A program made the position numbers and the translations under genes. Source: Deltaproteobacteria bacterium (GTDB lineage: Bacteria > Desulfobacterota > Binatia > UBA9968). Taken from it: 64,000 nt of DNA. The notes beneath the pieces are model-generated. The model did not search any database. It was given only the letters and a program-made list of their open reading frames with translations, and was not told where the DNA came from. The stretch covers positions 1 to 64,000 of the forward strand of contig JACQUW010000211.1 of the NCBI GenBank assembly GCA_016210115.1. Reading direction: 5' to 3'. This document shows positions 1 through 64,000 of this stretch, one piece after another (positions within the stretch are counted from its first letter, which is position 1; each line of letters opens with the position of its first letter).

Positions 1-308
1 AAATTACATGCGGAACACAAATCCGCATTTGACCTTTTCGGTAACCCTTTCATCAAGCCCGAACAGATATCCTCTGTACGCAAGGCGGCCAAAACAAAGC
101 TGGTTAGCGGGACGAATAGAGAGGACAAATGTGTAAGGCGATGTATGCACATATGTCAGGCTATATGCGCACCGAACTGATTCATAGTGCTTGCAGCAGT
201 GTGGGTGTAGCACACAGGGAGCGTGCGGCCTGGCTTATGAGCGGCAGTTGCGGCGTATTGTGTGTATATCAATTGACATATTATCGCGCCCATGTTATTG
301 GTTTTCTC
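1..308. other. No gene recognised
   Basis: I see no convincing gene here. A reading frame continuous with the next gene begins at 129, but its first 60 residues look non-coding. A better start is the ATG at 309. The stretch probably holds the promoter of the recombinase module. Confidence 0.5.
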
Positions 309-815
309 ATGACGACTCCCGCCAAAAAGAAGGCCTTGCGGGCTTCCGGCACGCTGAACCCGCATCCGGAAGAGGTCCGATCGGATCTCTTCAAAATGGA
401 TTTCTTCGATCCGTGCGATCGCGCTCAGGTCAAGTACGAGATGTTGCGCGCCCATTCGGTCGACGGGGATCCTGTGGCGGAGGCGTGCCGTCAGTTTGGT
501 TTCAGCCGAGAAAGCTTCTATCAGATTCAGAAGGCGTTCAGCCAGTTCGGGTTCATTTCCTTCCTTCCAGGAAAGCCAGGCCGCAAGGGTCCTGTAAAAC
601 TCAAGGGCGAGGTGCTCGAATTTGCTCTGAAGCAGAAGAAGGAGAATCCCGATATGAATCCGGCTCAATTGGCCGTTTTGATCCAGCAGCGTTACGGCAC
701 GGAGATCCATCGGACAACGGTGATGCGTGGGATTAAAAAAAAACGGCGCTCGCCGGCAGAAGGGCCGGCCCCAGGAGTTCGTCGCAAGCGACGATCCGGT
801 ACAGGCGATCTATGA
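309..815 (+). CDS. Helix-turn-helix protein of a recombinase module
   Basis: A 168-residue protein. Residues about 30-60 hold a homeodomain-like helix-turn-helix (AEACRQFGFSRESFYQIQKA), like those of transposase-associated and IS630-like DNA-binding proteins. The second half (QLAVLIQQRYGTEIHRTTVMRGI) resembles a further helix-turn-helix. The likely role is DNA binding for the recombinase encoded downstream; this rests on context. I chose the ATG at 309 because the upstream in-frame extension lacks protein-like composition. The 3' end runs through nine A residues (735-743) and overlaps the next ORF by 89 nt in another frame. The last 25 residues (RRSPAEGPAPGVRRKRRSGTGDL) are low-complexity and basic, so the true product may be a frameshifted fusion with the next ORF. 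Confidence 0.75.
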   Translation: MTTPAKKKALRASGTLNPHPEEVRSDLFKMDFFDPCDRAQVKYEMLRAHSVDGDPVAEACRQFGFSRESFYQIQKAFSQFGFISFLPGKPGRKGPVKLKGEVLEFALKQKKENPDMNPAQLAVLIQQRYGTEIHRTTVMRGIKKKRRSPAEGPAPGVRRKRRSGTGDL

Positions 816-1152
816 GCAAGTACGCGGCGAGGCATTGCAGAACGTGGAGCTGCCTTCCTGGGCACTGGAACGAGTTCGACGGTACGGAGTGGGGGGCTTG
901 TTTCCAGGCTTCCAGAATGACTTCCCGTTCATCCTCTACGCTCAAAGCGTCCCTCGTCCTGCCTGGAGTGGGAAGAGGGACTTTCACCAGGACAAGCTGC
1001 ATCAGGTTTACGCATTCCTCCTCACGTCCTGCGCGGAAATACCAGAACGTGAGGCAGTCGGAAACCCCGTCGACGGGTTCGACGCGAGTGGCTGTTTGCC
1101 GGCGTGCGAGGCGAAGGTCTGCGTTGACGCCCTGTCAGCCGCAAGCGAGTAA
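727..1152 (+). CDS. Small protein between HTH gene and recombinase
   Basis: A 141-residue frame opening with GTG at 727 inside the helix-turn-helix gene. The portion QAIYEQVRGEALQNVELPS...LERVRRYGVGGLF and RPAWSGKRDFHQDKLHQVYAFLL has a protein-like composition. It resembles the short middle protein seen in HTH-small protein-serine recombinase modules of environmental bacteria. I do not know its function. The last 40 residues are less convincing. It may be translated separately, or as an extension of the upstream gene after loss of one A in the A9 run, which would join the two frames. A competing frame (812-1186) looks like a shadow. Confidence 0.5.
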   Translation: MGLKKNGARRQKGRPQEFVASDDPVQAIYEQVRGEALQNVELPSWALERVRRYGVGGLFPGFQNDFPFILYAQSVPRPAWSGKRDFHQDKLHQVYAFLLTSCAEIPEREAVGNPVDGFDASGCLPACEAKVCVDALSAASE

Positions 1153-1189
1153 GGGATTGTCATTCTCTACACAGGGAGTTGAGTGAAAA

Positions 1190-2821
1190 ATGCGAGCAGC
1201 TCTTTATGCCCGGGTTTCCAGTGAGAGGCAGGAGAAGGAGCACACGATCGGATCGCAGTTAGAGGCCTTGCGCGCATACGCGGCCAAAAACGGGATGGAC
1301 GTCGTCGAGGAATTCACCGATGAAGGATACAGCGGCGCGCGGCTGGATCGTCCCGCTTTGGACCGGATGCGGGATCTGGCGGAACGGCTCGGTTTTGAGG
1401 TGCTGCTGACCTATTGCACGGATCGATTGGCACGCAAGTTTGTGTTGCAGGCCCTGATCCTGGATGAGCTGGAGCGGTTCGGAGTGAAGACGATTTTCCT
1501 CGAAGGTGGGGCTGCGGACGATCCGCTTTCGAAGCTGATGCACCAGATCACGGGAGCCGTTGCCGAATTCGAGCGTGCCAAGATTACCGAAAGATACAGG
1601 CGTGGCAAGCTCTATCGGGCGCGTTGTGGAGAGATTGTTTCTCCGGATGTGCCTTTCGGTTACCTGAAAGTTCCCCGCCGTGATGGTGTGCCGGCGCATG
1701 CAGAAATACAGCAAGCCGAGGCTGTTGTCGTGCGGAGGATCTTCGACGCCTATGTGAGCCGAGACCTTACGGTCCGTCAGATTGCCAAGCAACTCACGTT
1801 AGAACGGACACCGACGCCGAGAAATGGCGGCGGGCAATGGAGCTGGTCCGCGGTCGATCGGATTCTTCGTGAGGAGGCTTACAGCGGAACCTATTACTAC
1901 AACCGCAAGCAGTGTGTGCCCATCGAAGGTGTCTACGGCAAAAAACGACAGCGTTTCAAGTGCACCCTACGACCCAAGGAGGAATGGATTCCGATTTCTG
2001 TGCCGCCGATTATCGACCTGGCGACGTTCCATGCTGCGGCCGGCCGGGCTCGACACAACGAGGCATTTTCTCCACGAAACCTCCAAGAAGGCGGTTACTT
2101 GCTGCGCAAGCTAGTCCGCTGTGGGCGATGCGGATGCAGTTGCTCGGCACTCACGAGCAAACAAACCTATAGTGGAAAGGTTCACCCCAACCACTACTAT
2201 AGTTGCCTGCGTACCACCAGCGGCTTTCTCAAGCAGGAGCGATGCTCGCAACGGCGTATCCGTGCCGATGTGCTGGACGAATGGGTGTGGGAAGAAGTGA
2301 GCACTAGGCTGCAGGACCCTGCGCTCGTCCTGGAAGCTTACCAAGACCACAATACCCGGCGGAGGGTTTCATCAGAGCAAGACGGAGCGGCCAAAAAGGA
2401 TGACAGGCTGAAAGAACAGATCAAGTTGGCCAATAGGGAACTCTCGCGGCTTCTGGATGCATATCAGTGCGGGGCGCTAGAACTGCCGGAGTTACAGAAG
2501 CGACGGCAACTCGTAAACTCGAAGATCGAGATGCTAAACCGGGAGCAGGAGTTGTTGAGGAAAATCGCCGCCGAGGAAAAGAAAGAGACAGACATCAAAG
2601 CAAATCTGCGGGAATTTGCAGCCTTGGTTTCCAGCAACCTCAAACGAATTTCGTTCGAGAACAAGCAAAAGCTGTTGCGGATCGTCTTGCACAAAGTCGT
2701 GGTCAACGACTGGAGAGTGGACGTGTATTACAACATCCCACTGCCGAAGCCTACTCCACCGCCAGCAGAAAAAGTGTCAACCAAATTCGATTTGCGTTCC
2801 ACATGTCCTCTATTATGCTGA
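1190..2821 (+). CDS. Large serine recombinase
   Basis: A 543-residue site-specific DNA recombinase of the large serine family. The resolvase catalytic domain fills residues 1-150, with the nucleophile Ser10 in LYARVSSERQ and downstream Arg residues in TDRLAR. A recombinase domain follows (about 165-265, ending in WSWSAVDRILREEAYSG). Next is a zinc ribbon (LVRCGRCGCSC ... YYSC ... RCSQRR) and a long coiled coil (about 390-470). This is the usual order for integrases of phages and mobile islands. The gene is preceded by a helix-turn-helix gene and a small ORF. I could not identify attachment sites. The module may be mobile, but only the integrase end is clear. Confidence 0.95.
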   Translation: MRAALYARVSSERQEKEHTIGSQLEALRAYAAKNGMDVVEEFTDEGYSGARLDRPALDRMRDLAERLGFEVLLTYCTDRLARKFVLQALILDELERFGVKTIFLEGGAADDPLSKLMHQITGAVAEFERAKITERYRRGKLYRARCGEIVSPDVPFGYLKVPRRDGVPAHAEIQQAEAVVVRRIFDAYVSRDLTVRQIAKQLTLERTPTPRNGGGQWSWSAVDRILREEAYSGTYYYNRKQCVPIEGVYGKKRQRFKCTLRPKEEWIPISVPPIIDLATFHAAAGRARHNEAFSPRNLQEGGYLLRKLVRCGRCGCSCSALTSKQTYSGKVHPNHYYSCLRTTSGFLKQERCSQRRIRADVLDEWVWEEVSTRLQDPALVLEAYQDHNTRRRVSSEQDGAAKKDDRLKEQIKLANRELSRLLDAYQCGALELPELQKRRQLVNSKIEMLNREQELLRKIAAEEKKETDIKANLREFAALVSSNLKRISFENKQKLLRIVLHKVVVNDWRVDVYYNIPLPKPTPPPAEKVSTKFDLRSTCPLLC

Positions 2822-3482
2822 GACAGTAGATATGCACAGTGAGGCGCCCTAACCCTTTGATTGCAAGGCCATCTGGTTGAGGGACTCGACATAACAATCT
2901 GGTCGCGGTTGGCGGACCTCCCTCTCGGTTCAGACCTGGCATCGGTGTCCTCCGAAACGTTACAAAGACCGGAGCCACTCAAGAAGGTTGTTGTTCTGTT
3001 GCCAGGATGGAATCGCTCGGACCGGCGAAGAGTCGCTGATTCTCTCAAGTGCCTTTCGTTTCATCTCGAGATTTGCCCGTCCAGGGCGTTCTCAACAAGT
3101 CGGTCCAGTGGCAAGTTCCCCGAAACTAAACAATTCGATTGATCCATGATCGACTTCCTCTGAAAAGCGGCGACCCCCATGGCCGCCGAGAAGACCCATC
3201 ATGAAATCTTATGTGTCGCAATCCAAGAGAGATGGCCTGACGGCAAGCACTTACCGAAGTGACTCTACATAACCCCCCGCTGCGCATAATAGATCATGGT
3301 CGTACTTACATCGTTGTGCCTGAGCAGTTACCGGACCGTCCGAAGGCTGGCCCGCTGGAGGACGGATGCGTGCAGGTGGTGCCTGCGCCTTGGGCGGGTG
3401 ATTCTGTCGGTGTGGGAGGACGCTAGTGAAAGGAAGTGGCTGAGATACGGTGGCTATCCCCTTTATTCTGCTCGACTGCGAT
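2822..3482. other. Gene-poor stretch after the recombinase
   Basis: About 660 bases without a convincing gene. One short frame starting at 3180 (MAAEKTHHEILCVAIQERWP, 27 codons, stop near 3260) looks protein-like but matches nothing I recognise and may be a remnant. If the recombinase belongs to an integrated element, an attachment site could lie here; I saw no diagnostic repeat. Confidence 0.4.
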
Positions 3483-3692
3483 TCATTTCTGGCCGACGGG
3501 CTTTGGATTGTCGAGCACCCATACCCGCACTGGGCGTCCACGCGCCCGCAAGACAGGTGCCGCCATTTGTTGCAGTTGCACCACCACGCGGACTTTTTCC
3601 GGAAAAGAGAGCGCAGCCAGTTTCAACCGGCGTCGCTCCTTTGCAGCGATTAGCCGCGCGATTTCCGGCCTTAGGGGGTCCATTCTTTCCAT
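3483..3692 (-). CDS. Small partner protein of the nucleotidyltransferase
   Basis: A 69-residue protein. Its core, FPEKVRVVVQLQQMAAPVLR followed by ARGRPVRVW, is a pattern I recognise from many short proteins encoded beside minimal or AbiEii-like nucleotidyltransferases. Its start overlaps the end of the upstream nucleotidyltransferase by 22 nt, so the two are probably translationally coupled. By analogy it may be an antitoxin or regulatory partner; that is inference. The N-terminus is basic and helical (IARLIAAKERRRLKLAAL). Confidence 0.7.
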   Translation of the reverse strand: MERMDPLRPEIARLIAAKERRRLKLAALSFPEKVRVVVQLQQMAAPVLRARGRPVRVWVLDNPKPVGQK

Positions 3693-4189
3693 TTGACTTC
3701 CAGACCGTGGCGAGCCAGCACGCCCGTGAGGTAATTGTTGTCCAGCGCGGCCTGCTCGCGTAGCAGCCGTACACGTTGGCGGTCCTTCTCGCGCCCGGTC
3801 TGAACGGCGATCGCCGCTAGATGTTCCGCGCGCAGGACCCGAGTCGGCGTTTGCTCGTACAGCGTCTCGCGTGCTTCGGCCAGCGCCTCCATCAGCAGAT
3901 CGTTGTAGGCCGGCAGGAACTGCACGGGGATTCCCTCGATGTTGACGCACTCACCTTCCTCCGCGTAACCGCGCGCATGCAAGGTCTCGTAAATCGGTTC
4001 CAGCGTGAGCAAACCATCGGCTCTCTGCGGCAGAACGACGAAGATGTCCAAATCAAACGTCAGCACTGGTTCCACGTAGAAGGTGGCGCCCATAGCGCCG
4101 CCGATTGCGTAGCGGCTCACCACCCCGTCGTGTTCGAGCGCATTCAGGACTTGCAGCGTCTTTTCCATCCAACGAGGCAAGTTTACCAT
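3671..4189 (-). CDS. AbiEii-like nucleotidyltransferase
   Basis: A 172-residue nucleotidyltransferase-fold protein. The fold signature is YAIGGAMGATFYVEPVLTFD followed by LDIFVVL: a Gly-rich motif, then the D-x-D metal-binding pair. The C-terminus is helical (LLREQAALDNNYLTGVLARHGL). Members of this family include the toxin of type IV AbiE systems and other nucleotidyl transferases of unknown target. I chose the ATG at 4189 because the longer frame to 4390 has a poor-quality N-terminus and would run into the divergent protease gene. It forms a two-gene unit with the small protein at 3483-3692. Whether the pair is a toxin-antitoxin system is unproven. Confidence 0.75.
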   Translation of the reverse strand: MVNLPRWMEKTLQVLNALEHDGVVSRYAIGGAMGATFYVEPVLTFDLDIFVVLPQRADGLLTLEPIYETLHARGYAEEGECVNIEGIPVQFLPAYNDLLMEALAEARETLYEQTPTRVLRAEHLAAIAVQTGREKDRQRVRLLREQAALDNNYLTGVLARHGLEVKWKEWTP

Positions 4190-4307
4190 GCCGCGCAAAT
4201 CCGCGGCAAACTCGGCTTCCGGGGGACCAATACTGGGTGAAGCTGGAAGCGGGGCTTTAGGTCCCGCGGATGGCGGGCCAGGCGGGGGTAGTGTATAAAA
4301 TGACTGT

Positions 4308-5597
4308 ATGGAGCAGCCTGTCGTTGCCGTCTTTCTCATCTTGTTCGCCCTTGAGTTCCTCGTTGAGTTTGCGCTCAACGAGCTGAACATGCGTCATGTC
4401 CGCGAACAAATAATTCGCGGAGAAACGCCGGACTTCTTTCGCGATAAGATGAACCCGGACGATTACCGAAAATCCCTGGAATACACGCTTGCCAAGGGTC
4501 GGTTTCAGCGTTGGGCTGCAGTCTATGGGGCTGTAGTGACTCTCTTCGTGCTATTTGGAGGCGTGCTCCCGTTCGTGGACCGGTTATCGCGGAATTGGGG
4601 CGGCTCGCTTCCTCCGGGCACTCAAGCGACGGGAATTCTGTTTTGCCTTATCACGGCTTTGATTATTTCGGTTCTGAGCTCGCCGCCCGATCTCTATTCG
4701 ACTTTTGTCCTCGAGGAGAGCTTCGGTTTCAACAAGACAACTTTCAAGCTTTATGTAACGGATAAACTCAAGGGAATTTTGTTGGGGATTATGATCGGCG
4801 TTCCGTTTCTTTTCGCCGTGCTCTGGCTGATGGAATCCGCAGGTCATTACTGGTGGCTTTGGGCTTTTCTTTTTATTTTGGCCTTTCAACTCCTGATGGT
4901 GATTGTTTACCCGACACTCATCGCGCCGTTATTTAACAAGTTCGAGCCGCTGAAGGAAGGGGAGCTGCGGGAGAAAATCCTGGCTTTGGCGGATCAAGTC
5001 GGATTTCGGACCGAGGGGATCTACGTGATGGATGGTTCACGCCGCTCCGCCCATTCCAACGCCTATTTCACAGGCTTAGGGAAAGCGAAGAGAATCGTTC
5101 TTTTTGATACTCTGCTCCAACAGATGACGCTTGGCCAGGGACTGGCGGTCCTGGCCCATGAGATGGGCCACTACAAAATGAAACACATTCGCCGGATGCT
5201 TTTGATCCAGGGCATCTACCTACTGGCCGCGCTTTACGTGCTGAGTTTGCTTATCGACTATGAGCCTTTGTATCGCGCTTTCGGCTTGGACACCCCGTCG
5301 ACCCACGGGGCTCTGGTTCTTTTCAGCCTGGTCTCGGGTCCGGCAACTTTCTATATTACTCCTCTGATGAATCGTCTCTCACGAAAACACGAATACGAGG
5401 CAGACCGATTCGCGGTGAGAACACTGCGAGACGGCAAACCGATGGAGGAGGCACTCATCAGTCTCTCGATCAAGAATCTTTCGAATCCTGCTCCCCATCC
5501 CTGGTATTCTGCTTACCACTACTCTCATCCGAGCACCGCGGAGCGTGTCGGCGCCATAAGAAAGGAGATGGAGCGCCAAAAGAGTTTACTTTCTTAA
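4308..5597 (+). CDS. Ste24-type M48 metalloprotease (CAAX protease homologue)
   Basis: A 429-residue integral membrane zinc protease of the M48 family. The zinc site HEMGH lies at residues 284-288, with the third ligand in the EYEADRFA motif near residue 363. An M48 N-terminal region and about six hydrophobic segments precede and flank the catalytic part. Eukaryotic relatives trim prenylated proteins; bacterial ones are thought to act in membrane-protein quality control, so substrate assignment is open. The length matches the Ste24 family. The gene is convergent with the transglutaminase operon and their ends overlap by 12 nt. Confidence 0.92.
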   Translation: MEQPVVAVFLILFALEFLVEFALNELNMRHVREQIIRGETPDFFRDKMNPDDYRKSLEYTLAKGRFQRWAAVYGAVVTLFVLFGGVLPFVDRLSRNWGGSLPPGTQATGILFCLITALIISVLSSPPDLYSTFVLEESFGFNKTTFKLYVTDKLKGILLGIMIGVPFLFAVLWLMESAGHYWWLWAFLFILAFQLLMVIVYPTLIAPLFNKFEPLKEGELREKILALADQVGFRTEGIYVMDGSRRSAHSNAYFTGLGKAKRIVLFDTLLQQMTLGQGLAVLAHEMGHYKMKHIRRMLLIQGIYLLAALYVLSLLIDYEPLYRAFGLDTPSTHGALVLFSLVSGPATFYITPLMNRLSRKHEYEADRFAVRTLRDGKPMEEALISLSIKNLSNPAPHPWYSAYHYSHPSTAERVGAIRKEMERQKSLLS

Positions 5598-7607
5598 TTC
5601 AAAGAGAAGCTCGTCCATCTTCTGAAACGTCGCGGCAAGATTTTGCTGGCCGGAGAACCGCGCCGCTTGATAAAGTCCCGTAAACTCCCGTACCAATTCC
5701 TTTTTGACTCTGACCTTTTCGCAAAGCTCATCCGGAGTTTCTCCCGGCTCTTTATTCAGTCCTTTTTTCTTCAAAAGCGCAAGCAGACTTCGGTACCGTT
5801 CCGTTGCTTGTAAAATGGCCGCCTGTCGTTGATATTTCTTTCGGACGCTCCACTGCCGAAGGCCGATCGCTCCCAATGCCAAGATCGTCAAGACTGAGAC
5901 GAGGCCGGTCCACCAACCGGGTTTGACTCGCAAGCTGGTGGTGAGCCCCTTGAGAGAGCCCTGAACGCCGGATAGGAGCCACCGCCGCGGGTGGCTTAAG
6001 GTCGCCAGAAGCTGTCTCTGTTGACCGAAGCTAAAGTTGATGATGTGAAGATGCCAACGGCCTTCGAGAAAATCGATCAACTGGGCGAGAGAGTTAAAGA
6101 GCCCGCCAGGCGCCGGGCCAAGGATGTAGGGTGTCGCATCCAGGATCAGCCATCCTCTGTCGGCGATGTAAGCCTCGACCCAACTGTGCGCGTGGCTTTG
6201 CCTGATGAGAAAGTATTGGCCGTAATGGTTCCATTCTCCTCCGCGGTAGCCATTCACCACTCGCGCGGGAATGCCAAGGCTCCGGAGCATTACCGCAAGC
6301 GCTGATGAGAAATATTCGCAGTTGCCCTGGCGGACCTCAAAGAGAAACGCCGTCAAAGGGTCCTCGTTCCCGACGGGTAGCTCCTTCAGCGAATACCTAT
6401 AATTCTCCTTCAGATAGCGCTCAAGCAAACGAGCTTTTGCTAGTTCCTGATCGGCGGCCTCCGTGATCTCTCGAGCCAGTCGAGCCAGGCGGGGATCGAG
6501 TTCAGGGATTTGGAGGAGCGTCCCGATCGGAACAGCCTCCCGCCAGGTTGCCTCCGGGTAAGAGAGAGCCTCGTAGCGAATGGAAAAAGCGAAGGGCGCC
6601 GGAGCACGCAAGTTCCCCAGCGAATCGCGAAACACGTAAGAAAAACTCCCAATGATTGCGGCAGGCCGGTTGAGGGCAAACAGGACCGGCGATCCTGTGG
6701 GTTCAAGGGAAATTCTCTGACGGACTGGCGGAGCCGAGCTTTTTGTTTGTTCGTGCACGACATGACTGCCGCCTACCCGTTTCACCTCGATAAAATTCCC
6801 CGGGCTCGCCCGCCAGTTCCGGCCGTCAAAGAGATCCAGCGCCATGCCGCGCCAATAGAGCTGTGTTTCATTCAGCGCCTCCGGGTGATCAACGCTCGCG
6901 CGCATCGCTACTGCGCTGCTTTTTTGAATTTCCGCGACGTCTCCGAGGGTCAACTGATCGGAGAATCCCGTTAACCCGGAACCTGAAAGCCAGGGATTGC
7001 GAAGAAAGCCGGAGCCCATACGGGGAAACGAGATAAAGAAGAAAAGTGTAAGAGCAAGAAGAACCGCATCGACGCCGGCCATCATGCGAAAGAGAGTCCA
7101 GCTCAGCAACCTGCTTTCTCCGTCAGGGTTCGCGCCGGCTGACTCGGTCGCTGTTTTAAGATGAAGAAGGACCAATACCCAGGGGGCGGAAAAAAGATAA
7201 GCGAGAAAAATCCACGCGAAGGAAAGCTCCACGCTCAGCGCGGCAGCGGCGATCAGGCTAAAGAAGGATAAGAGATAGAGGTGGAGCCAGTCCCGTCTTT
7301 TCTTTGGTCCGAGCAGCTTGACTGCTTGAAGAGCCAAGAGAAACTGCACAATTTCCTGCAAAGGAGGCGCCTGCAGGATGAAAATGAAGGTTAGCGTTAC
7401 CGCGAAAACCGCGACGATCGAGAAGTTGGCCAGCGACGCAGGCAGGATTTCTTTTTTCTCCGACAAATCGCGCAGTAGCCCGACTGCGAGCGCGACTGAG
7501 GCCGTAATCAGATACCCCAGGGAAAGCTCGCCCGTGAGTAACAGCCCGGCCTGACCAAGAAAAATGATGAAATAAGAGGAGAGAAGATGGGCGAGATTGA
7601 AATTCAT
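5586..7607 (-). CDS. TgpA-like transglutaminase, membrane protein
   Basis: A 673-residue protein with an N-terminal DUF3488 membrane domain (six or so hydrophobic helices, residues 1-190). A periplasmic transglutaminase-like domain follows, with the catalytic Cys in VRQGNCEYFSSALAVMLRSL, the His in QSHAHSWVEAYI and the Asp in WLILDATP. A C-terminal membrane helix near 560-580 precedes a DUF4129-like tail. TgpA of Pseudomonas is an essential member; its exact substrate is unsettled. The ATG at 7607 overlaps the stop of the upstream DUF58 gene in an ATGA arrangement, which fixes the start and shows translational coupling. It is the last gene of a moxR-DUF58-tgpA operon. Confidence 0.93.
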   Translation of the reverse strand: MNFNLAHLLSSYFIIFLGQAGLLLTGELSLGYLITASVALAVGLLRDLSEKKEILPASLANFSIVAVFAVTLTFIFILQAPPLQEIVQFLLALQAVKLLGPKKRRDWLHLYLLSFFSLIAAAALSVELSFAWIFLAYLFSAPWVLVLLHLKTATESAGANPDGESRLLSWTLFRMMAGVDAVLLALTLFFFISFPRMGSGFLRNPWLSGSGLTGFSDQLTLGDVAEIQKSSAVAMRASVDHPEALNETQLYWRGMALDLFDGRNWRASPGNFIEVKRVGGSHVVHEQTKSSAPPVRQRISLEPTGSPVLFALNRPAAIIGSFSYVFRDSLGNLRAPAPFAFSIRYEALSYPEATWREAVPIGTLLQIPELDPRLARLAREITEAADQELAKARLLERYLKENYRYSLKELPVGNEDPLTAFLFEVRQGNCEYFSSALAVMLRSLGIPARVVNGYRGGEWNHYGQYFLIRQSHAHSWVEAYIADRGWLILDATPYILGPAPGGLFNSLAQLIDFLEGRWHLHIINFSFGQQRQLLATLSHPRRWLLSGVQGSLKGLTTSLRVKPGWWTGLVSVLTILALGAIGLRQWSVRKKYQRQAAILQATERYRSLLALLKKKGLNKEPGETPDELCEKVRVKKELVREFTGLYQAARFSGQQNLAATFQKMDELLFELRK

Positions 7608-8665
7608 ACGCGCAGGATCTTGCACGGTGGAAGGGAGACTGAAAAAGCGGCCGTGCCCTGGATCAAGACGCCTCCTCCTTGTTTGAGCGCCTGCGAGCGC
7701 CAGCTTTCAAACGTGCTTCCGGCCACTGTCTGAACCGGGCGGATAAGGGCTAGATGTTGGAGCGCAGGCCTCATCTCCGTGGCTGTGGACATGGCGTGGA
7801 ACTCCTCATCCCAGGTCGCGAAGGTGATGGCGATTCCCTGCCTTATGAGCAGGCGCAGGAGACTCGCAGCGGCTTCCACGGCATGCTCGAATTGATCTCC
7901 TTCCACTCCCCGATTATCGAAGAAGACGGGGCGCGGATAATCCTTTGATTCAAAAAATTCTTTGAGCATGAGTTGCCCCAGACGGGCTGACGTTCGCCAG
8001 TGTATCAACCGATGATCGTCATCGGGCTGGGCCGATCTCAGCGCCAAAATCTCTTCTCCGGAGCGACGCTTTCTATTGCGGATGCGCTCATTGCCTGATG
8101 CCAGTTCCTTCAGCTTTGCCAGATCCAGAACGCGAGGATAAGCGACAAAGCTTTCTTGCAGCGGCGCCAGCCGAACCTTTTCGAAAAGACCGAAAGGGAA
8201 TCGCGTCGCAACGTGCACGGCGTCATAACGATGGCAACCTCTTTTTTCCGCAAGAGCAAGGTAGTGAAAGCGCTTGGACTCTCCAGGCTGAAGGGAGGGC
8301 AAATACCCCAGCTTGCGCGGCGCGATAAAATCGGCGGTGTCACTGACGGTCAATGAATACGAAATCCTGCGCGGATGGAGATTTCTCAGCTCCACGACTA
8401 CGGCAAAAGGGACGCCGGCCGTCACATCGGATGGCATGTGGCGGCGAACGTCAATGGATCGGAGGACCCTTTCAGAGAAAATTCCGGAAACGATGACCAC
8501 GCTCAGCAACAGCGCAAAAATCAGATAAAAGAGATTATGGCCGGTGTTGACCGCAATCAACCCCATGCTCAGGGCAAGGGCAGAAAAGAACCAACCTTCA
8601 GGGGTAAAGTGAAGGCGGCGGCGCGGGTGGAACTGAAATTTGAGAATAGTCTTAAACGCGCTCAC
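7604..8665 (-). CDS. DUF58 domain protein
   Basis: A 353-residue protein with two N-terminal membrane segments (residues about 24-65). A beta-rich periplasmic-like region follows, then the DUF58 core with the motif LRSAQPDDDHRLIHWRTSAR, which resembles von Willebrand A-type domains. DUF58 proteins are near-constant partners of MoxR AAA ATPases and are thought to be their targets in assembling or activating enzyme complexes. The gene overlaps moxR upstream by 4 nt and the transglutaminase downstream by 4 nt, so all three are probably made together. Confidence 0.92.
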   Translation of the reverse strand: MSAFKTILKFQFHPRRRLHFTPEGWFFSALALSMGLIAVNTGHNLFYLIFALLLSVVIVSGIFSERVLRSIDVRRHMPSDVTAGVPFAVVVELRNLHPRRISYSLTVSDTADFIAPRKLGYLPSLQPGESKRFHYLALAEKRGCHRYDAVHVATRFPFGLFEKVRLAPLQESFVAYPRVLDLAKLKELASGNERIRNRKRRSGEEILALRSAQPDDDHRLIHWRTSARLGQLMLKEFFESKDYPRPVFFDNRGVEGDQFEHAVEAAASLLRLLIRQGIAITFATWDEEFHAMSTATEMRPALQHLALIRPVQTVAGSTFESWRSQALKQGGGVLIQGTAAFSVSLPPCKILRV

Positions 8666-9585
8666 AGGGGCACTTTCACTTCTGCGAGTAGCGCTAGAAG
8701 GACTTCTTCCGCCCGATGGGTCGCTGCGGGCCCACTTTCCATCTCGTTGAGCAGGAGACGGTGGGCCAGAACGGGAACGACCAATTCTTTGATGTGGCGC
8801 GGCAGCCCGTACTCGTATCCTTCCACCAGAGCAAAGGCCTGAGCGGCTCGGTAGAGCGATTTTGCCGCGCGCGGGCTCCCGCCCAGAGATATGGCGGAGG
8901 AATTGCGCGTGGCTTCGATGATATCGAGGACGTAGTCCACCAGGCTTGCCTCAACCCGGACCTGGTTCGCCAGCGCCTGCAGTTCCAGCACTTCATCGGC
9001 GCACATGACCGGTCTGAGCGGCGCCGGTGAAAGCATCTCGGTTATGACTCTGCGCTCAGCCTCACGAGCGGGATAGCCTATAGAGATGCGCATCAGGAAT
9101 CGATCCAGTTGCGATTCCGGTAGAGGAAAGGTGCCGGCAAACTCCGCCGGGTTTTGCGTTGCCAGGACCATGAAAGGATGAGGAAGCGGATAGGTGCGAC
9201 TGTCGAGAGTCACCTGCGCCTCGTTCATAGCCTCCAAAAGCGCGCTCTGCGTGCGCGGATTGGTTCGGTTGATCTCGTCGGCGAGCACGATGTGATGAAA
9301 GATCGGGCCCGGCTTGAACCGGAAATTTTGGCTCGCGGAGTCGTAGATCATGGTCCCGAGGAGATCCGAGGGAAGCAGATCGCTGGTCAGCTGGATGCGC
9401 TGAAATGAGCAGCGAAGAGAGCTGGCCAGGGCCGACGCAAGCGTCGTCTTTCCTACGCCTGGAACGTCTTCGATCAGGAGATGGCCGCGAGCCAGCAGGC
9501 AGACGGTCGCGAGCCGGATGATCTCATCTTTCCCATGGATCACCTCGGCGACGTTAGTCATGAGGGCTGTGATTTTTTTATGCAT
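8662..9585 (-). CDS. MoxR family AAA+ ATPase
   Basis: A 307-residue AAA+ ATPase. The Walker A motif is GVGKT at 43-47 (EDVPGVGKTTLA). The Walker B region is IVLADEINRTNPRTQSALLE, and the sensor and lid regions are typical (VLATQNP; GGSPRAAKSLYRAAQA). MoxR proteins act as chaperone-like ATPases that work with DUF58/VWA partners. I chose the ATG at 9585 because the upstream extension to 9630 has no family match. It is the first gene of the operon with the DUF58 and TgpA-like genes. Confidence 0.94.
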   Translation of the reverse strand: MHKKITALMTNVAEVIHGKDEIIRLATVCLLARGHLLIEDVPGVGKTTLASALASSLRCSFQRIQLTSDLLPSDLLGTMIYDSASQNFRFKPGPIFHHIVLADEINRTNPRTQSALLEAMNEAQVTLDSRTYPLPHPFMVLATQNPAEFAGTFPLPESQLDRFLMRISIGYPAREAERRVITEMLSPAPLRPVMCADEVLELQALANQVRVEASLVDYVLDIIEATRNSSAISLGGSPRAAKSLYRAAQAFALVEGYEYGLPRHIKELVVPVLAHRLLLNEMESGPAATHRAEEVLLALLAEVKVPL

Positions 9586-9692
9586 CGACCTATCTAAACA
9601 TTGTAACATAAAGAGGAAATACTTTGGCAATGAGATCGAGCTGGTGGTATAAGCTCAGTCAAGCATTCTCTTATTGTGGGTGGACGAGCATC

Positions 9693-11039
9693 ATGGAAAC
9701 AAAAATACTTGCCGCCTATGCGGCTAATCTGTCTTACGACGAGATTCCGTATCCTATCGTAGAACGGTCAAAAGATTGCATTCTCGACACGCTGGCGGCA
9801 GCCATCTTCGGCGCGGATCTTCCCTGGAGTCGAATCCTGATCGGATACGTCCGGCGATACGGGATCGGCGGAAAGAGCTCGATCCTGGGTTATGGGCGAG
9901 ACAAGATACAGGCTCCTTTAGCCGCTTTGGTCAACGGAGCCCTGGCGCACTCTTTTGAGTTAGACAACGTTCGCCAGCCCGGCGCTGGAGTTCATGCAGG
10001 CGCGACTTTGACGCCGGCTGCCCTGGCTATTGCTGAGGAGCTTGAGACTGACGGGAAGGAATTTCTCACCGCCTTTGTCGCAGGTTGCGAGGTAATGTTT
10101 CGGATCGGGCATGCCTGCCGTGAGACTTCCGAGAAACTCGGCTTTCACGCGCCAGGCTTGACGGGGACTTTCGGGGCCGCAGCTACGGCCGGCCGTCTTC
10201 TGAGACTCAATGCACAGCAGATGGTCCATGCTTTCGGAATCGCCGGATCTCTTTCCTCAGGGCTTCTCGAATTCGTCAAATCCGGGACGGGTGGAATGGT
10301 GAAGAGGCTTCATCTGGGCCGGGCTTCGGAGGGCGGCCTTTTGGCTGCTTCGCTGGCGAAGGAAGGATTCACCGGGCCGGAGACTATTCTCGAAGGGAGC
10401 TTCGGTTTTCTCCACGTCTTCAGCCGTGAGCCGGACTTCGCACGACTGACCCATGCTCTCGGCAAGGAATATGAAGTCTTGAACATCTGTATGAAGCGAT
10501 TTCCCTGCCATATCAATGCCCAGGCGCCGGTTCAGGCAGTGCAGGAGTTGCGCAACGAGCAGCCATTTTCCGCCGCGGATGTTGAAGAGATCATCATTGC
10601 AGGGGGGGAAAGACTTGTCACGCACCATAACATTCCGGCCCCGGGAGACGTTATGATGGGACAGTACAGCGTGCCCTTCTCGGTGGCGCTTTCGCTCTAT
10701 CGCGACCCCGAAGATCCTCGTTCTTTTTCCGAAACGAGCTTGAAAGATCCGGAGATTCTCTCGTTAAGCAAGAGAATCCACCCGGTTCTGGATGATGAGC
10801 GCGCTCAGATCGAAGGGTACCGAGGCGCTCGGGTGACGGTGAGGCTCAAAGATGGACGGAGTTTGGTTCGCGAGGTGAGGGAGTTCAAAGGTTCTCCGGC
10901 CTATCCGTTAACACGCCAGGAGATCGCCCGGAAATTCCGGCGTCTTGCCTCCGGCATGGGAAAAGAGGCTGCGGAAACGCTCCTCGGGCGAATCGAAAAA
11001 CTGGAAGTGGAAAAAAATATTGGAAACTTGTTCGCCTAG
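9693..11039 (+). CDS. MmgE/PrpD family protein
   Basis: A 448-residue member of the MmgE/PrpD family, which includes 2-methylcitrate dehydratase and cis-aconitate decarboxylase. The N-terminus (LSYDEIPYPIVERSKDCILD) and the Gly/Ala-rich helical core (HAFGIAGSLSSGLLEFVKSG; KRFPCHINAQAP) are typical. The start at ATG 9693 places the family's first helix at the N-terminus; an upstream in-frame ATG at 9630 with a purine-rich stretch before it is an alternative. Family members act on 2-methylcitrate, aconitate or related acids, but close context to propionate genes is missing. The following MFS carrier may import its substrate. Confidence 0.88.
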   Translation: METKILAAYAANLSYDEIPYPIVERSKDCILDTLAAAIFGADLPWSRILIGYVRRYGIGGKSSILGYGRDKIQAPLAALVNGALAHSFELDNVRQPGAGVHAGATLTPAALAIAEELETDGKEFLTAFVAGCEVMFRIGHACRETSEKLGFHAPGLTGTFGAAATAGRLLRLNAQQMVHAFGIAGSLSSGLLEFVKSGTGGMVKRLHLGRASEGGLLAASLAKEGFTGPETILEGSFGFLHVFSREPDFARLTHALGKEYEVLNICMKRFPCHINAQAPVQAVQELRNEQPFSAADVEEIIIAGGERLVTHHNIPAPGDVMMGQYSVPFSVALSLYRDPEDPRSFSETSLKDPEILSLSKRIHPVLDDERAQIEGYRGARVTVRLKDGRSLVREVREFKGSPAYPLTRQEIARKFRRLASGMGKEAAETLLGRIEKLEVEKNIGNLFA

Positions 11040-11120
11040 TTCGTTGACTTCGAATCGGCTGACTTCATCGCGCGCCTGCGATATACGACTATCGGACCTT
11101 GCTCAGAGTAAAGCAAGGCC

Positions 11121-12362
11121 TTGAGCGACGAGAAGCGCCAAAAAATGAATCTATCTCCGATGGTCGTGCTCCTGCTCTGTGGCGCCGTCGTGATGATGAC
11201 GTCGATCGGCGTGAGTTCTTTCAGCCTTTTTCTCCCTGCTATCGAAGCCGAATTCGGTTGGTCGCGCGCGATGGCCACTGTGCCCTATATGGTCGCGATG
11301 CTGGGCTGGGGCGCCGGCGCTGTTCTGTTCGGTAAGCTTGCCGATGATTTCGGCGCGCGACGGGTGGTCCTGGGAGGAATTCTTCTTATGGCGGCAGGGT
11401 TTCTTGGTATGGGCCTGTCGCAGAACCTATGGCAGCTATCAGTCTCGTACGGGGTGATGGTCGGCATGGCTTTAGGAGCCTGCGGCCTGACCATCATGTC
11501 GCTTCTCGTCTCGAAGCGTTTTGATGCTCGGACCCGGGGGCTGGCGGTCAGCGTGATTCAGACGGCGCCGCCGCTGACGCCTTTGATCTTTGCCCCAATC
11601 CTCTTCTTCCTGATCGTGACTTTTAGCTGGCGCATCGCCGCTCTGGCGGCAAGTGCCTTGCTTTTTTTTGTGGCGCTGCCGCTTGCATGGCTGGGCGCGA
11701 GCGATCCAGACGTCGCGCGGGGCGAACGGCCGGGCCGAATGGGTTGGGCGAGCTGCCTGCCCTATCTCCGTAACCGTTCGATGCTGTTCCTTTTCGCTGC
11801 GCGCTTTTCCTGCGGAGTGGCATTCTTTCAGATTGCCCATCTCGTTGGGCTCACGATGAGCAAAGGCTTTGATCTGGCCGCCGGCGCCAGGTCGGTTAGC
11901 GTATTCGGGGCCGCCGCCGCTGCCTCGGCCTTGCTCTTCGGCTGGCTTTCCGACCGCTATGGCCGGGGGCAAATCCTTGCCCTTAGCTATTTTGTGCGCG
12001 GCGTCGGCACCCTTCTCCTCGCTGTCGAGATTCCGAGTGAGCTTTTATTTTATGGCGTGGTTGCCCTGGCGATCGGCCCGACTTTCGGCACGGTCGCTAT
12101 TCAGAACGTGATGTATTACGAGATCGCCGGCCCAAGAATGGCGGGAGTCATTCTGGGCCTGAGCTTTATCATCCACCAGATCGGTTCTGCCGGCGGGCCC
12201 ATGATCGCGAGCATCGCGTTCGATCTCACAGGAAGTTATGACGAATTTATGGTGGTAATGGGCGTCATCCTCGTCGCATCCGGCCTCCTCGTCTCCCGCA
12301 TCAAAGATCCGGACGGGCAACTTCCACAACCCGCGCTCCTCACAACCGCGTCCCAGGCTTGA
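11121..12362 (+). CDS. MFS transporter
   Basis: A 413-residue major facilitator with about twelve hydrophobic segments. The loop 2-3 motif reads GKLADDFGARRVVLGG, and a matching GWLSDRYGRGQ occurs at the start of the second half. The overall pattern resembles monocarboxylate or oxalate/formate-antiporter-like MFS proteins. The start is uncertain: TTG 11121 or ATG 11145. It lies 80 nt after the MmgE/PrpD gene on the same strand, suggesting uptake of an organic acid; the substrate cannot be read from sequence. Confidence 0.88.
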   Translation: MSDEKRQKMNLSPMVVLLLCGAVVMMTSIGVSSFSLFLPAIEAEFGWSRAMATVPYMVAMLGWGAGAVLFGKLADDFGARRVVLGGILLMAAGFLGMGLSQNLWQLSVSYGVMVGMALGACGLTIMSLLVSKRFDARTRGLAVSVIQTAPPLTPLIFAPILFFLIVTFSWRIAALAASALLFFVALPLAWLGASDPDVARGERPGRMGWASCLPYLRNRSMLFLFAARFSCGVAFFQIAHLVGLTMSKGFDLAAGARSVSVFGAAAAASALLFGWLSDRYGRGQILALSYFVRGVGTLLLAVEIPSELLFYGVVALAIGPTFGTVAIQNVMYYEIAGPRMAGVILGLSFIIHQIGSAGGPMIASIAFDLTGSYDEFMVVMGVILVASGLLVSRIKDPDGQLPQPALLTTASQA

Positions 12363-12460
12363 CGCGACTGGTTTTTTCAATCCCGCAGACGGTTCTGAGA
12401 TTCTCTTTGCGGGCCGTAAAATCGATTGACGCTCAAAGCCAACCCGACCGGCCTACTGAC

Positions 12461-13093
12461 CTAAGAATCTCTGTAGTTTTCGACCTCGATGTTCTGGCTA
12501 AAAAATTCTACCGCCGTATGCCCTACCTGGGTGGTATCGTAGTAGGCGTATCCGGCCACGGCCACGGCTCCGACTAAAGGTAGGAGGCGGGCGATGCCCC
12601 GCCCCGCGAGTCGCTGCGTGGTTTCAACCCCGATGGCCCGGAGAACCCTTTGCAGAATTAACGGGGCCCGGCGAACAACCGCTCTGTCTCCGACACGGAC
12701 AATAAGATCCCGGATTGCTTGCGCCGCCGCATGGCGAAACAGACAATACAACATCGCTTCCTCGGTAAGTTTGCCGTTTTTTCCAAATACCGAGGCAATG
12801 TCCGATACCAGCTGAGCCTGCAATCGCCAGATCGCGACAAGGTCGGGCAAGATCGTGACGAAGCCCAAAGGACCTGGAGGCAACGCCATTGTGCCTGATA
12901 TGCCGGCTGCTCTAAACCCCGCCGCAGTGGTCAAATCGCGGGCGCGCACGTCCGGATTGTCAGCCCTCGGCTCTTCGCTGGCGGGGATTTCCGCGAGTAT
13001 TCTCTCGACGGCTCTAAAGATCCTCGTTACCGGATCATCGAGAACGAACGTAATAGCGACGGCCCTCCGATTCCGTTTATCCAAATCATCCAT
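12461..13093 (-). CDS. EcsC family protein
   Basis: A 210-residue protein matching the EcsC family pattern: MALPPGPLGFVTILPDLVAI, then WRLQAQLVSDIASVFGK, and a hydrophobic Gly-rich segment near the C-terminus (LLPLVGAVAVAGYAYY). EcsC was named from the Bacillus ecs operon, but the biochemical role of the stand-alone proteins is unknown. The gene is convergent with the MFS gene and separated from it by about 100 bases. Confidence 0.8.
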   Translation of the reverse strand: MDDLDKRNRRAVAITFVLDDPVTRIFRAVERILAEIPASEEPRADNPDVRARDLTTAAGFRAAGISGTMALPPGPLGFVTILPDLVAIWRLQAQLVSDIASVFGKNGKLTEEAMLYCLFRHAAAQAIRDLIVRVGDRAVVRRAPLILQRVLRAIGVETTQRLAGRGIARLLPLVGAVAVAGYAYYDTTQVGHTAVEFFSQNIEVENYRDS

Positions 13094-13220
13094 TAAGGTC
13101 GCGCCGGGCGGCGTCTTATACCGCTGTCTCTGCCTTTCTATTTACCGAACATTCTATGAGTTTGGCTCCTTTGTGACAAGGGGAAATTTGAGGGAACCTT
13201 CGGCTTGGTCCCTTCAGATG

Positions 13221-13257
13221 GTTGAGGGAAGTCCATAGTGTTGAGGGAAATCCATAG
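13221..13257. repeat. Two tandem copies of an 18-base unit
   Basis: GTTGAGGGAAGTCCATAG at 13221-13238 is followed by GTTGAGGGAAATCCATAG at 13240-13257, differing at one base. It lies in the gap between the EcsC gene and the thioredoxin-TPR gene. No function is evident. Confidence 0.7.
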
Positions 13258-13292
13258 GAAGGATTCACAAAATCGGAAACGTGAAGGTTGGG

Positions 13293-14147
13293 TCAACGAA
13301 ATAGAACCCTGGCGAGCTCGGACTGATATTTTTTGGTCAAGTCGCTCTCGAATCCTAGAATTTCAAAAATCTGAAGCATGGCCTTGCGCGCGCCATCATC
13401 TCGCAAAACCCTGTCCTGTTTTACGATAGCCAAAAACTCCTCCAGCGCTTCTTCGTATTTTTCCCGGGCCGCAAGGCCCTGGGCCAGCTGAAATCTGGCC
13501 TCGAGGTCTGATGGGTTTGCTTGCAATCTCTGCCGGAGAGCGGCGAGGTTTCCATGCAATCCCTCCTTAAGCTTTAGTTGAGCCATGAGCCGGTCAGCTT
13601 CCTTGCGTTCTTCGGTACTGAGCGGAACGCGCTCGACAAAATTCAAGGCGCTCGCTGCGTCTCCTGCTCGCGTGCGGAGCCGCGCCAGTCCAAGCAGTGC
13701 TTTCGGATGGTTTGGATTTTCCTCTAAGACTTTTTCATAGATGGCTTGAGCTTCTTCAGTGTTCCCTTTCGCCTCCAATTGAACTCCTTCCAGAGCCTGG
13801 CGATCCAATTCCGAAGGGAGGACGCGGGAGAGCACTTCGCGCACGGCCGTCTCGGGCATCGCGCCGGTAAACTCGGCAGCTACGGCGCCGTCCTTGAAGA
13901 TTCTTACGGCCGGGATGCCCTGAATGTAAAAGGCGGTGGCCAATGCCGGGTTCTCATCCACATTGATTTTGGCCAGGATAAACTGTCCGGCTTTCTCTTC
14001 AGCAAGACGCTCTAACAGAGGGCCGAGGACGCGGCACGGAGCGCACCACGGCGCCCAGAAATCGACCATTACAGGTACCTGACGTGAAGCTTCTAAAACC
14101 TCTTTTTCAAAGTTGGCCTCTGTGACCTCAATTGTCCAAGGACTCAT
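13293..14147 (-). CDS. Thioredoxin-TPR protein, CnoX/YbbN-like
   Basis: A 284-residue protein. The thioredoxin domain fills residues 1-110, with active site WCAPC (Cys35, Cys38) and cis-proline in GIPAVRIF. A helical tetratricopeptide region follows ([40 protein letters not shown]). This arrangement matches CnoX (YbbN), a chaperone-redoxin that protects proteins during oxidative stress. Unlike the E. coli protein it keeps both redox cysteines in C-x-x-C form. I chose ATG 14147, since residues upstream of it do not fit a thioredoxin. It lies 62 nt downstream of the OsmC-like selenoprotein gene on the same strand, so the two may share a transcript. Confidence 0.92.
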
Positions 14148-14209
14148 GGAATCTTGCTCGACCTCCGTGATGAATCGGTAGTGTTGAAAATCAGGCGGGT
14201 GCGGGCACG

Positions 14210-14710
14210 CTAAACGTCGCTGTTCGGAAAATTTGCCGGATCGAAGGGATCGCCATTGAGAGCGCACCTGCGCTCAACCGGCACTGGATGAAGAATCGTC
14301 TGCAGTACGTAACAGCCGTTCTCGGCATTGCGGATAACTTTGGCAATACGCTCCGGGTTTTCCTGGGATTCTACTTCCAGACGTGTTTCGATTCCCAAGC
14401 TCCTTGCCTGCACCGTCTCGGCCAGAACAGAGCCTTCGCTTTTGAATCCGGCGGTGACAAAGACCCGCGCCTTGTCGATTCTTGTCTTTAGCATTTCCCC
14501 GTACCGGGAAATCTGCGTGAGCAGTCAGAAGGCCAGAGAGAGCCCGAAATAGGCCAGGGGAGGAGGGGCACTGTTGTCCCCGCCGGTGCGCTCCGCTTCG
14601 TCACAATAAACCGTAAAGCCGCGCGACCGACCTTCTTTTCTCATCTTCCGGAGGGTCTCCGCGTCAGCCTCCAAAACAATCTCCCGTTTCACTGAAAGAT
14701 CTTCCGCCAT
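14210..14710 (-). CDS. OsmC-like selenoprotein (UGA at 14525-14527 read as Sec62)
   Basis: A 166-residue OsmC-family peroxide reductase if UGA is decoded as selenocysteine. Before the UGA the sequence is family-typical ([19 protein letters not shown]). The UGA is codon 62, exactly where OsmC proteins carry the peroxidatic cysteine. After it, in the same frame, comes [19 protein letters not shown] and a second half that ends the fold. The resolving cysteine is present as Cys133 in [11 protein letters not shown]. Conventional calling gives a 61-residue fragment and a second 'gene' beginning at 14494. The region just after the UGA forms a hairpin with a G-G-U apical loop (14493-14512) at SECIS distance. 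OsmC proteins reduce organic hydroperoxides; Sec would be expected to raise peroxide reactivity. It probably starts an operon with the thioredoxin-TPR chaperone. The alternative is a nonsense mutation, but the conservation after the stop argues against it. Confidence 0.88.
14493..14512 (-). promoter_or_regulatory. Predicted bacterial SECIS of the OsmC-like gene
   Basis: On the minus strand, 12 nt after the UGA, seven bases AUUUCCC pair perfectly with GGGAAAU around the loop GGUACG. The loop starts 20 nt after the UGA with G-G-U. Bacterial SECIS elements are short stem-loops 16-37 nt past the UGA with a conserved G early in the apical loop, so spacing and loop both fit. Within the coding frame the hairpin encodes ISRYGE. 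Confidence 0.75.
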
Positions 14711-14788
14711 GTTTGATCCCGCCCCTTTACAAGATAATATCTAGCTTCGTGTGGCTTTTCCACTCTCTTAGTTGCTGTCTTTTTTGAG

Positions 14789-15847
14789 CTATTCCTTCGC
14801 GTACTCTTGTGTGTAAAGCTCCAGGACGGCAGCCAGAAGCGCAAAAACCACGGGACCTAAAATCACGCCGAGAGCGCCGAACAGTGCCAATCCACCAAGA
14901 ATGCTGAAGAAAAGAAAAAGAACCGAGAGCCTGATCCGATTTCCGATCAGCAGTGGCCTGAGAATATTATCTATGCTTGCCACGATTCCCACGGACCAGA
15001 TTAACAATATCACCCCTCTTAGGTAGCTCCCCTGAAAAAAAAGGTATAATGAAGCGGGCAGCGTAACGAGTGTGGAGCCTCCTACGGGAATAAGCGCCGC
15101 AAAGGCAGTGGCAACACCCCAGAGAATGGCAAACGGAATGCCCAGAAAATAGTAAGCGAATCCAGCCAGGATCCCCTGTACAGCCGCTACTATCAAAGAG
15201 CCGTGTATCACTGCTTGAAGTGTGTCAATGATGTTTTTGAACAGACGCTCCTGATGCTCCGGATCCATGGGCAGCAAACGCTGCAGTCTGTAACAGAAAT
15301 CTTTTCCATCACGAAGAAAGAAAAACAAAGTCATCAATGTGATCAGGAGATTGACTCCGAAAAAAAATACGTTCTGAGCAATGTCCTTGACGTGCGCGAG
15401 AAGAAAACGGGATGAAACCTGGGCTCCCTGAAGAACGATTTGCCTGAGACTGATATTCAGCGCAGCCAGCTCAATGGAAGCCGAATCCCACGCTCTCAGG
15501 ATCTCTCCGACCCAGGGATTTTGTCTCCAGCCTTCCATAGTGCTGCCGTTCAGAAGCGAAGGAAGCATCTGGATCAGCTCCGTTGCTTCCTGGGAAAGAA
15601 AGCCGACGAGCTTTAAGGCGGGAAAAACAATCACCAGACTGATCAGTACCGTAACAGCTAACGCCGCGAGGCTCGCCTTACCGCGCAGTATCTTGAGCAG
15701 CCAAGCATAGCCGGGATAGACAATAACGGCCAGAATAGCGGCCCAGGCCAGCGCCTTGATAAACGGGCTGATAATGAGGAACGCGAGGACCAGCAGCGCA
15801 AGCAACAGAACGAAAAAGAAAATTGTAGCAAGCCAGTTTTGATTCAC
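14789..15847 (-). CDS. AI-2E family transporter (PerM-like)
   Basis: A 352-residue membrane protein from GTG 15847. It has about eight hydrophobic segments and the family signature in the second half (GIPFAILWGVATAFAALIPV, then GG; NILRPLLIGNRIRLSVLFLF; GPVVFALL). The family (formerly UPF0118) includes TqsA, Na+/H+ antiporters and many uncharacterised permeases, so the substrate is unknown. The frame extends to 15913, but GTG 15847 directly precedes the first membrane helix and has GGGAG about 10 nt upstream. Confidence 0.88.
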   Translation of the reverse strand: MNQNWLATIFFFVLLLALLVLAFLIISPFIKALAWAAILAVIVYPGYAWLLKILRGKASLAALAVTVLISLVIVFPALKLVGFLSQEATELIQMLPSLLNGSTMEGWRQNPWVGEILRAWDSASIELAALNISLRQIVLQGAQVSSRFLLAHVKDIAQNVFFFGVNLLITLMTLFFFLRDGKDFCYRLQRLLPMDPEHQERLFKNIIDTLQAVIHGSLIVAAVQGILAGFAYYFLGIPFAILWGVATAFAALIPVGGSTLVTLPASLYLFFQGSYLRGVILLIWSVGIVASIDNILRPLLIGNRIRLSVLFLFFSILGGLALFGALGVILGPVVFALLAAVLELYTQEYAKE

Positions 15848-16353
15848 TTGTCGCAGTCTCCCAGCCGGATAACCGGATAACAGGACTATAAGCGGAACAC
15901 TGTTGGGCTGCAAGACAATCTTCTACTTCGCTGTCCCACACGCTCGCTAGTGCAAAAGGAGTTTGGATATGCGGCAAACGGTTCCCTAAGGGGCACGCCT
16001 TCCGGCCGCAGCCGATGGCCAGTCCCTCGATGCCCCGAGTCGCTTATTGCCCGGTCTATGCCTCCCATAACCTGCACGGTTCCAGGCCTGCGACCTGCAG
16101 GCTTGGGTCCGTTTGGTCACAGCTTGCTGGGATCACTTTTCACCTGAAAGCCGATGAGGGCGGGGCACAGAAACCGTGGACAAGACGTCGCTCCGGTACG
16201 CTGTTTGTTGACGGAGCGTTATCACAGCCGATAAAACGACCTGCTATTTTCCATTAACTCTAACCATGAGCTATACGGGAGGAATTTCACATAAACTCGT
16301 TTGGTTTTCGCTGGCCTCCGAAGAAACTAAAATTGTAAAATAATATTTTTTTC
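15848..16353. other. Intergenic stretch, no gene recognised
   Basis: About 500 bases with only poor-quality reading frames on either strand. The last 60 bases become strongly AT-rich and lead into the promoter at 16354. A short motif GGGGCACGCCTTCCGG near 15990 resembles one near 27297 (GGGGCGTGCCTTCCGG), too short to interpret. Confidence 0.5.
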
Positions 16354-16383
16354 TTGACATACAATTCGTTGTGCCAGTATAAT
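16354..16383 (+). promoter_or_regulatory. Near-consensus sigma-70 promoter
   Basis: TTGACA at 16354-16359 and TATAAT at 16378-16383, both perfect, with an 18-base spacer and an AT-rich stretch upstream. It points at the tiny lysine-rich gene at 16499 and its downstream structured RNA. It is the strongest promoter I can see in the window. Confidence 0.85.
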
Positions 16384-16498
16384 GGCGTTACCTACAAAAT
16401 GTGGGAGGGTTTTTAGTACGGACATCTCTTCGCCTGAGCCATTTTTCTTCGTCCAGCGCAGATAACCCTTCCCAGGGGAATCTTAAAAGGAGGTGCCT

Positions 16499-16540
16499 AT
16501 GGCAGCAAAGAAAAAGGCCAAGAAGAAAAAAAAGAAATAA
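16499..16540 (+). CDS. 13-residue lysine-rich peptide
   Basis: The ATG at 16499 opens MAAKKKAKKKKKK and a TAA. It is preceded at ideal distance by AAAAGGAGGT (16485-16494), a near-perfect ribosome binding site. A consensus promoter 115 bases upstream and an intrinsic terminator about 80 bases downstream give a complete, isolated transcription unit. The composition (10 Lys of 13) suggests nucleic-acid or ribosome binding. Very short Lys/Ala-rich proteins of this look occur in proteobacterial genomes, but I know of no established function. Alternatively the unit is a small RNA whose translated leader is incidental. Confidence 0.65.
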   Translation: MAAKKKAKKKKKK

Positions 16541-16600
16541 CGATTGAGATGTGGAGTGGCGGAGGTAGTTAAAACCCTCCTTAATCTCAGGCGATCGGGC
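16541..16600 (+). ncRNA. Possible structured 3' region of the small transcript
   Basis: Between the tiny ORF and the terminator, GAGAT (near 16546) can pair with ATCTC (near 16584), enclosing a second pairing of GGAGG with CCTCC around an A-rich loop. The inner GGAGG resembles a Shine-Dalgarno sequence held in a stem. This may be a functional small-RNA part or simply mRNA structure. Confidence 0.35.
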
Positions 16601-16620
16601 AGCTGTTCTGGCTGTCCCAC

Positions 16621-16662
16621 AGGGCCCTTCGGGTGATGTGACCAGAAGGGCCTTGTTTTTTG
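16621..16662 (+). terminator. Intrinsic terminator
   Basis: GGCCCTTC (16623-16630) pairs with GAAGGGCC (16645-16652), followed by TTGTTTTTT. It closes the short unit that begins at the 16354 promoter. Confidence 0.85.
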
Positions 16663-16769
16663 GCAGATCACACTTTTGGATAAGCAACGCAAGCCCGCTG
16701 GAACGTCGCGCGCGGCATTCAGCACTTGCTGTTTAGGCAGCTTTTGCCAGTTGAGCACGAAAGATTGCG

Positions 16770-17591
16770 ATGGAAAAATGGTTTGGCGACATCGTCGCCG
16801 ATGTCTTTTCTCCTGAGAAATCAAAGTTCAAATCACCCCTGATCCTGCTGCACGGTCTCTGGACCGGCAACTGGTGCTGGGATCTTTGGGGGACCCATTT
16901 CTCGAATCTGGGTTGGGAATGTTGGGCAATGAATCTCAGAGGCCGTTTTGGCGAGCGAGCGCGCGAAGCTCTGAAAGAGTTGAGTTTCGATCATTGCGTG
17001 GAAGATTTGAGGCGAATCATTCGCGTTCCGGAGATTCCGCCCGTTCTCTTGGCTCATGATATCGGCGGCCTTATCGCCCAAAAAGCTGTCGAAGAAGAGA
17101 AAGTGTCCGCTTTAATTCTGCTCTCGCCCTTCGTTCCACGCGATATTCCCGTGATTCCGCCCCGTCCTTTGCGGCTATTCCGACTGAAGTACTGGCCGCT
17201 ATTTTTTTTTCGCCGTCCATTTCGCCCTGAGCCGAGGGACTTCAACCAAACATGGCTGGCTTCTTTGCCCGAAGTCGAGCGCCCCAGGATTTTTCAGAGG
17301 GTGGTTCCAGAATCAAGCCAGCTCATTAGTGAGTTGTTCCAGCGCCGTGTCGGAATCGATCGGGCCGGTATTCTATCTCCTATTCTAATAGTTGCAGGCA
17401 CCGAGGACCGCGTTATCCCGCCCGGAGCGTTGCGGCAGCTGGCATTGAGACTTGGCGCGGAGTTCAAAGAATTTTCGAACCACGGGCATTGGATGATGGA
17501 AGAGCCGGACGGGGAAAAAATTGTAGCGGAGGTTCACCGCTGGGTGATGCAGACTTTGGGCGAGGAGATACTCGAAGCTGAATCTACGTAG
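16770..17591 (+). CDS. Alpha/beta hydrolase
   Basis: A 273-residue alpha/beta hydrolase. The oxyanion region is LILLHGLWTGNWCWD and the nucleophile elbow is AHDIGG, with Asp rather than Ser at the nucleophile position, as in haloalkane dehalogenases and epoxide hydrolases. The acid residue is in VAGTEDRVIPP and the catalytic His in FSNHGHWMMEEP. The substrate cannot be deduced. It stands alone between the small terminator-closed unit and the TlpA-like gene. Confidence 0.85.
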   Translation: MEKWFGDIVADVFSPEKSKFKSPLILLHGLWTGNWCWDLWGTHFSNLGWECWAMNLRGRFGERAREALKELSFDHCVEDLRRIIRVPEIPPVLLAHDIGGLIAQKAVEEEKVSALILLSPFVPRDIPVIPPRPLRLFRLKYWPLFFFRRPFRPEPRDFNQTWLASLPEVERPRIFQRVVPESSQLISELFQRRVGIDRAGILSPILIVAGTEDRVIPPGALRQLALRLGAEFKEFSNHGHWMMEEPDGEKIVAEVHRWVMQTLGEEILEAEST

Positions 17592-17756
17592 CTCGTGGGC
17601 GGTTTGGCCGATCCTCGGCGGTAATCCTCATTCCGGTGCGACGTCTCCCTCTGTCTCGTCCTTGACGGTTTCTTAACCGGCCGATTTTTCAACTGGTTGC
17701 GCGCCGAGTCTAACTCCGGTAGGGTTTAAGAATCGGAGGTTTCTGCTGGGCAAGGC

Positions 17757-18317
17757 ATGAAACGATTTTTGTCTTTTCGACTTCTTATCTCCCTCCTTTT
17801 GTTACTGGTAACCGCGCAGGGGTGGGCGCAAAGTGGGCGTTCCCGAGGGATCAATTACAAGGTGATTCCTAATCTGGAGCCAATGAAAGATCAGGCTCCG
17901 ACACCGGACTTCACATTACCAAACGTGGAGGGCAAAAAGGTTCCCCTGAGAGATTTTCGTGGGAAACTTGTCTTTCTCAATTTTTGGGCGAGTTGGTGCG
18001 CCCCCTGCCGGGAAGAAATGCCGGCCATGGAGCGTCTATACCAGGAGTTCAAGAAAAAGGATTTCGTGGTGGTCGCGATCAACGTGAAAGACAGAAGGAA
18101 AGACGCTCTCGATTTCGTCAATGAGCTAAAGCTAACCTACCCGATTCTGTTTGATCCCGATGGCAAGGTCGGTCTTCTCTATGGCGCCTGGGGCTTGCCC
18201 ACGACTTACCTGATCGGCCCGAGGGGCGAAGGCCTGGCCCGGGCTTGGGGGCCCGCCGAATGGTACAGCCCTGGCGCGAGGGAGTTGATCCGATCCGTGT
18301 TGGAGGAAAGAAGATGA
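17757..18317 (+). CDS. TlpA/ResA-like thiol-disulfide oxidoreductase
   Basis: A 186-residue exported thioredoxin-fold protein. A signal peptide fills residues 1-24 (cleavage near GWAQ). The redoxin domain starts near residue 50 (PDFTLPNVEGKKVPLRDFRG) and carries WCAPC with Cys81 and Cys84. It probably reduces disulfides in the periplasm, for example in apocytochrome c. Its stop overlaps the ATG of the ccdA gene (ATGA), so the electron donor CcdA and this acceptor form a coupled pair. Confidence 0.93.
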   Translation: MKRFLSFRLLISLLLLLVTAQGWAQSGRSRGINYKVIPNLEPMKDQAPTPDFTLPNVEGKKVPLRDFRGKLVFLNFWASWCAPCREEMPAMERLYQEFKKKDFVVVAINVKDRRKDALDFVNELKLTYPILFDPDGKVGLLYGAWGLPTTYLIGPRGEGLARAWGPAEWYSPGARELIRSVLEERR

Positions 18318-19051
18318 CCGATATAAACCTTTTCGTGGCCTTTACGGCAGGGCTCTTCTCTTTTCTCTCTCCGTGCGTGTTGCCTTTGATCCCTTCATAT
18401 CTCTCTTTTCTTTCGGGTGTTTCTTTGGAAGAGATGCGCGCCACAGAAGTCGAAGGTCACGTGCGGCGCCGGGTTGCTTTGAACTCCCTGGCTTTTATCC
18501 TTGGTTTTTCTCTCGTTTTCATATCTCTGGGCGTGTCCGCGAGTTTCTTGGGCAGCCTCTTTTTGAGTTATCGCAACTTTATCCGGATCCTGGGCGGCGT
18601 TTTTATTCTCATAGTGGGAATTTATCTGATGGGTTTTTTCAAAATAACGATGCTGGAGCGGTACTGGCAGTTCAACTTGAAGGATAAGCCAGCAGGCTAT
18701 CTCGGCTCAATTCTGGTGGGAATTACCTTTGCCGTGGCCTGGACCCCGTGCGTAGGACCTATTTTGGGAGCTATCCTCGCGCTGGCCGGGACATCGGCTG
18801 AGATCGGACGTGGCGTTCTTCTTCTCGGGACCTACGCCGCCGGGCTCGCCTTTCCGTTTCTTCTCAGCGCTGCGGCTGTGAATTCGTTTTTCCATTTTTC
18901 GCAGGTGTTTCGTCGCTATATACAGGCTGTCCACGTCACCGGAGGCATTCTGTTGGTTCTGGTGGGGATTCTTCTCATTACAGACTATATGACGGTTCTG
19001 AATATTTACGCCATCCGCCTGACACCGGAGTGGCTTTTGAAGAGACTGTAA
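18314..19051 (+). CDS. ccdA: Cytochrome c biogenesis protein CcdA
   Basis: A 245-residue inner-membrane protein with six hydrophobic segments. Each half carries one redox cysteine in a conserved setting: LSPCVLPLIPSY (Cys21) and WTPCVGPILGA. CcdA moves electrons from cytoplasmic thioredoxin to periplasmic thioredoxin-like proteins. The ATG at 18314 overlaps the stop of the TlpA-like gene; a longer in-frame start lies inside that gene and is rejected. It fits with the diheme cytochrome c found at 40 kb. Confidence 0.94.
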   Translation: MTDINLFVAFTAGLFSFLSPCVLPLIPSYLSFLSGVSLEEMRATEVEGHVRRRVALNSLAFILGFSLVFISLGVSASFLGSLFLSYRNFIRILGGVFILIVGIYLMGFFKITMLERYWQFNLKDKPAGYLGSILVGITFAVAWTPCVGPILGAILALAGTSAEIGRGVLLLGTYAAGLAFPFLLSAAAVNSFFHFSQVFRRYIQAVHVTGGILLVLVGILLITDYMTVLNIYAIRLTPEWLLKRL

Positions 19052-19063
19052 CCCGGTTGATTT

Positions 19064-19732
19064 ATGGAGAAAGAAGCTGAAAAACTCAAGCGCGAGGGCT
19101 GGGTCGTGAAGGGAGAAAGCACAGGACGGTGCAACTACGGTGTGAAAAATAAGGGGGAGACGAGCCGTTTTGTGAAAACTAAGATGGAAGAACAAATCCG
19201 ATCGATCTTGAGATCTATTGGCGAGGACCCGGATCGGGAAGGACTTTTGAAGACTCCTTCCAGAGTTGTTGAATCGCTGATTTTTCTGACGCGGGGCTAC
19301 GATTCCGATCCGGAGAAAGTGATCAATGAGGCCCTGTTTACGGAGAACTATGAAGAGATGATCGTTCAGAAGGACATCGATTTCTTCTCGTTGTGTGAGC
19401 ATCATCTGCTTCCATTTTTCGGCAAGGCCCACGTGGCCTATATTCCTCATCACAAGATCGTGGGAATCTCAAAGCTGGCCCGCCTGGTAGACGTCTATGC
19501 CCGGAGGCTTCAGGTCCAGGAACGACTGACGAGCCAGATCGCGAGCACGATTATGGAGAAGCTCCAGCCTCTCGGCGCGGCCGTGGTCATCGAAGCCGAA
19601 CATCTCTGTATGAGAATGCGAGGAGTGGAGAAGCAGAACTCATTAGTGATTACAAGCACGCTTCTGGGAGTGTTTAGGACACGGCAGGACACGCGCGCCG
19701 AATTTATGAACCTGATCCGCCAGAGAAGTTGA
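19064..19732 (+). CDS. folE: GTP cyclohydrolase I
   Basis: A 222-residue enzyme converting GTP to dihydroneopterin triphosphate, the first step of folate synthesis. The zinc and active-site motifs are clear: [40 protein letters not shown] and [12 protein letters not shown]. The first 40 residues are not part of the typical enzyme; a second ATG at 19184 ([16 protein letters not shown]) would give a length closer to the family norm. The gene lies 12 bases after ccdA and just ahead of pepA. Confidence 0.95.
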
Positions 19733-19748
19733 AATCGAGAAGAGATCC

Positions 19749-21278
19749 ATGGAAGTTTTTTTGAAGGATCAAAGCCTGTCCAGGATCAAAACGGATCTCC
19801 TGGTCCTCCCCGTGAAAGAACACGAGACCAGAGGGACGGACATCCGGTTGCTCGATCGGATCCTAAGAGGAAAACTCTCGCAGCGGATTCAAAAATCCAA
19901 ATTTGCCGCTTCCGAGGGGAGTTTCCTCCTCCACGGCACATCGGGGATGCTCGGCGCCACGCATCTGCTTCTGGTGGGAATGGGGAAAGAAGGCGAGATC
20001 GGGACGGATGCGTGGAGAAAAATGGCGGCGCGAGGCAAGAGAGAAGCCGAGGTGATCGGAGCGGAGGAATTCGGTGTCTATCTTCCGCCGGACCAGCAAC
20101 CAGAGGCGATTGCGGGTCCTATCGTCGAGGGAGCTTTGCTGGCATCCTACCGCTTTGACAAATATCGTTCCAACAGCAAGCCATCCGCAAACATTCGTTC
20201 CATGTCTCTGTTTCGTCCTGGGTTGAAAACCACTGCCGGCGTGAAGCGCTCGATCGAACGCGCGACGGCTCTTGTTCCTGGCGTTTTTCTTGCCCGTGAC
20301 CTCGTGAACGAGCCTCCTTCGGTGAGCACGGCGCGGTATTTGGGAGAACAGGCGAAACGTCACTGTCGCGGCGCGGGACTTAGCGTCGATGTTTGGGGAG
20401 TCAAGAAAATTCAAGAGATGAGGCTGGCTGGTCTTTTGGCTGTCAATCGTGGCAGCGCGGAAGAGCCGCGGTTCATCATTATACACTATAAACCCAAGGG
20501 GAAGGCGAGTAAAAAAGTCGCTCTTATAGGCAAGGGAATCACTTTCGATTCCGGAGGTCTGTCTCTAAAACAGCCCAAGTCCATGGAGACGATGAAACTT
20601 GACATGGCCGGAGGTGCGGCGATTATCGGTGCGATGAGCCTGCTTCCCGAACTCGCCCCTGAGGTCGAAGTCACCGGCTATATCCCAACGACGGACAATC
20701 TGCCGGGTGGAAGCGCGCAAAAGCCCGGCGACATCATCCGCTATCTGAACGGCAAAACGGTCGAAGTCCTGAACACGGACGCCGAGGGAAGATTGATTCT
20801 GGCCGACGGTTTGGCTCTAGCGGCCAAGACCCGCCCCGATTGCATGATTAATCTGGCAACTCTGACCGGCGCCTGTGTGATCGCTTTGGGAAACGAGGTT
20901 GCGGGACTCTTCAGTAACCAGCAGCCTCTTGCCGATAGTCTTATCCGGTGCGGTCGTGAAGCGGGAGAAAAACTGTGGCAGCTTCCTTTGGTCAAGGAAT
21001 ATCGCGAAGAGATTAAGAGCTCTATTGCGGATATCAAAAATATCGGCGGCTCCTCTGGCGGAGCCATCATGGCGGCTCTGATTCTGCAGGAATTCGTGGG
21101 TGACGTGCCCTGGGCCCATCTGGATATTGCCGGCCCCGCCTTTTCGGAGAAGGATGGGCTGATGTGCCCTCGAGGGGGCACCGGTTTTGGTGTGCGAACC
21201 CTCGTGCAATTTTTTCAAACTTTCGAGGAGGCTTCTGATCATGGTAGAAATTACGCAGGTGCGAGACGAAAATTTTGA
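19749..21278 (+). CDS. pepA: Leucyl aminopeptidase (M17)
   Basis: A 509-residue cytosolic aminopeptidase of family M17. The metal-binding and catalytic motifs are [25 protein letters not shown] and the signature [17 protein letters not shown]. The N-terminal macro-like domain (residues 1-170) is present. The length is normal for PepA. The last 38 bases overlap the thioredoxin gene that follows in another frame. Confidence 0.96.
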
Positions 21279-21567
21279 GGCCGAGGTCATCCGTTCGGAC
21301 CTGCCGGTGCTGATAGATTTCTGGGCTCCGTGGTGTGGACCGTGCAAGTCCATTGCCCCGGTAGTGGAAGAGCTGGCGCAAGAGTACGCAGGGAAGCTCA
21401 AGGTCGCCAAATTAAACGTGGACGATAACCCGGTCACCCCGGCCCGATACGGGGTGCGGGGGATCCCGAATCTGATCCTTTTTAAGCAGGGGACCGTGAA
21501 AGAGCAGATTGTGGGCGCCGTCGCCAAGGTTCGACTGGTTGAAGCGATCGAGAGGGTTGTCGGCTAA
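21241..21567 (+). CDS. trxA: Thioredoxin
   Basis: A 108-residue thioredoxin with WCGPC (Cys32, Cys35), the preceding DFWAP and the cis-proline loop GIPNLILF. This is a cytoplasmic general disulfide reductant, and the natural electron source for CcdA and possibly for the selenoproteins here. ATG 21241 follows GAGGAGG inside the 3' end of pepA. Its stop overlaps that of the convergent rodA. Confidence 0.96.
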
Positions 21568-22667
21568 AACGTAAAGCGGCGCATGTTCACGTTCAAAAGC
21601 AGCCCTACAGCGACCATCATCGATAGCAGAGAAGATCCACCGTAACTCAGCAACGGCAGGGGAACTCCGACCACAGGGAGGATTGCCGTCACCATCCCCA
21701 CGTTGATAATGACCTGCCAGAAAAAGATCGTCGTCATGCCGAATGCCAGGAGCGAACCGAAGCGGTCTTTGGCCCGGCCTACAATCCGCAAGGAAAGCAC
21801 GATCAGCGCCAGGTGGAGCGTCAGCAGGATGAAACAGCCCAGGAAGCCCCATTCTTCGGCAAACACCGAAAAAATAAAATCCGTGTGCTGCGCAGGCAAA
21901 AAGTCAAGCTGATTTTGCGTGCCTTTCAAATACCCCTTTCCCAAAAGTCTTCCTGAACCGATGGCGATCTTGGACTGAATCACATGATATCCTGCCCCCA
22001 AAGGATCCAGGTCCGGGTTCAGAAATGTGAGTATGCGCTGTCGCTGGTATTGTTTAAGAAAATGCCAGGCGATGGGCATAAACAACATCCCGCTGCCAGC
22101 CAGGCAAAATAAGGAGCGTAACTGCAGGCCTCCCATGGTGATAACACTGAGAACGATGAGCACCAGAATCACCGCAGTCCCGAGATCTGGCTGGATCAGT
22201 GTGAGCAGGATCGCCGGGGACATGAGGACAAAGAGACCCCACAAGTCGCGCAGCCGATAACCCGCGGCCGGCTCGTCATACTGCAGATATTTGGCGAGAA
22301 CGAAGACGAGCGCGAGTTTGGCCGGTTCGGAAGGCTGAACCGCAAAGAAGCCCAGACGCAACCAGCGCTGCGAGCCTCCTCCAACAGATCCATAAAACAG
22401 CACAAGGCAGAGCAGGAACACCACCAGGCCGTAGAACGGATAAGCAATCCGGCTGATGTGGCGGTAGTCTATGCTGAGAGCAACCAGCATTGCAGCCATC
22501 GCGATCAGGAACCAATAGAGCTGCTTCGTTGCCAGGTGGCCCGCGCTTCCCTCTAGGACGCTATAAGTGGAGCTGTAGATCGTCAAGATCCCAAGCAGGC
22601 TTAGGATCATGGCGAGACTGAGGAGGTTCCAATCGAAATGAGAGATCAGCCGGCGATCAATTTGCAT
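21564..22667 (-). CDS. rodA: Rod shape-determining protein RodA
   Basis: A 367-residue SEDS-family glycosyltransferase that polymerises peptidoglycan during elongation, with ten or so membrane segments. Family motifs are visible: [53 protein letters not shown] and [15 protein letters not shown]. It overlaps the end of mrdA by 11 nt, and the two products form the elongasome synthase pair. It is the last gene of the mre operon. Confidence 0.96.
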
Positions 22668-24531
22668 CGATGGGCCCCCATCGGCTTGCCTGCGTCATCT
22701 CCGGCGAGCTCTGTGATTGCGAAATGTATTGTTCAATGACCGCTTTGGCCAATGGTGCGGCGGCGGAGCCTCCGTGTCCTCCATGTTCCACCAGAACGGC
22801 CACGGCGATGCGAGGATTTTCCGCGGGCGCATAAGCGACAAACCAGGCATGATCTCGAACGAAATACGATAGCTGCTCGCTCTTAGTGTATTTCCCGCGC
22901 ATCTCGGCAACCTGCGCGGTTCCGGTCTTACCGGCGATTTCAACCAGATTGGAGCGAGCTCTCCCGCCTGTTCCTGATCCGCTGTTCACTACGTCCCTTA
23001 AAGCATTGCGGACAAAGCTCAGAGTTGTCTCTTTGAGCGGCACAGAATGGATCAATTCAGGGCCATACTCACGAATCAAACTCCCGTCCAGAGATTCCAC
23101 CTTGCGGACGAACCATGGTCGGTAAACTTTTCCGCCATTGGCCACCGCCGCCATCAGATTTGCCATCTGAAGAGGTGTCACATTAACGTATCCTTGACCG
23201 ATGGAGATGGAAGGAGTTTCGCCGGGGAACCATGGCTGACCAAACCGTTTTTTCTTCCAGGCGATATCCGGAATCAAGCCTCCCTTCTCATGCTCCAGAG
23301 AAATGCCGGTTTTATCGCCCAACCCAAGAGCCCGAGCATAGTGGGCCATCCGGTCAACGCCTATGCGCTGACCGAGTTGATAAAAATAGACGTCGCAGGA
23401 TTCCACGATCGCTCTGTGGAGGTCGACCCAGCCGTGTCCCCGCTCCTTCCAATCCCTGAAGCTCCGGTTTCCGACCGTAAAAGAACCAGGGTCAAAAATA
23501 CGGGTCGCAGGATCGATAAGCCCTTCCTCAAGAGCGGCTACAGCCAGGACAATCTTATACGTTGAGCCGGGAGGATATTGCCCTTGAATCGCCCTGTTGC
23601 TGAGCGGGTGCATTCGATCCTTTGTCAAAGACCGCCATTCCTCCGGCTTGATTCCTCGAGCGAACGCATTGGGGTCGAAGCTGGGCGCGCTGGCGAGAGC
23701 AAGCACAGATCCGTTTTGCACATCGAGGACCACAATGGCTCCCTCTTTCCCTCGCAGGGCGTCGAAAGCCTTTGCCTGAAGATCCCGATCCAAGGTGAGA
23801 AAGACGCTGTGACCGGGTACGTCTTCGACTTCGTGCAACACGCGGATCCTTCGACCCAAGGCGTCAACCTCAACCTGCTGTCCGCCGCTTTGGCCCCGCA
23901 GGTATGTCTCCCAGCGGCTCTCCAGACCGAACTGGCCGATCTCGTCTCCCATCGTGTAGCCTCTTTTATCCTGTGTCTTTAACTGTTTGGGGCCGATCTC
24001 ACCGAGGTAGCCGACAAGATGGGCAGCCATGCCTTCGTTCCAGTAGCTGCGTCGCGGACGGATGCGTAGCGTGACACCTGGAAGATCGAACTGACGGGTC
24101 TCCACGGCTACCACGGATGCCCAGTCAATGTCTTTTCCCAAAACGATTTCTCCGAAAGGCGGCCTGCTCTCATGCAGGTTGACGGCGTTGAGATAATCGT
24201 TTTCGTTCCGTCCCAGGATACGGGCCAGGCGACGCAATGTGGATTCCGGCTCAGCAGCGTCCTCCGGAACAAAGAGAAGATCGAATGAGGGCCTGCTGTC
24301 GACCAGCAGATTTCCCTTCCGATCAAAGACCATCCCTCGAGTTCCGGGGATTTTCTTCAGCCGGATGCGATTATTCTCTGAAAGATACGTGAAGCGCTCA
24401 CCCTGAAAGAGCTGAAGGAGCAAGAGTCGGCCGACGAGAAGCAAAAATACGAGTACGATAAAGACGATTAGAAAATAGGTTCGCCGGCGAAAGTCCTGGG
24501 CTACCTCCTTCCGGGTTTGAAAAGAGATCAA
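22657..24531 (-). CDS. mrdA: Penicillin-binding protein 2
   Basis: A 624-residue class B transpeptidase. It has an N-terminal membrane anchor (residues 18-40), then a dimerisation region, then the transpeptidase domain. The active-site motifs are PPGSTYKI (S-x-x-K), VESCDVYFYQLG (S-x-D variant of the S-x-N motif) and IAGKTGTAQV (KTG). It crosslinks peptidoglycan in the elongasome with RodA. Its start overlaps the mreD stop by 4 nt. Confidence 0.96.
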   Translation of the reverse strand: MISFQTRKEVAQDFRRRTYFLIVFIVLVFLLLVGRLLLLQLFQGERFTYLSENNRIRLKKIPGTRGMVFDRKGNLLVDSRPSFDLLFVPEDAAEPESTLRRLARILGRNENDYLNAVNLHESRPPFGEIVLGKDIDWASVVAVETRQFDLPGVTLRIRPRRSYWNEGMAAHLVGYLGEIGPKQLKTQDKRGYTMGDEIGQFGLESRWETYLRGQSGGQQVEVDALGRRIRVLHEVEDVPGHSVFLTLDRDLQAKAFDALRGKEGAIVVLDVQNGSVLALASAPSFDPNAFARGIKPEEWRSLTKDRMHPLSNRAIQGQYPPGSTYKIVLAVAALEEGLIDPATRIFDPGSFTVGNRSFRDWKERGHGWVDLHRAIVESCDVYFYQLGQRIGVDRMAHYARALGLGDKTGISLEHEKGGLIPDIAWKKKRFGQPWFPGETPSISIGQGYVNVTPLQMANLMAAVANGGKVYRPWFVRKVESLDGSLIREYGPELIHSVPLKETTLSFVRNALRDVVNSGSGTGGRARSNLVEIAGKTGTAQVAEMRGKYTKSEQLSYFVRDHAWFVAYAPAENPRIAVAVLVEHGGHGGSAAAPLAKAVIEQYISQSQSSPEMTQASRWGPIDAN

Positions 24532-25034
24532 AGCGGCACCCGTTTCGCTTCTTCAAGATAACTCTCGCCCCGCTTCAGAAGGGAAAAGATGCCGGGGGCC
24601 AGGATGGAGGCGACGATCGCGTCCAGAAAAATGGATTTCAGGACGCCGGTCCAAAAGCTTTCTTCGGTCAAAAAGAAAGCCCAAACCAACATCAGAGCGA
24701 ATCCCTTTATCCATGAGGCACAAAACACCACGACCGCGCTCAGCACCAGGTTGTGAACCCAAATGCAGCGGGAGCTCAGGTAAACTGCCAAGAACACCAG
24801 CGACATGGCAAACGCATTGAGACCGAGAAGCGGACTGGAAAAAACATCCACGGAGTAACCGAGAAAAAAAGAGCCAAAAACAGCTCCCGTGGTGGGATGA
24901 TATAATCCCCAGTAAACACACAAGACCAAAATGAGGTCGGGAACGATAGAACCTAGCGGCAGAAGATGCAGAAAAGTCGTCTGGAGGAATACCAGAATAA
25001 ACCCGACTGTTAGAAAGATCAGTGACAATTTCAT
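24528..25034 (-). CDS. mreD: Rod shape-determining protein MreD
   Basis: A 168-residue membrane protein with five or six hydrophobic helices, the usual size for MreD. The pattern LPLGSIVPDLILVLCVYWGL is typical. It lies between mreC and mrdA. Its ATG at 25034 directly abuts a stop codon at 25035-25037 that would end MreC in an alternative frame (see MreC). Confidence 0.92.
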   Translation of the reverse strand: MKLSLIFLTVGFILVFLQTTFLHLLPLGSIVPDLILVLCVYWGLYHPTTGAVFGSFFLGYSVDVFSSPLLGLNAFAMSLVFLAVYLSSRCIWVHNLVLSAVVVFCASWIKGFALMLVWAFFLTEESFWTGVLKSIFLDAIVASILAPGIFSLLKRGESYLEEAKRVPL

Positions 25035-25147
25035 TCAACAAAGGCCCTGGGCTGCCTTACTGGGCGGTGGGGATACCGTTCCGGGAGCCGGGTCCATGGA
25101 CTCTGCCTTAACTTCAGGCCCGACCGCTGGTTCGCGTTCCCGGTCCA

Positions 25148-25975
25148 TCAACGAGTACTTCCTGGAGAAAAAACCACAAGAACCTCCTCTATGCGCGATG
25201 AATCGATCGCCAGGTTGACTCCTACGAATTGGAAAAGACCAACGCTTTTCTTGCGGACATTGCTCACCGTGCCGACAAGGAGGCCTTTGGGGAAGATACC
25301 GTCCAGGCCCGAGGTGAGTAAACGATCACCTTCCTGGACATCGTCGCTCCTTTTCACGTACTTCATGACGGGGCCGTTATCAAACGAGCCGGAAACAATT
25401 CCACGCGCTCGGCTTCGCTGAACGATAACATCAACACCACTATGGCTATCGTTAACGAGCAGCACCTTGGAGGTATTCGAGGTGACATCGACAATCTGTC
25501 CGACGACGCCGGCCGGCGACACAACAGCCATTCCTTTCGCCAAACCGTCGCGGCTGCCCTTATTTAGCAGCAAACTATGAAACCAGGAGCTGGCGCTGTT
25601 TCCTATCACGGCCGCAGTGAGCGAACGGGAGGGCAGGTCAGAGCGGAATTGCAGCAGCTCTCTTAAGCGTCGGTTCGTAGCTTCTGCTTCCAATAAGAGA
25701 TTCCTTTCGGTTTCGAGCGCAATGATTTTGCTTTTTAGCCTTGCGTTTTCGGCTGCGACTCCCCTGAGCCTGAGATAGCTCTGGTGAATATCTTTGATTT
25801 GGATGCCGAGAAGGTGTGCTCCAGCCTGCAAAGGACGCATGACTGTCCATAAGAGCGATCCCAGGGGATCGGCCTTGAGTTGTCCTCGGGCGGCAGCAGA
25901 GAGAATATAAAGAGAGACCAAAACGCTTAGAAAAGATGTAAGCAGAACCTGATTTCTACGGACAAACGCAAGCAT
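25148..25975 (-). CDS. mreC: Rod shape-determining protein MreC, 3' end possibly frameshifted
   Basis: A 275-residue periplasmic scaffold protein. It has a membrane anchor (residues 10-28), a coiled coil (LRLRGVAAENARLKSKIIAL) and the beta-barrel domains (RDGLAKGMAVVSPAGVVGQI; GDRLLTSGLDGIFPKGLLVG). The frame stops at 25148 after FSPGSTR. In the -1 frame, translation would instead continue from a run of six T (25168-25173 on the complement) into a Pro/Glu-rich tail (LMDREREPAVGPEVKAES...PPPSKAAQGLC). That tail ends at 25035, directly against the mreD ATG. Such a tail and spacing are typical of MreC, so I suspect a one-base loss in the T run, real or from sequencing. Confidence 0.93.
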   Translation of the reverse strand: MLAFVRRNQVLLTSFLSVLVSLYILSAAARGQLKADPLGSLLWTVMRPLQAGAHLLGIQIKDIHQSYLRLRGVAAENARLKSKIIALETERNLLLEAEATNRRLRELLQFRSDLPSRSLTAAVIGNSASSWFHSLLLNKGSRDGLAKGMAVVSPAGVVGQIVDVTSNTSKVLLVNDSHSGVDVIVQRSRARGIVSGSFDNGPVMKYVKRSDDVQEGDRLLTSGLDGIFPKGLLVGTVSNVRKKSVGLFQFVGVNLAIDSSRIEEVLVVFSPGSTR

Positions 25976-26024
25976 GGGTGGTCAGCCCCATTCGGGGAGG
26001 AGTCAGGGGAATTTCCCTCGGTGA

Positions 26025-27071
<1,047 letters not shown>

Positions 27072-27202
27072 TTATACGGTTAGGGGCGGTTAGATTAGCT
27101 GTGCAAAAATAACAGATTTGATCTCACCGGGCAAGATAACGGATGCGCTCTGAGTCTCGGTCACGTCCGGGTCGCTGCCCGTTCGGAGAGCCCGCGCATC
27201 CG

Positions 27203-27224
27203 ACCTGCCTGCCGGCAGGCAGGT
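27203..27224. repeat. 22-base perfect palindrome
   Basis: The 22 bases form a perfect inverted repeat centred on CCGG, with arms built from two copies of CCTG. It lies upstream of mreB and downstream of the aminotransferase gene. The same kind of palindrome is common between genes in environmental genomes, so this is probably one copy of a dispersed repeat; it could also be a weak terminator. Confidence 0.8.
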
Positions 27225-27315
27225 AACCAGCGGTGGGAATAAGCACTGGCCCATTGCGCGGGCTCGGAGAGTTCCTGCGAAAACGATTCCTCCTCAGGGG
27301 CGTGCCTTCCGGTCG

Positions 27316-28611
27316 CTAAAGGCCCATTCTCGTGAAGGATTGCTCCAGCGCTCTCAAGGCCTGATCGACCTCGTCCTTCTTGATGTTAAGAGGCGGACTA
27401 ATGCGGATTACATTTCCCATGAGACCGCCCTTGCCGATCAGAAGCCCTTCGGCCTTCGTTAACTCGAAGAGTCTTCGGACAGCCTCCGGGTTCGGCTCCT
27501 TCTTCTCCCCCACGAGTTCGAGCGCTTGCATCAGACCCATACCGCGCACATCTCCAATGACGGGAAATCTTTGCTTTAAGGCCTCCAGCCCGTCTCTTAA
27601 CCGCTGCCCCATGACCCGGGCATTTTCGATCAGATTATCTTCTTCAATGACCTGAATGGTGGCGAGGGCCGCGGCACAGGTCACCGGATTGCCCCCAAAC
27701 GTGGAGATAGACATTCCCTTCAGGCTATCGGCAACTTCAGGGGTGGCAATGGTAGCTCCGATGGGAGCGCCGTTGGCCATTCCTTTGGCAAAAGTCATTA
27801 TGTCCGGCTCGACGCCCCAATGTTCTATTCCGAACATCTTGCCACCGGTCCTGCCCCAGGCCGTCTGGACCTCGTCACAAATCAAGAGCCCTTCGTACTT
27901 CCGAATGATCGACAGGACCTCCTGAAAATACTCTTTCGGAGGTGTGATAAATCCACCAATGCCCTGGATCGGCTCGACGAAAAATGCCGCGATGCGTCCA
28001 GAGGTCATTGTTTGGATCGCCTCCTCGAGATCTTTAGCGCACTTGAGCTCACAACTCGGATAGCTAAGGCCAAAAGGGCAGCGGTAACAGTAAGGATTGG
28101 GAATGTGGTGGATGCCTGCAACGGGTGTCGGCGTAAGCCGCCATGAAGACTGGGCCGTAAGGCTCATCGCGAGACAGGAGCGACCGCTGTAGCTGTGCCG
28201 CAGAGCTATGACATCCTGGCACCGGGTGTGAAGCTGGGCGAGGAGGACTGCAGTTTCATTAGCCTCGGTGCCGCTGTTCGTGAAGAGAGACTTTTGCAGC
28301 CGCCCGGGAGTGATTTGAGCCAGCTTCTCAGCAAGACGGACATGGGGCTCGTTTGGGTAAAGCGTTGAGATATGTTGGAGTTTGCCCGTTTGATCTCGAA
28401 GAGCTTGTGTAACGCTCTCGTTGCAATGACCGACGCTGATCGTGACGATGCCGCCGAAAAAATCCAAATACTCCTTCCCATCGATGTCGTAGACATAGCT
28501 TCCCCTGGCGTGATCCACAATCAGAGGGTCTTCGTAGTAGTTGGCTATGCAGGAAAACAGATATTTTCTGTGTTTATCAATAATATCTTCTTTGTTTTTC
28601 TTAGCTTCCAT
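27316..28611 (-). CDS. Class III aminotransferase (AGXT2-like)
   Basis: A 431-residue PLP-dependent aminotransferase of subgroup III. The PLP-binding features are LFTNSGTEANETAVLLAQ, LLICDEVQTAWGRTG and the Schiff-base lysine in DIMTFAKGMANGAPIGA. The overall sequence resembles alanine-glyoxylate and 4-aminobutyrate-type enzymes; the exact amino donor is not readable. ATG 28611 is preferred over 28662. An unusual cysteine-rich stretch (YCYRCPFGLSYPSCELKC) near residue 180 also occurs in related enzymes. Confidence 0.92.
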   Translation of the reverse strand: MEAKKNKEDIIDKHRKYLFSCIANYYEDPLIVDHARGSYVYDIDGKEYLDFFGGIVTISVGHCNESVTQALRDQTGKLQHISTLYPNEPHVRLAEKLAQITPGRLQKSLFTNSGTEANETAVLLAQLHTRCQDVIALRHSYSGRSCLAMSLTAQSSWRLTPTPVAGIHHIPNPYCYRCPFGLSYPSCELKCAKDLEEAIQTMTSGRIAAFFVEPIQGIGGFITPPKEYFQEVLSIIRKYEGLLICDEVQTAWGRTGGKMFGIEHWGVEPDIMTFAKGMANGAPIGATIATPEVADSLKGMSISTFGGNPVTCAAALATIQVIEEDNLIENARVMGQRLRDGLEALKQRFPVIGDVRGMGLMQALELVGEKKEPNPEAVRRLFELTKAEGLLIGKGGLMGNVIRISPPLNIKKDEVDQALRALEQSFTRMGL

Positions 28612-28705
28612 TGGTCTCGACCCTGTTAACCCTATATCACCCTTACCAGGAACTAACAACATAGGCCGAATGCGCTGGGTATTTTATGCACAAATCATTA
28701 ATGTA

Positions 28706-28734
28706 TTGACTTTTCATACATGGCAATGTATTGG
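28706..28734 (+). promoter_or_regulatory. Putative sigma-70 promoter
   Basis: TTGACT (28706-28711) and TATTGG (28729-28734) with a 17-base spacer in an AT-rich gap. The -10 box lies 10 bases before the ATG of the hydrolase, so the transcript leader would be very short or absent. A moderate match only. Confidence 0.4.
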
Positions 28735-28744
28735 TATCAGACTT

Positions 28745-29737
28745 ATGAATTTTTCCCCGAAGAGGTTTACTACCGAAACAGCGGCTAGCCAGCGGCTTTG
28801 GACAGGGGTCGGTTGGGCTGTTGCTATGGCGGAGGACGAAGGTCGCCATGTGTGCTATTCCCATCCCAGCCGTATCGCGGCGACGAAAAAAGGGCCGATC
28901 GAGTACGCCATGCAAGGCGATGGTCCGGCTGTGCTGGTTATCCATGGCTGTCCAGGTGGCTACGATCAGGGGCTTATCGCGGCAAGATTAACAAGGGACC
29001 CCGCATTCAAGTTCATTGCCCCATCGCGGCCGGGATACCTGCGCACGCCCTTAACCGTGGGCGCGACTCCGGAGGCGCAAGCCGATGCTTACGCAGCTCT
29101 GCTCGATGCATTGGAGATTCGTCGCGCTGCGATCATTGGAATTTCAGGAGGAGGGCCATCCGCGCTCCACTTTGCAGCTCGTCATCCCGACAGGTGCTGG
29201 GGAGTTGTAACCGTAAGCGCCATAGGCAAACAGCTAAGCGCTTCCGAAATCGACAACTGCCAGTCCCTTCGTAGACGGACGCTTTTTACATTGGGTTTGT
29301 TCTCCAGCTTGCTTTGGAATGGCGCGCTGGCCGCAGCCAGACAGTGCTTGGAAAGACTGCTTAGCAATGTGAAAAAAGTCGCCACTGTTTGGTCATTCAG
29401 GCCCGAAGAGCGAGTGGAGTTTTTCCTGGGGCTGCTCAGGAATTGCACAATGATTTCCATGCGAAAAGCGGGTTTGAGAAACGACGTGACGCAACTGACC
29501 GACATGCCGGGAATACCCTTGAACGAGATTAAGACCCCAACCCTGATCTTGCATGGCACCGCTGATGACGTTGTTCCGTACGCTCACGCAGAGTTCATTG
29601 CCCGCGGTGTGGCCCATTCGGAGCTCGCTCCCGTCAGGGGAGGCCGGCATCTCTTCTTTGCGACTCACAGAGAACAGGTCCTTCCCGCAGTCATGGAATT
29701 TCTCAGGCGCAATGCGCCCATGACCTCTCCAGGCTAA
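28745..29737 (+). CDS. Alpha/beta hydrolase
   Basis: A 330-residue hydrolase. The nucleophile elbow is GISGGGPSAL (G-x-S-x-G), the oxyanion region VLVIHGCPGGYDQG, the acid in LHGTADDVVPYAHA and the His in GGRHLFFATH. Similar proteins include C-C bond hydrolases and esterases; the substrate is unknown. A start at 28745 removes an unlikely upstream extension that overlaps the divergent aminotransferase gene. Another possible start lies 27 codons further in. Confidence 0.85.
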   Translation: MNFSPKRFTTETAASQRLWTGVGWAVAMAEDEGRHVCYSHPSRIAATKKGPIEYAMQGDGPAVLVIHGCPGGYDQGLIAARLTRDPAFKFIAPSRPGYLRTPLTVGATPEAQADAYAALLDALEIRRAAIIGISGGGPSALHFAARHPDRCWGVVTVSAIGKQLSASEIDNCQSLRRRTLFTLGLFSSLLWNGALAAARQCLERLLSNVKKVATVWSFRPEERVEFFLGLLRNCTMISMRKAGLRNDVTQLTDMPGIPLNEIKTPTLILHGTADDVVPYAHAEFIARGVAHSELAPVRGGRHLFFATHREQVLPAVMEFLRRNAPMTSPG

Positions 29738-29801
29738 TAAAGCTCCGAGCCAAAGATATACCTCCTTAATCTTTGAACGGCGCGGCAAGCAAGGCGAAGC
29801 G

Positions 29802-30494
29802 TTACCGCGAAGGGTTGATATCCCACTTGCCCCTGATGGTGGAAAAACGCAGCGCTTTTTCAAGTTTCCGCAAAAACAGTTTCCGAGACATCTCTTGGGC
29901 GCCGAGGCTGATTAGATGCCGGGTCGTTACTTGAGCGTCGATCATGTGAAAATCCCACGCCTTTAATCGTTCGACCAAAGCGGCGAGAGCGACTTTGGAA
30001 GCGTCGCTTATACGGAAAAACATGGACTCACCGAAAAACGCTCTTCCCAAAGACACTCCATAGATACCACCCACGAGCTCGCCGTCACGCCAGCTCTCTA
30101 CGGAATGGCAGTAGCCCAATTCGTGCAGGCGAATGTAAGCTGTTCTCATCTCCGGAATAATCCAGGTTCCCTGTTGCCCTTTCCGGGGCGTCGTCGCACA
30201 GGCCTGAATGACTTTCGCAAAGACGCGATCGAACGTGACTTGAAAAACGCGTTTCCGCAGCATCTGGTGGAGCCGGCGCGAAATATGGAAATTTTGAAGA
30301 TCGAGGACCAGGCGTGGATCCGGGGACCACCATAAAATAGGTTGTCCTTCTCCGTACCACGGAAAAATTCCCATCCGATAGGCGAGGAGAAGTCTTTCAC
30401 TGCTCAAGTCGCCGCCGACGGCGAGCAATCCATCCGGCTCGGCATGGTGGGGTGGCGGGAAAACGAGCTCGTCTATAAGCCGATAAACAGGCAT
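29802..30494 (-). CDS. aat: Leucyl/phenylalanyl-tRNA-protein transferase
   Basis: A 230-residue enzyme that adds Leu or Phe to proteins with N-terminal Arg or Lys, marking them for ClpS/ClpAP degradation. Family motifs are GLLAVGGDLSSERLLLAYRMGIFPW, WWSPDPRLVL, TWIIPEMRTAYIRLHELGY and GGIYGVSLGRAFFGESMF. ATG 30494 (MPVYRLIDELVFPPP) matches the family start. Confidence 0.95.
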   Translation of the reverse strand: MPVYRLIDELVFPPPHHAEPDGLLAVGGDLSSERLLLAYRMGIFPWYGEGQPILWWSPDPRLVLDLQNFHISRRLHQMLRKRVFQVTFDRVFAKVIQACATTPRKGQQGTWIIPEMRTAYIRLHELGYCHSVESWRDGELVGGIYGVSLGRAFFGESMFFRISDASKVALAALVERLKAWDFHMIDAQVTTRHLISLGAQEMSRKLFLRKLEKALRFSTIRGKWDINPSR

Positions 30495-30743
30495 ACCTTG
30501 AAAAAGATTGTAATCCTGGAGAGAAACTAATCCAACGGTCAAGGCAGCCGGCGGAAACACTGCCCGGCGGACCTGCGCGATGGCACGCTGGAAAGTGTGG
30601 CTTCTCGGACCTGGAGTGCGAAGCCCCGCAGCGGGCTTGCCGAAATGATTCAGGCGAGTATGCGTATCCTGCGAGCCGATCTTGCAAAACGCCGCCTGGG
30701 AGGTAATATCCTATCCGGCGGGCATTGTGATATAGTAGATATT

Positions 30744-31112
30744 ATGTTCCAGAGAATCGACCATGTCGCTGTTCATGTTCGCGATCTGGACCGATCGGTC
30801 GCGTTTTACGAGACCCACTTCGGTTTCCAGAAGTACTTTCAGCATGCCGGCACGGGAGGCATGCAAATCGCGTATCTCAGGCTCGGAGACACGGTTTTGG
30901 AGCTGACTCACAGATCTGACGGGTCCATGGCCGGATTTCATTTTTGTCTCGAAACGGATGACTTTGAAAAGGCTGTCGCTCAACTCCAACAACGGGGGGT
31001 GGAGATGATTAAAGCTCCCCATGACACCGCCGCAAGGGAACCGAGAGAAAAAGGCTGGCGGAGGGTTGTTTTTCGCGGTCCTGATGGCGAACAAATCGAA
31101 TTGCGGGGATGA
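30744..31112 (+). CDS. VOC family (glyoxalase-like) protein
   Basis: A 122-residue single-domain vicinal oxygen chelate protein. The usual landmarks are present: RIDHVAVHVRDLDRSVAFYE with a metal-ligand His near residue 7, LELTHRSDGS, a middle GFHFCLETDDFEKAV and the final FRGPDGEQIEL with a Glu ligand. Members include glyoxalase I and methylmalonyl-CoA epimerase; nothing here decides between them. Confidence 0.87.
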   Translation: MFQRIDHVAVHVRDLDRSVAFYETHFGFQKYFQHAGTGGMQIAYLRLGDTVLELTHRSDGSMAGFHFCLETDDFEKAVAQLQQRGVEMIKAPHDTAAREPREKGWRRVVFRGPDGEQIELRG

Positions 31113-31142
31113 CGCGAAGTTGTCCAGGCGGGAGAAAGTCTT

Positions 31143-31451
31143 ATGTCTGAAAAACAACTGCCAATAATTCAGGTTACCTGTCCCTGCTGCGGAGCCATGC
31201 TGACGATTGATCCCACCCTGCGCGCGGTTTTGGAGCACAAGCTGCCCGTCAAACCGCAACTCGTGGCGCAGCTAAAAGACGCCGCCAGACTTGTGGAACA
31301 AGAAGCGGTAAGGCGTCAGGAACGTTACCAGCAGATCGTGGAGGCTGAGAAAAACAAGGGCAAAGTTTTGGATAAGAAATTCCAGGAGCTTCTAAAGCGG
31401 GCCAAAGAGGAGCCGCTTGAAAAACCTTTGAAAGACATCGACCTCGATTAG
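31143..31451 (+). CDS. Hypothetical protein with CPCC zinc knuckle
   Basis: A 102-residue protein. The N-terminus carries VTCPCCGAML, a single half of a zinc ribbon, followed by TIDPTLRAVL. From residue 40 on it is a charged, probably coiled-coil helix. Its start is well supported by GGGAGAAAG before the ATG at 31143. It lies 30 bases after the VOC gene. I do not recognise its function; the half zinc ribbon suggests pairing with a partner or dimerisation. Confidence 0.7.
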   Translation: MSEKQLPIIQVTCPCCGAMLTIDPTLRAVLEHKLPVKPQLVAQLKDAARLVEQEAVRRQERYQQIVEAEKNKGKVLDKKFQELLKRAKEEPLEKPLKDIDLD

Positions 31452-31544
31452 CGGGTGCCGAGAACTCCGTTCGCCCCTCAACGAACCCGCGACGAACAGA
31501 GGAAAAGTTACTGTGACTCCTTTGTGGCGAAATGATCCGGCTTC

Positions 31545-32624
31545 TTACCCCTCTCGTTCTGCCGGTTCTTTAGGTCTCGGTGCGACAATAACGGGCTGAT
31601 GAAGGAGTTTACCTTTGCGATAAACCGTAAGGTTCATTTTGCTACCAGCCTCAGTTCCGCCGACGATGCGGGTAAGCTCTCGCGGACTGTCCACCTCGAC
31701 TCCGTTAATCGCAAGAATCACGTCCTGAGGAAGGATGTTGCTTTTCGCTGCCGGCTGATCCGGCAGCACGCTATTGACCAGAACCCCTCGCGCCGGTGAA
31801 AGGCCCAGTGCGTCCGCCTGCTCCAGCGTGAGCTCCGAAACCCTGACGCCCAGCCAACCCCAAACGATCTTCTCTCCTCTTGCGAGCCTCGGGAGGATTT
31901 TTTTGATTACGCTGATAGGAACGGCAAATCCCATACGACCGCTCTGGGACGCCATTGTCATCATTCCCACGACGTCACCGCGCAAATTAACCAGCGGTCC
32001 GCCGCTTGAGCCGGGGCTCGCCCCCGCATCGGTTTGTATGAAATCGAAAGCGGTTTGGACTTTTTCTCCTCTTCCGCGCCGGCTCACGATGCCCAGGCTT
32101 AAAGAACTCTCGCGTCCAAAAGGATAGCTCAGAGAAAATACCAGCTCCCCTATTTTGATATTACTGGACTCTCCTAACGCCAGTGTCGGAAGGTCGCGGC
32201 CATCGATCTTAAGAAGAGTGACATCCACCTCCGGCTCCGAGGCCACAACCTGAGCGCGCAGGCGGCGCCGATCATAGAGAACCACCTCCACATCCTGGGC
32301 GCCATCGGTGACGTGATGCGCCGTGAGGATATAACCTTCGGGATGAATGATAAAGCCGGACCCGCGGCTGTTCCCCGGAGTGTCGGCCCCACGCTCACGG
32401 CCGGTCGAATTTCGGACGGCGCGGATCTGGACTGCGGCTGGTTGCACCTTTTCAGCTAAACGCGTGAAGGCGCGGCCCAGACGCTCTAACTCCGGATCGG
32501 CTTCGCCGGTGGCACCCTCGCGCCACAGGGGCTGAGTTTCGGATCGGGCATTTCCATTCATCAAGCCGAGAGCTAAAAGAGACAAAAGGAACATCAACGA
32601 TACTGCGCTAGACAGGTGGTTCAT
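31545..32624 (-). CDS. HtrA/DegP-like serine protease
   Basis: A 359-residue exported protease. A signal peptide (residues 1-27) is followed by a trypsin-like domain with His in ILTAHHVTDG, Asp in EPEVDVTLLKID and the nucleophile in TDAGASPGSSGGPL. One PDZ domain follows (GWLGVRVSELTLEQADALGL ... AAKSNILPQDVILAINGVEV). This is the DegS/DegQ-like layout with a single PDZ. It probably acts in periplasmic protein quality control. ATG 32624 gives a clean signal peptide. Confidence 0.93.
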   Translation of the reverse strand: MNHLSSAVSLMFLLSLLALGLMNGNARSETQPLWREGATGEADPELERLGRAFTRLAEKVQPAAVQIRAVRNSTGRERGADTPGNSRGSGFIIHPEGYILTAHHVTDGAQDVEVVLYDRRRLRAQVVASEPEVDVTLLKIDGRDLPTLALGESSNIKIGELVFSLSYPFGRESSLSLGIVSRRGRGEKVQTAFDFIQTDAGASPGSSGGPLVNLRGDVVGMMTMASQSGRMGFAVPISVIKKILPRLARGEKIVWGWLGVRVSELTLEQADALGLSPARGVLVNSVLPDQPAAKSNILPQDVILAINGVEVDSPRELTRIVGGTEAGSKMNLTVYRKGKLLHQPVIVAPRPKEPAEREG

Positions 32625-32744
32625 AATCGATCTCTGATTTCCAGTCTGACTTGACGGCCGGCGTCTGTTTCGCGCGCCGGATTTCATAAAGGCCGCTTAT
32701 TAACAATCTGCGCATAAAAGCGCAAGCGCCTTCGCAACACGGCC

Positions 32745-33746
32745 CTATTTTTCGTAGAGCTTTTTGATAAAACCGCTCTTGTCCAGCTCCTCGACAAAAC
32801 TCGTATCGACGAACTCCTCAGGCTTGTGTTTGTAAACATCGGGACGCCTTTGCGCTACGTATTCGTAACTGGTCTTCATTCCTTTGATGTTGGGGTAAGG
32901 GGCGGCAAGGCGATGCTGGGCAAATAAATCCCAGGACTCCTGCGCTAACGAATCGTCGTCCAGGCGAAGCGTTTTCTTGATCACCTTCTTGGCAAACTCC
33001 GGATCTTGTTTGAACCGGGCGATTCCTTCTAGATGAGCGCGCATGTATCTCAACACGAGGTCGCGATCCTGGCGAACCTGGGCACGCGTTGTCGCAATTT
33101 CACTCCAGGGATAGTCCACCTCTTTGAAAAAGTCCCAAAACTGAAAAAAGCCGGCGCGCTGCGCCAGGATATATGAGGGATGGGATAGCGCCGCGGCAGG
33201 CACTTTTCCCTGCCTCAAAGCTAAAAGCCGATCGGAGTCTCCGCCGAGCTGCAGTAACGCGAAGTCTTTATCCGGATTTAACCCCTTGATCTTAGCGAGA
33301 TGACGAACGAGAAAGTCCGTGAGGGAACCAAAGGTCGTCACGGCAACGGTTTTGCCTTTGAGGTCCTCGGGGCGTTTGATGTCGGGTCTGACCATAAGCG
33401 ATTGAACGACGCCGGGCATCGTATGGGCCAAAATCACCATGTCCGATCCCGCGAGCACCGCGTTCATTACCGTCGGGGTGGCGATCGGAGAAATGGCTAC
33501 GCTGCCTGCGACCAGTGCCCTTGAAGCGATTCCCGACCCTTGCATAACGACAACGTCAGCGTCGAGGCCGTGTTTCTCGAAGAGCTTCGCTTCCTTGGCG
33601 ACGAAAATGATCATGTTCCCCATGCTGACCGCGGGGACACCGACATGAATCTTCTTTAAAGCTTTTCCCTGGGAAAATACCGCTGTCGGCGAGAACAAGA
33701 TGAGACTGCACAATAAGGCCGGCCACCTCATCCAAGGAAAAAACAT
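32745..33746 (-). CDS. ABC solute-binding protein, NMT1/THI5 type
   Basis: A 333-residue exported binding protein. A signal peptide (to about AVFSQG) is followed by the SsuA/THI5-like fold: IHVGVPAVSMGNMIIFVAKE, VVVMQGSGIASRALVAGSV and DLKGKTVAVTTFGS. Such proteins bind sulfonates, nitrate, pyrimidine precursors or aromatic acids. No permease or ATPase gene is next to it. ATG 33746 sits 8 bases after GGAG, better than the GTG at 33755. It is divergent from the E1 dehydrogenase operon. Confidence 0.88.
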   Translation of the reverse strand: MFFPWMRWPALLCSLILFSPTAVFSQGKALKKIHVGVPAVSMGNMIIFVAKEAKLFEKHGLDADVVVMQGSGIASRALVAGSVAISPIATPTVMNAVLAGSDMVILAHTMPGVVQSLMVRPDIKRPEDLKGKTVAVTTFGSLTDFLVRHLAKIKGLNPDKDFALLQLGGDSDRLLALRQGKVPAAALSHPSYILAQRAGFFQFWDFFKEVDYPWSEIATTRAQVRQDRDLVLRYMRAHLEGIARFKQDPEFAKKVIKKTLRLDDDSLAQESWDLFAQHRLAAPYPNIKGMKTSYEYVAQRRPDVYKHKPEEFVDTSFVEELDKSGFIKKLYEK

Positions 33747-33836
33747 AAGAATCACTCCGTTGGATTGAATGCTATTGTTCCCAAGATATAGTCAAGGGAG
33801 CGGCGGCTTGTCAATCTCGGTCGTTGCCATGGCCTG

Positions 33837-33864
33837 TTGACAAATCCGTATCTTCGCGTGTAAT
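33837..33864 (+). promoter_or_regulatory. Promoter of the E1 dehydrogenase operon
   Basis: TTGACA (33837-33842) and TGTAAT (33859-33864) with a 16-base spacer, 20 bases before the ATG of the first E1 alpha gene. AAAGGAG follows as ribosome binding site. One mismatch in the -10 box. Confidence 0.6.
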
Positions 33865-33884
33865 GCGCCACAAAGGAGCGAAAC

Positions 33885-34904
33885 ATGTTGCCACAGTTGC
33901 CGCGCGAGAGGCTCATAGATCTATGTCGCAGAATGCTGACCATCCGATACTTTGAAGAAGCTCTGATCGGCCTTTACACTCAGGGACATTTTCAGGGCCA
34001 CTACCATGTCTATATCGGGCAGGAGGGAACGGGCGTGCCGGCGATTTCCTGCCTGGAAGAGAATGACTATCTTTTCACTACCCATCGTAACCATGGCCAC
34101 CTGCTGGCGCGCGGCGCAGATCCGAAGCGGCTTTTTGCCGAAATCATGGGCCGGCGTGACGGTTACAATAAGGGCAAAGGGGGGAGCTTTCACGCGGCGG
34201 CAGCGAGCCTTGGATTTCTCCATACCTCGGGGATCGTTGCTGGAATCATCCCGCTTGCGGCCGGGGTTGCTTATGCAGCGAAGGCGACAAAAAACGGTAG
34301 GATCGGGGTTGCTCTTTTTGGTGATGGGTCCCTTGAGGAGGGAGCCGCGGCCGAAGCGTTCAATCTCGCTTCGCTGTGGAAACTTCCGGTGCTTTTTCTT
34401 TGCGAGAATAACGGAAAATATGGCCGCGGCCGAGCCGTTGCGGCGGCTCAATCGTCGACGATGGCGGTTTATCCTCTGACGGACCTGCCGGCAGCGTACA
34501 AAATCCCGGCGCAGCAAGTCGATGGAATGGACGCGGGCGCCGTCCACGAAACCATCTCTAACGCGGTGAGAAAAATCCGCGCCGGCGAGGGCCCGCAGTT
34601 CATCGAAGCCCAGACTGTGCGCTGGCCGGGCAGCGAGACGAACTGGCCGGTATTGCGTGTCGCAACGGATGTCTCTTTCGCCTGGGACACAGCGTCGGTT
34701 CCGGAAACGGTGCGGGAATGGTACCGCGAGAGTGACCCGGTGCTGATCTTTATCCGCGAGCTCGCGGACGGAAAAGTGGCCACGAGAAAAGAGATTGAAG
34801 ACCTTGGGAACAGCGTCCGCCGGACTATCGATGAAGCGGCCAAAGCCGCAATTGCAAGCCCCTTTCCCGACCCGGAAGAGGCGCTTAACGGGGTCTTCGC
34901 GTAG
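33885..34904 (+). CDS. E1 alpha-like thiamine diphosphate dehydrogenase subunit, copy 1
   Basis: A 339-residue homologue of the E1 alpha subunit of pyruvate or acetoin dehydrogenases. The TPP-binding motif runs from GDGSLEEGAAAEAFNLASLW to CENN, and the N-terminal FEEALIGLYTQGHFQGHYH is typical. It differs from the classic enzymes after CENN (GKYGRGRAVAAAQSS). It is followed by its own E1 beta gene and then by a second alpha-beta pair. No E2 or E3 gene is nearby, so the complex either uses components encoded elsewhere or works without them. Confidence 0.9.
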   Translation: MLPQLPRERLIDLCRRMLTIRYFEEALIGLYTQGHFQGHYHVYIGQEGTGVPAISCLEENDYLFTTHRNHGHLLARGADPKRLFAEIMGRRDGYNKGKGGSFHAAAASLGFLHTSGIVAGIIPLAAGVAYAAKATKNGRIGVALFGDGSLEEGAAAEAFNLASLWKLPVLFLCENNGKYGRGRAVAAAQSSTMAVYPLTDLPAAYKIPAQQVDGMDAGAVHETISNAVRKIRAGEGPQFIEAQTVRWPGSETNWPVLRVATDVSFAWDTASVPETVREWYRESDPVLIFIRELADGKVATRKEIEDLGNSVRRTIDEAAKAAIASPFPDPEEALNGVFA

Positions 34905-34955
34905 AGGTTGGACGACGGAGGACGTGCTTACGGGGGAAAATAATAGAGGTGCCGT

Positions 34956-35924
34956 ATGAGAGAGCTGGCCTACTACGAAGCGAAACTGGAAGCCTTGAGC
35001 GAGATGATGGCAGACGAAAGGGTTCACCTGATGGGGGGAACTTTCTTGAGCTTGAGCCCGCGGCGGTTGCTATTTCAAAAGCTAGCAGAGAAATATCCCG
35101 GCAGGGTGGTCTCTCTCCCAATTTCTGAGCTCGGCTACTGCGGGCTTGCCATCGGGGCTGCTATGGCCGGACTGAGACCGGTGGTGGACCTCAGCACCGG
35201 GAGTTTCATCTACGAAGCCTGGCCCCAGGTGGTGAACGAGGCGGCCAACGCATTTTATATGTCGGGAGGGCAAACGCGGGCTCCGGTGGTTTTTCATTTG
35301 CTCCACGGAATTCGGGGCGCGGGGGCCGCGCAGCATTCACACAGCCCCCAGGCAATGCTTTGGAACTGCCCCGGGCTGGAGATCGTTCTGCCCTCGAGTC
35401 CGAGGGATGTCAAAGGCCTTTTAAAGAGCGCCGTGAACACTCCCAATCCGACGATTTTTGTCGATCATGTGCAGCTCTTCGAGATCCGCGGGCCGGTGCC
35501 TGAGGACGACGAGCCGATTCCTTTAGGCCGGGCTGACGTCAAGCGGGCCGGAAGCGATGTCACCGTGATTGCCACCTCCGTTGAGGTGCAGCGGAGCCTT
35601 GCCGTGGCCGAGGAACTTGCGCGCGACGGAATCCAGGTGGAGGTCATCGACCCGCGCACGCTGGTGCCGCTGGATTTTACCGCACTTCTCGCGTCGATTG
35701 AGAAGACCGGCAGAGTCGTGATCGCAGACCAGTGCCATCGAAGCTGCGGTGTTGCAGCGGAAATCTCGGCCCGAATCGCTGAGGAAGGTTTCGATAATCT
35801 CAAAGCGCCTATCCGCCGGGTCACCACGCCTGACGTTCCCGTTCCGTTCAGTCCTCCCCTGGAGCAGTTCATAACGCCGGCGGAGTCGCGCATTGCTGAG
35901 GCGATCCGTTTCGTATTGCGGTGA
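34956..35924 (+). CDS. E1 beta-like dehydrogenase subunit, copy 1
   Basis: A 322-residue transketolase-like beta subunit, pairing with the E1 alpha gene 51 bases upstream. Visible features are PISELGYCGLAIGAAMAGLR, YMSGGQTRAPVVFHLLHGIR, PSSPRDVKGLLKSAV and a C-terminal transketolase domain (VEVIDPRTLVPLDFTALLAS). AGAGGTGCCGT precedes the ATG. It is more divergent from classic acetoin/pyruvate E1 beta than copy 2. Confidence 0.9.
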   Translation: MRELAYYEAKLEALSEMMADERVHLMGGTFLSLSPRRLLFQKLAEKYPGRVVSLPISELGYCGLAIGAAMAGLRPVVDLSTGSFIYEAWPQVVNEAANAFYMSGGQTRAPVVFHLLHGIRGAGAAQHSHSPQAMLWNCPGLEIVLPSSPRDVKGLLKSAVNTPNPTIFVDHVQLFEIRGPVPEDDEPIPLGRADVKRAGSDVTVIATSVEVQRSLAVAEELARDGIQVEVIDPRTLVPLDFTALLASIEKTGRVVIADQCHRSCGVAAEISARIAEEGFDNLKAPIRRVTTPDVPVPFSPPLEQFITPAESRIAEAIRFVLR

Positions 35925-35977
35925 AGCGGCTTTCTATTTCTAAAAACCCTCTCCTGAACTGAAAAACGGAAAATCGG

Positions 35978-36943
35978 ATGAGCAAAGATCCGAATCAACT
36001 TTTGTCGATCCTGCACAGAATGTGGCTGATTCGCGCCTTTGAGGAGAAAGTCTCGGATCTTTACGCCCGGAAAGAGGTTCTTGGGCTGATTCATCTCGGG
36101 ATAGGACAGGAGGCCGTAGCGGTCGGCGCCTGTCAGGCTCTGCGGCGGGACGATTACGTGTTCGGCGGCCATCGCTCCCATGGCCACGCAATCGCTAAAG
36201 GCGCAGACCCTAGACGGCTTCTGGCGGAGCTCGCCGGGCGCTCCACGGGCTATTGCGCGGGTAAGGGAGGTTCGATGCACATTGTGGCCATGGAGGCGGG
36301 GTTTGTAACCGCGACGGGAGTCGTGGGGGGGACGATTCCTCTCGCCCTTGGCGCAGCGCTAGTGGCGAAGCAGAAGGGCCAGGGGCAAATTGCGATGGTT
36401 TTTTTTGGTGATGGCGCGGCGCAGGCCGGTCACTTTCATGAGTCTCTCAACATGGCGAGCCTCTGGCAACTTCCTGTGATCTTTGTCTGCGAGAACAACG
36501 GCTATGCCGAGTTTACCCCTCTTTCGGCGCATACCGTCGTGCCGCGGCTTGCCAACCATGCCCGAACGTATTCGATTCCGGACGTGACCGTCGATGGCAA
36601 CGACGTTTTGGCTGTGACCGAGGCCGTTGAGCGGGCCGTACAGGCTGCACGATCCACAAAGGGACCAAGCTTCATTGAGTGTCTGACCTATCGCCTGAGA
36701 GGACATTATGAAGGAGACCCGGCAAAATACCGGGAGCTCTCCGAGCTTTCCGATTGGAAAACAAAAGACCCGATTCAACGGTTCATAAAAATCCTAAAGG
36801 ACCGCAATCTCGTACCCGACCGCGCTATTCAAGAGGCGGAAAAGACGGGCCGGGGGGTCGTGGAGGAGGCGGCGAATTTCGCGCTCTCGTCTCCCTGGCC
36901 GAATCCAGAGGAAGTCGATAGCCAGGTCTTTGCGCCGAATTGA
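35978..36943 (+). CDS. E1 alpha-like dehydrogenase subunit, copy 2 (acetoin/pyruvate type)
   Basis: A 321-residue E1 alpha subunit with the full classic signature: GKGGSMHI, GDGAAQAGHFHESLNMASLW, LPVIFVCENNGYAEFT and YRLRGHYEGDP. The sequence resembles acetoin dehydrogenase AcoA and pyruvate dehydrogenase PdhA. It is followed 3 bases later by its beta subunit. Together with copy 1 it gives two non-identical pairs side by side, which suggests two related 2-oxo acid or acetoin-like substrates, or a mixed complex. Confidence 0.93.
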   Translation: MSKDPNQLLSILHRMWLIRAFEEKVSDLYARKEVLGLIHLGIGQEAVAVGACQALRRDDYVFGGHRSHGHAIAKGADPRRLLAELAGRSTGYCAGKGGSMHIVAMEAGFVTATGVVGGTIPLALGAALVAKQKGQGQIAMVFFGDGAAQAGHFHESLNMASLWQLPVIFVCENNGYAEFTPLSAHTVVPRLANHARTYSIPDVTVDGNDVLAVTEAVERAVQAARSTKGPSFIECLTYRLRGHYEGDPAKYRELSELSDWKTKDPIQRFIKILKDRNLVPDRAIQEAEKTGRGVVEEAANFALSSPWPNPEEVDSQVFAPN

Positions 36944-36946
36944 ATC

Positions 36947-37921
36947 ATGGCTGAACGGAGTTATCTCGAGGCGATTCGCGAGGCGTTGAGCGAGGAGATG
37001 GCGCGTGACGCAAGCGTGTGTATTCTTGGAGAGGATGTGGCTCTTGGCGGGCCATTCGGAGTCACCAAGGGATTGGCAGAAACCTATGAAGAGAAGCGAG
37101 TCGTCAACACCCCGATCAGCGAAGGCACCGTGATGGGCGTTGCCATCGGCGCGGCGGTCGCGGGTTTCCGGCCTGTCGTTGAGATCATGTTCATTGATTT
37201 TATCACGCTGGCCATGGATCAACTCATCAATCACGCGGCCAAGCTCCACTACATGTCCGGCGGGCAGATCCAGGTGCCGTTGACGATTCGGGTCCAGTGC
37301 GGGGCCGTTGGGAATTGGGGAGCGCATCATTCGCAGAGCCTCGAGGCCTGGTTCCTGCACGTCCCGGGACTCAAAATCGTCATGCCTTCGAATCCGGCCG
37401 ATGCCAAAGGACTTATGAAAGTTGCCATCCGGGACAATAATCCGGTGCTATTTATAGAGCACCGCGGCCTGTACTTTTCTCGCGCCGAAGTGCCCGAAGG
37501 GGAGCATGTCGTTTCCATCGGCCAAGCTTCCGTTCTCAAGACCGGAGACGACGTGACCGTTCTAGCGCTCGCCAAAATGGTCGGTCCGGCGCTTGAAGCC
37601 GCCGACGAGCTGTCATCGGCTCGGGTATCAACGGAGGTGATCGATCCCAGGAGCCTTTCCCCTCTGGATGTTGACACGATCGCGTCCTCGGTTAAGAAAA
37701 CAGGAAGGCTCGTTATCGTCCACGAGGCGGTAGAGCAAGGCGGGGTCGGCGCCGAGATTGCAGCAAAAATCCAGGAAAAGTGTTTCTATTACCTTGATAG
37801 TCCTATTGTTCGCGTCGCCGCCCCGTTCGCCCCGGTTCCGGTCAGCACCCCGCTCGAAAAACGATTCGTTCCGGGCAAAGAAGAGATCGTTCGGACAGTG
37901 CGCAAAGTCATGGGGCGCTAA
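36947..37921 (+). CDS. E1 beta-like dehydrogenase subunit, copy 2
   Basis: A 324-residue beta subunit close to acetoin/pyruvate dehydrogenase E1 beta: ILGEDVALGGPFGVTKGLAE, NTPISEGTVMGVAIGAAVAG, HYMSGGQIQVPLTIRVQ and VEVIDPRSLSPLD-like STEVIDPRSLSPLDVDTIA. The ATG at 36947 begins 3 bases after the alpha stop. It ends the four-gene run. Confidence 0.93.
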   Translation: MAERSYLEAIREALSEEMARDASVCILGEDVALGGPFGVTKGLAETYEEKRVVNTPISEGTVMGVAIGAAVAGFRPVVEIMFIDFITLAMDQLINHAAKLHYMSGGQIQVPLTIRVQCGAVGNWGAHHSQSLEAWFLHVPGLKIVMPSNPADAKGLMKVAIRDNNPVLFIEHRGLYFSRAEVPEGEHVVSIGQASVLKTGDDVTVLALAKMVGPALEAADELSSARVSTEVIDPRSLSPLDVDTIASSVKKTGRLVIVHEAVEQGGVGAEIAAKIQEKCFYYLDSPIVRVAAPFAPVPVSTPLEKRFVPGKEEIVRTVRKVMGR

Positions 37922-37962
37922 GAGCTGCTTTCATGGGGCTCCGATGAAAGGAGGGTACTGAA

Positions 37963-38370
37963 ATGGCAACCTATACCGGCTCATGCGCCTGCGGATCGGT
38001 TCGCTATGAATTTGCAGCGGAGCCTGTTTTCTCCGGGCATTGTCAGTGTCGTGATTGCCTTACGGACTCGGGCCATGCTCCATTGATGATGATTCCGCAA
38101 GCCTCTTTCAAAGTGACGGGAACGCCAAAGTTTTACGAGCGCAAGGCGGACAGCGGAAATACAGTCCGCAACGCTTTTTGCCAGGAGTGCGGCTCTCCGC
38201 TTTTCGGTTTATCCTCAGGGTTTCCCGACGCTGTCCTTGTGATGGCTGGAAGCCTGGACGATCCGGGCCGCTTTGTCCCACAGATGGTGATTTATACCGA
38301 CAGCGGCCATGCGTGGGATTACATGAATCCCTCTCTACCGAAATTCGGAAAGTCGCCGGCGGGTAGCTAA
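37963..38370 (+). CDS. GFA family glutathione-dependent protein
   Basis: A 135-residue protein of the GFA (glutathione-dependent formaldehyde-activating) fold. The zinc-binding cysteines are in GSCACGSVRYEF, GHCQCRDCLTDSGHA and AFCQECGSPLFG. AAAGGAGGG lies before the ATG. The enzymatic role of most GFA proteins, including this one, is unproven. It follows the E1 genes on the same strand after 41 bases. Confidence 0.9.
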   Translation: MATYTGSCACGSVRYEFAAEPVFSGHCQCRDCLTDSGHAPLMMIPQASFKVTGTPKFYERKADSGNTVRNAFCQECGSPLFGLSSGFPDAVLVMAGSLDDPGRFVPQMVIYTDSGHAWDYMNPSLPKFGKSPAGS

Positions 38371-38448
38371 GAGCGAGGCTTATCCTTCTCGTTCACTGCG
38401 CAGAGTAGACGATCCGGAGGAATATTCATTTTCATTAGGGGGAAACGC

Positions 38449-39885
38449 ATGAAAGAACGGGCGATGCTCTTTGGTTTTGCGATTTTTCTTGCGGCTTCGA
38501 TTGCCTGGGCGCACGGTGATCAGGATTCAGGCGCCGAGAAGTTTGCCGGCCCCCTCTGGGTCTGGGCCGCGGGCCTGGGCCTTCTAGCCGTGGTCATTGT
38601 TGTCTTGTTTGTCCAGGCGAGACGCGGCACGCTCATCGGCGAACGCTTCCGAGGTTTTAGTCGCAACGCCAGGCTTCTGCTGCTAAGAAGCCCGTTCAGC
38701 GGCCTCTCGGTGAGCCTCCTCCGATTGCTTTTCAATCTATACCTGATCGCCGCCGGCTTTGACGTCCTCTTTGTTGCAAAGTTCGCGGCGATCAACTGGA
38801 CCTGTCATGGGTTGTCGGTCATTCCTTCAGGTATACTTTCCGATCTCTTTGGTCGGCGGCGCGTGTTTCTCATCGCCTACGCGGGGAACCTGCTTGCAAC
38901 GACCGCGATCATTTTCATTACGGAGCCAACTTGGCTGTTGGTTCTTGCCGCCGTGACGGGGTTATTCGAAGGCGGGCACGCAATCGTTGGGCCGCCGTTC
39001 ATGGTCGAGCAAAGCCGCCCGGATGAGCGGGTTCACCTCTTCAGTTTGAACGGCGGCATCCAGGTCGGGGCCGCAAGCTTGGGGAATCTTGCCGCCGGTG
39101 TGTTGCCCTTCGTCTTCGCTTCCTTGTTCGATATCGGTCCCGAGAGCCCATGGGCGCGCCGGGCGGCGCTGATGTGCGCGGTGCCGGTGATGTTTTGCTC
39201 GATGATCCCAATTTATCTGATTAAAGAAGAATGGAAACCGATCGACATCAAACGCTGGCTCAGCGGGATCGAAAACTACGGGCGTATTGGAATGCTGGCG
39301 CTGACCGAGGGATTGATCGGTCTGGCTTTGGGATTCTCCGCGCCGTTCTTCAACGTCTTTTTTGCCGAGCATTTGAAAGCGTCCACATCCCAGATCGGAA
39401 TGGTTTTTGCGCTGGCATCAATCGCGAGCGCGGTGTTTACGCTGTTCATTCCCATTGTGGTGCGGCGGATCGGTCGAGTTCGAACAGTCACCTTCGTGAA
39501 GCTGCTCGGAATCCCCGCTCTTTTGATTCTCGGCACATCTCAGGATATTGGTTCGGCGGCAGCGTTCTACATTATCACCATTCTTCTAATCGGCGGGCCG
39601 TATCCCAACAAAGGGATTTCCGATCCGATCTATACCCTCTTTGCGATGGAAGTAGTCAAAGAAAGGGAAAGGGGAACAACGAACGGCATCATGCACGCCT
39701 TCGTGGAATTTCCAATGGGGATTGGCGCCGCCCTCGCCGGCCCGTTAATGGCGGCCGGGGATTGGCAGACAGCTTACATGCTGAGTGGGGCGATTCTCGC
39801 GATGGCTTTTATCCTCTATTACTTATACTTCCTCCGACTTGACGTTCAGGAGCAGGTCATTGAACCCGTTGCAGCGCAAGGCTGA
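38449..39885 (+). CDS. MFS transporter with N-terminal extension
   Basis: A 478-residue membrane protein. Residues 1-60 form a signal-like helix ending near AHGDQD and a second helix. A twelve-helix MFS body follows, with GILSDLFGRRRVFLIAYAGN as the loop 2-3 motif and RERGTTNGIMHAFVEFPMG in the second half. The substrate is unknown. Its last codons and stop lie inside the first copy of a 37-base direct repeat, so the repeat supplies the C-terminus (VAAQG). Confidence 0.87.
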   Translation: MKERAMLFGFAIFLAASIAWAHGDQDSGAEKFAGPLWVWAAGLGLLAVVIVVLFVQARRGTLIGERFRGFSRNARLLLLRSPFSGLSVSLLRLLFNLYLIAAGFDVLFVAKFAAINWTCHGLSVIPSGILSDLFGRRRVFLIAYAGNLLATTAIIFITEPTWLLVLAAVTGLFEGGHAIVGPPFMVEQSRPDERVHLFSLNGGIQVGAASLGNLAAGVLPFVFASLFDIGPESPWARRAALMCAVPVMFCSMIPIYLIKEEWKPIDIKRWLSGIENYGRIGMLALTEGLIGLALGFSAPFFNVFFAEHLKASTSQIGMVFALASIASAVFTLFIPIVVRRIGRVRTVTFVKLLGIPALLILGTSQDIGSAAAFYIITILLIGGPYPNKGISDPIYTLFAMEVVKERERGTTNGIMHAFVEFPMGIGAALAGPLMAAGDWQTAYMLSGAILAMAFILYYLYFLRLDVQEQVIEPVAAQG

Positions 39886-39904
39886 GCCGGGCTTTTGAAT
39901 CCGT
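39868..39904. repeat. 37-base direct repeat, copy 1
   Basis: A perfect 37-base repeat starting GTTGCAGCGCAAGGCTGAGC and ending GAATCCGT, found again at 39940-39976 with a 72-base period. This copy covers the stop codon of the MFS gene. The segment duplicated may reflect a local duplication or a mobile short repeat. Confidence 0.9.
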
Positions 39905-39939
39905 TGCGCTCGATCATCTTCTGCTTGATACGAACATGA

Positions 39940-39976
39940 GTTGCAGCGCAAGGCTGAGCCGGGCTTTTGAATCCGT
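39940..39976. repeat. 37-base direct repeat, copy 2
   Basis: The second identical copy, in the gap between the MFS gene and the convergent cytochrome c gene. The 35 bases between the copies show no clear structure. I saw no third copy in the window. Confidence 0.9.
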
Positions 39977-40027
39977 GGCTTCAGTCTTTGCCGTCTGTCA
40001 AGCTTGGAACACTCTTTACTCGGAACT

Positions 40028-40819
40028 CTATTTTTCGGATAACGTCTGAGCGTACGCCAAGACGTCCACAACTTGCTTAAGGTTCCAGCCCAAAACCAGC
40101 GCTGCGGGCATGGCAGGATTACTGCCAGGCTGCCCTACCCAAGTCTTGTGCAGAAACTCTTGCGGATTGGCTTTGGCTATCGTGTTCACATACTCAGGTT
40201 GTTTTTGGCTTCCGAAATTCAACTTCTTTCCGTCGGGCCCATGGCATGCACCGCAAACCGAATATTGCGCCTTCCCGCGGCTTGCATCTCCGCCAATCGG
40301 TTTCTTGGTCTTGTAATCGATATGCTGCGCCATATTGATCAAGCCGTGCTTGAGAAAGTTCGCGAGATCAGTCATATCGCTAGGGCGCAGCACTGAGGAG
40401 AAGTTGTGCGCCGCGTTGGATGATCCTCGGAGGATCGCAGCCAACTCATCGACGCTATTCTTCTGGGCTCCTGCCCAAATCCCGGCAAATCCCGTGTAGC
40501 GAGAGCCGCTACCGTAGGCCCCGTCCTTGCCCTTATAGTCCCACCCATGGCACTCCTTGCAGCGCCAGGTCACGGACCCTTTGCGCTTATTCGTGGTTTG
40601 CGAGGACCAAAGAGGATGGTCCTGCTTGGGCTCGGTGGCGCCGGGAACGACTTTCCACCATGTGTCGTATAATAAACCACCACGGGCAACGCTCTCCAGG
40701 TTGGCCGAAGGGCCCGCCGCCGCAAACGCAATGATCTCGCCCTTTTCCTTTGATTCAAAACTCGGCGCGATCCAGACGGCGAGAAATATCAAAACGCAAA
40801 CGGATGTGAACTTCTTCAT
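40028..40819 (-). CDS. Exported diheme cytochrome c
   Basis: A 263-residue periplasmic c-type cytochrome. A signal peptide fills the first 20 residues, and two heme-binding motifs follow: CKECH (87-91) and CGACH (189-193), with candidate Met ligands after each (for example PAMPAAL). Hemes are attached covalently in the periplasm, which fits the CcdA/TlpA pair at 18 kb. Its redox partner is not apparent from the neighbours. Confidence 0.9.
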   Translation of the reverse strand: MKKFTSVCVLIFLAVWIAPSFESKEKGEIIAFAAAGPSANLESVARGGLLYDTWWKVVPGATEPKQDHPLWSSQTTNKRKGSVTWRCKECHGWDYKGKDGAYGSGSRYTGFAGIWAGAQKNSVDELAAILRGSSNAAHNFSSVLRPSDMTDLANFLKHGLINMAQHIDYKTKKPIGGDASRGKAQYSVCGACHGPDGKKLNFGSQKQPEYVNTIAKANPQEFLHKTWVGQPGSNPAMPAALVLGWNLKQVVDVLAYAQTLSEK

Positions 40820-41086
40820 ATCTTTTTCTCCTTCGTTGCAGAACTTGGACGTATAGACTCAAACCGGTTGCCGAAAAAGTTGAACCCTTGAAGATTTCTG
40901 AGGCAGGGTACCCGACAAACTTCGGGCCTGTCAACGAAAAAGACCCGAGGCCGAAACGAAACCCAAGAAAAAGATCGACATTTCCTTCACGCTGGGGTAA
41001 AGGGAGCAATACGGCCGGTCAGTCACAAGGCAGTTGCGGTAAATGCTGCGGCGGCGAGCTTTAGAACTTAGGGGGAGGAGACAACT

Positions 41087-42004
41087 GTGAAAGAGCGTCA
41101 GGAGAGGTGGAATCAGCGACCGCAGAGAACAAATGGGCCGGCTCGACTCAGCCAGGGTCTCGCGTTGCTCAGTGTCCTTCTCTGGTTTTCCTTCGCCCAC
41201 GCTGCGGACGTAAAAGAGAAGCGGCCGATTGACGGCATTGCCGACAACAGTTTTCTTATCGAAGAGGCTTATAATCAAGAGCCGGGCGTCGTTCAGCACA
41301 TTTTTACCGCTCAATACGGGGCTGAGCGTGACAAGAAACCGAGAGAACGGGGTTGGAATTTCAGCTTCACTCAGGAGTGGCCGATTTTTTCCGAACTGCA
41401 TCAGTTTTCCTACACGATCCCTTCGTCTCATATACACGGGGGAGGAGAGAGTCAGAGTGGTATCGGTGACATTCTGCTGAACTACCGCCTTCAGGCGCTT
41501 GACGAAAGCGAGAGCCTGCCTGCTTTCGCTCCCAGGTTTAGCCTGGTCCTGCCCACCGGCAGTCGCGACGAAGGAACAGGCAGCGGCGTCGTCGGCTATC
41601 AGTGGAACCTTCCAGTCAGCAAGAAAGTGGGATCGAGGCTGGCCTTTCACGCTAACGCTGGTCTCACCTATCTTCCCGGAGCGCGCGCGCGTTTGGACCA
41701 AGGTCTGTCACCCAAACGCTCGCTGGTGTCTTATAGCCTCGGAATGAGCGGTATCTTTGCCCTGACTACCCGGGCGCATCTCATGATGGAATGGGTGGGC
41801 GTTTTTGAGGCAAGCATCAACGACCGGGGAAGAAAAAAGCGCGACTTCATCTCGGCGATCTCTCCAGGAATCCGGGCGGCTGTCATAGACGAAGAGGATC
41901 TGCAGGTCGTCCTCGGCCTGGCAGCTCCGATCGGCCTCACCCGGCCGGCTGATGAGTACGGGGTCTTTCTTTATGTCTCGGTGGAACACAATTTTCTTAG
42001 GTGA
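41087..42004 (+). CDS. Outer-membrane beta-barrel-like protein (MetA-pathway type)
   Basis: A 305-residue exported protein. A signal peptide ends near FAHAAD (residue 40). The rest alternates polar and hydrophobic residues (FSFTQEWPIFSELHQFSYTI; SGIGDILLNYRLQAL; RFSLVLPTGSRDEGTGSG) and ends in Phe-Leu-Arg, as expected of an outer-membrane barrel. It resembles proteins annotated as 'putative MetA-pathway of phenol degradation', whose role is uncertain. GGGGGAGGAG precedes its GTG at 41087. Confidence 0.7.
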   Translation: MKERQERWNQRPQRTNGPARLSQGLALLSVLLWFSFAHAADVKEKRPIDGIADNSFLIEEAYNQEPGVVQHIFTAQYGAERDKKPRERGWNFSFTQEWPIFSELHQFSYTIPSSHIHGGGESQSGIGDILLNYRLQALDESESLPAFAPRFSLVLPTGSRDEGTGSGVVGYQWNLPVSKKVGSRLAFHANAGLTYLPGARARLDQGLSPKRSLVSYSLGMSGIFALTTRAHLMMEWVGVFEASINDRGRKKRDFISAISPGIRAAVIDEEDLQVVLGLAAPIGLTRPADEYGVFLYVSVEHNFLR

Positions 42005-42245
42005 AGCCAACAGCGCTTAGCCGCATCACGAAAGACGACGAGAGGAATCGGGTCGGATGACCAGCGTCTAAGCTTCAATCGGGGAAATTGTTTTCTTCGT
42101 GAGCTATTGTATCTTCTTAGATCGCCCTGCGAGTGCGCTTTCCACAGTGATTCGACCTCACTACGATGTCTGCTCTCGAGTAAAGTCGATTAGGATATCC
42201 ACATTCGTGACAGAATTCGTAATGTGATGTAACTCGGAAGATTTT

Positions 42246-42566
42246 TTGAGCCGACTAACGCAGTGTTTATGGCGTCGGCGTGTTGGCATAGGAGTTGCTG
42301 CATTCTTTAGCCGGTTGGAAGTGCAAAAACCGGATCTCATTATCCTAGACATCATGATGCCAGGCATGGACGGATTGGAAGTTTTAAAGCGGCTTAAGAG
42401 CGCTGCTGAGACCTCCGGAATTCCCGTAATCTTGCTTACTGCCAAAGTCCAATACGAGGAGATCATAGAAGGATACAAGTTGGGCGCTGGATACTACATC
42501 ACAAAACCCTTCACGAAGGATCAATGGATCCATGGCATCAATATCCTTTTGGAGGAGGAGGAATAG
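42246..42566 (+). pseudogene. Truncated response-regulator receiver domain
   Basis: The phosphoacceptor region is intact (KPDLIILDIMMPGMDGLEVLKRL), as are the Thr/Lys signature positions (VILLTAK ... YITKPF). The first 50 residues of a normal receiver domain, including the paired acidic residues that bind Mg2+, are missing; the frame opens with an unrelated Arg-rich sequence. Upstream frames do not supply the missing part. It is probably a decayed gene that cannot be phosphorylated normally, though a degenerate receiver cannot be excluded. Confidence 0.6.
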
Positions 42567-42650
42567 AGGCATCAGCGGCTGTCGCTTAAGCGCCCTGTCA
42601 AAGAAGGTATTCTTGCACCATTACCTGTTTTTTTTGATCTCCGCATGTTC

Positions 42651-45600
42651 TCACGGAGTCTCGCGGTCCGTGGAGTGCTCAAGTGGACTTGACCCAATAT
42701 CGGACCGGGAAGCGGAAACAATTTCGTTCGAAGATTGCTGACTTCCAAAGCTAAGCCGCCGCGCGAAACCACGACCGCTGCGTGCCCAATTTTTTCGGCC
42801 GAGAAACTGCGCCGCGTCTTCAAAGATCGAGTAGGCTACCGGCGTGACCAGCAGCGTGAGCACCAGGCACAGCGTCTGTCCGCCGATGACGACTACGGCA
42901 ACGGCGCGTCGCTCCTCCGCGCCTGGACCCGACCCCAATGCCAACGGTATCATCCCCGCCACCAAAGTCATCGTGGTCATCAAAATAGGACGCAGCCGGT
43001 CGCGGTTACCCCGGAGGATCGCGGCCATTCTTTCCAGGCCCGCCTCGCGCAGCTTATTCATGTGATCAATCTGCAAGATCGAGTTCTTCTTCACCACGCC
43101 GAAGAGCACCAGGACGCCGAGGGCTGAATAGAGATTCAGCGTGTTGCCCGTGATCCACAGCGAGAGCAGCGTAAACGGCACCGAGAGAGGCAAAGAAAGC
43201 AGAATCGTGAGCGGATGAATAGTGCTCTCATACTGGGAAGCCAGAATCATATACATGAAGATGATGGACAGAAGAAAAGCCCAAATGAATTCGTTGAACG
43301 TCCGCGCCAGCTCGCGTCCACGGCCTGAGACGCTGGTCGTGTAACCTATGGGGAGATTCATCTCACGAACCGCCTGATTGAGTGCTTCGAGGCGATCTGC
43401 AAGCGCAAATCCAGGCGCAATCTGAGCGCGCAATCTAACCTGACGCTGCCGGTCCAGGCGGTCGATGCGCGACGGGCCTTGGGCGGCTTCGACTTTTACC
43501 AGGTTGTCTAGTCTTATCAGACCGGCACCCCTTCGGGGCACATAGAGCCGCGAAATGGCGGCAATGTCTTCGCGATCATCCTGTGAGAGCCGCAGCTGGA
43601 CGTCGTATTCTTCGTTCACGGTGGGGTCGTGAAAGCGCGAGACCTCCTCGTCGCCGCCGACCATGAGCCGAAGCGCGCTGGCGATGTGTTCGGTATCAAC
43701 GTTAAGGTCGGCGGCGCGCTGGCGGTCAATGACGACTCGCAGCTCCGGCCTGTCGAGCTTGAGTGTCGTGTCGGCATCGATGATGCCGAGCTTTTGTGAG
43801 CGGATGCGCAGTTCCTCAGCATAAGCCGCGAGCGCTTCGAGATCCGGACCGCGCAGCACAAAATCGATGTCCCAGTTGCCGCCGCCGATGTTGAATGACG
43901 GGAGGTTGCGCACGGAAGTCCGGAGATCGGTGAATTTACTTAACCCGGCGCGGACTTGCTGCATGACGTCGCGCTGCGAAGTATTCCTGAATGCCGCCCA
44001 GGGCCGGCCGCCAAGCGTCTCGCGCCAAAGGCGGCTAAAGGAAAAGATCCGCTCGCCGTGGGGCGCGATGCGCACGTAACAGCCGCCGGAAGCGACCCCA
44101 CTGATAAATCCCCCGCCCGCGTCGCAGAGAAGTAACCGGACAAAAGGCACTGCCCGAACCTCGTTCTCGACGGCGCGCATGATTTCGTCCATGGCCGCCA
44201 GGCTGGTTCCTTGAGGTGCGGTCACGTTCACATCGAATTCGGCCTCGTCTACGTCGCTGGGAATGTATTCCTGTCGAACCAGCGCATAGAGAGGAAGGGA
44301 GGAGAGCACGACAAGTCCCGCGAACGCCATCACCGCGACGCGATGCCCCATTGACCACCGGAGCATGCGCTCGTAGTGCCGGTCGATCCAGGCGTAAAAA
44401 CCACTTCTGGATCGGGCCTTCTCGTGATCGCCGCCTCGAGTCGTGTCTTGGCTCCGGAGCAGCCGCGCGCTCATCATCGGGGTCAGCGTGAATGAAACGA
44501 GAAGACTGACCAAGACCGCGACCGCTGCAGTCAGTCCGAATTGATAGAGAAAACGCCCGGAGATGCTTGACATGAACGCAACCGGAACAAAGATCACCAC
44601 CAAGCTGAAGGTCGTAGCCATGACTGCCAGCCCAATTTCCGCGGTCGCCGCCCGCGCAGCCTCAAAAGGCTTCATCTTCTTTTCCTCGACGAAGCGGAAG
44701 ATGTTTTCTAAAACCACGATGGCATCGTCGATGACGATGCCGACCATCAGCACGAGAGCGAGCATCGTAACGCTGTTCAACGTGAAGTCGAGCGCCCACA
44801 TCATGCCAAATGTCGAGACCACCGAAGCCGGGATGGCTACCGAACTGATCACCGTGGAGCGCCAATTGCGCATGAAGGCCAGCACGACCAATGTCGCCAG
44901 GATACTGCCCAAGATCAGGTGCACATTGATTTCGTGCAGCGCGGCATAGATGTAGCGCGACTGGTCCCGAATCGCTTCGAGATTGATATCCGACGGCAGC
45001 TGCCGCCTCACGCGTGTCAAATTCTCTTTGACGGCCTCGATGACGGCGATGGTATTGGCGCCTGACTGGCGCCGTATCTGGAGTTGCACCGTGGGCACGC
45101 CATTAAGGCGCGCCAAAGAGCGCTGTTCCTTGGTCCCGTCTTCAGCTCGGCCTATGTCCCGGACGCGGATAGGCGACCCATTAACGGTAGCGATCACGAG
45201 GTCATTGAAAGCTTTGGGATCGACGATCCGCCCCATGGTGCGCAGCACCTCTTCACGGGCCCCACCGGTGACGTTTCCGCCGGGTATATCGGCGTTCTGC
45301 CGGCGGATCGCGTCGCGGACGGCGGTGATTGGAATCTGGTACGCCGCCAGGCGGTCGGCATCGACCCAGATGTTGATCGCGCGCTCCAGTCCCCCGACAA
45401 GGCGAACCTCTCCCACGCCAGCCGCGCGCTCAAGCTGCACCTTGACGATCTTATCGGCGATCTCCGTCAGTTCGCGGAGAGATCGATCGCCAGAAAGGGC
45501 CAGGGTGAGGATCGGAGAGTCTTCGTTGTTAAATTTCGAAATCACCGGTGGATCGACTTCGTCTGGCAAGCGGTTGAGGACCGTAGCGACCCGATCGCGC

Positions 45601-45926
45601 ACATCCTGGGCGGCGACATTGATATCGCGGTCCAGATTGAACGTGGCGATAACAAACGAGCTTCCCTGGCCGGATATTGAACGCAGCTCGTCAATTCCTT
45701 CAACTGTATTGACCGCCTCTTCAATCGGCTGCGACACCACGGTCTCGACTTCTTCGGGCGAAGCGCCGGGCAGGGTAGTGCGGACGGACACGTTGGGCAG
45801 GTCTACCGAAGGAAAGCGGTCTACACCCAGGCGGAAATAACTCGCCGCGCCGACCACCACGAGCGCAAGGATGATCATAGAAGCGAAAACCGGACGCCGG
45901 ATGGAAATCTCCGCCAGTTTCTGCAT
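42651..45926 (-). CDS. RND efflux pump, inner-membrane transporter (HAE1 family)
   Basis: A 1091-residue proton-driven transporter of the AcrB type. It has an N-terminal membrane helix, two large periplasmic domains and two groups of membrane helices. The proton-relay aspartates are in VGIVIDDAIVVLENIFR. The length is slightly above the usual 1040, mostly through a 45-residue C-terminal tail. Its ATG shares one base with the stop of the adaptor gene (TGATG). It forms an operon tetR-adaptor-transporter; no outer-membrane channel gene is present here. Confidence 0.95.
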   Translation of the reverse strand: MQKLAEISIRRPVFASMIILALVVVGAASYFRLGVDRFPSVDLPNVSVRTTLPGASPEEVETVVSQPIEEAVNTVEGIDELRSISGQGSSFVIATFNLDRDINVAAQDVRDRVATVLNRLPDEVDPPVISKFNNEDSPILTLALSGDRSLRELTEIADKIVKVQLERAAGVGEVRLVGGLERAINIWVDADRLAAYQIPITAVRDAIRRQNADIPGGNVTGGAREEVLRTMGRIVDPKAFNDLVIATVNGSPIRVRDIGRAEDGTKEQRSLARLNGVPTVQLQIRRQSGANTIAVIEAVKENLTRVRRQLPSDINLEAIRDQSRYIYAALHEINVHLILGSILATLVVLAFMRNWRSTVISSVAIPASVVSTFGMMWALDFTLNSVTMLALVLMVGIVIDDAIVVLENIFRFVEEKKMKPFEAARAATAEIGLAVMATTFSLVVIFVPVAFMSSISGRFLYQFGLTAAVAVLVSLLVSFTLTPMMSARLLRSQDTTRGGDHEKARSRSGFYAWIDRHYERMLRWSMGHRVAVMAFAGLVVLSSLPLYALVRQEYIPSDVDEAEFDVNVTAPQGTSLAAMDEIMRAVENEVRAVPFVRLLLCDAGGGFISGVASGGCYVRIAPHGERIFSFSRLWRETLGGRPWAAFRNTSQRDVMQQVRAGLSKFTDLRTSVRNLPSFNIGGGNWDIDFVLRGPDLEALAAYAEELRIRSQKLGIIDADTTLKLDRPELRVVIDRQRAADLNVDTEHIASALRLMVGGDEEVSRFHDPTVNEEYDVQLRLSQDDREDIAAISRLYVPRRGAGLIRLDNLVKVEAAQGPSRIDRLDRQRQVRLRAQIAPGFALADRLEALNQAVREMNLPIGYTTSVSGRGRELARTFNEFIWAFLLSIIFMYMILASQYESTIHPLTILLSLPLSVPFTLLSLWITGNTLNLYSALGVLVLFGVVKKNSILQIDHMNKLREAGLERMAAILRGNRDRLRPILMTTMTLVAGMIPLALGSGPGAEERRAVAVVVIGGQTLCLVLTLLVTPVAYSIFEDAAQFLGRKNWARSGRGFARRLSFGSQQSSNEIVSASRSDIGSSPLEHSTDRETP

Positions 45927-47257
45927 CAGTTCACCACTGTCACAGCCTGGCCGGAGACGAGATTTCCCGGATTTACAATGACCTTATCGCCCAGTGACAC
46001 CCCTTCGGTAATCTCGACCGCTTCGCCGATGCGGCGACCGGTACGCACACGCTTTTCAAGGACTTTTCCTTCAGCTACCGTGAGCACCTTCTCAATTCCC
46101 GCAAATGTAGTAATGGAATCCCGCGGTACTGTGACAATCTGCTGGCCAGCCTCCACGACAATTTCGGCCTTCGCGAACGATCCGGGGCGAAGGACGCCCT
46201 GCGCGTTACGCACCTCTGCCTCGATCAATAAGGTTCTGTTGTCCTCGTCGATGGCGGGAGAAAGACGCGCCACCCAACCCTCGTATGTGGTGGGATCGCC
46301 TTCTACCGTGAGTTTTACCGCCTGGCCGATGCGCACAGCCCTTGCCTCCCGCTCGGGCACCGCAAGTCGCAGCCGGAGTGGATCGATGTTTACAAGCGTC
46401 GCAACCGGCGCTCCGGCGGCCAGATACTGACCCACTGAAGCTTGCCGCTCGCTCACCGCGCCGTCCATGGGCGACACAATAACAGCGTCGGCAAGCTGCT
46501 GGCGCGCAATTTCGAGTTCCGAGCGGCGCTGAAGCAGCACGGCCTGACGATTCCTGGCTTCCTCGATCGCGTCCTGATAGCGGCCTTCTGCAACCGCGAG
46601 CTGGGATACCGCGGCATCCAGTTCGGCGTGCGCGATCAGATTCCGACGCCAGAGTTCCACCATCCGATCATGGGTCTGTCGCGCCTCTTTGAGCACCGCA
46701 GCGGCCTGGCGCACGAGCGCTGTCTTCTCGGGATCCACCCTATCGCTGCCTCCCTCGGCAGGCAGCCCCAGCCGTACCCGCGCCTGCTGAAGTGCGGCCT
46801 GAGCTTGATTCACTCGCAGTCGATAATCACTAGGGTCGATGCGTGCAATCGCCTGGCCCTTCCGTACGCGGCTGCCCAAATCCACGCTGATCTCGCTCAC
46901 GCGCCCCACAACCTTCGCGCCCAAAATCACCTGATCTTCGGCAGCGAGCGTCCCCGTCACGGTTACCGTGCGCGCGACTTCGGCCTCTGCTGCGGTCGCA
47001 ACCCGTACCTGGCGCGGTGGATTGTTAGTCTCCGAAACAGCCGTCGCTGCGCGGTCGCTGCCGCACGCGGCCAGCGCAACCGCGCCGATCCCAAGGATCA
47101 AAAGAGCCAACCGACCTGTGATATAACCGACTCGTGCAACGGTGAGCCGCACGGTCTCAGTGTGGCAAGGTCTGATCAGGCGACCTTCTCTACTCCGTCC
47201 GGTCACAGCCGCCGTGCCTGCATTGTTGGCGGAGGACCGCCGATCGTCGAGCTTCAT
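45926..47257 (-). CDS. RND efflux periplasmic adaptor lipoprotein
   Basis: A 443-residue membrane-fusion protein. The hydrophobic segment LALLILGIGAVALAAC ends in a lipobox with Cys65, so the mature protein is probably lipid-anchored. Lipoyl-like halves (VILGAKVVGRVSEISVDLGS ... AVIVSPMDGAVSERQASVGQ), an alpha-helical hairpin and a beta-barrel domain follow. The unusually long stretch before the lipobox makes a later start possible, but the TGATG junction with tetR favours 47257. Confidence 0.92.
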   Translation of the reverse strand: MKLDDRRSSANNAGTAAVTGRSREGRLIRPCHTETVRLTVARVGYITGRLALLILGIGAVALAACGSDRAATAVSETNNPPRQVRVATAAEAEVARTVTVTGTLAAEDQVILGAKVVGRVSEISVDLGSRVRKGQAIARIDPSDYRLRVNQAQAALQQARVRLGLPAEGGSDRVDPEKTALVRQAAAVLKEARQTHDRMVELWRRNLIAHAELDAAVSQLAVAEGRYQDAIEEARNRQAVLLQRRSELEIARQQLADAVIVSPMDGAVSERQASVGQYLAAGAPVATLVNIDPLRLRLAVPEREARAVRIGQAVKLTVEGDPTTYEGWVARLSPAIDEDNRTLLIEAEVRNAQGVLRPGSFAKAEIVVEAGQQIVTVPRDSITTFAGIEKVLTVAEGKVLEKRVRTGRRIGEAVEITEGVSLGDKVIVNPGNLVSGQAVTVVN

Positions 47258-47928
47258 CAAGACGCGGCCTCCTTTTGTTGCGCGAACTCTTTCAGCGCGC
47301 CGAGAGAAAATCTCGCAATATGATCGGCCAGGCGCGCAATGTCTTCTGGGCCAAACCGCTGTTCGGGGTAGAGCCGCCTGATCACTGACCGAGCGTGGTG
47401 ATAATAGACGCACTGGCTGATGACGCTCAGCGTGCACAGACGCACGCCTTCATCGGTTGCTCTCGAACCAAGCAGGTCCCGCACAATCGACGCCAGCTCC
47501 TGGTGAAGAGGACGGGCAAATTCCTCCAGAAGAGTATCCAGGGAACGGGTTGGTTCGTTCATCTCTCGCGCAATAATCTTTGTATGCCAGCCCGGGCGAC
47601 CTTCGTCGAAGATACGACCCAACAGGGATTGAACGTAGGCGCGCAGCTTCTGCTCTGCAGTTGCGTCCGGATTTAACCCGCCATGGAGCGGATACTTTTC
47701 TGTGTGGGCGTCGGGCACGAAGCGCAGGACCGCCATATAGAGTCCCTCTTTATCGCCGAAGTGGTAGTTGACGGCGGCTACGTTCGCCCCGGCCTTTTCA
47801 CAGATCTGCCGTACAGTGGCCGCTCGATAGCCATATTCAGCGAAAATTTCGCCGGCAGCTTCGAGAAGGCGCTTGGCAGTTGTCTCGTTAGACGCGTTAC
47901 ATATCGCTGTCTCGAATGATTTAAACAT
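47257..47928 (-). CDS. TetR family repressor (CerR-like)
   Basis: A 223-residue regulator. The helix-turn-helix lies at residues about 18-60 (AKRLLEAAGEIFAEYGYRAA, TVRQICEKAGANVAAVNYHF). The C-terminal domain (VRLCTLSVISQCVYYHHARS) fits the DUF1956/CerR group, which typically control adjacent RND pumps. It is the first gene of the efflux operon. An inverted repeat covers its start codon, so it probably represses its own operon. Confidence 0.93.
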   Translation of the reverse strand: MFKSFETAICNASNETTAKRLLEAAGEIFAEYGYRAATVRQICEKAGANVAAVNYHFGDKEGLYMAVLRFVPDAHTEKYPLHGGLNPDATAEQKLRAYVQSLLGRIFDEGRPGWHTKIIAREMNEPTRSLDTLLEEFARPLHQELASIVRDLLGSRATDEGVRLCTLSVISQCVYYHHARSVIRRLYPEQRFGPEDIARLADHIARFSLGALKEFAQQKEAAS

Positions 47929-47936
47929 TTGTTTAA
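47921..47936. promoter_or_regulatory. Probable TetR operator
   Basis: TTAAAC and GTTTAA arms around a 4-base spacer form a 16-base inverted repeat over the tetR start codon (CAT at 47926-47928 on this strand). A second partial half site, ATTAAACATTCATTTGATAA, follows near 47947. Two such sites at the 5' end of an auto-regulated tetR-efflux operon fit an operator. Confidence 0.6.
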
Positions 47937-48109
47937 AGCTAGTGTATTAAACATTCATTTGATAAGCAAGGCAAAAAGACCGAAAATGCCAGATAGATTG
48001 GTACCGGACTGTAACTAAGCGTGAAGACGGGTGTTCTTAGACTGCGGCAAACAAGGTGTGTCTTTGGACGACCGGTCGACTGAGTTCAATTTACCAAACA
48101 AACCTAATT

Positions 48110-49843
48110 TCAGTGTGTGTCGAACACAACCTGATACTCAGCGAGTTTGGACTTAATGGCAGCGACCTCGGTATCCGTGGGATTATCCACGTCGCTCGCA
48201 GGAGGTAAACTACCAAACTTCATCAGACAGGCCATCAGCAGCAATCGGGCTTTTGTCGCGGTCAGATTACTTCCCGCGATGATCAGCTCGGTCGGACTCG
48301 GAGGCTTGGCAATCCCAGTCGCATTTCCCCGCCCTACTCTGACCACCGGCATGCCGGTTAGGGCTGCCCGTTTGAGAGCCGCGGCCAGCGATTCCATCAG
48401 ATTTCCATAGGGTGAAACTCCTTCGGCCACAAATCCAGCCAGAGGAAAGTCGCGCAGATTTTTTTCTATGCGGGCAAATATTTCGACCTCTGTATACGGA
48501 TCAGCCTCGTGGCTCTCGGAAAGGTAGCGGGCCGTTTTTGCTATCGTGACCTTTGGGATCGCCGTAGGCAGCAACTTTCCGCGTTCATCTTTTATTTTCA
48601 CCGGCACAAGAGTGGGCTTACCATCTATGCCCCGCACGCCTTGCACGGTTCCAGGGATTTGGGTGATATTTACCGCAGACTTATGCGTATGCCGCTTGAC
48701 CGGCTTGAACGTCAGAACCGCGGGACCTGAATTACCCAGGGTTCCCACGATCCCGCCATGCCCGCCGGTAACCACGTAACCACCCGGCCGGGCATCTCCT
48801 TTCTGAACGTCACGCGCCGTAAAGATTTGCTTTTCCTGAATGACGACGGCCCCAACATCGTCACGGCCGTTTTCGTCGGCCCATATTCGTGAAGCGATGT
48901 ATTCCACTGAGTGAATGATATTCAGGTCGCCGTCGTTTCCGATCGAGCCATGCGGCCTCTGCGAAGCATTCCCGACAACGGGCACCGTCGCATCGATCAA
49001 GAGGTTCAACCAATAGATCGATTCCTCCACGTTGGGACTGCCCTCGAGCCATATGGCCCCGGCATATCTTCCGCTGCTCGCGACCTCCTGGACGATATTG
49101 GTGACCCGCGCGAGATCACTCATCGCCGGCGAGCGCCGCAGGTGGGGAGGCCGATAAATAAAAAAATCCGTTCCCAATTTTTCACGCAGGATATCCCCTT
49201 CCCCGGAGTCGGTCCGCTCCGTGTCAGACAGGCCCTTGGTATAGCCGCCGGACGGGGCGGGACGATAGAAGTCGAATTCAGCTTTTGAAGACAGCAGATT
49301 GCCGGTCCCGTAATGGCCGATTCCGAAACGGTCAATCTCCTCGAATATGCGGGAAGCGTCAGGATAAAAAGGCTGCCGGCAAAGGTGCGCAGGCGCGAGC
49401 GGGTATGAGGCGTCGTTATCCCACGGCTGGCCGTTCGCCTGGCGCGCCATGTAGGGGAGAGGGTAAAGGCCGTCTTCAGGAAGAAGCGTCACTTCGTAAA
49501 CGGGAACATCGTCTGGTTCTTTCCGCTCCTTGCGGAAAACTCCGTCACGCCCGATGTATCCATCCGGCGGCGCGTAGAGCTCAGCAGCGTCGCGCTCAAG
49601 CGGATGAGCGCTGAACTGCTCGATGTAAACCGTAACCGGTGCTGCCAGCCGCTGGGGGCGTAGCGTATCGAAACGCGCCGGGCTTCCATCCGGGTTGGTC
49701 CGGAGCGGCAGATCGTATTTCAGTCTGGCCTTGTTGCTTGTGACAAGCGGCTCGCTGTTCTGAATTGTTGCCGTTGGCCCCGAGAAGATAGCGATTTTCG
49801 GCCTCAGTAGCGGATTCGTCAGTTCATTAGAATTCGTCGCCAC
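48110..49843 (-). CDS. Asparaginase-like protein
   Basis: A 577-residue protein. The middle (about residues 240-400) resembles the L-asparaginase/glutaminase type I-II fold: GAIWLEGSPNVEESIYWLNL, PVVGNASQRPHG, IGNDGDLNIIHSVEYIAS and GGYVVTGGHGGIVGTLG. The S-x-D-G-x-N motif is replaced by N-D-G-D-L-N, and the usual TDTM-E motif is altered to SPNVEE, so it may act on a different amide or not be an asparaginase at all. The N- and C-terminal 200 residues are not standard. GTG 49843 follows GAGG at good distance; TTG 49855 is the alternative. It lies behind a solute-binding protein and a rhodanese on the same strand. Confidence 0.7.
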   Translation of the reverse strand: MATNSNELTNPLLRPKIAIFSGPTATIQNSEPLVTSNKARLKYDLPLRTNPDGSPARFDTLRPQRLAAPVTVYIEQFSAHPLERDAAELYAPPDGYIGRDGVFRKERKEPDDVPVYEVTLLPEDGLYPLPYMARQANGQPWDNDASYPLAPAHLCRQPFYPDASRIFEEIDRFGIGHYGTGNLLSSKAEFDFYRPAPSGGYTKGLSDTERTDSGEGDILREKLGTDFFIYRPPHLRRSPAMSDLARVTNIVQEVASSGRYAGAIWLEGSPNVEESIYWLNLLIDATVPVVGNASQRPHGSIGNDGDLNIIHSVEYIASRIWADENGRDDVGAVVIQEKQIFTARDVQKGDARPGGYVVTGGHGGIVGTLGNSGPAVLTFKPVKRHTHKSAVNITQIPGTVQGVRGIDGKPTLVPVKIKDERGKLLPTAIPKVTIAKTARYLSESHEADPYTEVEIFARIEKNLRDFPLAGFVAEGVSPYGNLMESLAAALKRAALTGMPVVRVGRGNATGIAKPPSPTELIIAGSNLTATKARLLLMACLMKFGSLPPASDVDNPTDTEVAAIKSKLAEYQVVFDTH

Positions 49844-49929
49844 AGTTTTCCTCAATGTGCGGAAGCCATCTTCGGCCGGGCTTCGAAATCGCCGATAACA
49901 AAAAACACCCGCCTCAGCGGATAACCATG

Positions 49930-50916
49930 CTATTTTTCTTCCTTGAGCTCTCTCAAGACTCGCGCCAAAAAGTCAGAGTCGGCCACCTCTTGAACCGGGA
50001 TTTCGGACTTGATCCCAAGCCGCGCTCGCTCGTCTGACATCATTTCCTGCAGAGACGAAACAGTGAACGTTCCGTCCCGAGACATGCCTTTCACAATAAA
50101 CTCAAAGGCCTGAACGATAGATTCCTTGTCCCACCCTTTAAACTCGCGCAGAATAACCGGTAAAACCTTCTCCCTGTTCTGTTGCACGTAAATGATACTG
50201 CGGACTGTCGCCCGTAACATCCGGTAGACCTGATCCGGCTGCTGCTTCATTTTCTTAACCGTTGTGCTTAGGCCGTTGGTGGGCTGTCCCTCGCCGCCAA
50301 GATCACCGGTCCACATGAGGTTATTAAACCCCTGCCGCTGGGCAATGAAGCTATGGGGCGCCGATAACATGGCGGCCTCGACCGATCCCGATTGCAGGGC
50401 GGCCAGCCGGACGCCGGTATCTCCCAAGGCCATAATAACGGCGTCTCGATTGGGATCCAGACCGAAATGCCGGAGGGCCTTCCGGGTCGCAGTGTCCGTG
50501 CTGGAGCCAAATGCCGAGACGGCGATGCGTTTTCCCCTGAGCTGCCTTACATCCTTAAACTGCGGCTGGGAGAGAAGGAAAAAGGGTTGCTGATTATTCA
50601 ACGCCAGGAGCACGCGCACCGGCATGCCCGCGAGGGCGGCGCGGATCGTTGATGAAAACAAAGTTGTATAGTCGACTTCTCCCGCGAGAAGCGCAGGGTA
50701 ATGAATCCCTGTTCTCATCACGACGAACTGAAGATCAAGCCCCTCTTTCTGGTAAAACCCCTGATGCGTGCCCACATAGAGCGCGCTGTAATCAACGAGC
50801 TTCCCGGGCATTGCGACGCGCACCGTTTCCATCCGCCGCGGCGTGTCTGCGGCTTTTCCAGTGGTCACGAAGACCAAAAGAATCGCCGTGGCGGCCCAAA
50901 ATAAAACGTTCTTCAT
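49930..50916 (-). CDS. ABC solute-binding protein, NMT1/THI5 type
   Basis: A 328-residue exported binding protein, paralogous to the one at 32.7 kb. A signal peptide ends near TTGKAAD. The fold landmarks are VRVAMPGKLVDYSALYVGTH, VDYTTLFSSTIRAALAGMPV and LRGKRIAVSAFGSSTDTATR. The ligand is unknown. It starts 42 bases after the rhodanese selenoprotein gene and 86 bases before the asparaginase-like gene, suggesting one transcript. No ABC permease or ATPase is nearby. Confidence 0.88.
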   Translation of the reverse strand: MKNVLFWAATAILLVFVTTGKAADTPRRMETVRVAMPGKLVDYSALYVGTHQGFYQKEGLDLQFVVMRTGIHYPALLAGEVDYTTLFSSTIRAALAGMPVRVLLALNNQQPFFLLSQPQFKDVRQLRGKRIAVSAFGSSTDTATRKALRHFGLDPNRDAVIMALGDTGVRLAALQSGSVEAAMLSAPHSFIAQRQGFNNLMWTGDLGGEGQPTNGLSTTVKKMKQQPDQVYRMLRATVRSIIYVQQNREKVLPVILREFKGWDKESIVQAFEFIVKGMSRDGTFTVSSLQEMMSDERARLGIKSEIPVQEVADSDFLARVLRELKEEK

Positions 50917-50958
50917 AGCCGTTCTCCTATCAATGCTGGGAGCACTGTCAATTCTCTG

Positions 50959-51426
50959 CTATTTTACCCGGCTACCTTCTGACGGATACCCCTTTTCGAT
51001 CCAACCCGGGAAGCCCTCGTAGAGAACTTTCATGTTCCGGTAGCCGTTCTGGTAGAGAATGCCATAGGCCAAACTGGCCAGGTGATGAGGGCAGGCTCAA
51101 TATAAGACGATCAATCGATCCCGAGGGATCTCAGTCAGATGCTTGGAAAAGTCGCTTAATGGAATGGAGACAGAACCCAAGATGTGAGCTTCTTTGAATT
51201 CCTCGCTCGTCCGCACATCGACAATGAGGGGTTTTTTCTTGGCCGTGACTTCATCCACAACCTGGTTCAGATAGATAAATTCAGGAGTCACCTCCTTGGG
51301 GAGAGTTTGCTGCGCGTATTGCGGATACCGGTTCGGGTCTGCCATCAATGCTCCAGGAAGAGACAACAAGCCGAGAACAGACGGGACCAGGGCAACGACG
51401 ATTCTTCTCACGGGGCGGTGATTCAT
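50959..51426 (-). CDS. Exported rhodanese-like selenoprotein (UGA at 51097-51099 read as Sec110)
   Basis: A 155-residue periplasmic rhodanese if UGA is read as selenocysteine. A signal peptide (to about ALMAD) is followed by the rhodanese domain: LIVDVRTSEEFKEAHILGSV, IPLSDF, then RLIVLY and the UGA at the position of the catalytic cysteine. The frame continues with ACPHHLASLAYGILYQNGYR and LYEGFPGWIEKGYP, the normal end of a rhodanese, and stops at 50959. Conventional calling ends the gene at 51097. Cys112, two residues after the Sec, could form a selenenylsulfide (U-x-C). A SECIS-like hairpin lies at 51061-51082. Rhodanese-type selenoproteins are a known theme. A nonsense mutation is unlikely because the downstream half is intact. 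Confidence 0.9.
51061..51082 (-). promoter_or_regulatory. Predicted bacterial SECIS of the rhodanese gene
   Basis: Counting from the UGA, a 4-bp stem GGCC/GGCC (nt 18-21 and 27-30) carries the loop AGUUU, so G is nt 23 and U nt 24. An unpaired U is nt 17, with CC/GG pairing outside it. In the E. coli fdhF element, SelB contacts a bulged U17 and loop bases G23 and U24; all three recur here at the same distances. Confidence 0.8.
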
Positions 51427-51659
51427 TAAAAGCTCCTTCAGGCTTCAGTATTGCGCCGGCTTATTGGAAATCAAGTGACGGCGATCATTACTTCCAATTT
51501 ACGTAAACTCTCGCTGGGAGATCCGGTTGGTGCAAAGATTATCCTCCGTTTAGCTCTTGCGTCAACCTGAACTCGATTCATCAAGGGTGGACATCGAGTC
51601 CGGTCCGGAGTATTCCTGTATTGAAAAAGAAGAACATGCCAAGGGGACGGAGCATCCGT

Positions 51660-51932
51660 ATGGCTAAGCTCGACGTTACGAAAAAGGATTCTGAGACTTT
51701 TGAAGTCGTTGTCAGGGCTGCTACAACCACGACCCATACGGTCACGCTCAGGCAGGACTATTATCGAAAGATCACGGGCGGGAAGGTGCCACCGGAAAGT
51801 TTGATTAAGAAATCCTTTGAGTTTCTGCTGGAACGGGAGAGTAACACTTCCATCCTCTCCCGGTTCGAACTTCCCGTCATCGGGCGCTATTTTCCCGAAT
51901 ATGAAGCGGAGATCGGCAGGCGGCTTTGTTGA
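51660..51932 (+). CDS. Hypothetical small protein
   Basis: A 90-residue soluble protein of a type common in environmental genomes: VVVRAATTTTHTVTLRQDYY, then KSFEFLLERESNTSILSRFE and LPVIGRYFPEYEAEI. The conserved SILSRF-L-VIGRYFPEY block makes it a real gene, but I know no function. ATG 51660 is preferred over an earlier start at 51621. It is encoded opposite to its neighbours. Confidence 0.75.
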   Translation: MAKLDVTKKDSETFEVVVRAATTTTHTVTLRQDYYRKITGGKVPPESLIKKSFEFLLERESNTSILSRFELPVIGRYFPEYEAEIGRRLC

Positions 51933-52111
51933 TTTCTCTCCGGTCCATTTGCCTCGTAACCAAGTGCTCACCCACCCGAAATTCGCGCCGGCAAACTACT
52001 GACCGATGATCTTTCTAAATAAGTCCCTGATCGAGTTGTATTTGGGCCCACCACTCCAGCGGCGAAACGCACCTATCAGATCCATCATCGCCGCACGATA
52101 GGAGATATCTT

Positions 52112-52753
52112 TTATTCGCTGCTCGCCTGTTTGATCATCTGCAGCACCTGATCGAGCGTCCGCACCCGGCACATGCGCGGGAAAATGAGATCCATCAGAA
52201 CGTCGTGCGCGCGTTGGTCGTGAACGGTGGCGCAGGCATCGCGCACCACGATCATATTGTAATCCAAGTCCCTACCGGCAAAGACCGTAGCCGCCACTCC
52301 CACATCGGTGGAGCCGCCCGACACGATAAGTGTATCAATCTTCGCGGACCGGAGCGCCAGATCAAGATAGGTCTGATAGAAGGCGCTCCAGCGGTATTTG
52401 GGGATATAATAGTCGTCAGGCCGGGGATCAAGCTCCGGGATCACGTCCGACCCACTTTTGCCTTGCAGAGCAACCGGCCTGTCTTTTGTGACCACGCCAT
52501 CAGGCCAGGGTGTAAGATTGATTTTAGTATCCGTAAGAATCAGAGCCGATGTGGCGCTGTCAACGCGATGATTGCCCTTCGCGAAAAAAATCGGTATTCC
52601 AGCCTGGCGGCCGGCCTTCATGAGGCGGACCGCACCGTCCACCATCGGCTTTTTGCGCGCCTTAGCAGCCTCACCGGCCTCATGGTAGTACCCGTTTAGA
52701 ATATCAAAAAAGAGGATAGCCGTTTTCTTGAGCTCGATGTCATTTAGGTTCAT
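52112..52753 (-). CDS. Isochorismatase-like hydrolase without catalytic Cys
   Basis: A 213-residue protein of the isochorismatase/cysteine hydrolase fold. The acid residue is in AILFFDILNGYYH, the lysine in PKYRWSAF, and the region where amidases carry the nucleophilic Cys reads VSGGSTDVGVAATVFAGRDL, with Gly instead. True isochorismatases (EntB, PhzD) also lack that Cys, so an isochorismatase-type reaction is more likely than an amidase one. ATG 52753 gives the usual N-terminus. Confidence 0.85.
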   Translation of the reverse strand: MNLNDIELKKTAILFFDILNGYYHEAGEAAKARKKPMVDGAVRLMKAGRQAGIPIFFAKGNHRVDSATSALILTDTKINLTPWPDGVVTKDRPVALQGKSGSDVIPELDPRPDDYYIPKYRWSAFYQTYLDLALRSAKIDTLIVSGGSTDVGVAATVFAGRDLDYNMIVVRDACATVHDQRAHDVLMDLIFPRMCRVRTLDQVLQMIKQASSE

Positions 52754-52892
52754 GGGATCCACCTCCTGACTGCCAAGTCGTTCCATTATTGTTTTCCTTT
52801 GTCAACCTGGTCGATATTGCTCCGAAAGGGATTCTCGGGGCGCAAGGGTTCGGGCCGCGGCCGCTGGGCAGGTACCATGAGTCGAACCGCGC

Positions 52893-54626
52893 TCATCGGA
52901 CGTCCGCGCGGCCCTCTCCCTTAGGCCCCTCGGCGGAGGTGTGGCTTTCATTGTTCGGGGTGATCCAAAACTTTATGCTTCTTTCCGGGAAAGCCGCGGA
53001 GCGAGCAAATTCGCCGACGAAGATTTTATTTCCGTCTTGACAGGTAATTTCTCCGGCACCCAGAAGGACCCGAAGGAAAAGCTCGGGTTTGAATTTTTTG
53101 TTCTCGACCAAGCCTTTTTTCGTCCAAAAGAATAAACGCTCGCTCTCACCGAGAGTCTTGAGCAGTTCCAAACCGATGCGGGTCCTCTCGTCCTCGCACG
53201 GCCGGACCAACAGATCGGCGAGATGCGCGGACGTAGTGAGCCGCAGACCCTTAAGAAAATTGATGATCCGGGTGGTCACAAAAAGCGTGTAAATGTCTTC
53301 CCGGCCGAACTCCTGAGTCTCGACAGCCATCGCCGTAAGGCGCGCCTTCAAATAGTCCTGCTGGCTTAAATCGAGCCCCCGGGCGATCGGCGCATCCGGA
53401 GTGCAGTAAAATGGCGATGCTCCGAGCAAAACGGGAAGCCGGGAATTGCACGCCAGAGTTTGGACCATGCTTCCTAAACTTTCGTTTGGCAGCCCGAGAA
53501 TCTGGTACGATACGATTTTGAAGCCGAGCTGGAATGCCTTCCGGACGACTCTCAGGTAGGATTCCGATGTGTGCGGACGTTTGGTGGTTTCCCGAACGGT
53601 CTTATCGGAGCTCACGAGCGCCAGGTTCAGGTGAGAAAATCCGGCCTCGAACATCAGCTCCAGCAACTCCTCGTCCAGGCTCAGATAGCTGACGCCGTTC
53701 ATGGCTACGAACTCGACTTCACGCCCGGGAAAGCGCGCGATTAAGCGGCGACAAAGCTCCTTGAACGCGTTTTTGTAAAACGTCAGGTTATCGTCTTCGA
53801 AATCGATGACACGATAACCCTGACCATAGCGAAGCTCTATCTCTTCGAGGACGTCATCGATCGAGCGCAGGCGGTAATTTTTTCCGAAAGTCGTATGAAC
53901 GGAGCAAAAGGAGCACCTGTGAGGACAACTGCGCGAAGTGATTAGAAACGTGAGAGGCCTTACGCCGAACGCGTAACTCGTTGGGGAGAGATCGGCCAAA
54001 TCAGGAAACGGTATATCATCGAGAGGAAAATTCTCTTCAATTGGATTAAAGCACAGCCGGCCGTCTTTCTTATAGGCCAGATTCGGTACCGCTTCGATGG
54101 CCGTCGAGCCGTGTAAGAATCTTAGAAACTCCACAAAGGCCCTCTCGCCCTCGCCACGAACCACATAGTCCACGTGCGGCGAGCATAGCAGCGAATCGGC
54201 CGCTGCCGAGGCATGGGAGCCTCCCATGATGACAGGCACGGAAAGCGTCTTCTTCACACGCGCGGCGATTTTGAGAGCCTCTCGGTAATAGGGCGTAAAG
54301 AGGGACGAGATGCCCACAAGGTCCGGTTTCATGGCTAGAAGATCGGTTTCGATCTCATCAAAGGAGCGGCCGAAGTGGTAGTACTGATGAAAAAGAGAAA
54401 AAGGGGATTTGTCCGGGACCGGGTAGTAGTCTGATAAATATTCCAGCTCTTTTGGAAGCGCTGCGGTCTTTCGCCCACACCCGCCGTGGTAGTCTTTAAC
54501 GATGACCTCCACTCCCGGCAGGTGCTTCCTAACGGCTGCTTTGAGATAGCAAAGGCCGATGGGCTGGAGCCGCAAATCAGTATCGTAAAAATCCTGAATC
54601 GGCGGTTGGACCAGAGCAACTTTCAT
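52893..54626 (-). CDS. B12-binding radical SAM protein
   Basis: A 577-residue enzyme. Residues 1-170 resemble a cobalamin-binding domain (MKVALVQPPIQDFYDTDLRL; VPVIMGGSHASAAADS). The radical SAM core follows with CPHRCSFC (Cys234, Cys238, Cys241) binding the 4Fe-4S cluster. The C-terminal 180 residues are specific to this subfamily. Such enzymes methylate unactivated carbons or act in cofactor and lipid modification; the substrate is unknown. ATG 54626 is chosen because it begins the conserved domain. Confidence 0.9.
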   Translation of the reverse strand: MKVALVQPPIQDFYDTDLRLQPIGLCYLKAAVRKHLPGVEVIVKDYHGGCGRKTAALPKELEYLSDYYPVPDKSPFSLFHQYYHFGRSFDEIETDLLAMKPDLVGISSLFTPYYREALKIAARVKKTLSVPVIMGGSHASAAADSLLCSPHVDYVVRGEGERAFVEFLRFLHGSTAIEAVPNLAYKKDGRLCFNPIEENFPLDDIPFPDLADLSPTSYAFGVRPLTFLITSRSCPHRCSFCSVHTTFGKNYRLRSIDDVLEEIELRYGQGYRVIDFEDDNLTFYKNAFKELCRRLIARFPGREVEFVAMNGVSYLSLDEELLELMFEAGFSHLNLALVSSDKTVRETTKRPHTSESYLRVVRKAFQLGFKIVSYQILGLPNESLGSMVQTLACNSRLPVLLGASPFYCTPDAPIARGLDLSQQDYLKARLTAMAVETQEFGREDIYTLFVTTRIINFLKGLRLTTSAHLADLLVRPCEDERTRIGLELLKTLGESERLFFWTKKGLVENKKFKPELFLRVLLGAGEITCQDGNKIFVGEFARSAAFPERSIKFWITPNNESHTSAEGPKGEGRADVR

Positions 54627-54744
54627 GAAACTTTCGAGAGCAAAAGCTGGATTGCCCGACATTTTATTCACTTGACGCGAAGTAGCAAGTGCTTCGCTGC
54701 GGGACTAATCAGCGCGAGAGTTTTTACCCGGAGCCCCCGCCCTG

Positions 54745-54774
54745 TTGACAACCGCGGCGTGGGTTGTCTAGAGT
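54745..54774 (+). promoter_or_regulatory. Putative sigma-70 promoter
   Basis: TTGACA (54745-54750), an 18-base spacer, and TAGAGT (54769-54774), 36 bases before the enoyl-CoA hydratase ATG. GACAACC and GGTTGTC within it form an inverted repeat that could bind a regulator. Confidence 0.45.
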
Positions 54775-54809
54775 CCGTCTTTCGAACGATTAATTGGGAG
54801 GGAAACTCT

Positions 54810-55532
54810 ATGCCTGAATTTCTTCTAGAGAAAGACGGAGACGTTACCACAATCACGCTTAACCGGCCCGATATGGGCAACCGGCTGAGCGATCCCATGG
54901 CGACCCAGTTGGCGGAGATGATCGAGAGCGCCTCGAAAGAGTCTCGGTTGATTTTACTTAAAGGAGCCGGCGAGGACTTCTGCCTGGGACGCGAAGGCAT
55001 GACCCAGCGGGACAATCTCCCCGAAGCATATGTTATGCGGGGAAGAGCCGAAGTGATTTTTGGTTGCTATGATGCTTTTAGGCGATCCAAAGTGCCCGTC
55101 ATCGGCGTGGTTCAGGGACGGGCCATCGGTTTTGGCTGCGCGCTGGCGGCGCTTTGCGACATCACGATCGCCGGCGATAAGGCGCGCTTCCAGCTCCCGG
55201 AAATGCAGCACCAGATCATGCCGACCATCGCCATGTCCGCTCTCGTGGATCGTGTGCCGCGGAAGGCGCTCCTCTATCTTGTCTATTCCACTGAGGAGAT
55301 CGACGCCCGGCAAGCGCTGTCCATCGGCCTTGTCAGTCATGTTGCTTCGGTTGAAACGCTGGAGGCGGCCGTCAGTCGTTTTATCGAAACTCTAAAAAAA
55401 TTTCCGGTCCCGGCCCTGATGGCGGCGAAGGAGTATGCCACGTACGCTTATTCCATGGACACGCAGGCGGCGAACGATTTTGCGAAAAACTTGCACGCGA
55501 CCGTCAACAGTTTTTCAGGCATGCGGAAGTAG
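54810..55532 (+). CDS. Enoyl-CoA hydratase/isomerase family protein
   Basis: A 240-residue crotonase-fold protein. The oxyanion-hole segments are ESRLILLKGAGEDFCLGREG and the second GRAIGFGCALAALCDITIAG. The catalytic Glu region is changed (PEMQHQIMPTIAMSAL), so hydratase activity is not assured. GGGAGGG lies 10 bases before the ATG. It may act in acyl-CoA breakdown; no partners are adjacent. Confidence 0.88.
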   Translation: MPEFLLEKDGDVTTITLNRPDMGNRLSDPMATQLAEMIESASKESRLILLKGAGEDFCLGREGMTQRDNLPEAYVMRGRAEVIFGCYDAFRRSKVPVIGVVQGRAIGFGCALAALCDITIAGDKARFQLPEMQHQIMPTIAMSALVDRVPRKALLYLVYSTEEIDARQALSIGLVSHVASVETLEAAVSRFIETLKKFPVPALMAAKEYATYAYSMDTQAANDFAKNLHATVNSFSGMRK

Positions 55533-55544
55533 CGATCAAAAGTT

Positions 55545-55588
55545 AAACGTGAAAAGTGAATCGGAGCCTCGATTCACGTTTCACGTTT
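55545..55588. repeat. Long imperfect inverted repeat between two genes
   Basis: AAACGTGAAA-A-GTGAATCG pairs with CGATTCAC-G-TTTCACGTTT, 18 of 19 bases, around a 6-base loop, followed by TTTTTC. It lies just after the hydratase stop and could be a terminator or a short dispersed repeat. Confidence 0.7.
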
Positions 55589-55684
55589 TTCGTTTCACGA
55601 TTTCCATCTGGTCAGGCCTGGGCTTGGAACCAATTTCGGACCAGGTTCTTAGCTTGCCGAACTTACCGGTCAAAGGACAAGTTG

Positions 55685-56545
55685 ATGAGCGCTGTTGTTT
55701 ATAAGGGATTCACACAAGAGGAGATGGAGTTCCAGTTCAATCCGCAGGTCTCGGCGCCGGATTACCCGCGCTGGGCCGAGGAAAGAAAGAAGGCGAGTCT
55801 CAGAGCGCGGGAAGCGCTCAAATCGTATCTCGATGTTTCGTACGGCAGCTCGCCGCGTCAGGTCATGGATATTTTTCCGGCGGCAAAATCAGGCGCTCCC
55901 GTGCTGGCCTATATCCATGGAGGTTATTGGCGCGGAGGGAGCAAGGAGGAAAATTGCCATTTTGCGGAGCTCTGTGTGAAGCGCGGCGCAACGGTTGCAG
56001 TTTTGGAACATGATCTTTGCCCCAGTGTCACCGTTACGGAGATCGTTCGGCAAATCCGTTCGGCGATCGTTTGGATTCACGGGAATATTGCGAAATATGG
56101 AGGCAACCCTTCCCGGCTTTATCTTGCCGGCTCTTCCGCTGGCGGTCATCTGGTGGCCATGGCGCTGGCTCATGATTGGCAGAAAGAAGCTCTTCCACGC
56201 CAACTGATCAAAGGGGCCACCGCAATTTCCGGTGTTTACGACCTCGACGCCGTTCTTCATGTGAGCGTCAATAATGAGATCCGTCTGGAGGAAGACAGCG
56301 CGCGCGAAAACAGCCCTTTCCTTCATCCGCCTCTTCCCTACTCGCCTTTAATCATTGCCGTCGGCGGGGATGAAACCCGGGGCTGGAAGCAAATGTCAGA
56401 AGATTTTTTTACGCTCTGCAAAAAGCGCGGCGTAGAATGCGAGTATCTCGAAGTTCCGGGCGCCCACCACTTCTCTCTCTCCGCCCATCTGGCGGATCCG
56501 AATAGCCCGCTCGCCAGGGCCATACTGCGGCAAACGAGTCTGTGA
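55685..56545 (+). CDS. Alpha/beta hydrolase (esterase/kynurenine formamidase type)
   Basis: A 286-residue hydrolase. The HGG oxyanion motif is in LAYIHGGYWRGGSKEENCHF, the nucleophile in LAGSSAGGHLVAM (G-x-S-x-G), the acid near IAVGGDETRGW and the His in VPGAHHFSLSAHL. This set matches the hormone-sensitive-lipase and kynurenine-formamidase branch. ATG 55685 starts the conserved part. Confidence 0.88.
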   Translation: MSAVVYKGFTQEEMEFQFNPQVSAPDYPRWAEERKKASLRAREALKSYLDVSYGSSPRQVMDIFPAAKSGAPVLAYIHGGYWRGGSKEENCHFAELCVKRGATVAVLEHDLCPSVTVTEIVRQIRSAIVWIHGNIAKYGGNPSRLYLAGSSAGGHLVAMALAHDWQKEALPRQLIKGATAISGVYDLDAVLHVSVNNEIRLEEDSARENSPFLHPPLPYSPLIIAVGGDETRGWKQMSEDFFTLCKKRGVECEYLEVPGAHHFSLSAHLADPNSPLARAILRQTSL

Positions 56546-56576
56546 ATTCTTTCGTTTTGGTCACCTCGAATATTCT

Positions 56577-57254
56577 TCAACGCGCCAAGTTTTTTAAGAA
56601 CCGTAGCGTGTTTCGCTGCGGGCCATCTTCGGAAGAATCCATGATGGCTTCGAAACATAGGAGGTCCTCCGGAGCATCGATATCGAACCACACAGGAACA
56701 CGATAGGTGGGGACTCCGAGACTATCGAGCTTGTGAATGGTCGTGGAAAAGACCGTCTCGCTGCCCCAGGGAATCCGCTCGAAAATTTCAGGGATCGGCC
56801 GCCGCATGCCGATCAAATAGTAACCTCCGTCCCGGGTCGGACCGAGGACAACCTCATGTCCTGGCGGTTCGAGGGCGGCAAAGGCTTCCTCCAGAAAGTG
56901 TAGGGGAAAAACAGGCAGATCACTGCCGATGATCACAATGTTTTTGTATCCCTGGCCAAGAAGATCTTCGAAAATGTTGCCCATCCGCTCGCCGAGATTA
57001 TTACCGCGTTGAGGAAAAAGCGAGCATCTTGACGGCACCAGCTCATGAAATAAGGCGAAGCTCTCAGGGGGCGAAAAGGCTAAGAAAAACTCTCCCCCGC
57101 TGAACCGCTCAAGAGTTGCTAGCAGGTCCAAAAAGAGACAACGGGACAGCTCCGCGGCATCCTCCGCCGACAGAAAAGGAATGAGCCGTGTTTTCACCTG
57201 CCTGGGAACTGGCGCTTTGGCCATGATAACGAGGGCGTTAGCGTGTGTCGTCAT
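56577..57254 (-). CDS. Arsenosugar cluster glycosyltransferase 1 (TIGR04282-like)
   Basis: A 225-residue CofC-like nucleotidyl/glycosyltransferase. Motifs are VIMAKAPVPRQVKTRLIPFL, the metal region NIVIIGSDLPVFPLHFLEEA and VVLGPTRDGGYYLIGM. This fold family is found beside radical SAM proteins of the ArsS type and is annotated as 'transferase 1, rSAM/selenodomain-associated'. It probably acts late in building the arsenosugar. It overlaps the next glycosyltransferase by 17 nt and is the last gene of the cluster on this strand. Confidence 0.88.
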   Translation of the reverse strand: MTTHANALVIMAKAPVPRQVKTRLIPFLSAEDAAELSRCLFLDLLATLERFSGGEFFLAFSPPESFALFHELVPSRCSLFPQRGNNLGERMGNIFEDLLGQGYKNIVIIGSDLPVFPLHFLEEAFAALEPPGHEVVLGPTRDGGYYLIGMRRPIPEIFERIPWGSETVFSTTIHKLDSLGVPTYRVPVWFDIDAPEDLLCFEAIMDSSEDGPQRNTLRFLKNLAR

Positions 57255-57915
57255 AAAAATGCTTAAGGCGAACTGGAGAGACTCCGGTAAAATACAGAAG
57301 CTTCAGTACCCACATTTTCAAGATGGTTTGCCATACACCTTCCTTTTCCCAACGGCGCGCGGAGGTGACTACCCTGCTTCTCAGGCAGGCCACTTTGCCC
57401 TGCCGCTTAAGAAGCCGGGAAAACGCGATGTCTTCCATTAACGGAATGTCGGGAAAGCCTCGCATGCTTTCGAAGATCTCGCGGCGGACGAAAATCGCCT
57501 GGTCTCCCGTGGCGACTTTGGTAAGCCGCGAGCGCAGGCTGATCAGAGCGCCGATTATCCGATAGATCCGCTCCTCCCGATCCAGCCTGAGATCGAAGCG
57601 GCCGCCGGGACAGTGCGGATGAGTCATCGCCGCGGCAATCTCTGTCAGGGCAGACGAGGGGAGATAGGTGTCCGAATGGAGAAAGAGCAGCACATCCCCG
57701 CTGGCCAGTTTGGCTCCATGATTCATCTGCCGCGCTCTACCACGTGGAGAGGAGATAACCGTCACTCCGGTCTGACGCGCCCGTGCCGCCGTATCATCCG
57801 TGCTCCCGCCGTCCACTACGATGATCTCGTGAGGACCAAGGCGAGCAACGGCCTGCAAGGTTTGCGCGATCGTTTTCGCCTCGTTAAAGACAGGAATGAT
57901 CACGGAGATGCGCAT
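57238..57915 (-). CDS. Arsenosugar cluster glycosyltransferase 2 (TIGR04283-like)
   Basis: A 225-residue GT2-type glycosyltransferase: ISVIIPVFNEAKTIAQTLQA, IIVVDGGSTDDTAARARQTG, the D-x-D-like LLFLHSDTYLP and GDQAIFVRREIFESMRGFPD. It matches 'transferase 2, rSAM/selenodomain-associated'. Together with the neighbouring transferase, ArsS and ArsM it makes up the usual arsenosugar gene set. The acceptor is unproven. Confidence 0.9.
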   Translation of the reverse strand: MRISVIIPVFNEAKTIAQTLQAVARLGPHEIIVVDGGSTDDTAARARQTGVTVISSPRGRARQMNHGAKLASGDVLLFLHSDTYLPSSALTEIAAAMTHPHCPGGRFDLRLDREERIYRIIGALISLRSRLTKVATGDQAIFVRREIFESMRGFPDIPLMEDIAFSRLLKRQGKVACLRSRVVTSARRWEKEGVWQTILKMWVLKLLYFTGVSPVRLKHFYDDTR

Positions 57916-57924
57916 ATGCGGCCG

Positions 57925-59448
57925 CTACCGGTTCCACGCGAACCACTTCTGAAAAACCGATTTTACGAGCGGCGTCAGCTTTGTTCGCATATAAACGTCG
58001 CCGATTTTGCGTAACACCTCCGCTTGCGTGGGATAGGAATGGATCGTCGAAGACAAAACCTCCATTTTTTGCCTGGCCACGATCGCCAGCGTCAACTCAC
58101 TGATCATTTCGCCCGCATGGCGTGCCACGATGGTGCCGCCCAGCATTCTGCCGTTTTTCTTATCGTAGTGAACGCGCGCGAAACCCTCTGCTTCGCCGTC
58201 GAGCAAGGCCCGGTCCACGTGGTCTAGCGACTCGGTGAGGGTCGCGACATCGAAGCCAGCCGCCCGCGCGTCTTTTTCGTAATAGCCGACGTGGGCGATC
58301 TCGGGGTCGGTGTAGGTGCACCACGGGATCACCAGATCGGTTACCTTGCGCCGCGCAAAAAAGAGAGCGTTAGCGATCACTATGCGCGCCATGGCATCGG
58401 CGGCGTGCGTGAATTTATACCGGGAGCAGATATCGCCGGCCGCATAAATCCGGGAATTAGTGGTCCGCAGCCGGTCATCCACCGTGACTCCCTGCGCCGT
58501 GTACTGCACCCCCGCTGCATCCAATCCCAGCTCCTCCAGGTTGGGCTTTCGGCCCACCCCTACGAGGATCTCGTCGACAACGATATCGTAATAATTGCCG
58601 TGGGATTCTACTTTTAGTCGCTTGCCGCCGTCGGCGTTGCTCAATTGCAAATCCTTGCCACAGCACATCAGCTTGATACAGTCGCGGTCGAGCATCGAGC
58701 TGCGCACGATGTCAGCGGCGTCGGGATCTTCGTTCGGCATAATGCCGTGCAGAGCCTCGATCAGATAAACCTGGCTGCCGAACCGGGCGAATGCCTGCGC
58801 CAGCTCGCAACCTATAGGGCCCGCGCCTACGATCGCTAGCCGGCGGGGAAGCTCGGTTAAGGTAAAAATAGTTTCATTCGTATGATAACCAACTTGGGTC
58901 AAGCCTGGGATCGGAGGCTCAGCCGCGCGACCGCCTGTGGCGATCTCCGCTCTGTGAAATTCCAGACGAGCGCCGTCCACTTCCACAGTGGAAGGGCCGA
59001 CGAATCTTCCGGTGCCAATATAGACATCCACGCCGAGATCTTTGAATCTTTGCGCCGAATCGTGAAAGCTGATCTCGGCTCTAAGCCGGCGCATCCGTTC
59101 CATTGCGCGAGGGAAGCTCACGACGGGCGGTTCAGGCGACTGGATACCGAAAGCTGCTCCGCCACGCATGTCGAAAGCAGCCCGTGAGGCGCGAATCACG
59201 CCTTTGGAGGGCACACAGCCATAGTTCAGGCAATCGCCGCCGAGCAGGTGCTTCTCGATCAGCGCGACTTTGGCCCCAAGCCCCGCCGCGCCGGCGGCAC
59301 TCACCAGTCCGGCCGTGCCGCCGCCCAAGACGACCAGGTTGTACCTGCCGGTGGGTGTGGGATTCGTCCAACCGGCCGGCCGGCAATTCTCGATCAGTTG
59401 CCGGTCATGGGGATCGTCCAGAAGCATCGATCGATTAAGCGGGGTCAT
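57925..59448 (-). CDS. Mercuric-reductase-like FAD disulfide oxidoreductase
   Basis: A 507-residue flavoprotein of the pyridine nucleotide-disulfide class. FAD binding is in NLVVLGGGTAGLVSAAGAAG; the redox disulfide is GGDCLNYGCVPSK; NAD(P) binding is RRLAIVGAGPIGCELAQAFA. A C-terminal dimerisation domain follows. It lacks the N-terminal metal-binding domain and the C-terminal Cys pair of true mercuric reductase. Genes like it accompany TVP38 membrane proteins and arsenosugar genes. The ATG at 59448 overlaps the TVP38 stop (ATGA). Confidence 0.9.
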   Translation of the reverse strand: MTPLNRSMLLDDPHDRQLIENCRPAGWTNPTPTGRYNLVVLGGGTAGLVSAAGAAGLGAKVALIEKHLLGGDCLNYGCVPSKGVIRASRAAFDMRGGAAFGIQSPEPPVVSFPRAMERMRRLRAEISFHDSAQRFKDLGVDVYIGTGRFVGPSTVEVDGARLEFHRAEIATGGRAAEPPIPGLTQVGYHTNETIFTLTELPRRLAIVGAGPIGCELAQAFARFGSQVYLIEALHGIMPNEDPDAADIVRSSMLDRDCIKLMCCGKDLQLSNADGGKRLKVESHGNYYDIVVDEILVGVGRKPNLEELGLDAAGVQYTAQGVTVDDRLRTTNSRIYAAGDICSRYKFTHAADAMARIVIANALFFARRKVTDLVIPWCTYTDPEIAHVGYYEKDARAAGFDVATLTESLDHVDRALLDGEAEGFARVHYDKKNGRMLGGTIVARHAGEMISELTLAIVARQKMEVLSSTIHSYPTQAEVLRKIGDVYMRTKLTPLVKSVFQKWFAWNR

Positions 59449-60191
59449 TGTGTTGCAGAGCCAGAGGATTGCCGAGTTTGCCGGCAATTCGGCTGGGATG
59501 AAGATGGCTCGGCGCTTTCAGCTTCGGCGAGCGCTTTTCTTGCGATGCGTGTCACCAACAGCACGACGGCGACGGTGGCTGCCAGCCCGATGTATTTCAG
59601 GCTCTGCTGGAGCAGTCCAGCCGAACCCGACATATTCCCGGAAAGAGCATCGCGAGCCGCGGCGCCGATGTAAACAAATAAAACGGTCGCAGGGAGCATC
59701 CCGAGCAAATTGGCCAGCACATACGAACCGGTCCGAACGGCTGTGAGCCCCAGAAAATAGTTCAGCAGAGTGAAAGGAAAAGCCGGGCTCAGTCGAGTCA
59801 AAAGAACCATCTTGAATCCCTCTCGACCAATCGCGCGGTCTAAAGAGCTGAACTTTGGGTTGGACGCGGTCCACTGAAGCACTTTCTCTCTGAGGAAAGT
59901 GCGCGCAAGGAGAAACGAGCAAAGCGCGCCCAGGTTTGCGCCAAAGACTACAACAAGCAAACCGGTTTTCAACCCGAAAAGCGTTCCAGCCCCGATCGTG
60001 ATGGCGCTGCCCGGGATTAAAAAGACAGTCAAAACGATGTAAGCCAGAGCGACGACGACCGGCCCGGCCATTCCCAAACGGTCGACCTCCGCTTGCAGTT
60101 CCAAAAACCACTGCCGAACCGGCAGGAAGAGGAAACTGACACCGATCGCGATCAGGAGCACTATGAGCAGGACTGCTTTGAAATTTCGCAT
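59445..60191 (-). CDS. TVP38/TMEM64 family membrane protein
   Basis: A 248-residue membrane protein of the DedA-like 'SNARE-associated' family, with five or so hydrophobic segments and the signature LIPGSAITIGAGTLFGLKTG ... FTLLNYFLGLTAVRTGSYVL. The function is unknown; DedA-family members affect lipid scrambling and membrane energetics. It is coupled by a 4-nt overlap to the flavin reductase gene. Confidence 0.9.
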   Translation of the reverse strand: MRNFKAVLLIVLLIAIGVSFLFLPVRQWFLELQAEVDRLGMAGPVVVALAYIVLTVFLIPGSAITIGAGTLFGLKTGLLVVVFGANLGALCSFLLARTFLREKVLQWTASNPKFSSLDRAIGREGFKMVLLTRLSPAFPFTLLNYFLGLTAVRTGSYVLANLLGMLPATVLFVYIGAAARDALSGNMSGSAGLLQQSLKYIGLAATVAVVLLVTRIARKALAEAESAEPSSSQPNCRQTRQSSGSATQ

Positions 60192-60231
60192 GCCGTATCC
60201 AGATGCCGCCTTTTTACGACGATCGTGTTTG

Positions 60232-60348
60232 TTACCCGGCCAAATGCCCGATCACAAGAAAAAAGCCTGCTCCCAAGGAAGCCGCAACCGGAAGCGTAAC
60301 AATCCACGCGAGGAGGATTGTCGGTATCGTCACCCAGCGTGCCCATCT
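60232..60348 (-). pseudogene. Remnant of an inorganic phosphate transporter (PiT)
   Basis: A 38-codon open stretch between ArsS and the TVP38 gene, RWARWVTIPTILLAWIVTLP followed by VAASLGAGFFLVIG, resembles the last membrane helix of PiT family phosphate permeases. There is no start and the rest of the gene is absent; a TGA precedes it directly. Phosphate-transport genes often accompany arsenic genes, so this is probably the debris of one that was deleted. Confidence 0.55.
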
Positions 60349-60358
60349 TCACCTTGGA

Positions 60359-61324
60359 TTAAGAGAACAGCGCCCCTCCGCAACTGCTGCCGCTCCCCGC
60401 GGTGCACGCGTAGCAGTGGTTTGCAACGGTAATGGCCCGGCTCATTATTTGATCCAGCGAAGGTAACATCGTGATGTTGAGGGGTCTTCCCCCGCCGTCG
60501 CGAATCGGCAGCTCAAGCATTTGATTAAAGTCACAGTCGTAAAGCGAGCCTTCCCATCCAACGCTGATGAGAGTTCGGCACATCACTTGGTCCACCGTCG
60601 CTGGATTGAAATTGCTCCTCAAAAGTTCCATGTAACGATCGTACTCGCCGCGCAGCTTGAGGTGCATCGCGTAACGCGTGATCGGCATGTTGCTCAGGCA
60701 ATAAAGATGATCAAACTCGATACCGAATTTTTCCCGCAGCTCTTTTTTGTAATCTTGTTCGAGTTTCGCCTGGGGCGGCGGCAAGTGGGGTCCGACAGGG
60801 TTGTATACCAGATTCAACACCAACCCGCTCTGTGGCCGGCCATAGCCCAATTCATTGAAAACCCGCAACGCACGAATGCTCAACTCAAACGTTCCCTTTC
60901 CCCTTTGCCGGTCGACATTCTCCTCGGAATAACAGGGCAAGGAGCAGATGAGTTCCACCCGATGGCGTTGAAAGAACGTCGGCAAATATTCTTTCCCCGG
61001 CTCGAAGATCACCGTCAGATTGCAGCGATCCAACACGTGGCGTCCAAGCCCCACCGCCGATTCCACCAGGTCGTCAAAGTTGGGATTCAGCTCCGGCGCC
61101 CCGCCAGTAATATCGATCGTGGGGATGTTCGTCGCCTCCAGAAACCGTAGGACCGCGTTGACGGTTTCCCGGCTCATCATCTCTTTGCGCGTCGGCCCGG
61201 ATTCGACGTGGCAATGAATGCAGGCTTGGTTGCAGTACTTTCCCATGTTGACCTGCAACACGTCGATAGCGCGCCGGCTCAAGCCGTTGCCGTTCCGCCC
61301 TGTCCTTTGAGCAAAAGCGAGCAT
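60359..61324 (-). CDS. arsS: Arsenosugar biosynthesis radical SAM protein ArsS
   Basis: A 321-residue radical SAM enzyme. The cluster-binding cysteines are in KYCNQACIHCHVESGPTR (Cys31, Cys35, Cys38). The C-terminus is Cys-rich (HCYACTAGSGSSCGG), the signature of the TIGR04167 group, some members of which are selenoproteins. Here the C-terminal positions are TGC/TGT, so this copy uses cysteine. ArsS is needed to attach the 5'-deoxyadenosyl group to dimethylarsenic on the way to arsenosugars. It lies 9 bases after arsM on the same strand. Confidence 0.93.
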   Translation of the reverse strand: MLAFAQRTGRNGNGLSRRAIDVLQVNMGKYCNQACIHCHVESGPTRKEMMSRETVNAVLRFLEATNIPTIDITGGAPELNPNFDDLVESAVGLGRHVLDRCNLTVIFEPGKEYLPTFFQRHRVELICSLPCYSEENVDRQRGKGTFELSIRALRVFNELGYGRPQSGLVLNLVYNPVGPHLPPPQAKLEQDYKKELREKFGIEFDHLYCLSNMPITRYAMHLKLRGEYDRYMELLRSNFNPATVDQVMCRTLISVGWEGSLYDCDFNQMLELPIRDGGGRPLNITMLPSLDQIMSRAITVANHCYACTAGSGSSCGGALFS

Positions 61325-61333
61325 GGTCTATTT

Positions 61334-62542
61334 CTACGCGCAGCAAGCGCTTCCAGGGCCGCAAACGCTTCGGGAGGTTTGCGTCGCGTTGTAGTTCAAT
61401 CCTTTGGTCTCCCGTGGATGCCGGCGGTGATCGCGGGAGCAGTCAAAAACCGGCGTCGCTTCCGCGGCGATCTCTTCTCTGGGCGGGATGAGGACGAACT
61501 GGTCCTGGTAAGGAGGGCCGGAGTAGATCTTGTAAGTCTTCTCGCACACCGCGATGCGGACGCCCCGCGGAAGAACATGATCATCATCATCCACGACCTG
61601 CTTCCATGGACCCCGGTAGATCACGGCCTGGTTTCGATCGATGCAGGGTCCCTCTTTTCCCTTGTGAGCGGTGATCGTGACGGAGCGAAACTCGATCCCC
61701 TCGATAATCTGATACGGTTCGGATCGCAAGTCCTCGATATGAATGCCGTAGAACTTGGCCTCCTCGAAAGCGCGGAAAAATTCTTCCTCCTGGAAGGCGC
61801 CCGAGACGCATCCGCTCCAAAGCTCCGGATCATTCTTCAAGTAATCCGGGACCGGCTCGTCGCTGACGATATCAGAGATCGCGATCCTGCCTCCTTTCCT
61901 GAGAACGCGGTACATCTCGCTAAAGAGTTGTTGCTTGTCTTCGGACCGGACCAGGTTCAGAACGCAGTTGGACACGATGAGGTCAACGGAGCCATCCGGG
62001 ATCAAAGGATGCTCACGAGCGGATTGTTCCTCGAAATCGCGCAGTCTGGAAAAATCCGTTACGGAACGGACTGGGTTGCGCTTTAAATAGTCATCCAGCA
62101 ATGCCAGGTTGAGTCTAAGATTCTGAATCCGCCCACGACGAAACTCCACGTTGTGATAACCGAGTTTTCTTCCAATGGAGGCTTGATATTTTCGGGATAA
62201 GGCAAGCATCTCTTCGTTGAAATCGACGCCGATGACCCGGCCGGCAGCGCCGACCATTTGCGCCATGATGAAGCAGGCCTTCCCGCTTCCCGAGCCCAGG
62301 TCGAGAACAGTTTCTCCCGCTCTCACGTATTTCGAGGGGTCGCCACAACCATAATCCTTTTCAAGAATCTCAGCAGGGATGATCTCTAGCAGCGAGCGGT
62401 TGTAGTTGACCGGGACGCACAGGCCAGCCTCGGACTGTTGGGCTGCCTTATTATAACGCCGTAAGACCGCCTCTTCCACGTCAAGGCTCTGATGACCATT
62501 TCTTTTGGGGTCGGGAACAAGTGCCTGTCCGTTTCCATCCAT
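61334..62542 (-). CDS. arsM: Arsenite S-adenosylmethionine methyltransferase ArsM
   Basis: A 402-residue class I methyltransferase. The SAM motif is TVLDLGSGSGKACFIMAQ. Three cysteines occupy the arsenic-binding settings: Cys66 (YGCGDP), Cys193 (SNCVLNL) and Cys245 (SGCVSGA). A C-terminal extension ends in SVCGPGSACCA, a cluster of cysteines that may add a metal-binding site. ArsM methylates trivalent arsenic stepwise. ATG 62542 sits 5 bases after AAGGAGG, much better than the upstream start at 62575. It is the first gene of the arsenosugar run. Confidence 0.94.
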   Translation of the reverse strand: MDGNGQALVPDPKRNGHQSLDVEEAVLRRYNKAAQQSEAGLCVPVNYNRSLLEIIPAEILEKDYGCGDPSKYVRAGETVLDLGSGSGKACFIMAQMVGAAGRVIGVDFNEEMLALSRKYQASIGRKLGYHNVEFRRGRIQNLRLNLALLDDYLKRNPVRSVTDFSRLRDFEEQSAREHPLIPDGSVDLIVSNCVLNLVRSEDKQQLFSEMYRVLRKGGRIAISDIVSDEPVPDYLKNDPELWSGCVSGAFQEEEFFRAFEEAKFYGIHIEDLRSEPYQIIEGIEFRSVTITAHKGKEGPCIDRNQAVIYRGPWKQVVDDDDHVLPRGVRIAVCEKTYKIYSGPPYQDQFVLIPPREEIAAEATPVFDCSRDHRRHPRETKGLNYNATQTSRSVCGPGSACCA

Positions 62543-62703
62543 GATAACCTCCTTCGACTTTATGCTTTCAGACACTGATACGTGTGGCTTGCGCTAGCTT
62601 GCCAGACTCTTTCACGAGGCTGATCCCAGGTCAACCCGTCCGTTCGCGTGAGCCGCGGCAGAATTCACACGGTCAAGGCGGATGTCAGTTTCCCTGCTGG
62701 ATA

Positions 62704-62737
62704 AAATCCCCCTTTTTCAAATTTTTCAAAGGGGGAT
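62704..62737. repeat. Inverted repeat 1 upstream of arsM
   Basis: ATCCCCCTTT (62706-62715) pairs with AAAGGGGGAT (62728-62737) around an AT-rich loop. With the similar repeat at 62806-62838 it forms a pair of C-run/G-run hairpins typical of dispersed intergenic repeats in proteobacterial genomes. The 320 bases between arsM and the DUF547 gene hold no reading frame I trust. Confidence 0.75.
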
Positions 62738-62805
62738 GATTCCAGGAGAAAAAGTGGAATTTCGCTCTGTAAGTCCTTGGAAATTCCTCTCTTTCGACTA
62801 TAAGT

Positions 62806-62838
62806 TCCCCTCTTTACAAAATTTTACAAAAGAGGGGA
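62806..62838. repeat. Inverted repeat 2 upstream of arsM
   Basis: TCCCCTCTTT (62806-62815) pairs with AAAGAGGGGA (62829-62838); the loop is AT-rich and resembles that of the first repeat. It may also act as a transcription terminator after the DUF547 gene. Confidence 0.75.
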
Positions 62839-62863
62839 CAGGGGAGATTTTAGAAATACCACC

Positions 62864-63703
62864 TTAGGGCGCGTTCAGCTTCCAGTCGTAGTCATGTCTT
62901 AGATTGCCGCGATAGGCTCGAAGCTGTTCCGTCAAATGGCCCGTTGCATGCTCCCGCAAATGTTCGATCACCCCTTCTTTGCTGCCGCCAAAATCCTCTT
63001 GAAACCAGATATAGATGCTCGACACCTGCAACCGGCCTTCTTTGAAAATCGCGCCGCGCGGGTGATTGACGTAATCGCGTGCTCCCTGGGTAAGCAGCCG
63101 CTCCAGGTTCCGGCCGGTATAGGCTTCGGAAGAAAGGTTGGGGCAGCCGAGGCTCGCGCAGTTGACGGCGTAATGGACCCGGTTGTCCTTCCAGATCGGG
63201 CGCAAGATTCGATGCTCAATATCGTCGAGAGAGACTTTTTCGCCTTCTATCGTCGCCAGCTTGGCCCCCCAGGGCCCGACGCTGAACCATCCGGGGGAAA
63301 TATCGATTTCACGGATTGACTGAACCGGGCGGTGAGCGAGAATCAACTCCACCGTGAGCGCGTTATAGAGGTTAATCCAATAAGCTTTCTGCTCTTGCCG
63401 GTTATAGGTGGAAATGGGCAAGGCCTGGAGGTAGCGGAGGTATTCCTGCAGCGCTTTACGATCTCCAGCCGTAACACTTTCGTACCTGACCCGGTTAATT
63501 CCTGAAGCGTGAGGAGACAAGACGTACCTCTTCAGGAACTCGGCCCAGGCGGGATGGTTAATGATTTTTGAAGCGGAGAGATCGTGTTGCTGCCATCTCG
63601 GCCATAGGTCGGCTTTGGGGGCGCCGTAGGCGGCGCCCATGAGGAGATTTGGCGCCAGATTTACCGCCACGAAATACAAGATAGTTTGGAAGAGAATCCT
63701 CAT
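62864..63703 (-). CDS. DUF547 protein, exported
   Basis: A 279-residue protein. A signal peptide (to about GAAYGAP) is followed by the DUF547 domain: KAYWINLYNALTVELILAHR, a Cys in HYAVNCASLGCPNLSSEAYT, and NHPRGAIFKEGRLQVSSIYI. The Cys-His pattern hints at a papain-like active site, but no activity is established. DUF547 genes are frequent neighbours of TVP38/mercuric-reductase-like and arsenosugar genes, so it may belong to the same unit. ATG 63703 gives the clean signal peptide. Confidence 0.88.
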   Translation of the reverse strand: MRILFQTILYFVAVNLAPNLLMGAAYGAPKADLWPRWQQHDLSASKIINHPAWAEFLKRYVLSPHASGINRVRYESVTAGDRKALQEYLRYLQALPISTYNRQEQKAYWINLYNALTVELILAHRPVQSIREIDISPGWFSVGPWGAKLATIEGEKVSLDDIEHRILRPIWKDNRVHYAVNCASLGCPNLSSEAYTGRNLERLLTQGARDYVNHPRGAIFKEGRLQVSSIYIWFQEDFGGSKEGVIEHLREHATGHLTEQLRAYRGNLRHDYDWKLNAP

Positions 63704-63773
63704 CACAAAGCACCGCCCCAGGGATAGACGCTGCAAGAACGGAAAAAGATGCTAGAAGAACCGCAAACGGCGG

Positions 63774-64000
63774 CTAAAAGTTCCGGAAAACGCCCCCGTC
63801 CCTCTTCTCTAATTCCTCTTCGATGGCAAGCTTGATTCTGTCGTATATAAGCTGTCCTTGTATGACTCGCTTTTTCTCGATGATCACGGCCGGCGCATTT
63901 TTGAGTCCGTACCTGATTGAGAGCCACATTCCCCTAAAAGACATAAGTCCCACCGGAACCGGAATCACAGAACCAGCGAAGTCCTCTCCCAAGCGATGAT
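63774..64000 (-). CDS. Partial gene, C-terminus of a thioredoxin-like protein
   Basis: The frame runs off the window end. The visible 75 residues include VPVGLMSFRGMWLSIRYGLK followed by NAPAVIIEKKRVIQGQ and a final helix. The Ala-Pro-Ala turn followed by a strand resembles the cis-proline region of thioredoxin folds. The active-site end lies outside the window. The identification is tentative. Confidence 0.5.
   Translation of the reverse strand, partial: HRLGEDFAGSVIPVPVGLMSFRGMWLSIRYGLKNAPAVIIEKKRVIQGQLIYDRIKLAIEEELEKRDGGVFRNF

Follow-up and report, generated by a model that had tools for sequence, protein, structure and literature searches.

A secreted rhodanese with a predicted catalytic selenocysteine in a U-x-C-P motif, encoded across an in-frame TGA in Binatota and Rokubacteria

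Results

Gene and reading frame

The window, i.e. the whole stretch of 64,000 nucleotides that was analysed, carries on its reverse strand a gene with a single in-frame TGA (Table 1). According to the initial annotation the frame halts at this UGA after RLIVLY and then runs on to 50959, and direct reading bore this out, as no further stop is met until the final TAG. Besides the signal peptide the 155-residue protein has no membrane part. The N-termini of Binatia orthologues are variable and the junction A/S/G-[DNE]P-x-x-YP is kept.

Table 1. Features of the rhodanese locus and other genes of the window considered here
Feature	Position	Strand	Details
Exported rhodanese selenoprotein (predicted), whole gene	50959..51426	-	155 aa with U110; ATG 51426 to TAG 50961-50959
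Ribosome-binding site AAGGAG	51433..51438	-	read directly; 6 nt 5' of ATG
Signal peptide, residues 1-29 (MNHRPVRRIVVALVPSVLGLLSLPGALMA)	51340..51426	-	sequence inspection; probable cleavage before D30-P31
In-frame TGA, codon 110	51097..51099	-	corresponds to catalytic Cys site of rhodaneses; TGA in 23/23 orthologues compared
Cys112, second thiol of the U-x-C-P motif	51091..51093	-	invariant in the Binatia alignment and in Rokubacteria orthologues
Truncated 109-aa ORF	51097..51426	-	product of an ordinary gene caller
SECIS upper hairpin (predicted)	51067..51080	-	bulged U 51080, stem GGCCA/UGGCC, loop G-U-U (G 51074, U 51073)
Exported NMT1/SsuA-type substrate-binding protein, next gene	49930..50916	-	neighbour in this genome only; not considered part of the system
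OsmC-like protein, second UGA gene	14210..14710	-	TGA 14527-14525, U-L-L-T

The joined sequence of 155 residues, read through the UGA, matches the Pfam Rhodanese domain (PF00581) over residues 62-144 with 59.1 bits against a gathering threshold of 22.2, which together with the signal peptide agrees with the proposal that an exported rhodanese is encoded. An AlphaFold2 model built from 23 orthologues (pLDDT 85.2, pTM 0.76) matched rhodaneses when compared with PDB (E 5e-8, probability 1.00). In the model U110 sits directly after the strand 106-109, and in the alignment it falls on the YC of rhodaneses with solved structures, e.g. 3tp9; this and the cysteine of distant homologues described below place the UGA on the catalytic Cys, as was originally proposed. 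U110 stands at the head of the active-site loop, where rhodaneses carry the persulfide. In the alignment this loop reads UACPHHL and there is no anion-binding loop of the CxxGxR type. The U-x-C motif that had been attributed to Cys112 is likewise found, with this cysteine invariant in the orthologues.

Conservation of the TGA codon

The orthologue search covered 148 genomes of the window's class and gave 22 further matches with 44-66% identity, which belong to the same family and order and contain exactly one TGA each. When read out individually, all 22 same-order orthologues had the TGA at the identical codon. Families near the window read LYUACPHHLASLAYGIL and a third family LYU[QA]CPRHL, while a copy from another class (G035, loci L018/L090) reads UACPHFLASLAY with the TGA at the same codon. 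In a wider contig scan of named records a query with the single protein sequence gave 0 matches and a query with the alignment gave 59 loci, the hosts of the Sec forms being Candidatus Binatia, related "Deltaproteobacteria" MAGs and Rokubacteria (Methylomirabilota). About 15 are Rokubacteria orthologues with UTCPHALARGAS and the TGA at the same codon, and one other record (L102) has USCPHHLASLAY. In total the Sec form was found in about 38 genomes (at least 37 relatives) of soil and groundwater bacteria.

None of the orthologues from the Binatia order, G035 or Rokubacteria has cysteine at the TGA codon. Homologues with cysteine (codon TGY, YCACPHHLS; L109-L148) are found in Myxococcota, haloarchaea, WOR-3 and Melainabacteria, and thus the Cys counterparts with CACP at this place, for which the initial annotation had advised looking, do exist. 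A plasmid search returned generic rhodaneses only. The most economical tree suggests that the Sec forms are a clade of single origin which needs one change only, with weak support for the branch (39/0). The protein past the UGA is under strong purifying selection: comparison of the orthologues gives pN 0.172 and pS 0.687 (pN/pS 0.25) for codons +11 to +40, and dN/dS is about 0.02-0.09 in close orthologue pairs. The gene's own terminator is TGA in several Binatia orthologues and in the G035 copy.

The hairpin downstream of the TGA

Folding of the sequence after the UGA gave a hairpin, U-GGCCA-GUU-UGGCC (-10.1 kcal/mol), which begins 16 nt after the UGA. Bases were counted from the U of UGA as 1, which gives U17/G23/U24 for E. 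coli fdhF (the fdhF sequence was confirmed). The initial annotation had claimed a hairpin with U17, G23 and U24 at the fdhF distances; the hairpin and its contact bases stand, but the bases are actually U20, G26 and U27, and relative to fdhF the element is therefore shifted away from the UGA by 3 nt (one codon). The published bSECIS model asks for a loop of 3-9 nt with G in its first two positions, a stem of 4-16 bp, a spacing of 16-37 nt and a minimum free energy of at most -7.5 (PMC13188914). The present element has a loop GUU or AGUUU, 4-5 bp and a spacing of 21-22 nt, and these values and its energy fall within that model.

In Binatia codons +6 to +10 are nearly frozen, with a mean normalised codon entropy of 0.15 as compared to 0.73 at 54 other positions; serine is AGT in 20/20 and alanine GCC in 21/21 cases. 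At the hairpin pS is 0.18, against 0.69, and this synonymous freezing is confined to the hairpin codons. In Rokubacteria the encoded SL is changed to RG and the top, closing pair A25-U29 to C25-G29. The covariation score over Binatia and Rokubacteria was 0.202 against 0.068 for shuffled alignments (reached by 0/500), and it drops when the partners are slid, with the signal being essentially one event between two clades. Within Binatia alone no covariation was found, because the stem barely varies there. The full set of five pairs forms in 26 of the 34 Sec genes and in none of the 28 Cys homologues; changes on one side occur, as does one broken pair, U22-C32, in six sequences. Compared with shuffles, the folding energy does not set the hairpin apart (z -0.05), and no Rfam match was obtained over the gene. 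We take the hairpin to be a SECIS element.

Selenocysteine machinery and other UGA genes of the genome

The machinery for selenocysteine, whose confirmation the initial annotation had called for, is present in the window's genome: tRNA-Sec (76.7 bits), SelB (390 bits), SelA (523 bits) and SelD (381 bits). The selD, selB and selA genes are adjacent on one contig (G000:C216:9823-13975; L088, L152) and SelD itself has a UGA (GGUAAK). Because the assembly is binned with 8.9% contamination, the contigs with the machinery were compared with the window by composition. Tetranucleotide correlation with the window was 0.956 for the selABD contig and 0.933 for the tRNA-Sec contig, while the controls gave 0.91-0.93 for the window against itself and 0.37-0.82 for loci of other genomes. 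Contamination as the source of the machinery was rejected, since both contigs correlate with the window as highly as the window does with itself. Within the family SelB is over the cut-off in 20 of 25 genomes and tRNA-Sec in 16 of 25. Two of the 16 family genomes with the orthologue, G508 and G512, have neither tRNA-Sec nor SelB over the cut-off, probably due to genome fragmentation. Among Rokubacteria with the gene SelB is over the cut-off in 11 of the 12 tested.

It had also been argued that two UGA-for-Cys genes within 64 kb go beyond chance. The second of them, the OsmC-like gene (Table 1), proved to be real, and OsmC-like UxxT is a listed selenoprotein family (PMC13188914); for the rhodanese itself, the identical TGA codon in the 22 same-order orthologues goes beyond chance. 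The same genome (G000:C14:6314-6604, L158) has another rhodanese with an in-frame UGA, VYCNDYQUDLAP, in which the catalytic Cys is kept and the Sec lies five residues on (C-x4-U).

Gene neighbourhood

Directly upstream of the rhodanese a VKOR-thioredoxin fusion is found in 20 of 22 Binatia loci, and in 18 of these the two genes share 1 or 4 nt, the stop codon of the fusion running into the start codon of the rhodanese. The VKOR domain (PF07884) scored 85.7 bits in the one upstream gene that was scanned, and the thioredoxin-like part of the fusions has WCPHC/WCPAC. Locus L073 has kept no more of the fusion than the final residues of its thioredoxin part. The window's own rhodanese is not beside VKOR; a VKOR-thioredoxin gene is present on another contig of the same genome. 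In most Rokubacteria loci examined (L103-L129) the gene directly upstream is TldD/PmbA-like, as judged by eye from its sequence (VTDPHYNTLVSHEIIGHPVELDRALKMETAYAGRS). The SsuA-like gene that follows the window's rhodanese was not seen next to it at any of the 14 further loci for which downstream genes were listed. We know of no bacterial VKOR-thioredoxin fusion with a rhodanese partner, and a full-text literature search for rhodanese together with VKOR and periplasm returned only a general review.

Among the Cys homologues, one from Myxococcota (L132 3218-4381) is fused behind two cytochrome c domains (Pfam) and several others from Myxococcota (e.g. L110, L118, L135) look alike, and haloarchaeal homologues resemble Tat lipoproteins with an additional C-terminal domain.

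Discussion

The gene is, with a probability of about 0.95, a secreted single-domain rhodanese with Sec as the predicted catalytic nucleophile at UGA codon 110, inserted by tRNA-Sec and SelB by way of a SECIS hairpin within the coding sequence. The initial annotation had named three things that would speak against such a reading, i.e. a lack of Sec machinery, a sequencing correction removing the UGA, and relatives that stop at the same place with no conservation beyond it. What was found is the machinery, the UGA in about 38 independent genomes and a conserved downstream protein. That the TGA is an ordinary stop, whether the gene is decayed, wrongly sequenced or truly encodes a protein of 109 residues, is very improbable. 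The ORF of this length is what a usual gene caller yields and the assembly is binned and partly contaminated, but the 109-residue product would be without the catalytic residue, the Sec machinery is present, and conserved coding and the frozen hairpin follow the TGA that all these genomes share; an error of sequencing would not place the UGA at the same codon in so many independent genomes. Even less credible is a genome-wide reassignment of UGA to another amino acid such as Trp or Gly, for which the open frame past the TGA is the only argument. Several Binatia orthologues and the G035 copy terminate with TGA, therefore UGA is no general sense codon, and besides that tRNA-Sec is present and homologues have Cys at the site instead of Trp or Gly.

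As for function, the coupling with VKOR-thioredoxin suggests envelope thiol oxidation, VKOR being the equivalent of DsbB in some bacteria. At not quite even odds, we favour a cell-envelope thiol or sulfane-sulfur redox enzyme whose U110/C112 pair is re-oxidised through VKOR-thioredoxin. Sec110 would take up sulfane sulfur, or attack a thiol or disulfide of the substrate; the Sec110 adduct would then be resolved by Cys112 as a Sec-Cys selenenylsulfide in the active-site loop. VKOR-thioredoxin would re-oxidise the rhodanese and pass the electrons on to quinone, a scheme that would resemble the replacement of DsbA/DsbB by PspE in disulfide formation in E. coli. The coupling, the PspE precedent and the cytochrome c fusion of a Myxococcota Cys homologue all favour such an enzyme. 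The mechanism is an inference and the VKOR link is not universal: the window's rhodanese stands apart from VKOR, and in Rokubacteria it is the TldD/PmbA-like gene that precedes the rhodanese.

A plain sulfurtransferase is somewhat less probable. Here the selenenyl-persulfide of Sec110 would give sulfane sulfur to an acceptor, in envelope sulfur assimilation or detoxification, and VKOR-thioredoxin would only keep the redox state of the enzyme or the acceptor. The rhodanese fold with its active-site loop, the Sec at the first loop position where rhodaneses carry the persulfide, and the SsuA-like binding protein as the next gene in the window are in accordance with this; the SsuA-like gene, however, does not recur in the other loci listed, the loop has UACPHHL instead of an anion-binding loop of the CxxGxR type, and the strict Cys112 and the strong VKOR-thioredoxin coupling favour redox work. 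Unlikely, on the other hand, is a Sec-containing envelope peroxidase or reductant-dependent detoxifying enzyme, in which the U-x-C pair would use the fused thioredoxin domain as the electron donor. To our knowledge no rhodanese domains are peroxidases, and VKOR oxidises its thioredoxin domain, which is the wrong direction for a reductase; in favour of this option are the thioredoxin-like domain with CPHC/CPAC in the upstream fusion and the fact that redox enzymes are the majority of characterised selenoproteins (PMC9312934). As a whole, the explanation by an envelope Sec rhodanese is very probable, its redox role being the less certain part.

These results matter in several ways. Standard annotation would cut the protein to 109 residues. 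The U-x-C form, with Sec at the nucleophile, extends the catalogue of rhodanese selenoproteins, and it does so in two uncultured lineages, Binatota and Rokubacteria, that are common among MAGs from soil and groundwater. Functional leads for rhodanese selenoproteins are rare; the overlapping VKOR-thioredoxin gene is one, and it bears on the use of selenium in envelope disulfide or persulfide chemistry. Literature searches on Sec in either of the two lineages gave nothing specific. PMC13188914 cites a MAG of Methylomirabilota with 63 selenoproteins, among which the Rokubacteria form may already be counted.

Comparison with known systems

A 2026 review gives five rhodanese selenoprotein forms, UxxS, UxxG, CxU, UxxG and UxxxxU, and separates subfamilies by the position of the Sec or by the motif (PMC13188914). 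The predicted U-x-C-P motif is absent from this list, to which it adds a motif class. Tentatively, and with somewhat more reserve than for the redox mechanism itself, we consider it an unlisted subfamily of secreted U-x-C rhodaneses coupled in translation with VKOR-thioredoxin, which would form a selenium-dependent envelope disulfide or persulfide route in Binatota, with Cys versions wired to cytochromes c elsewhere.

Closest among the listed forms is the third (CxU; NF041203, rhodanese_LYCAU), which shares the rhodanese domain and the loop L-Y-[C/U]-x-[C/U]-P and is the best NCBIfam match with 54.4 bits. Membership was rejected, as the cut-off is 115 and the Sec comes first here (U-x-C) and second there (C-x-U). 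Rhodaneses with C-x-U-P (YCSUPNEATSA) are present in the same bacterial family, in L085 (G511) and L086 (G505); the one in L085 stands behind a multi-helix membrane protein, whereas the gene described here encodes a secreted single domain. Genome G511 has the Sec/Cys pair in both orders. One and the same active site occurs in nature as U-x-C, as C-x-U and as C-x-C, which allows a comparison of where Sec helps.

Forms 1, 2 and 4 (PF00581; UxxS, UxxG) are likewise listed with a single Sec in a rhodanese domain and a motif that starts with U, but the motifs listed for them are without Cys two residues past the Sec (PMC13188914). In the TsoB rhodanese/DsbD fusion-like form (NF045694, UxxxxU) a Sec rhodanese is also joined to the theme of a thiol-disulfide membrane protein; TsoB, however, has two Sec and a partner of DsbD type (reducing pathway) in one polypeptide, and membership was rejected with a score of 30 against a cut-off of 805. 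Exported rhodaneses with C-x4-U (YCEGPRUALTP) were seen in L019, L023, L027 and L032, which come from small genomes of the same phylum and apparently encode multi-domain proteins, and also in L031 and L144; the review lists only UxxxxU and not this motif.

Outside of selenoproteins there is a likeness to E. coli PspE, a single-domain rhodanese of the envelope which is able to make up in part for missing DsbA/DsbB in the formation of disulfides (Chng et al. 2012, cited after PMC5403849). PspE differs in having a catalytic Cys, with no second Cys in the loop, no Sec and no coupling to VKOR. The bacterial VKOR-thioredoxin fusion (PF07884 with a thioredoxin-like domain) is the other known system to which the locus can be related, as the same architecture stands upstream of the predicted Sec rhodanese in nearly all Binatia loci.
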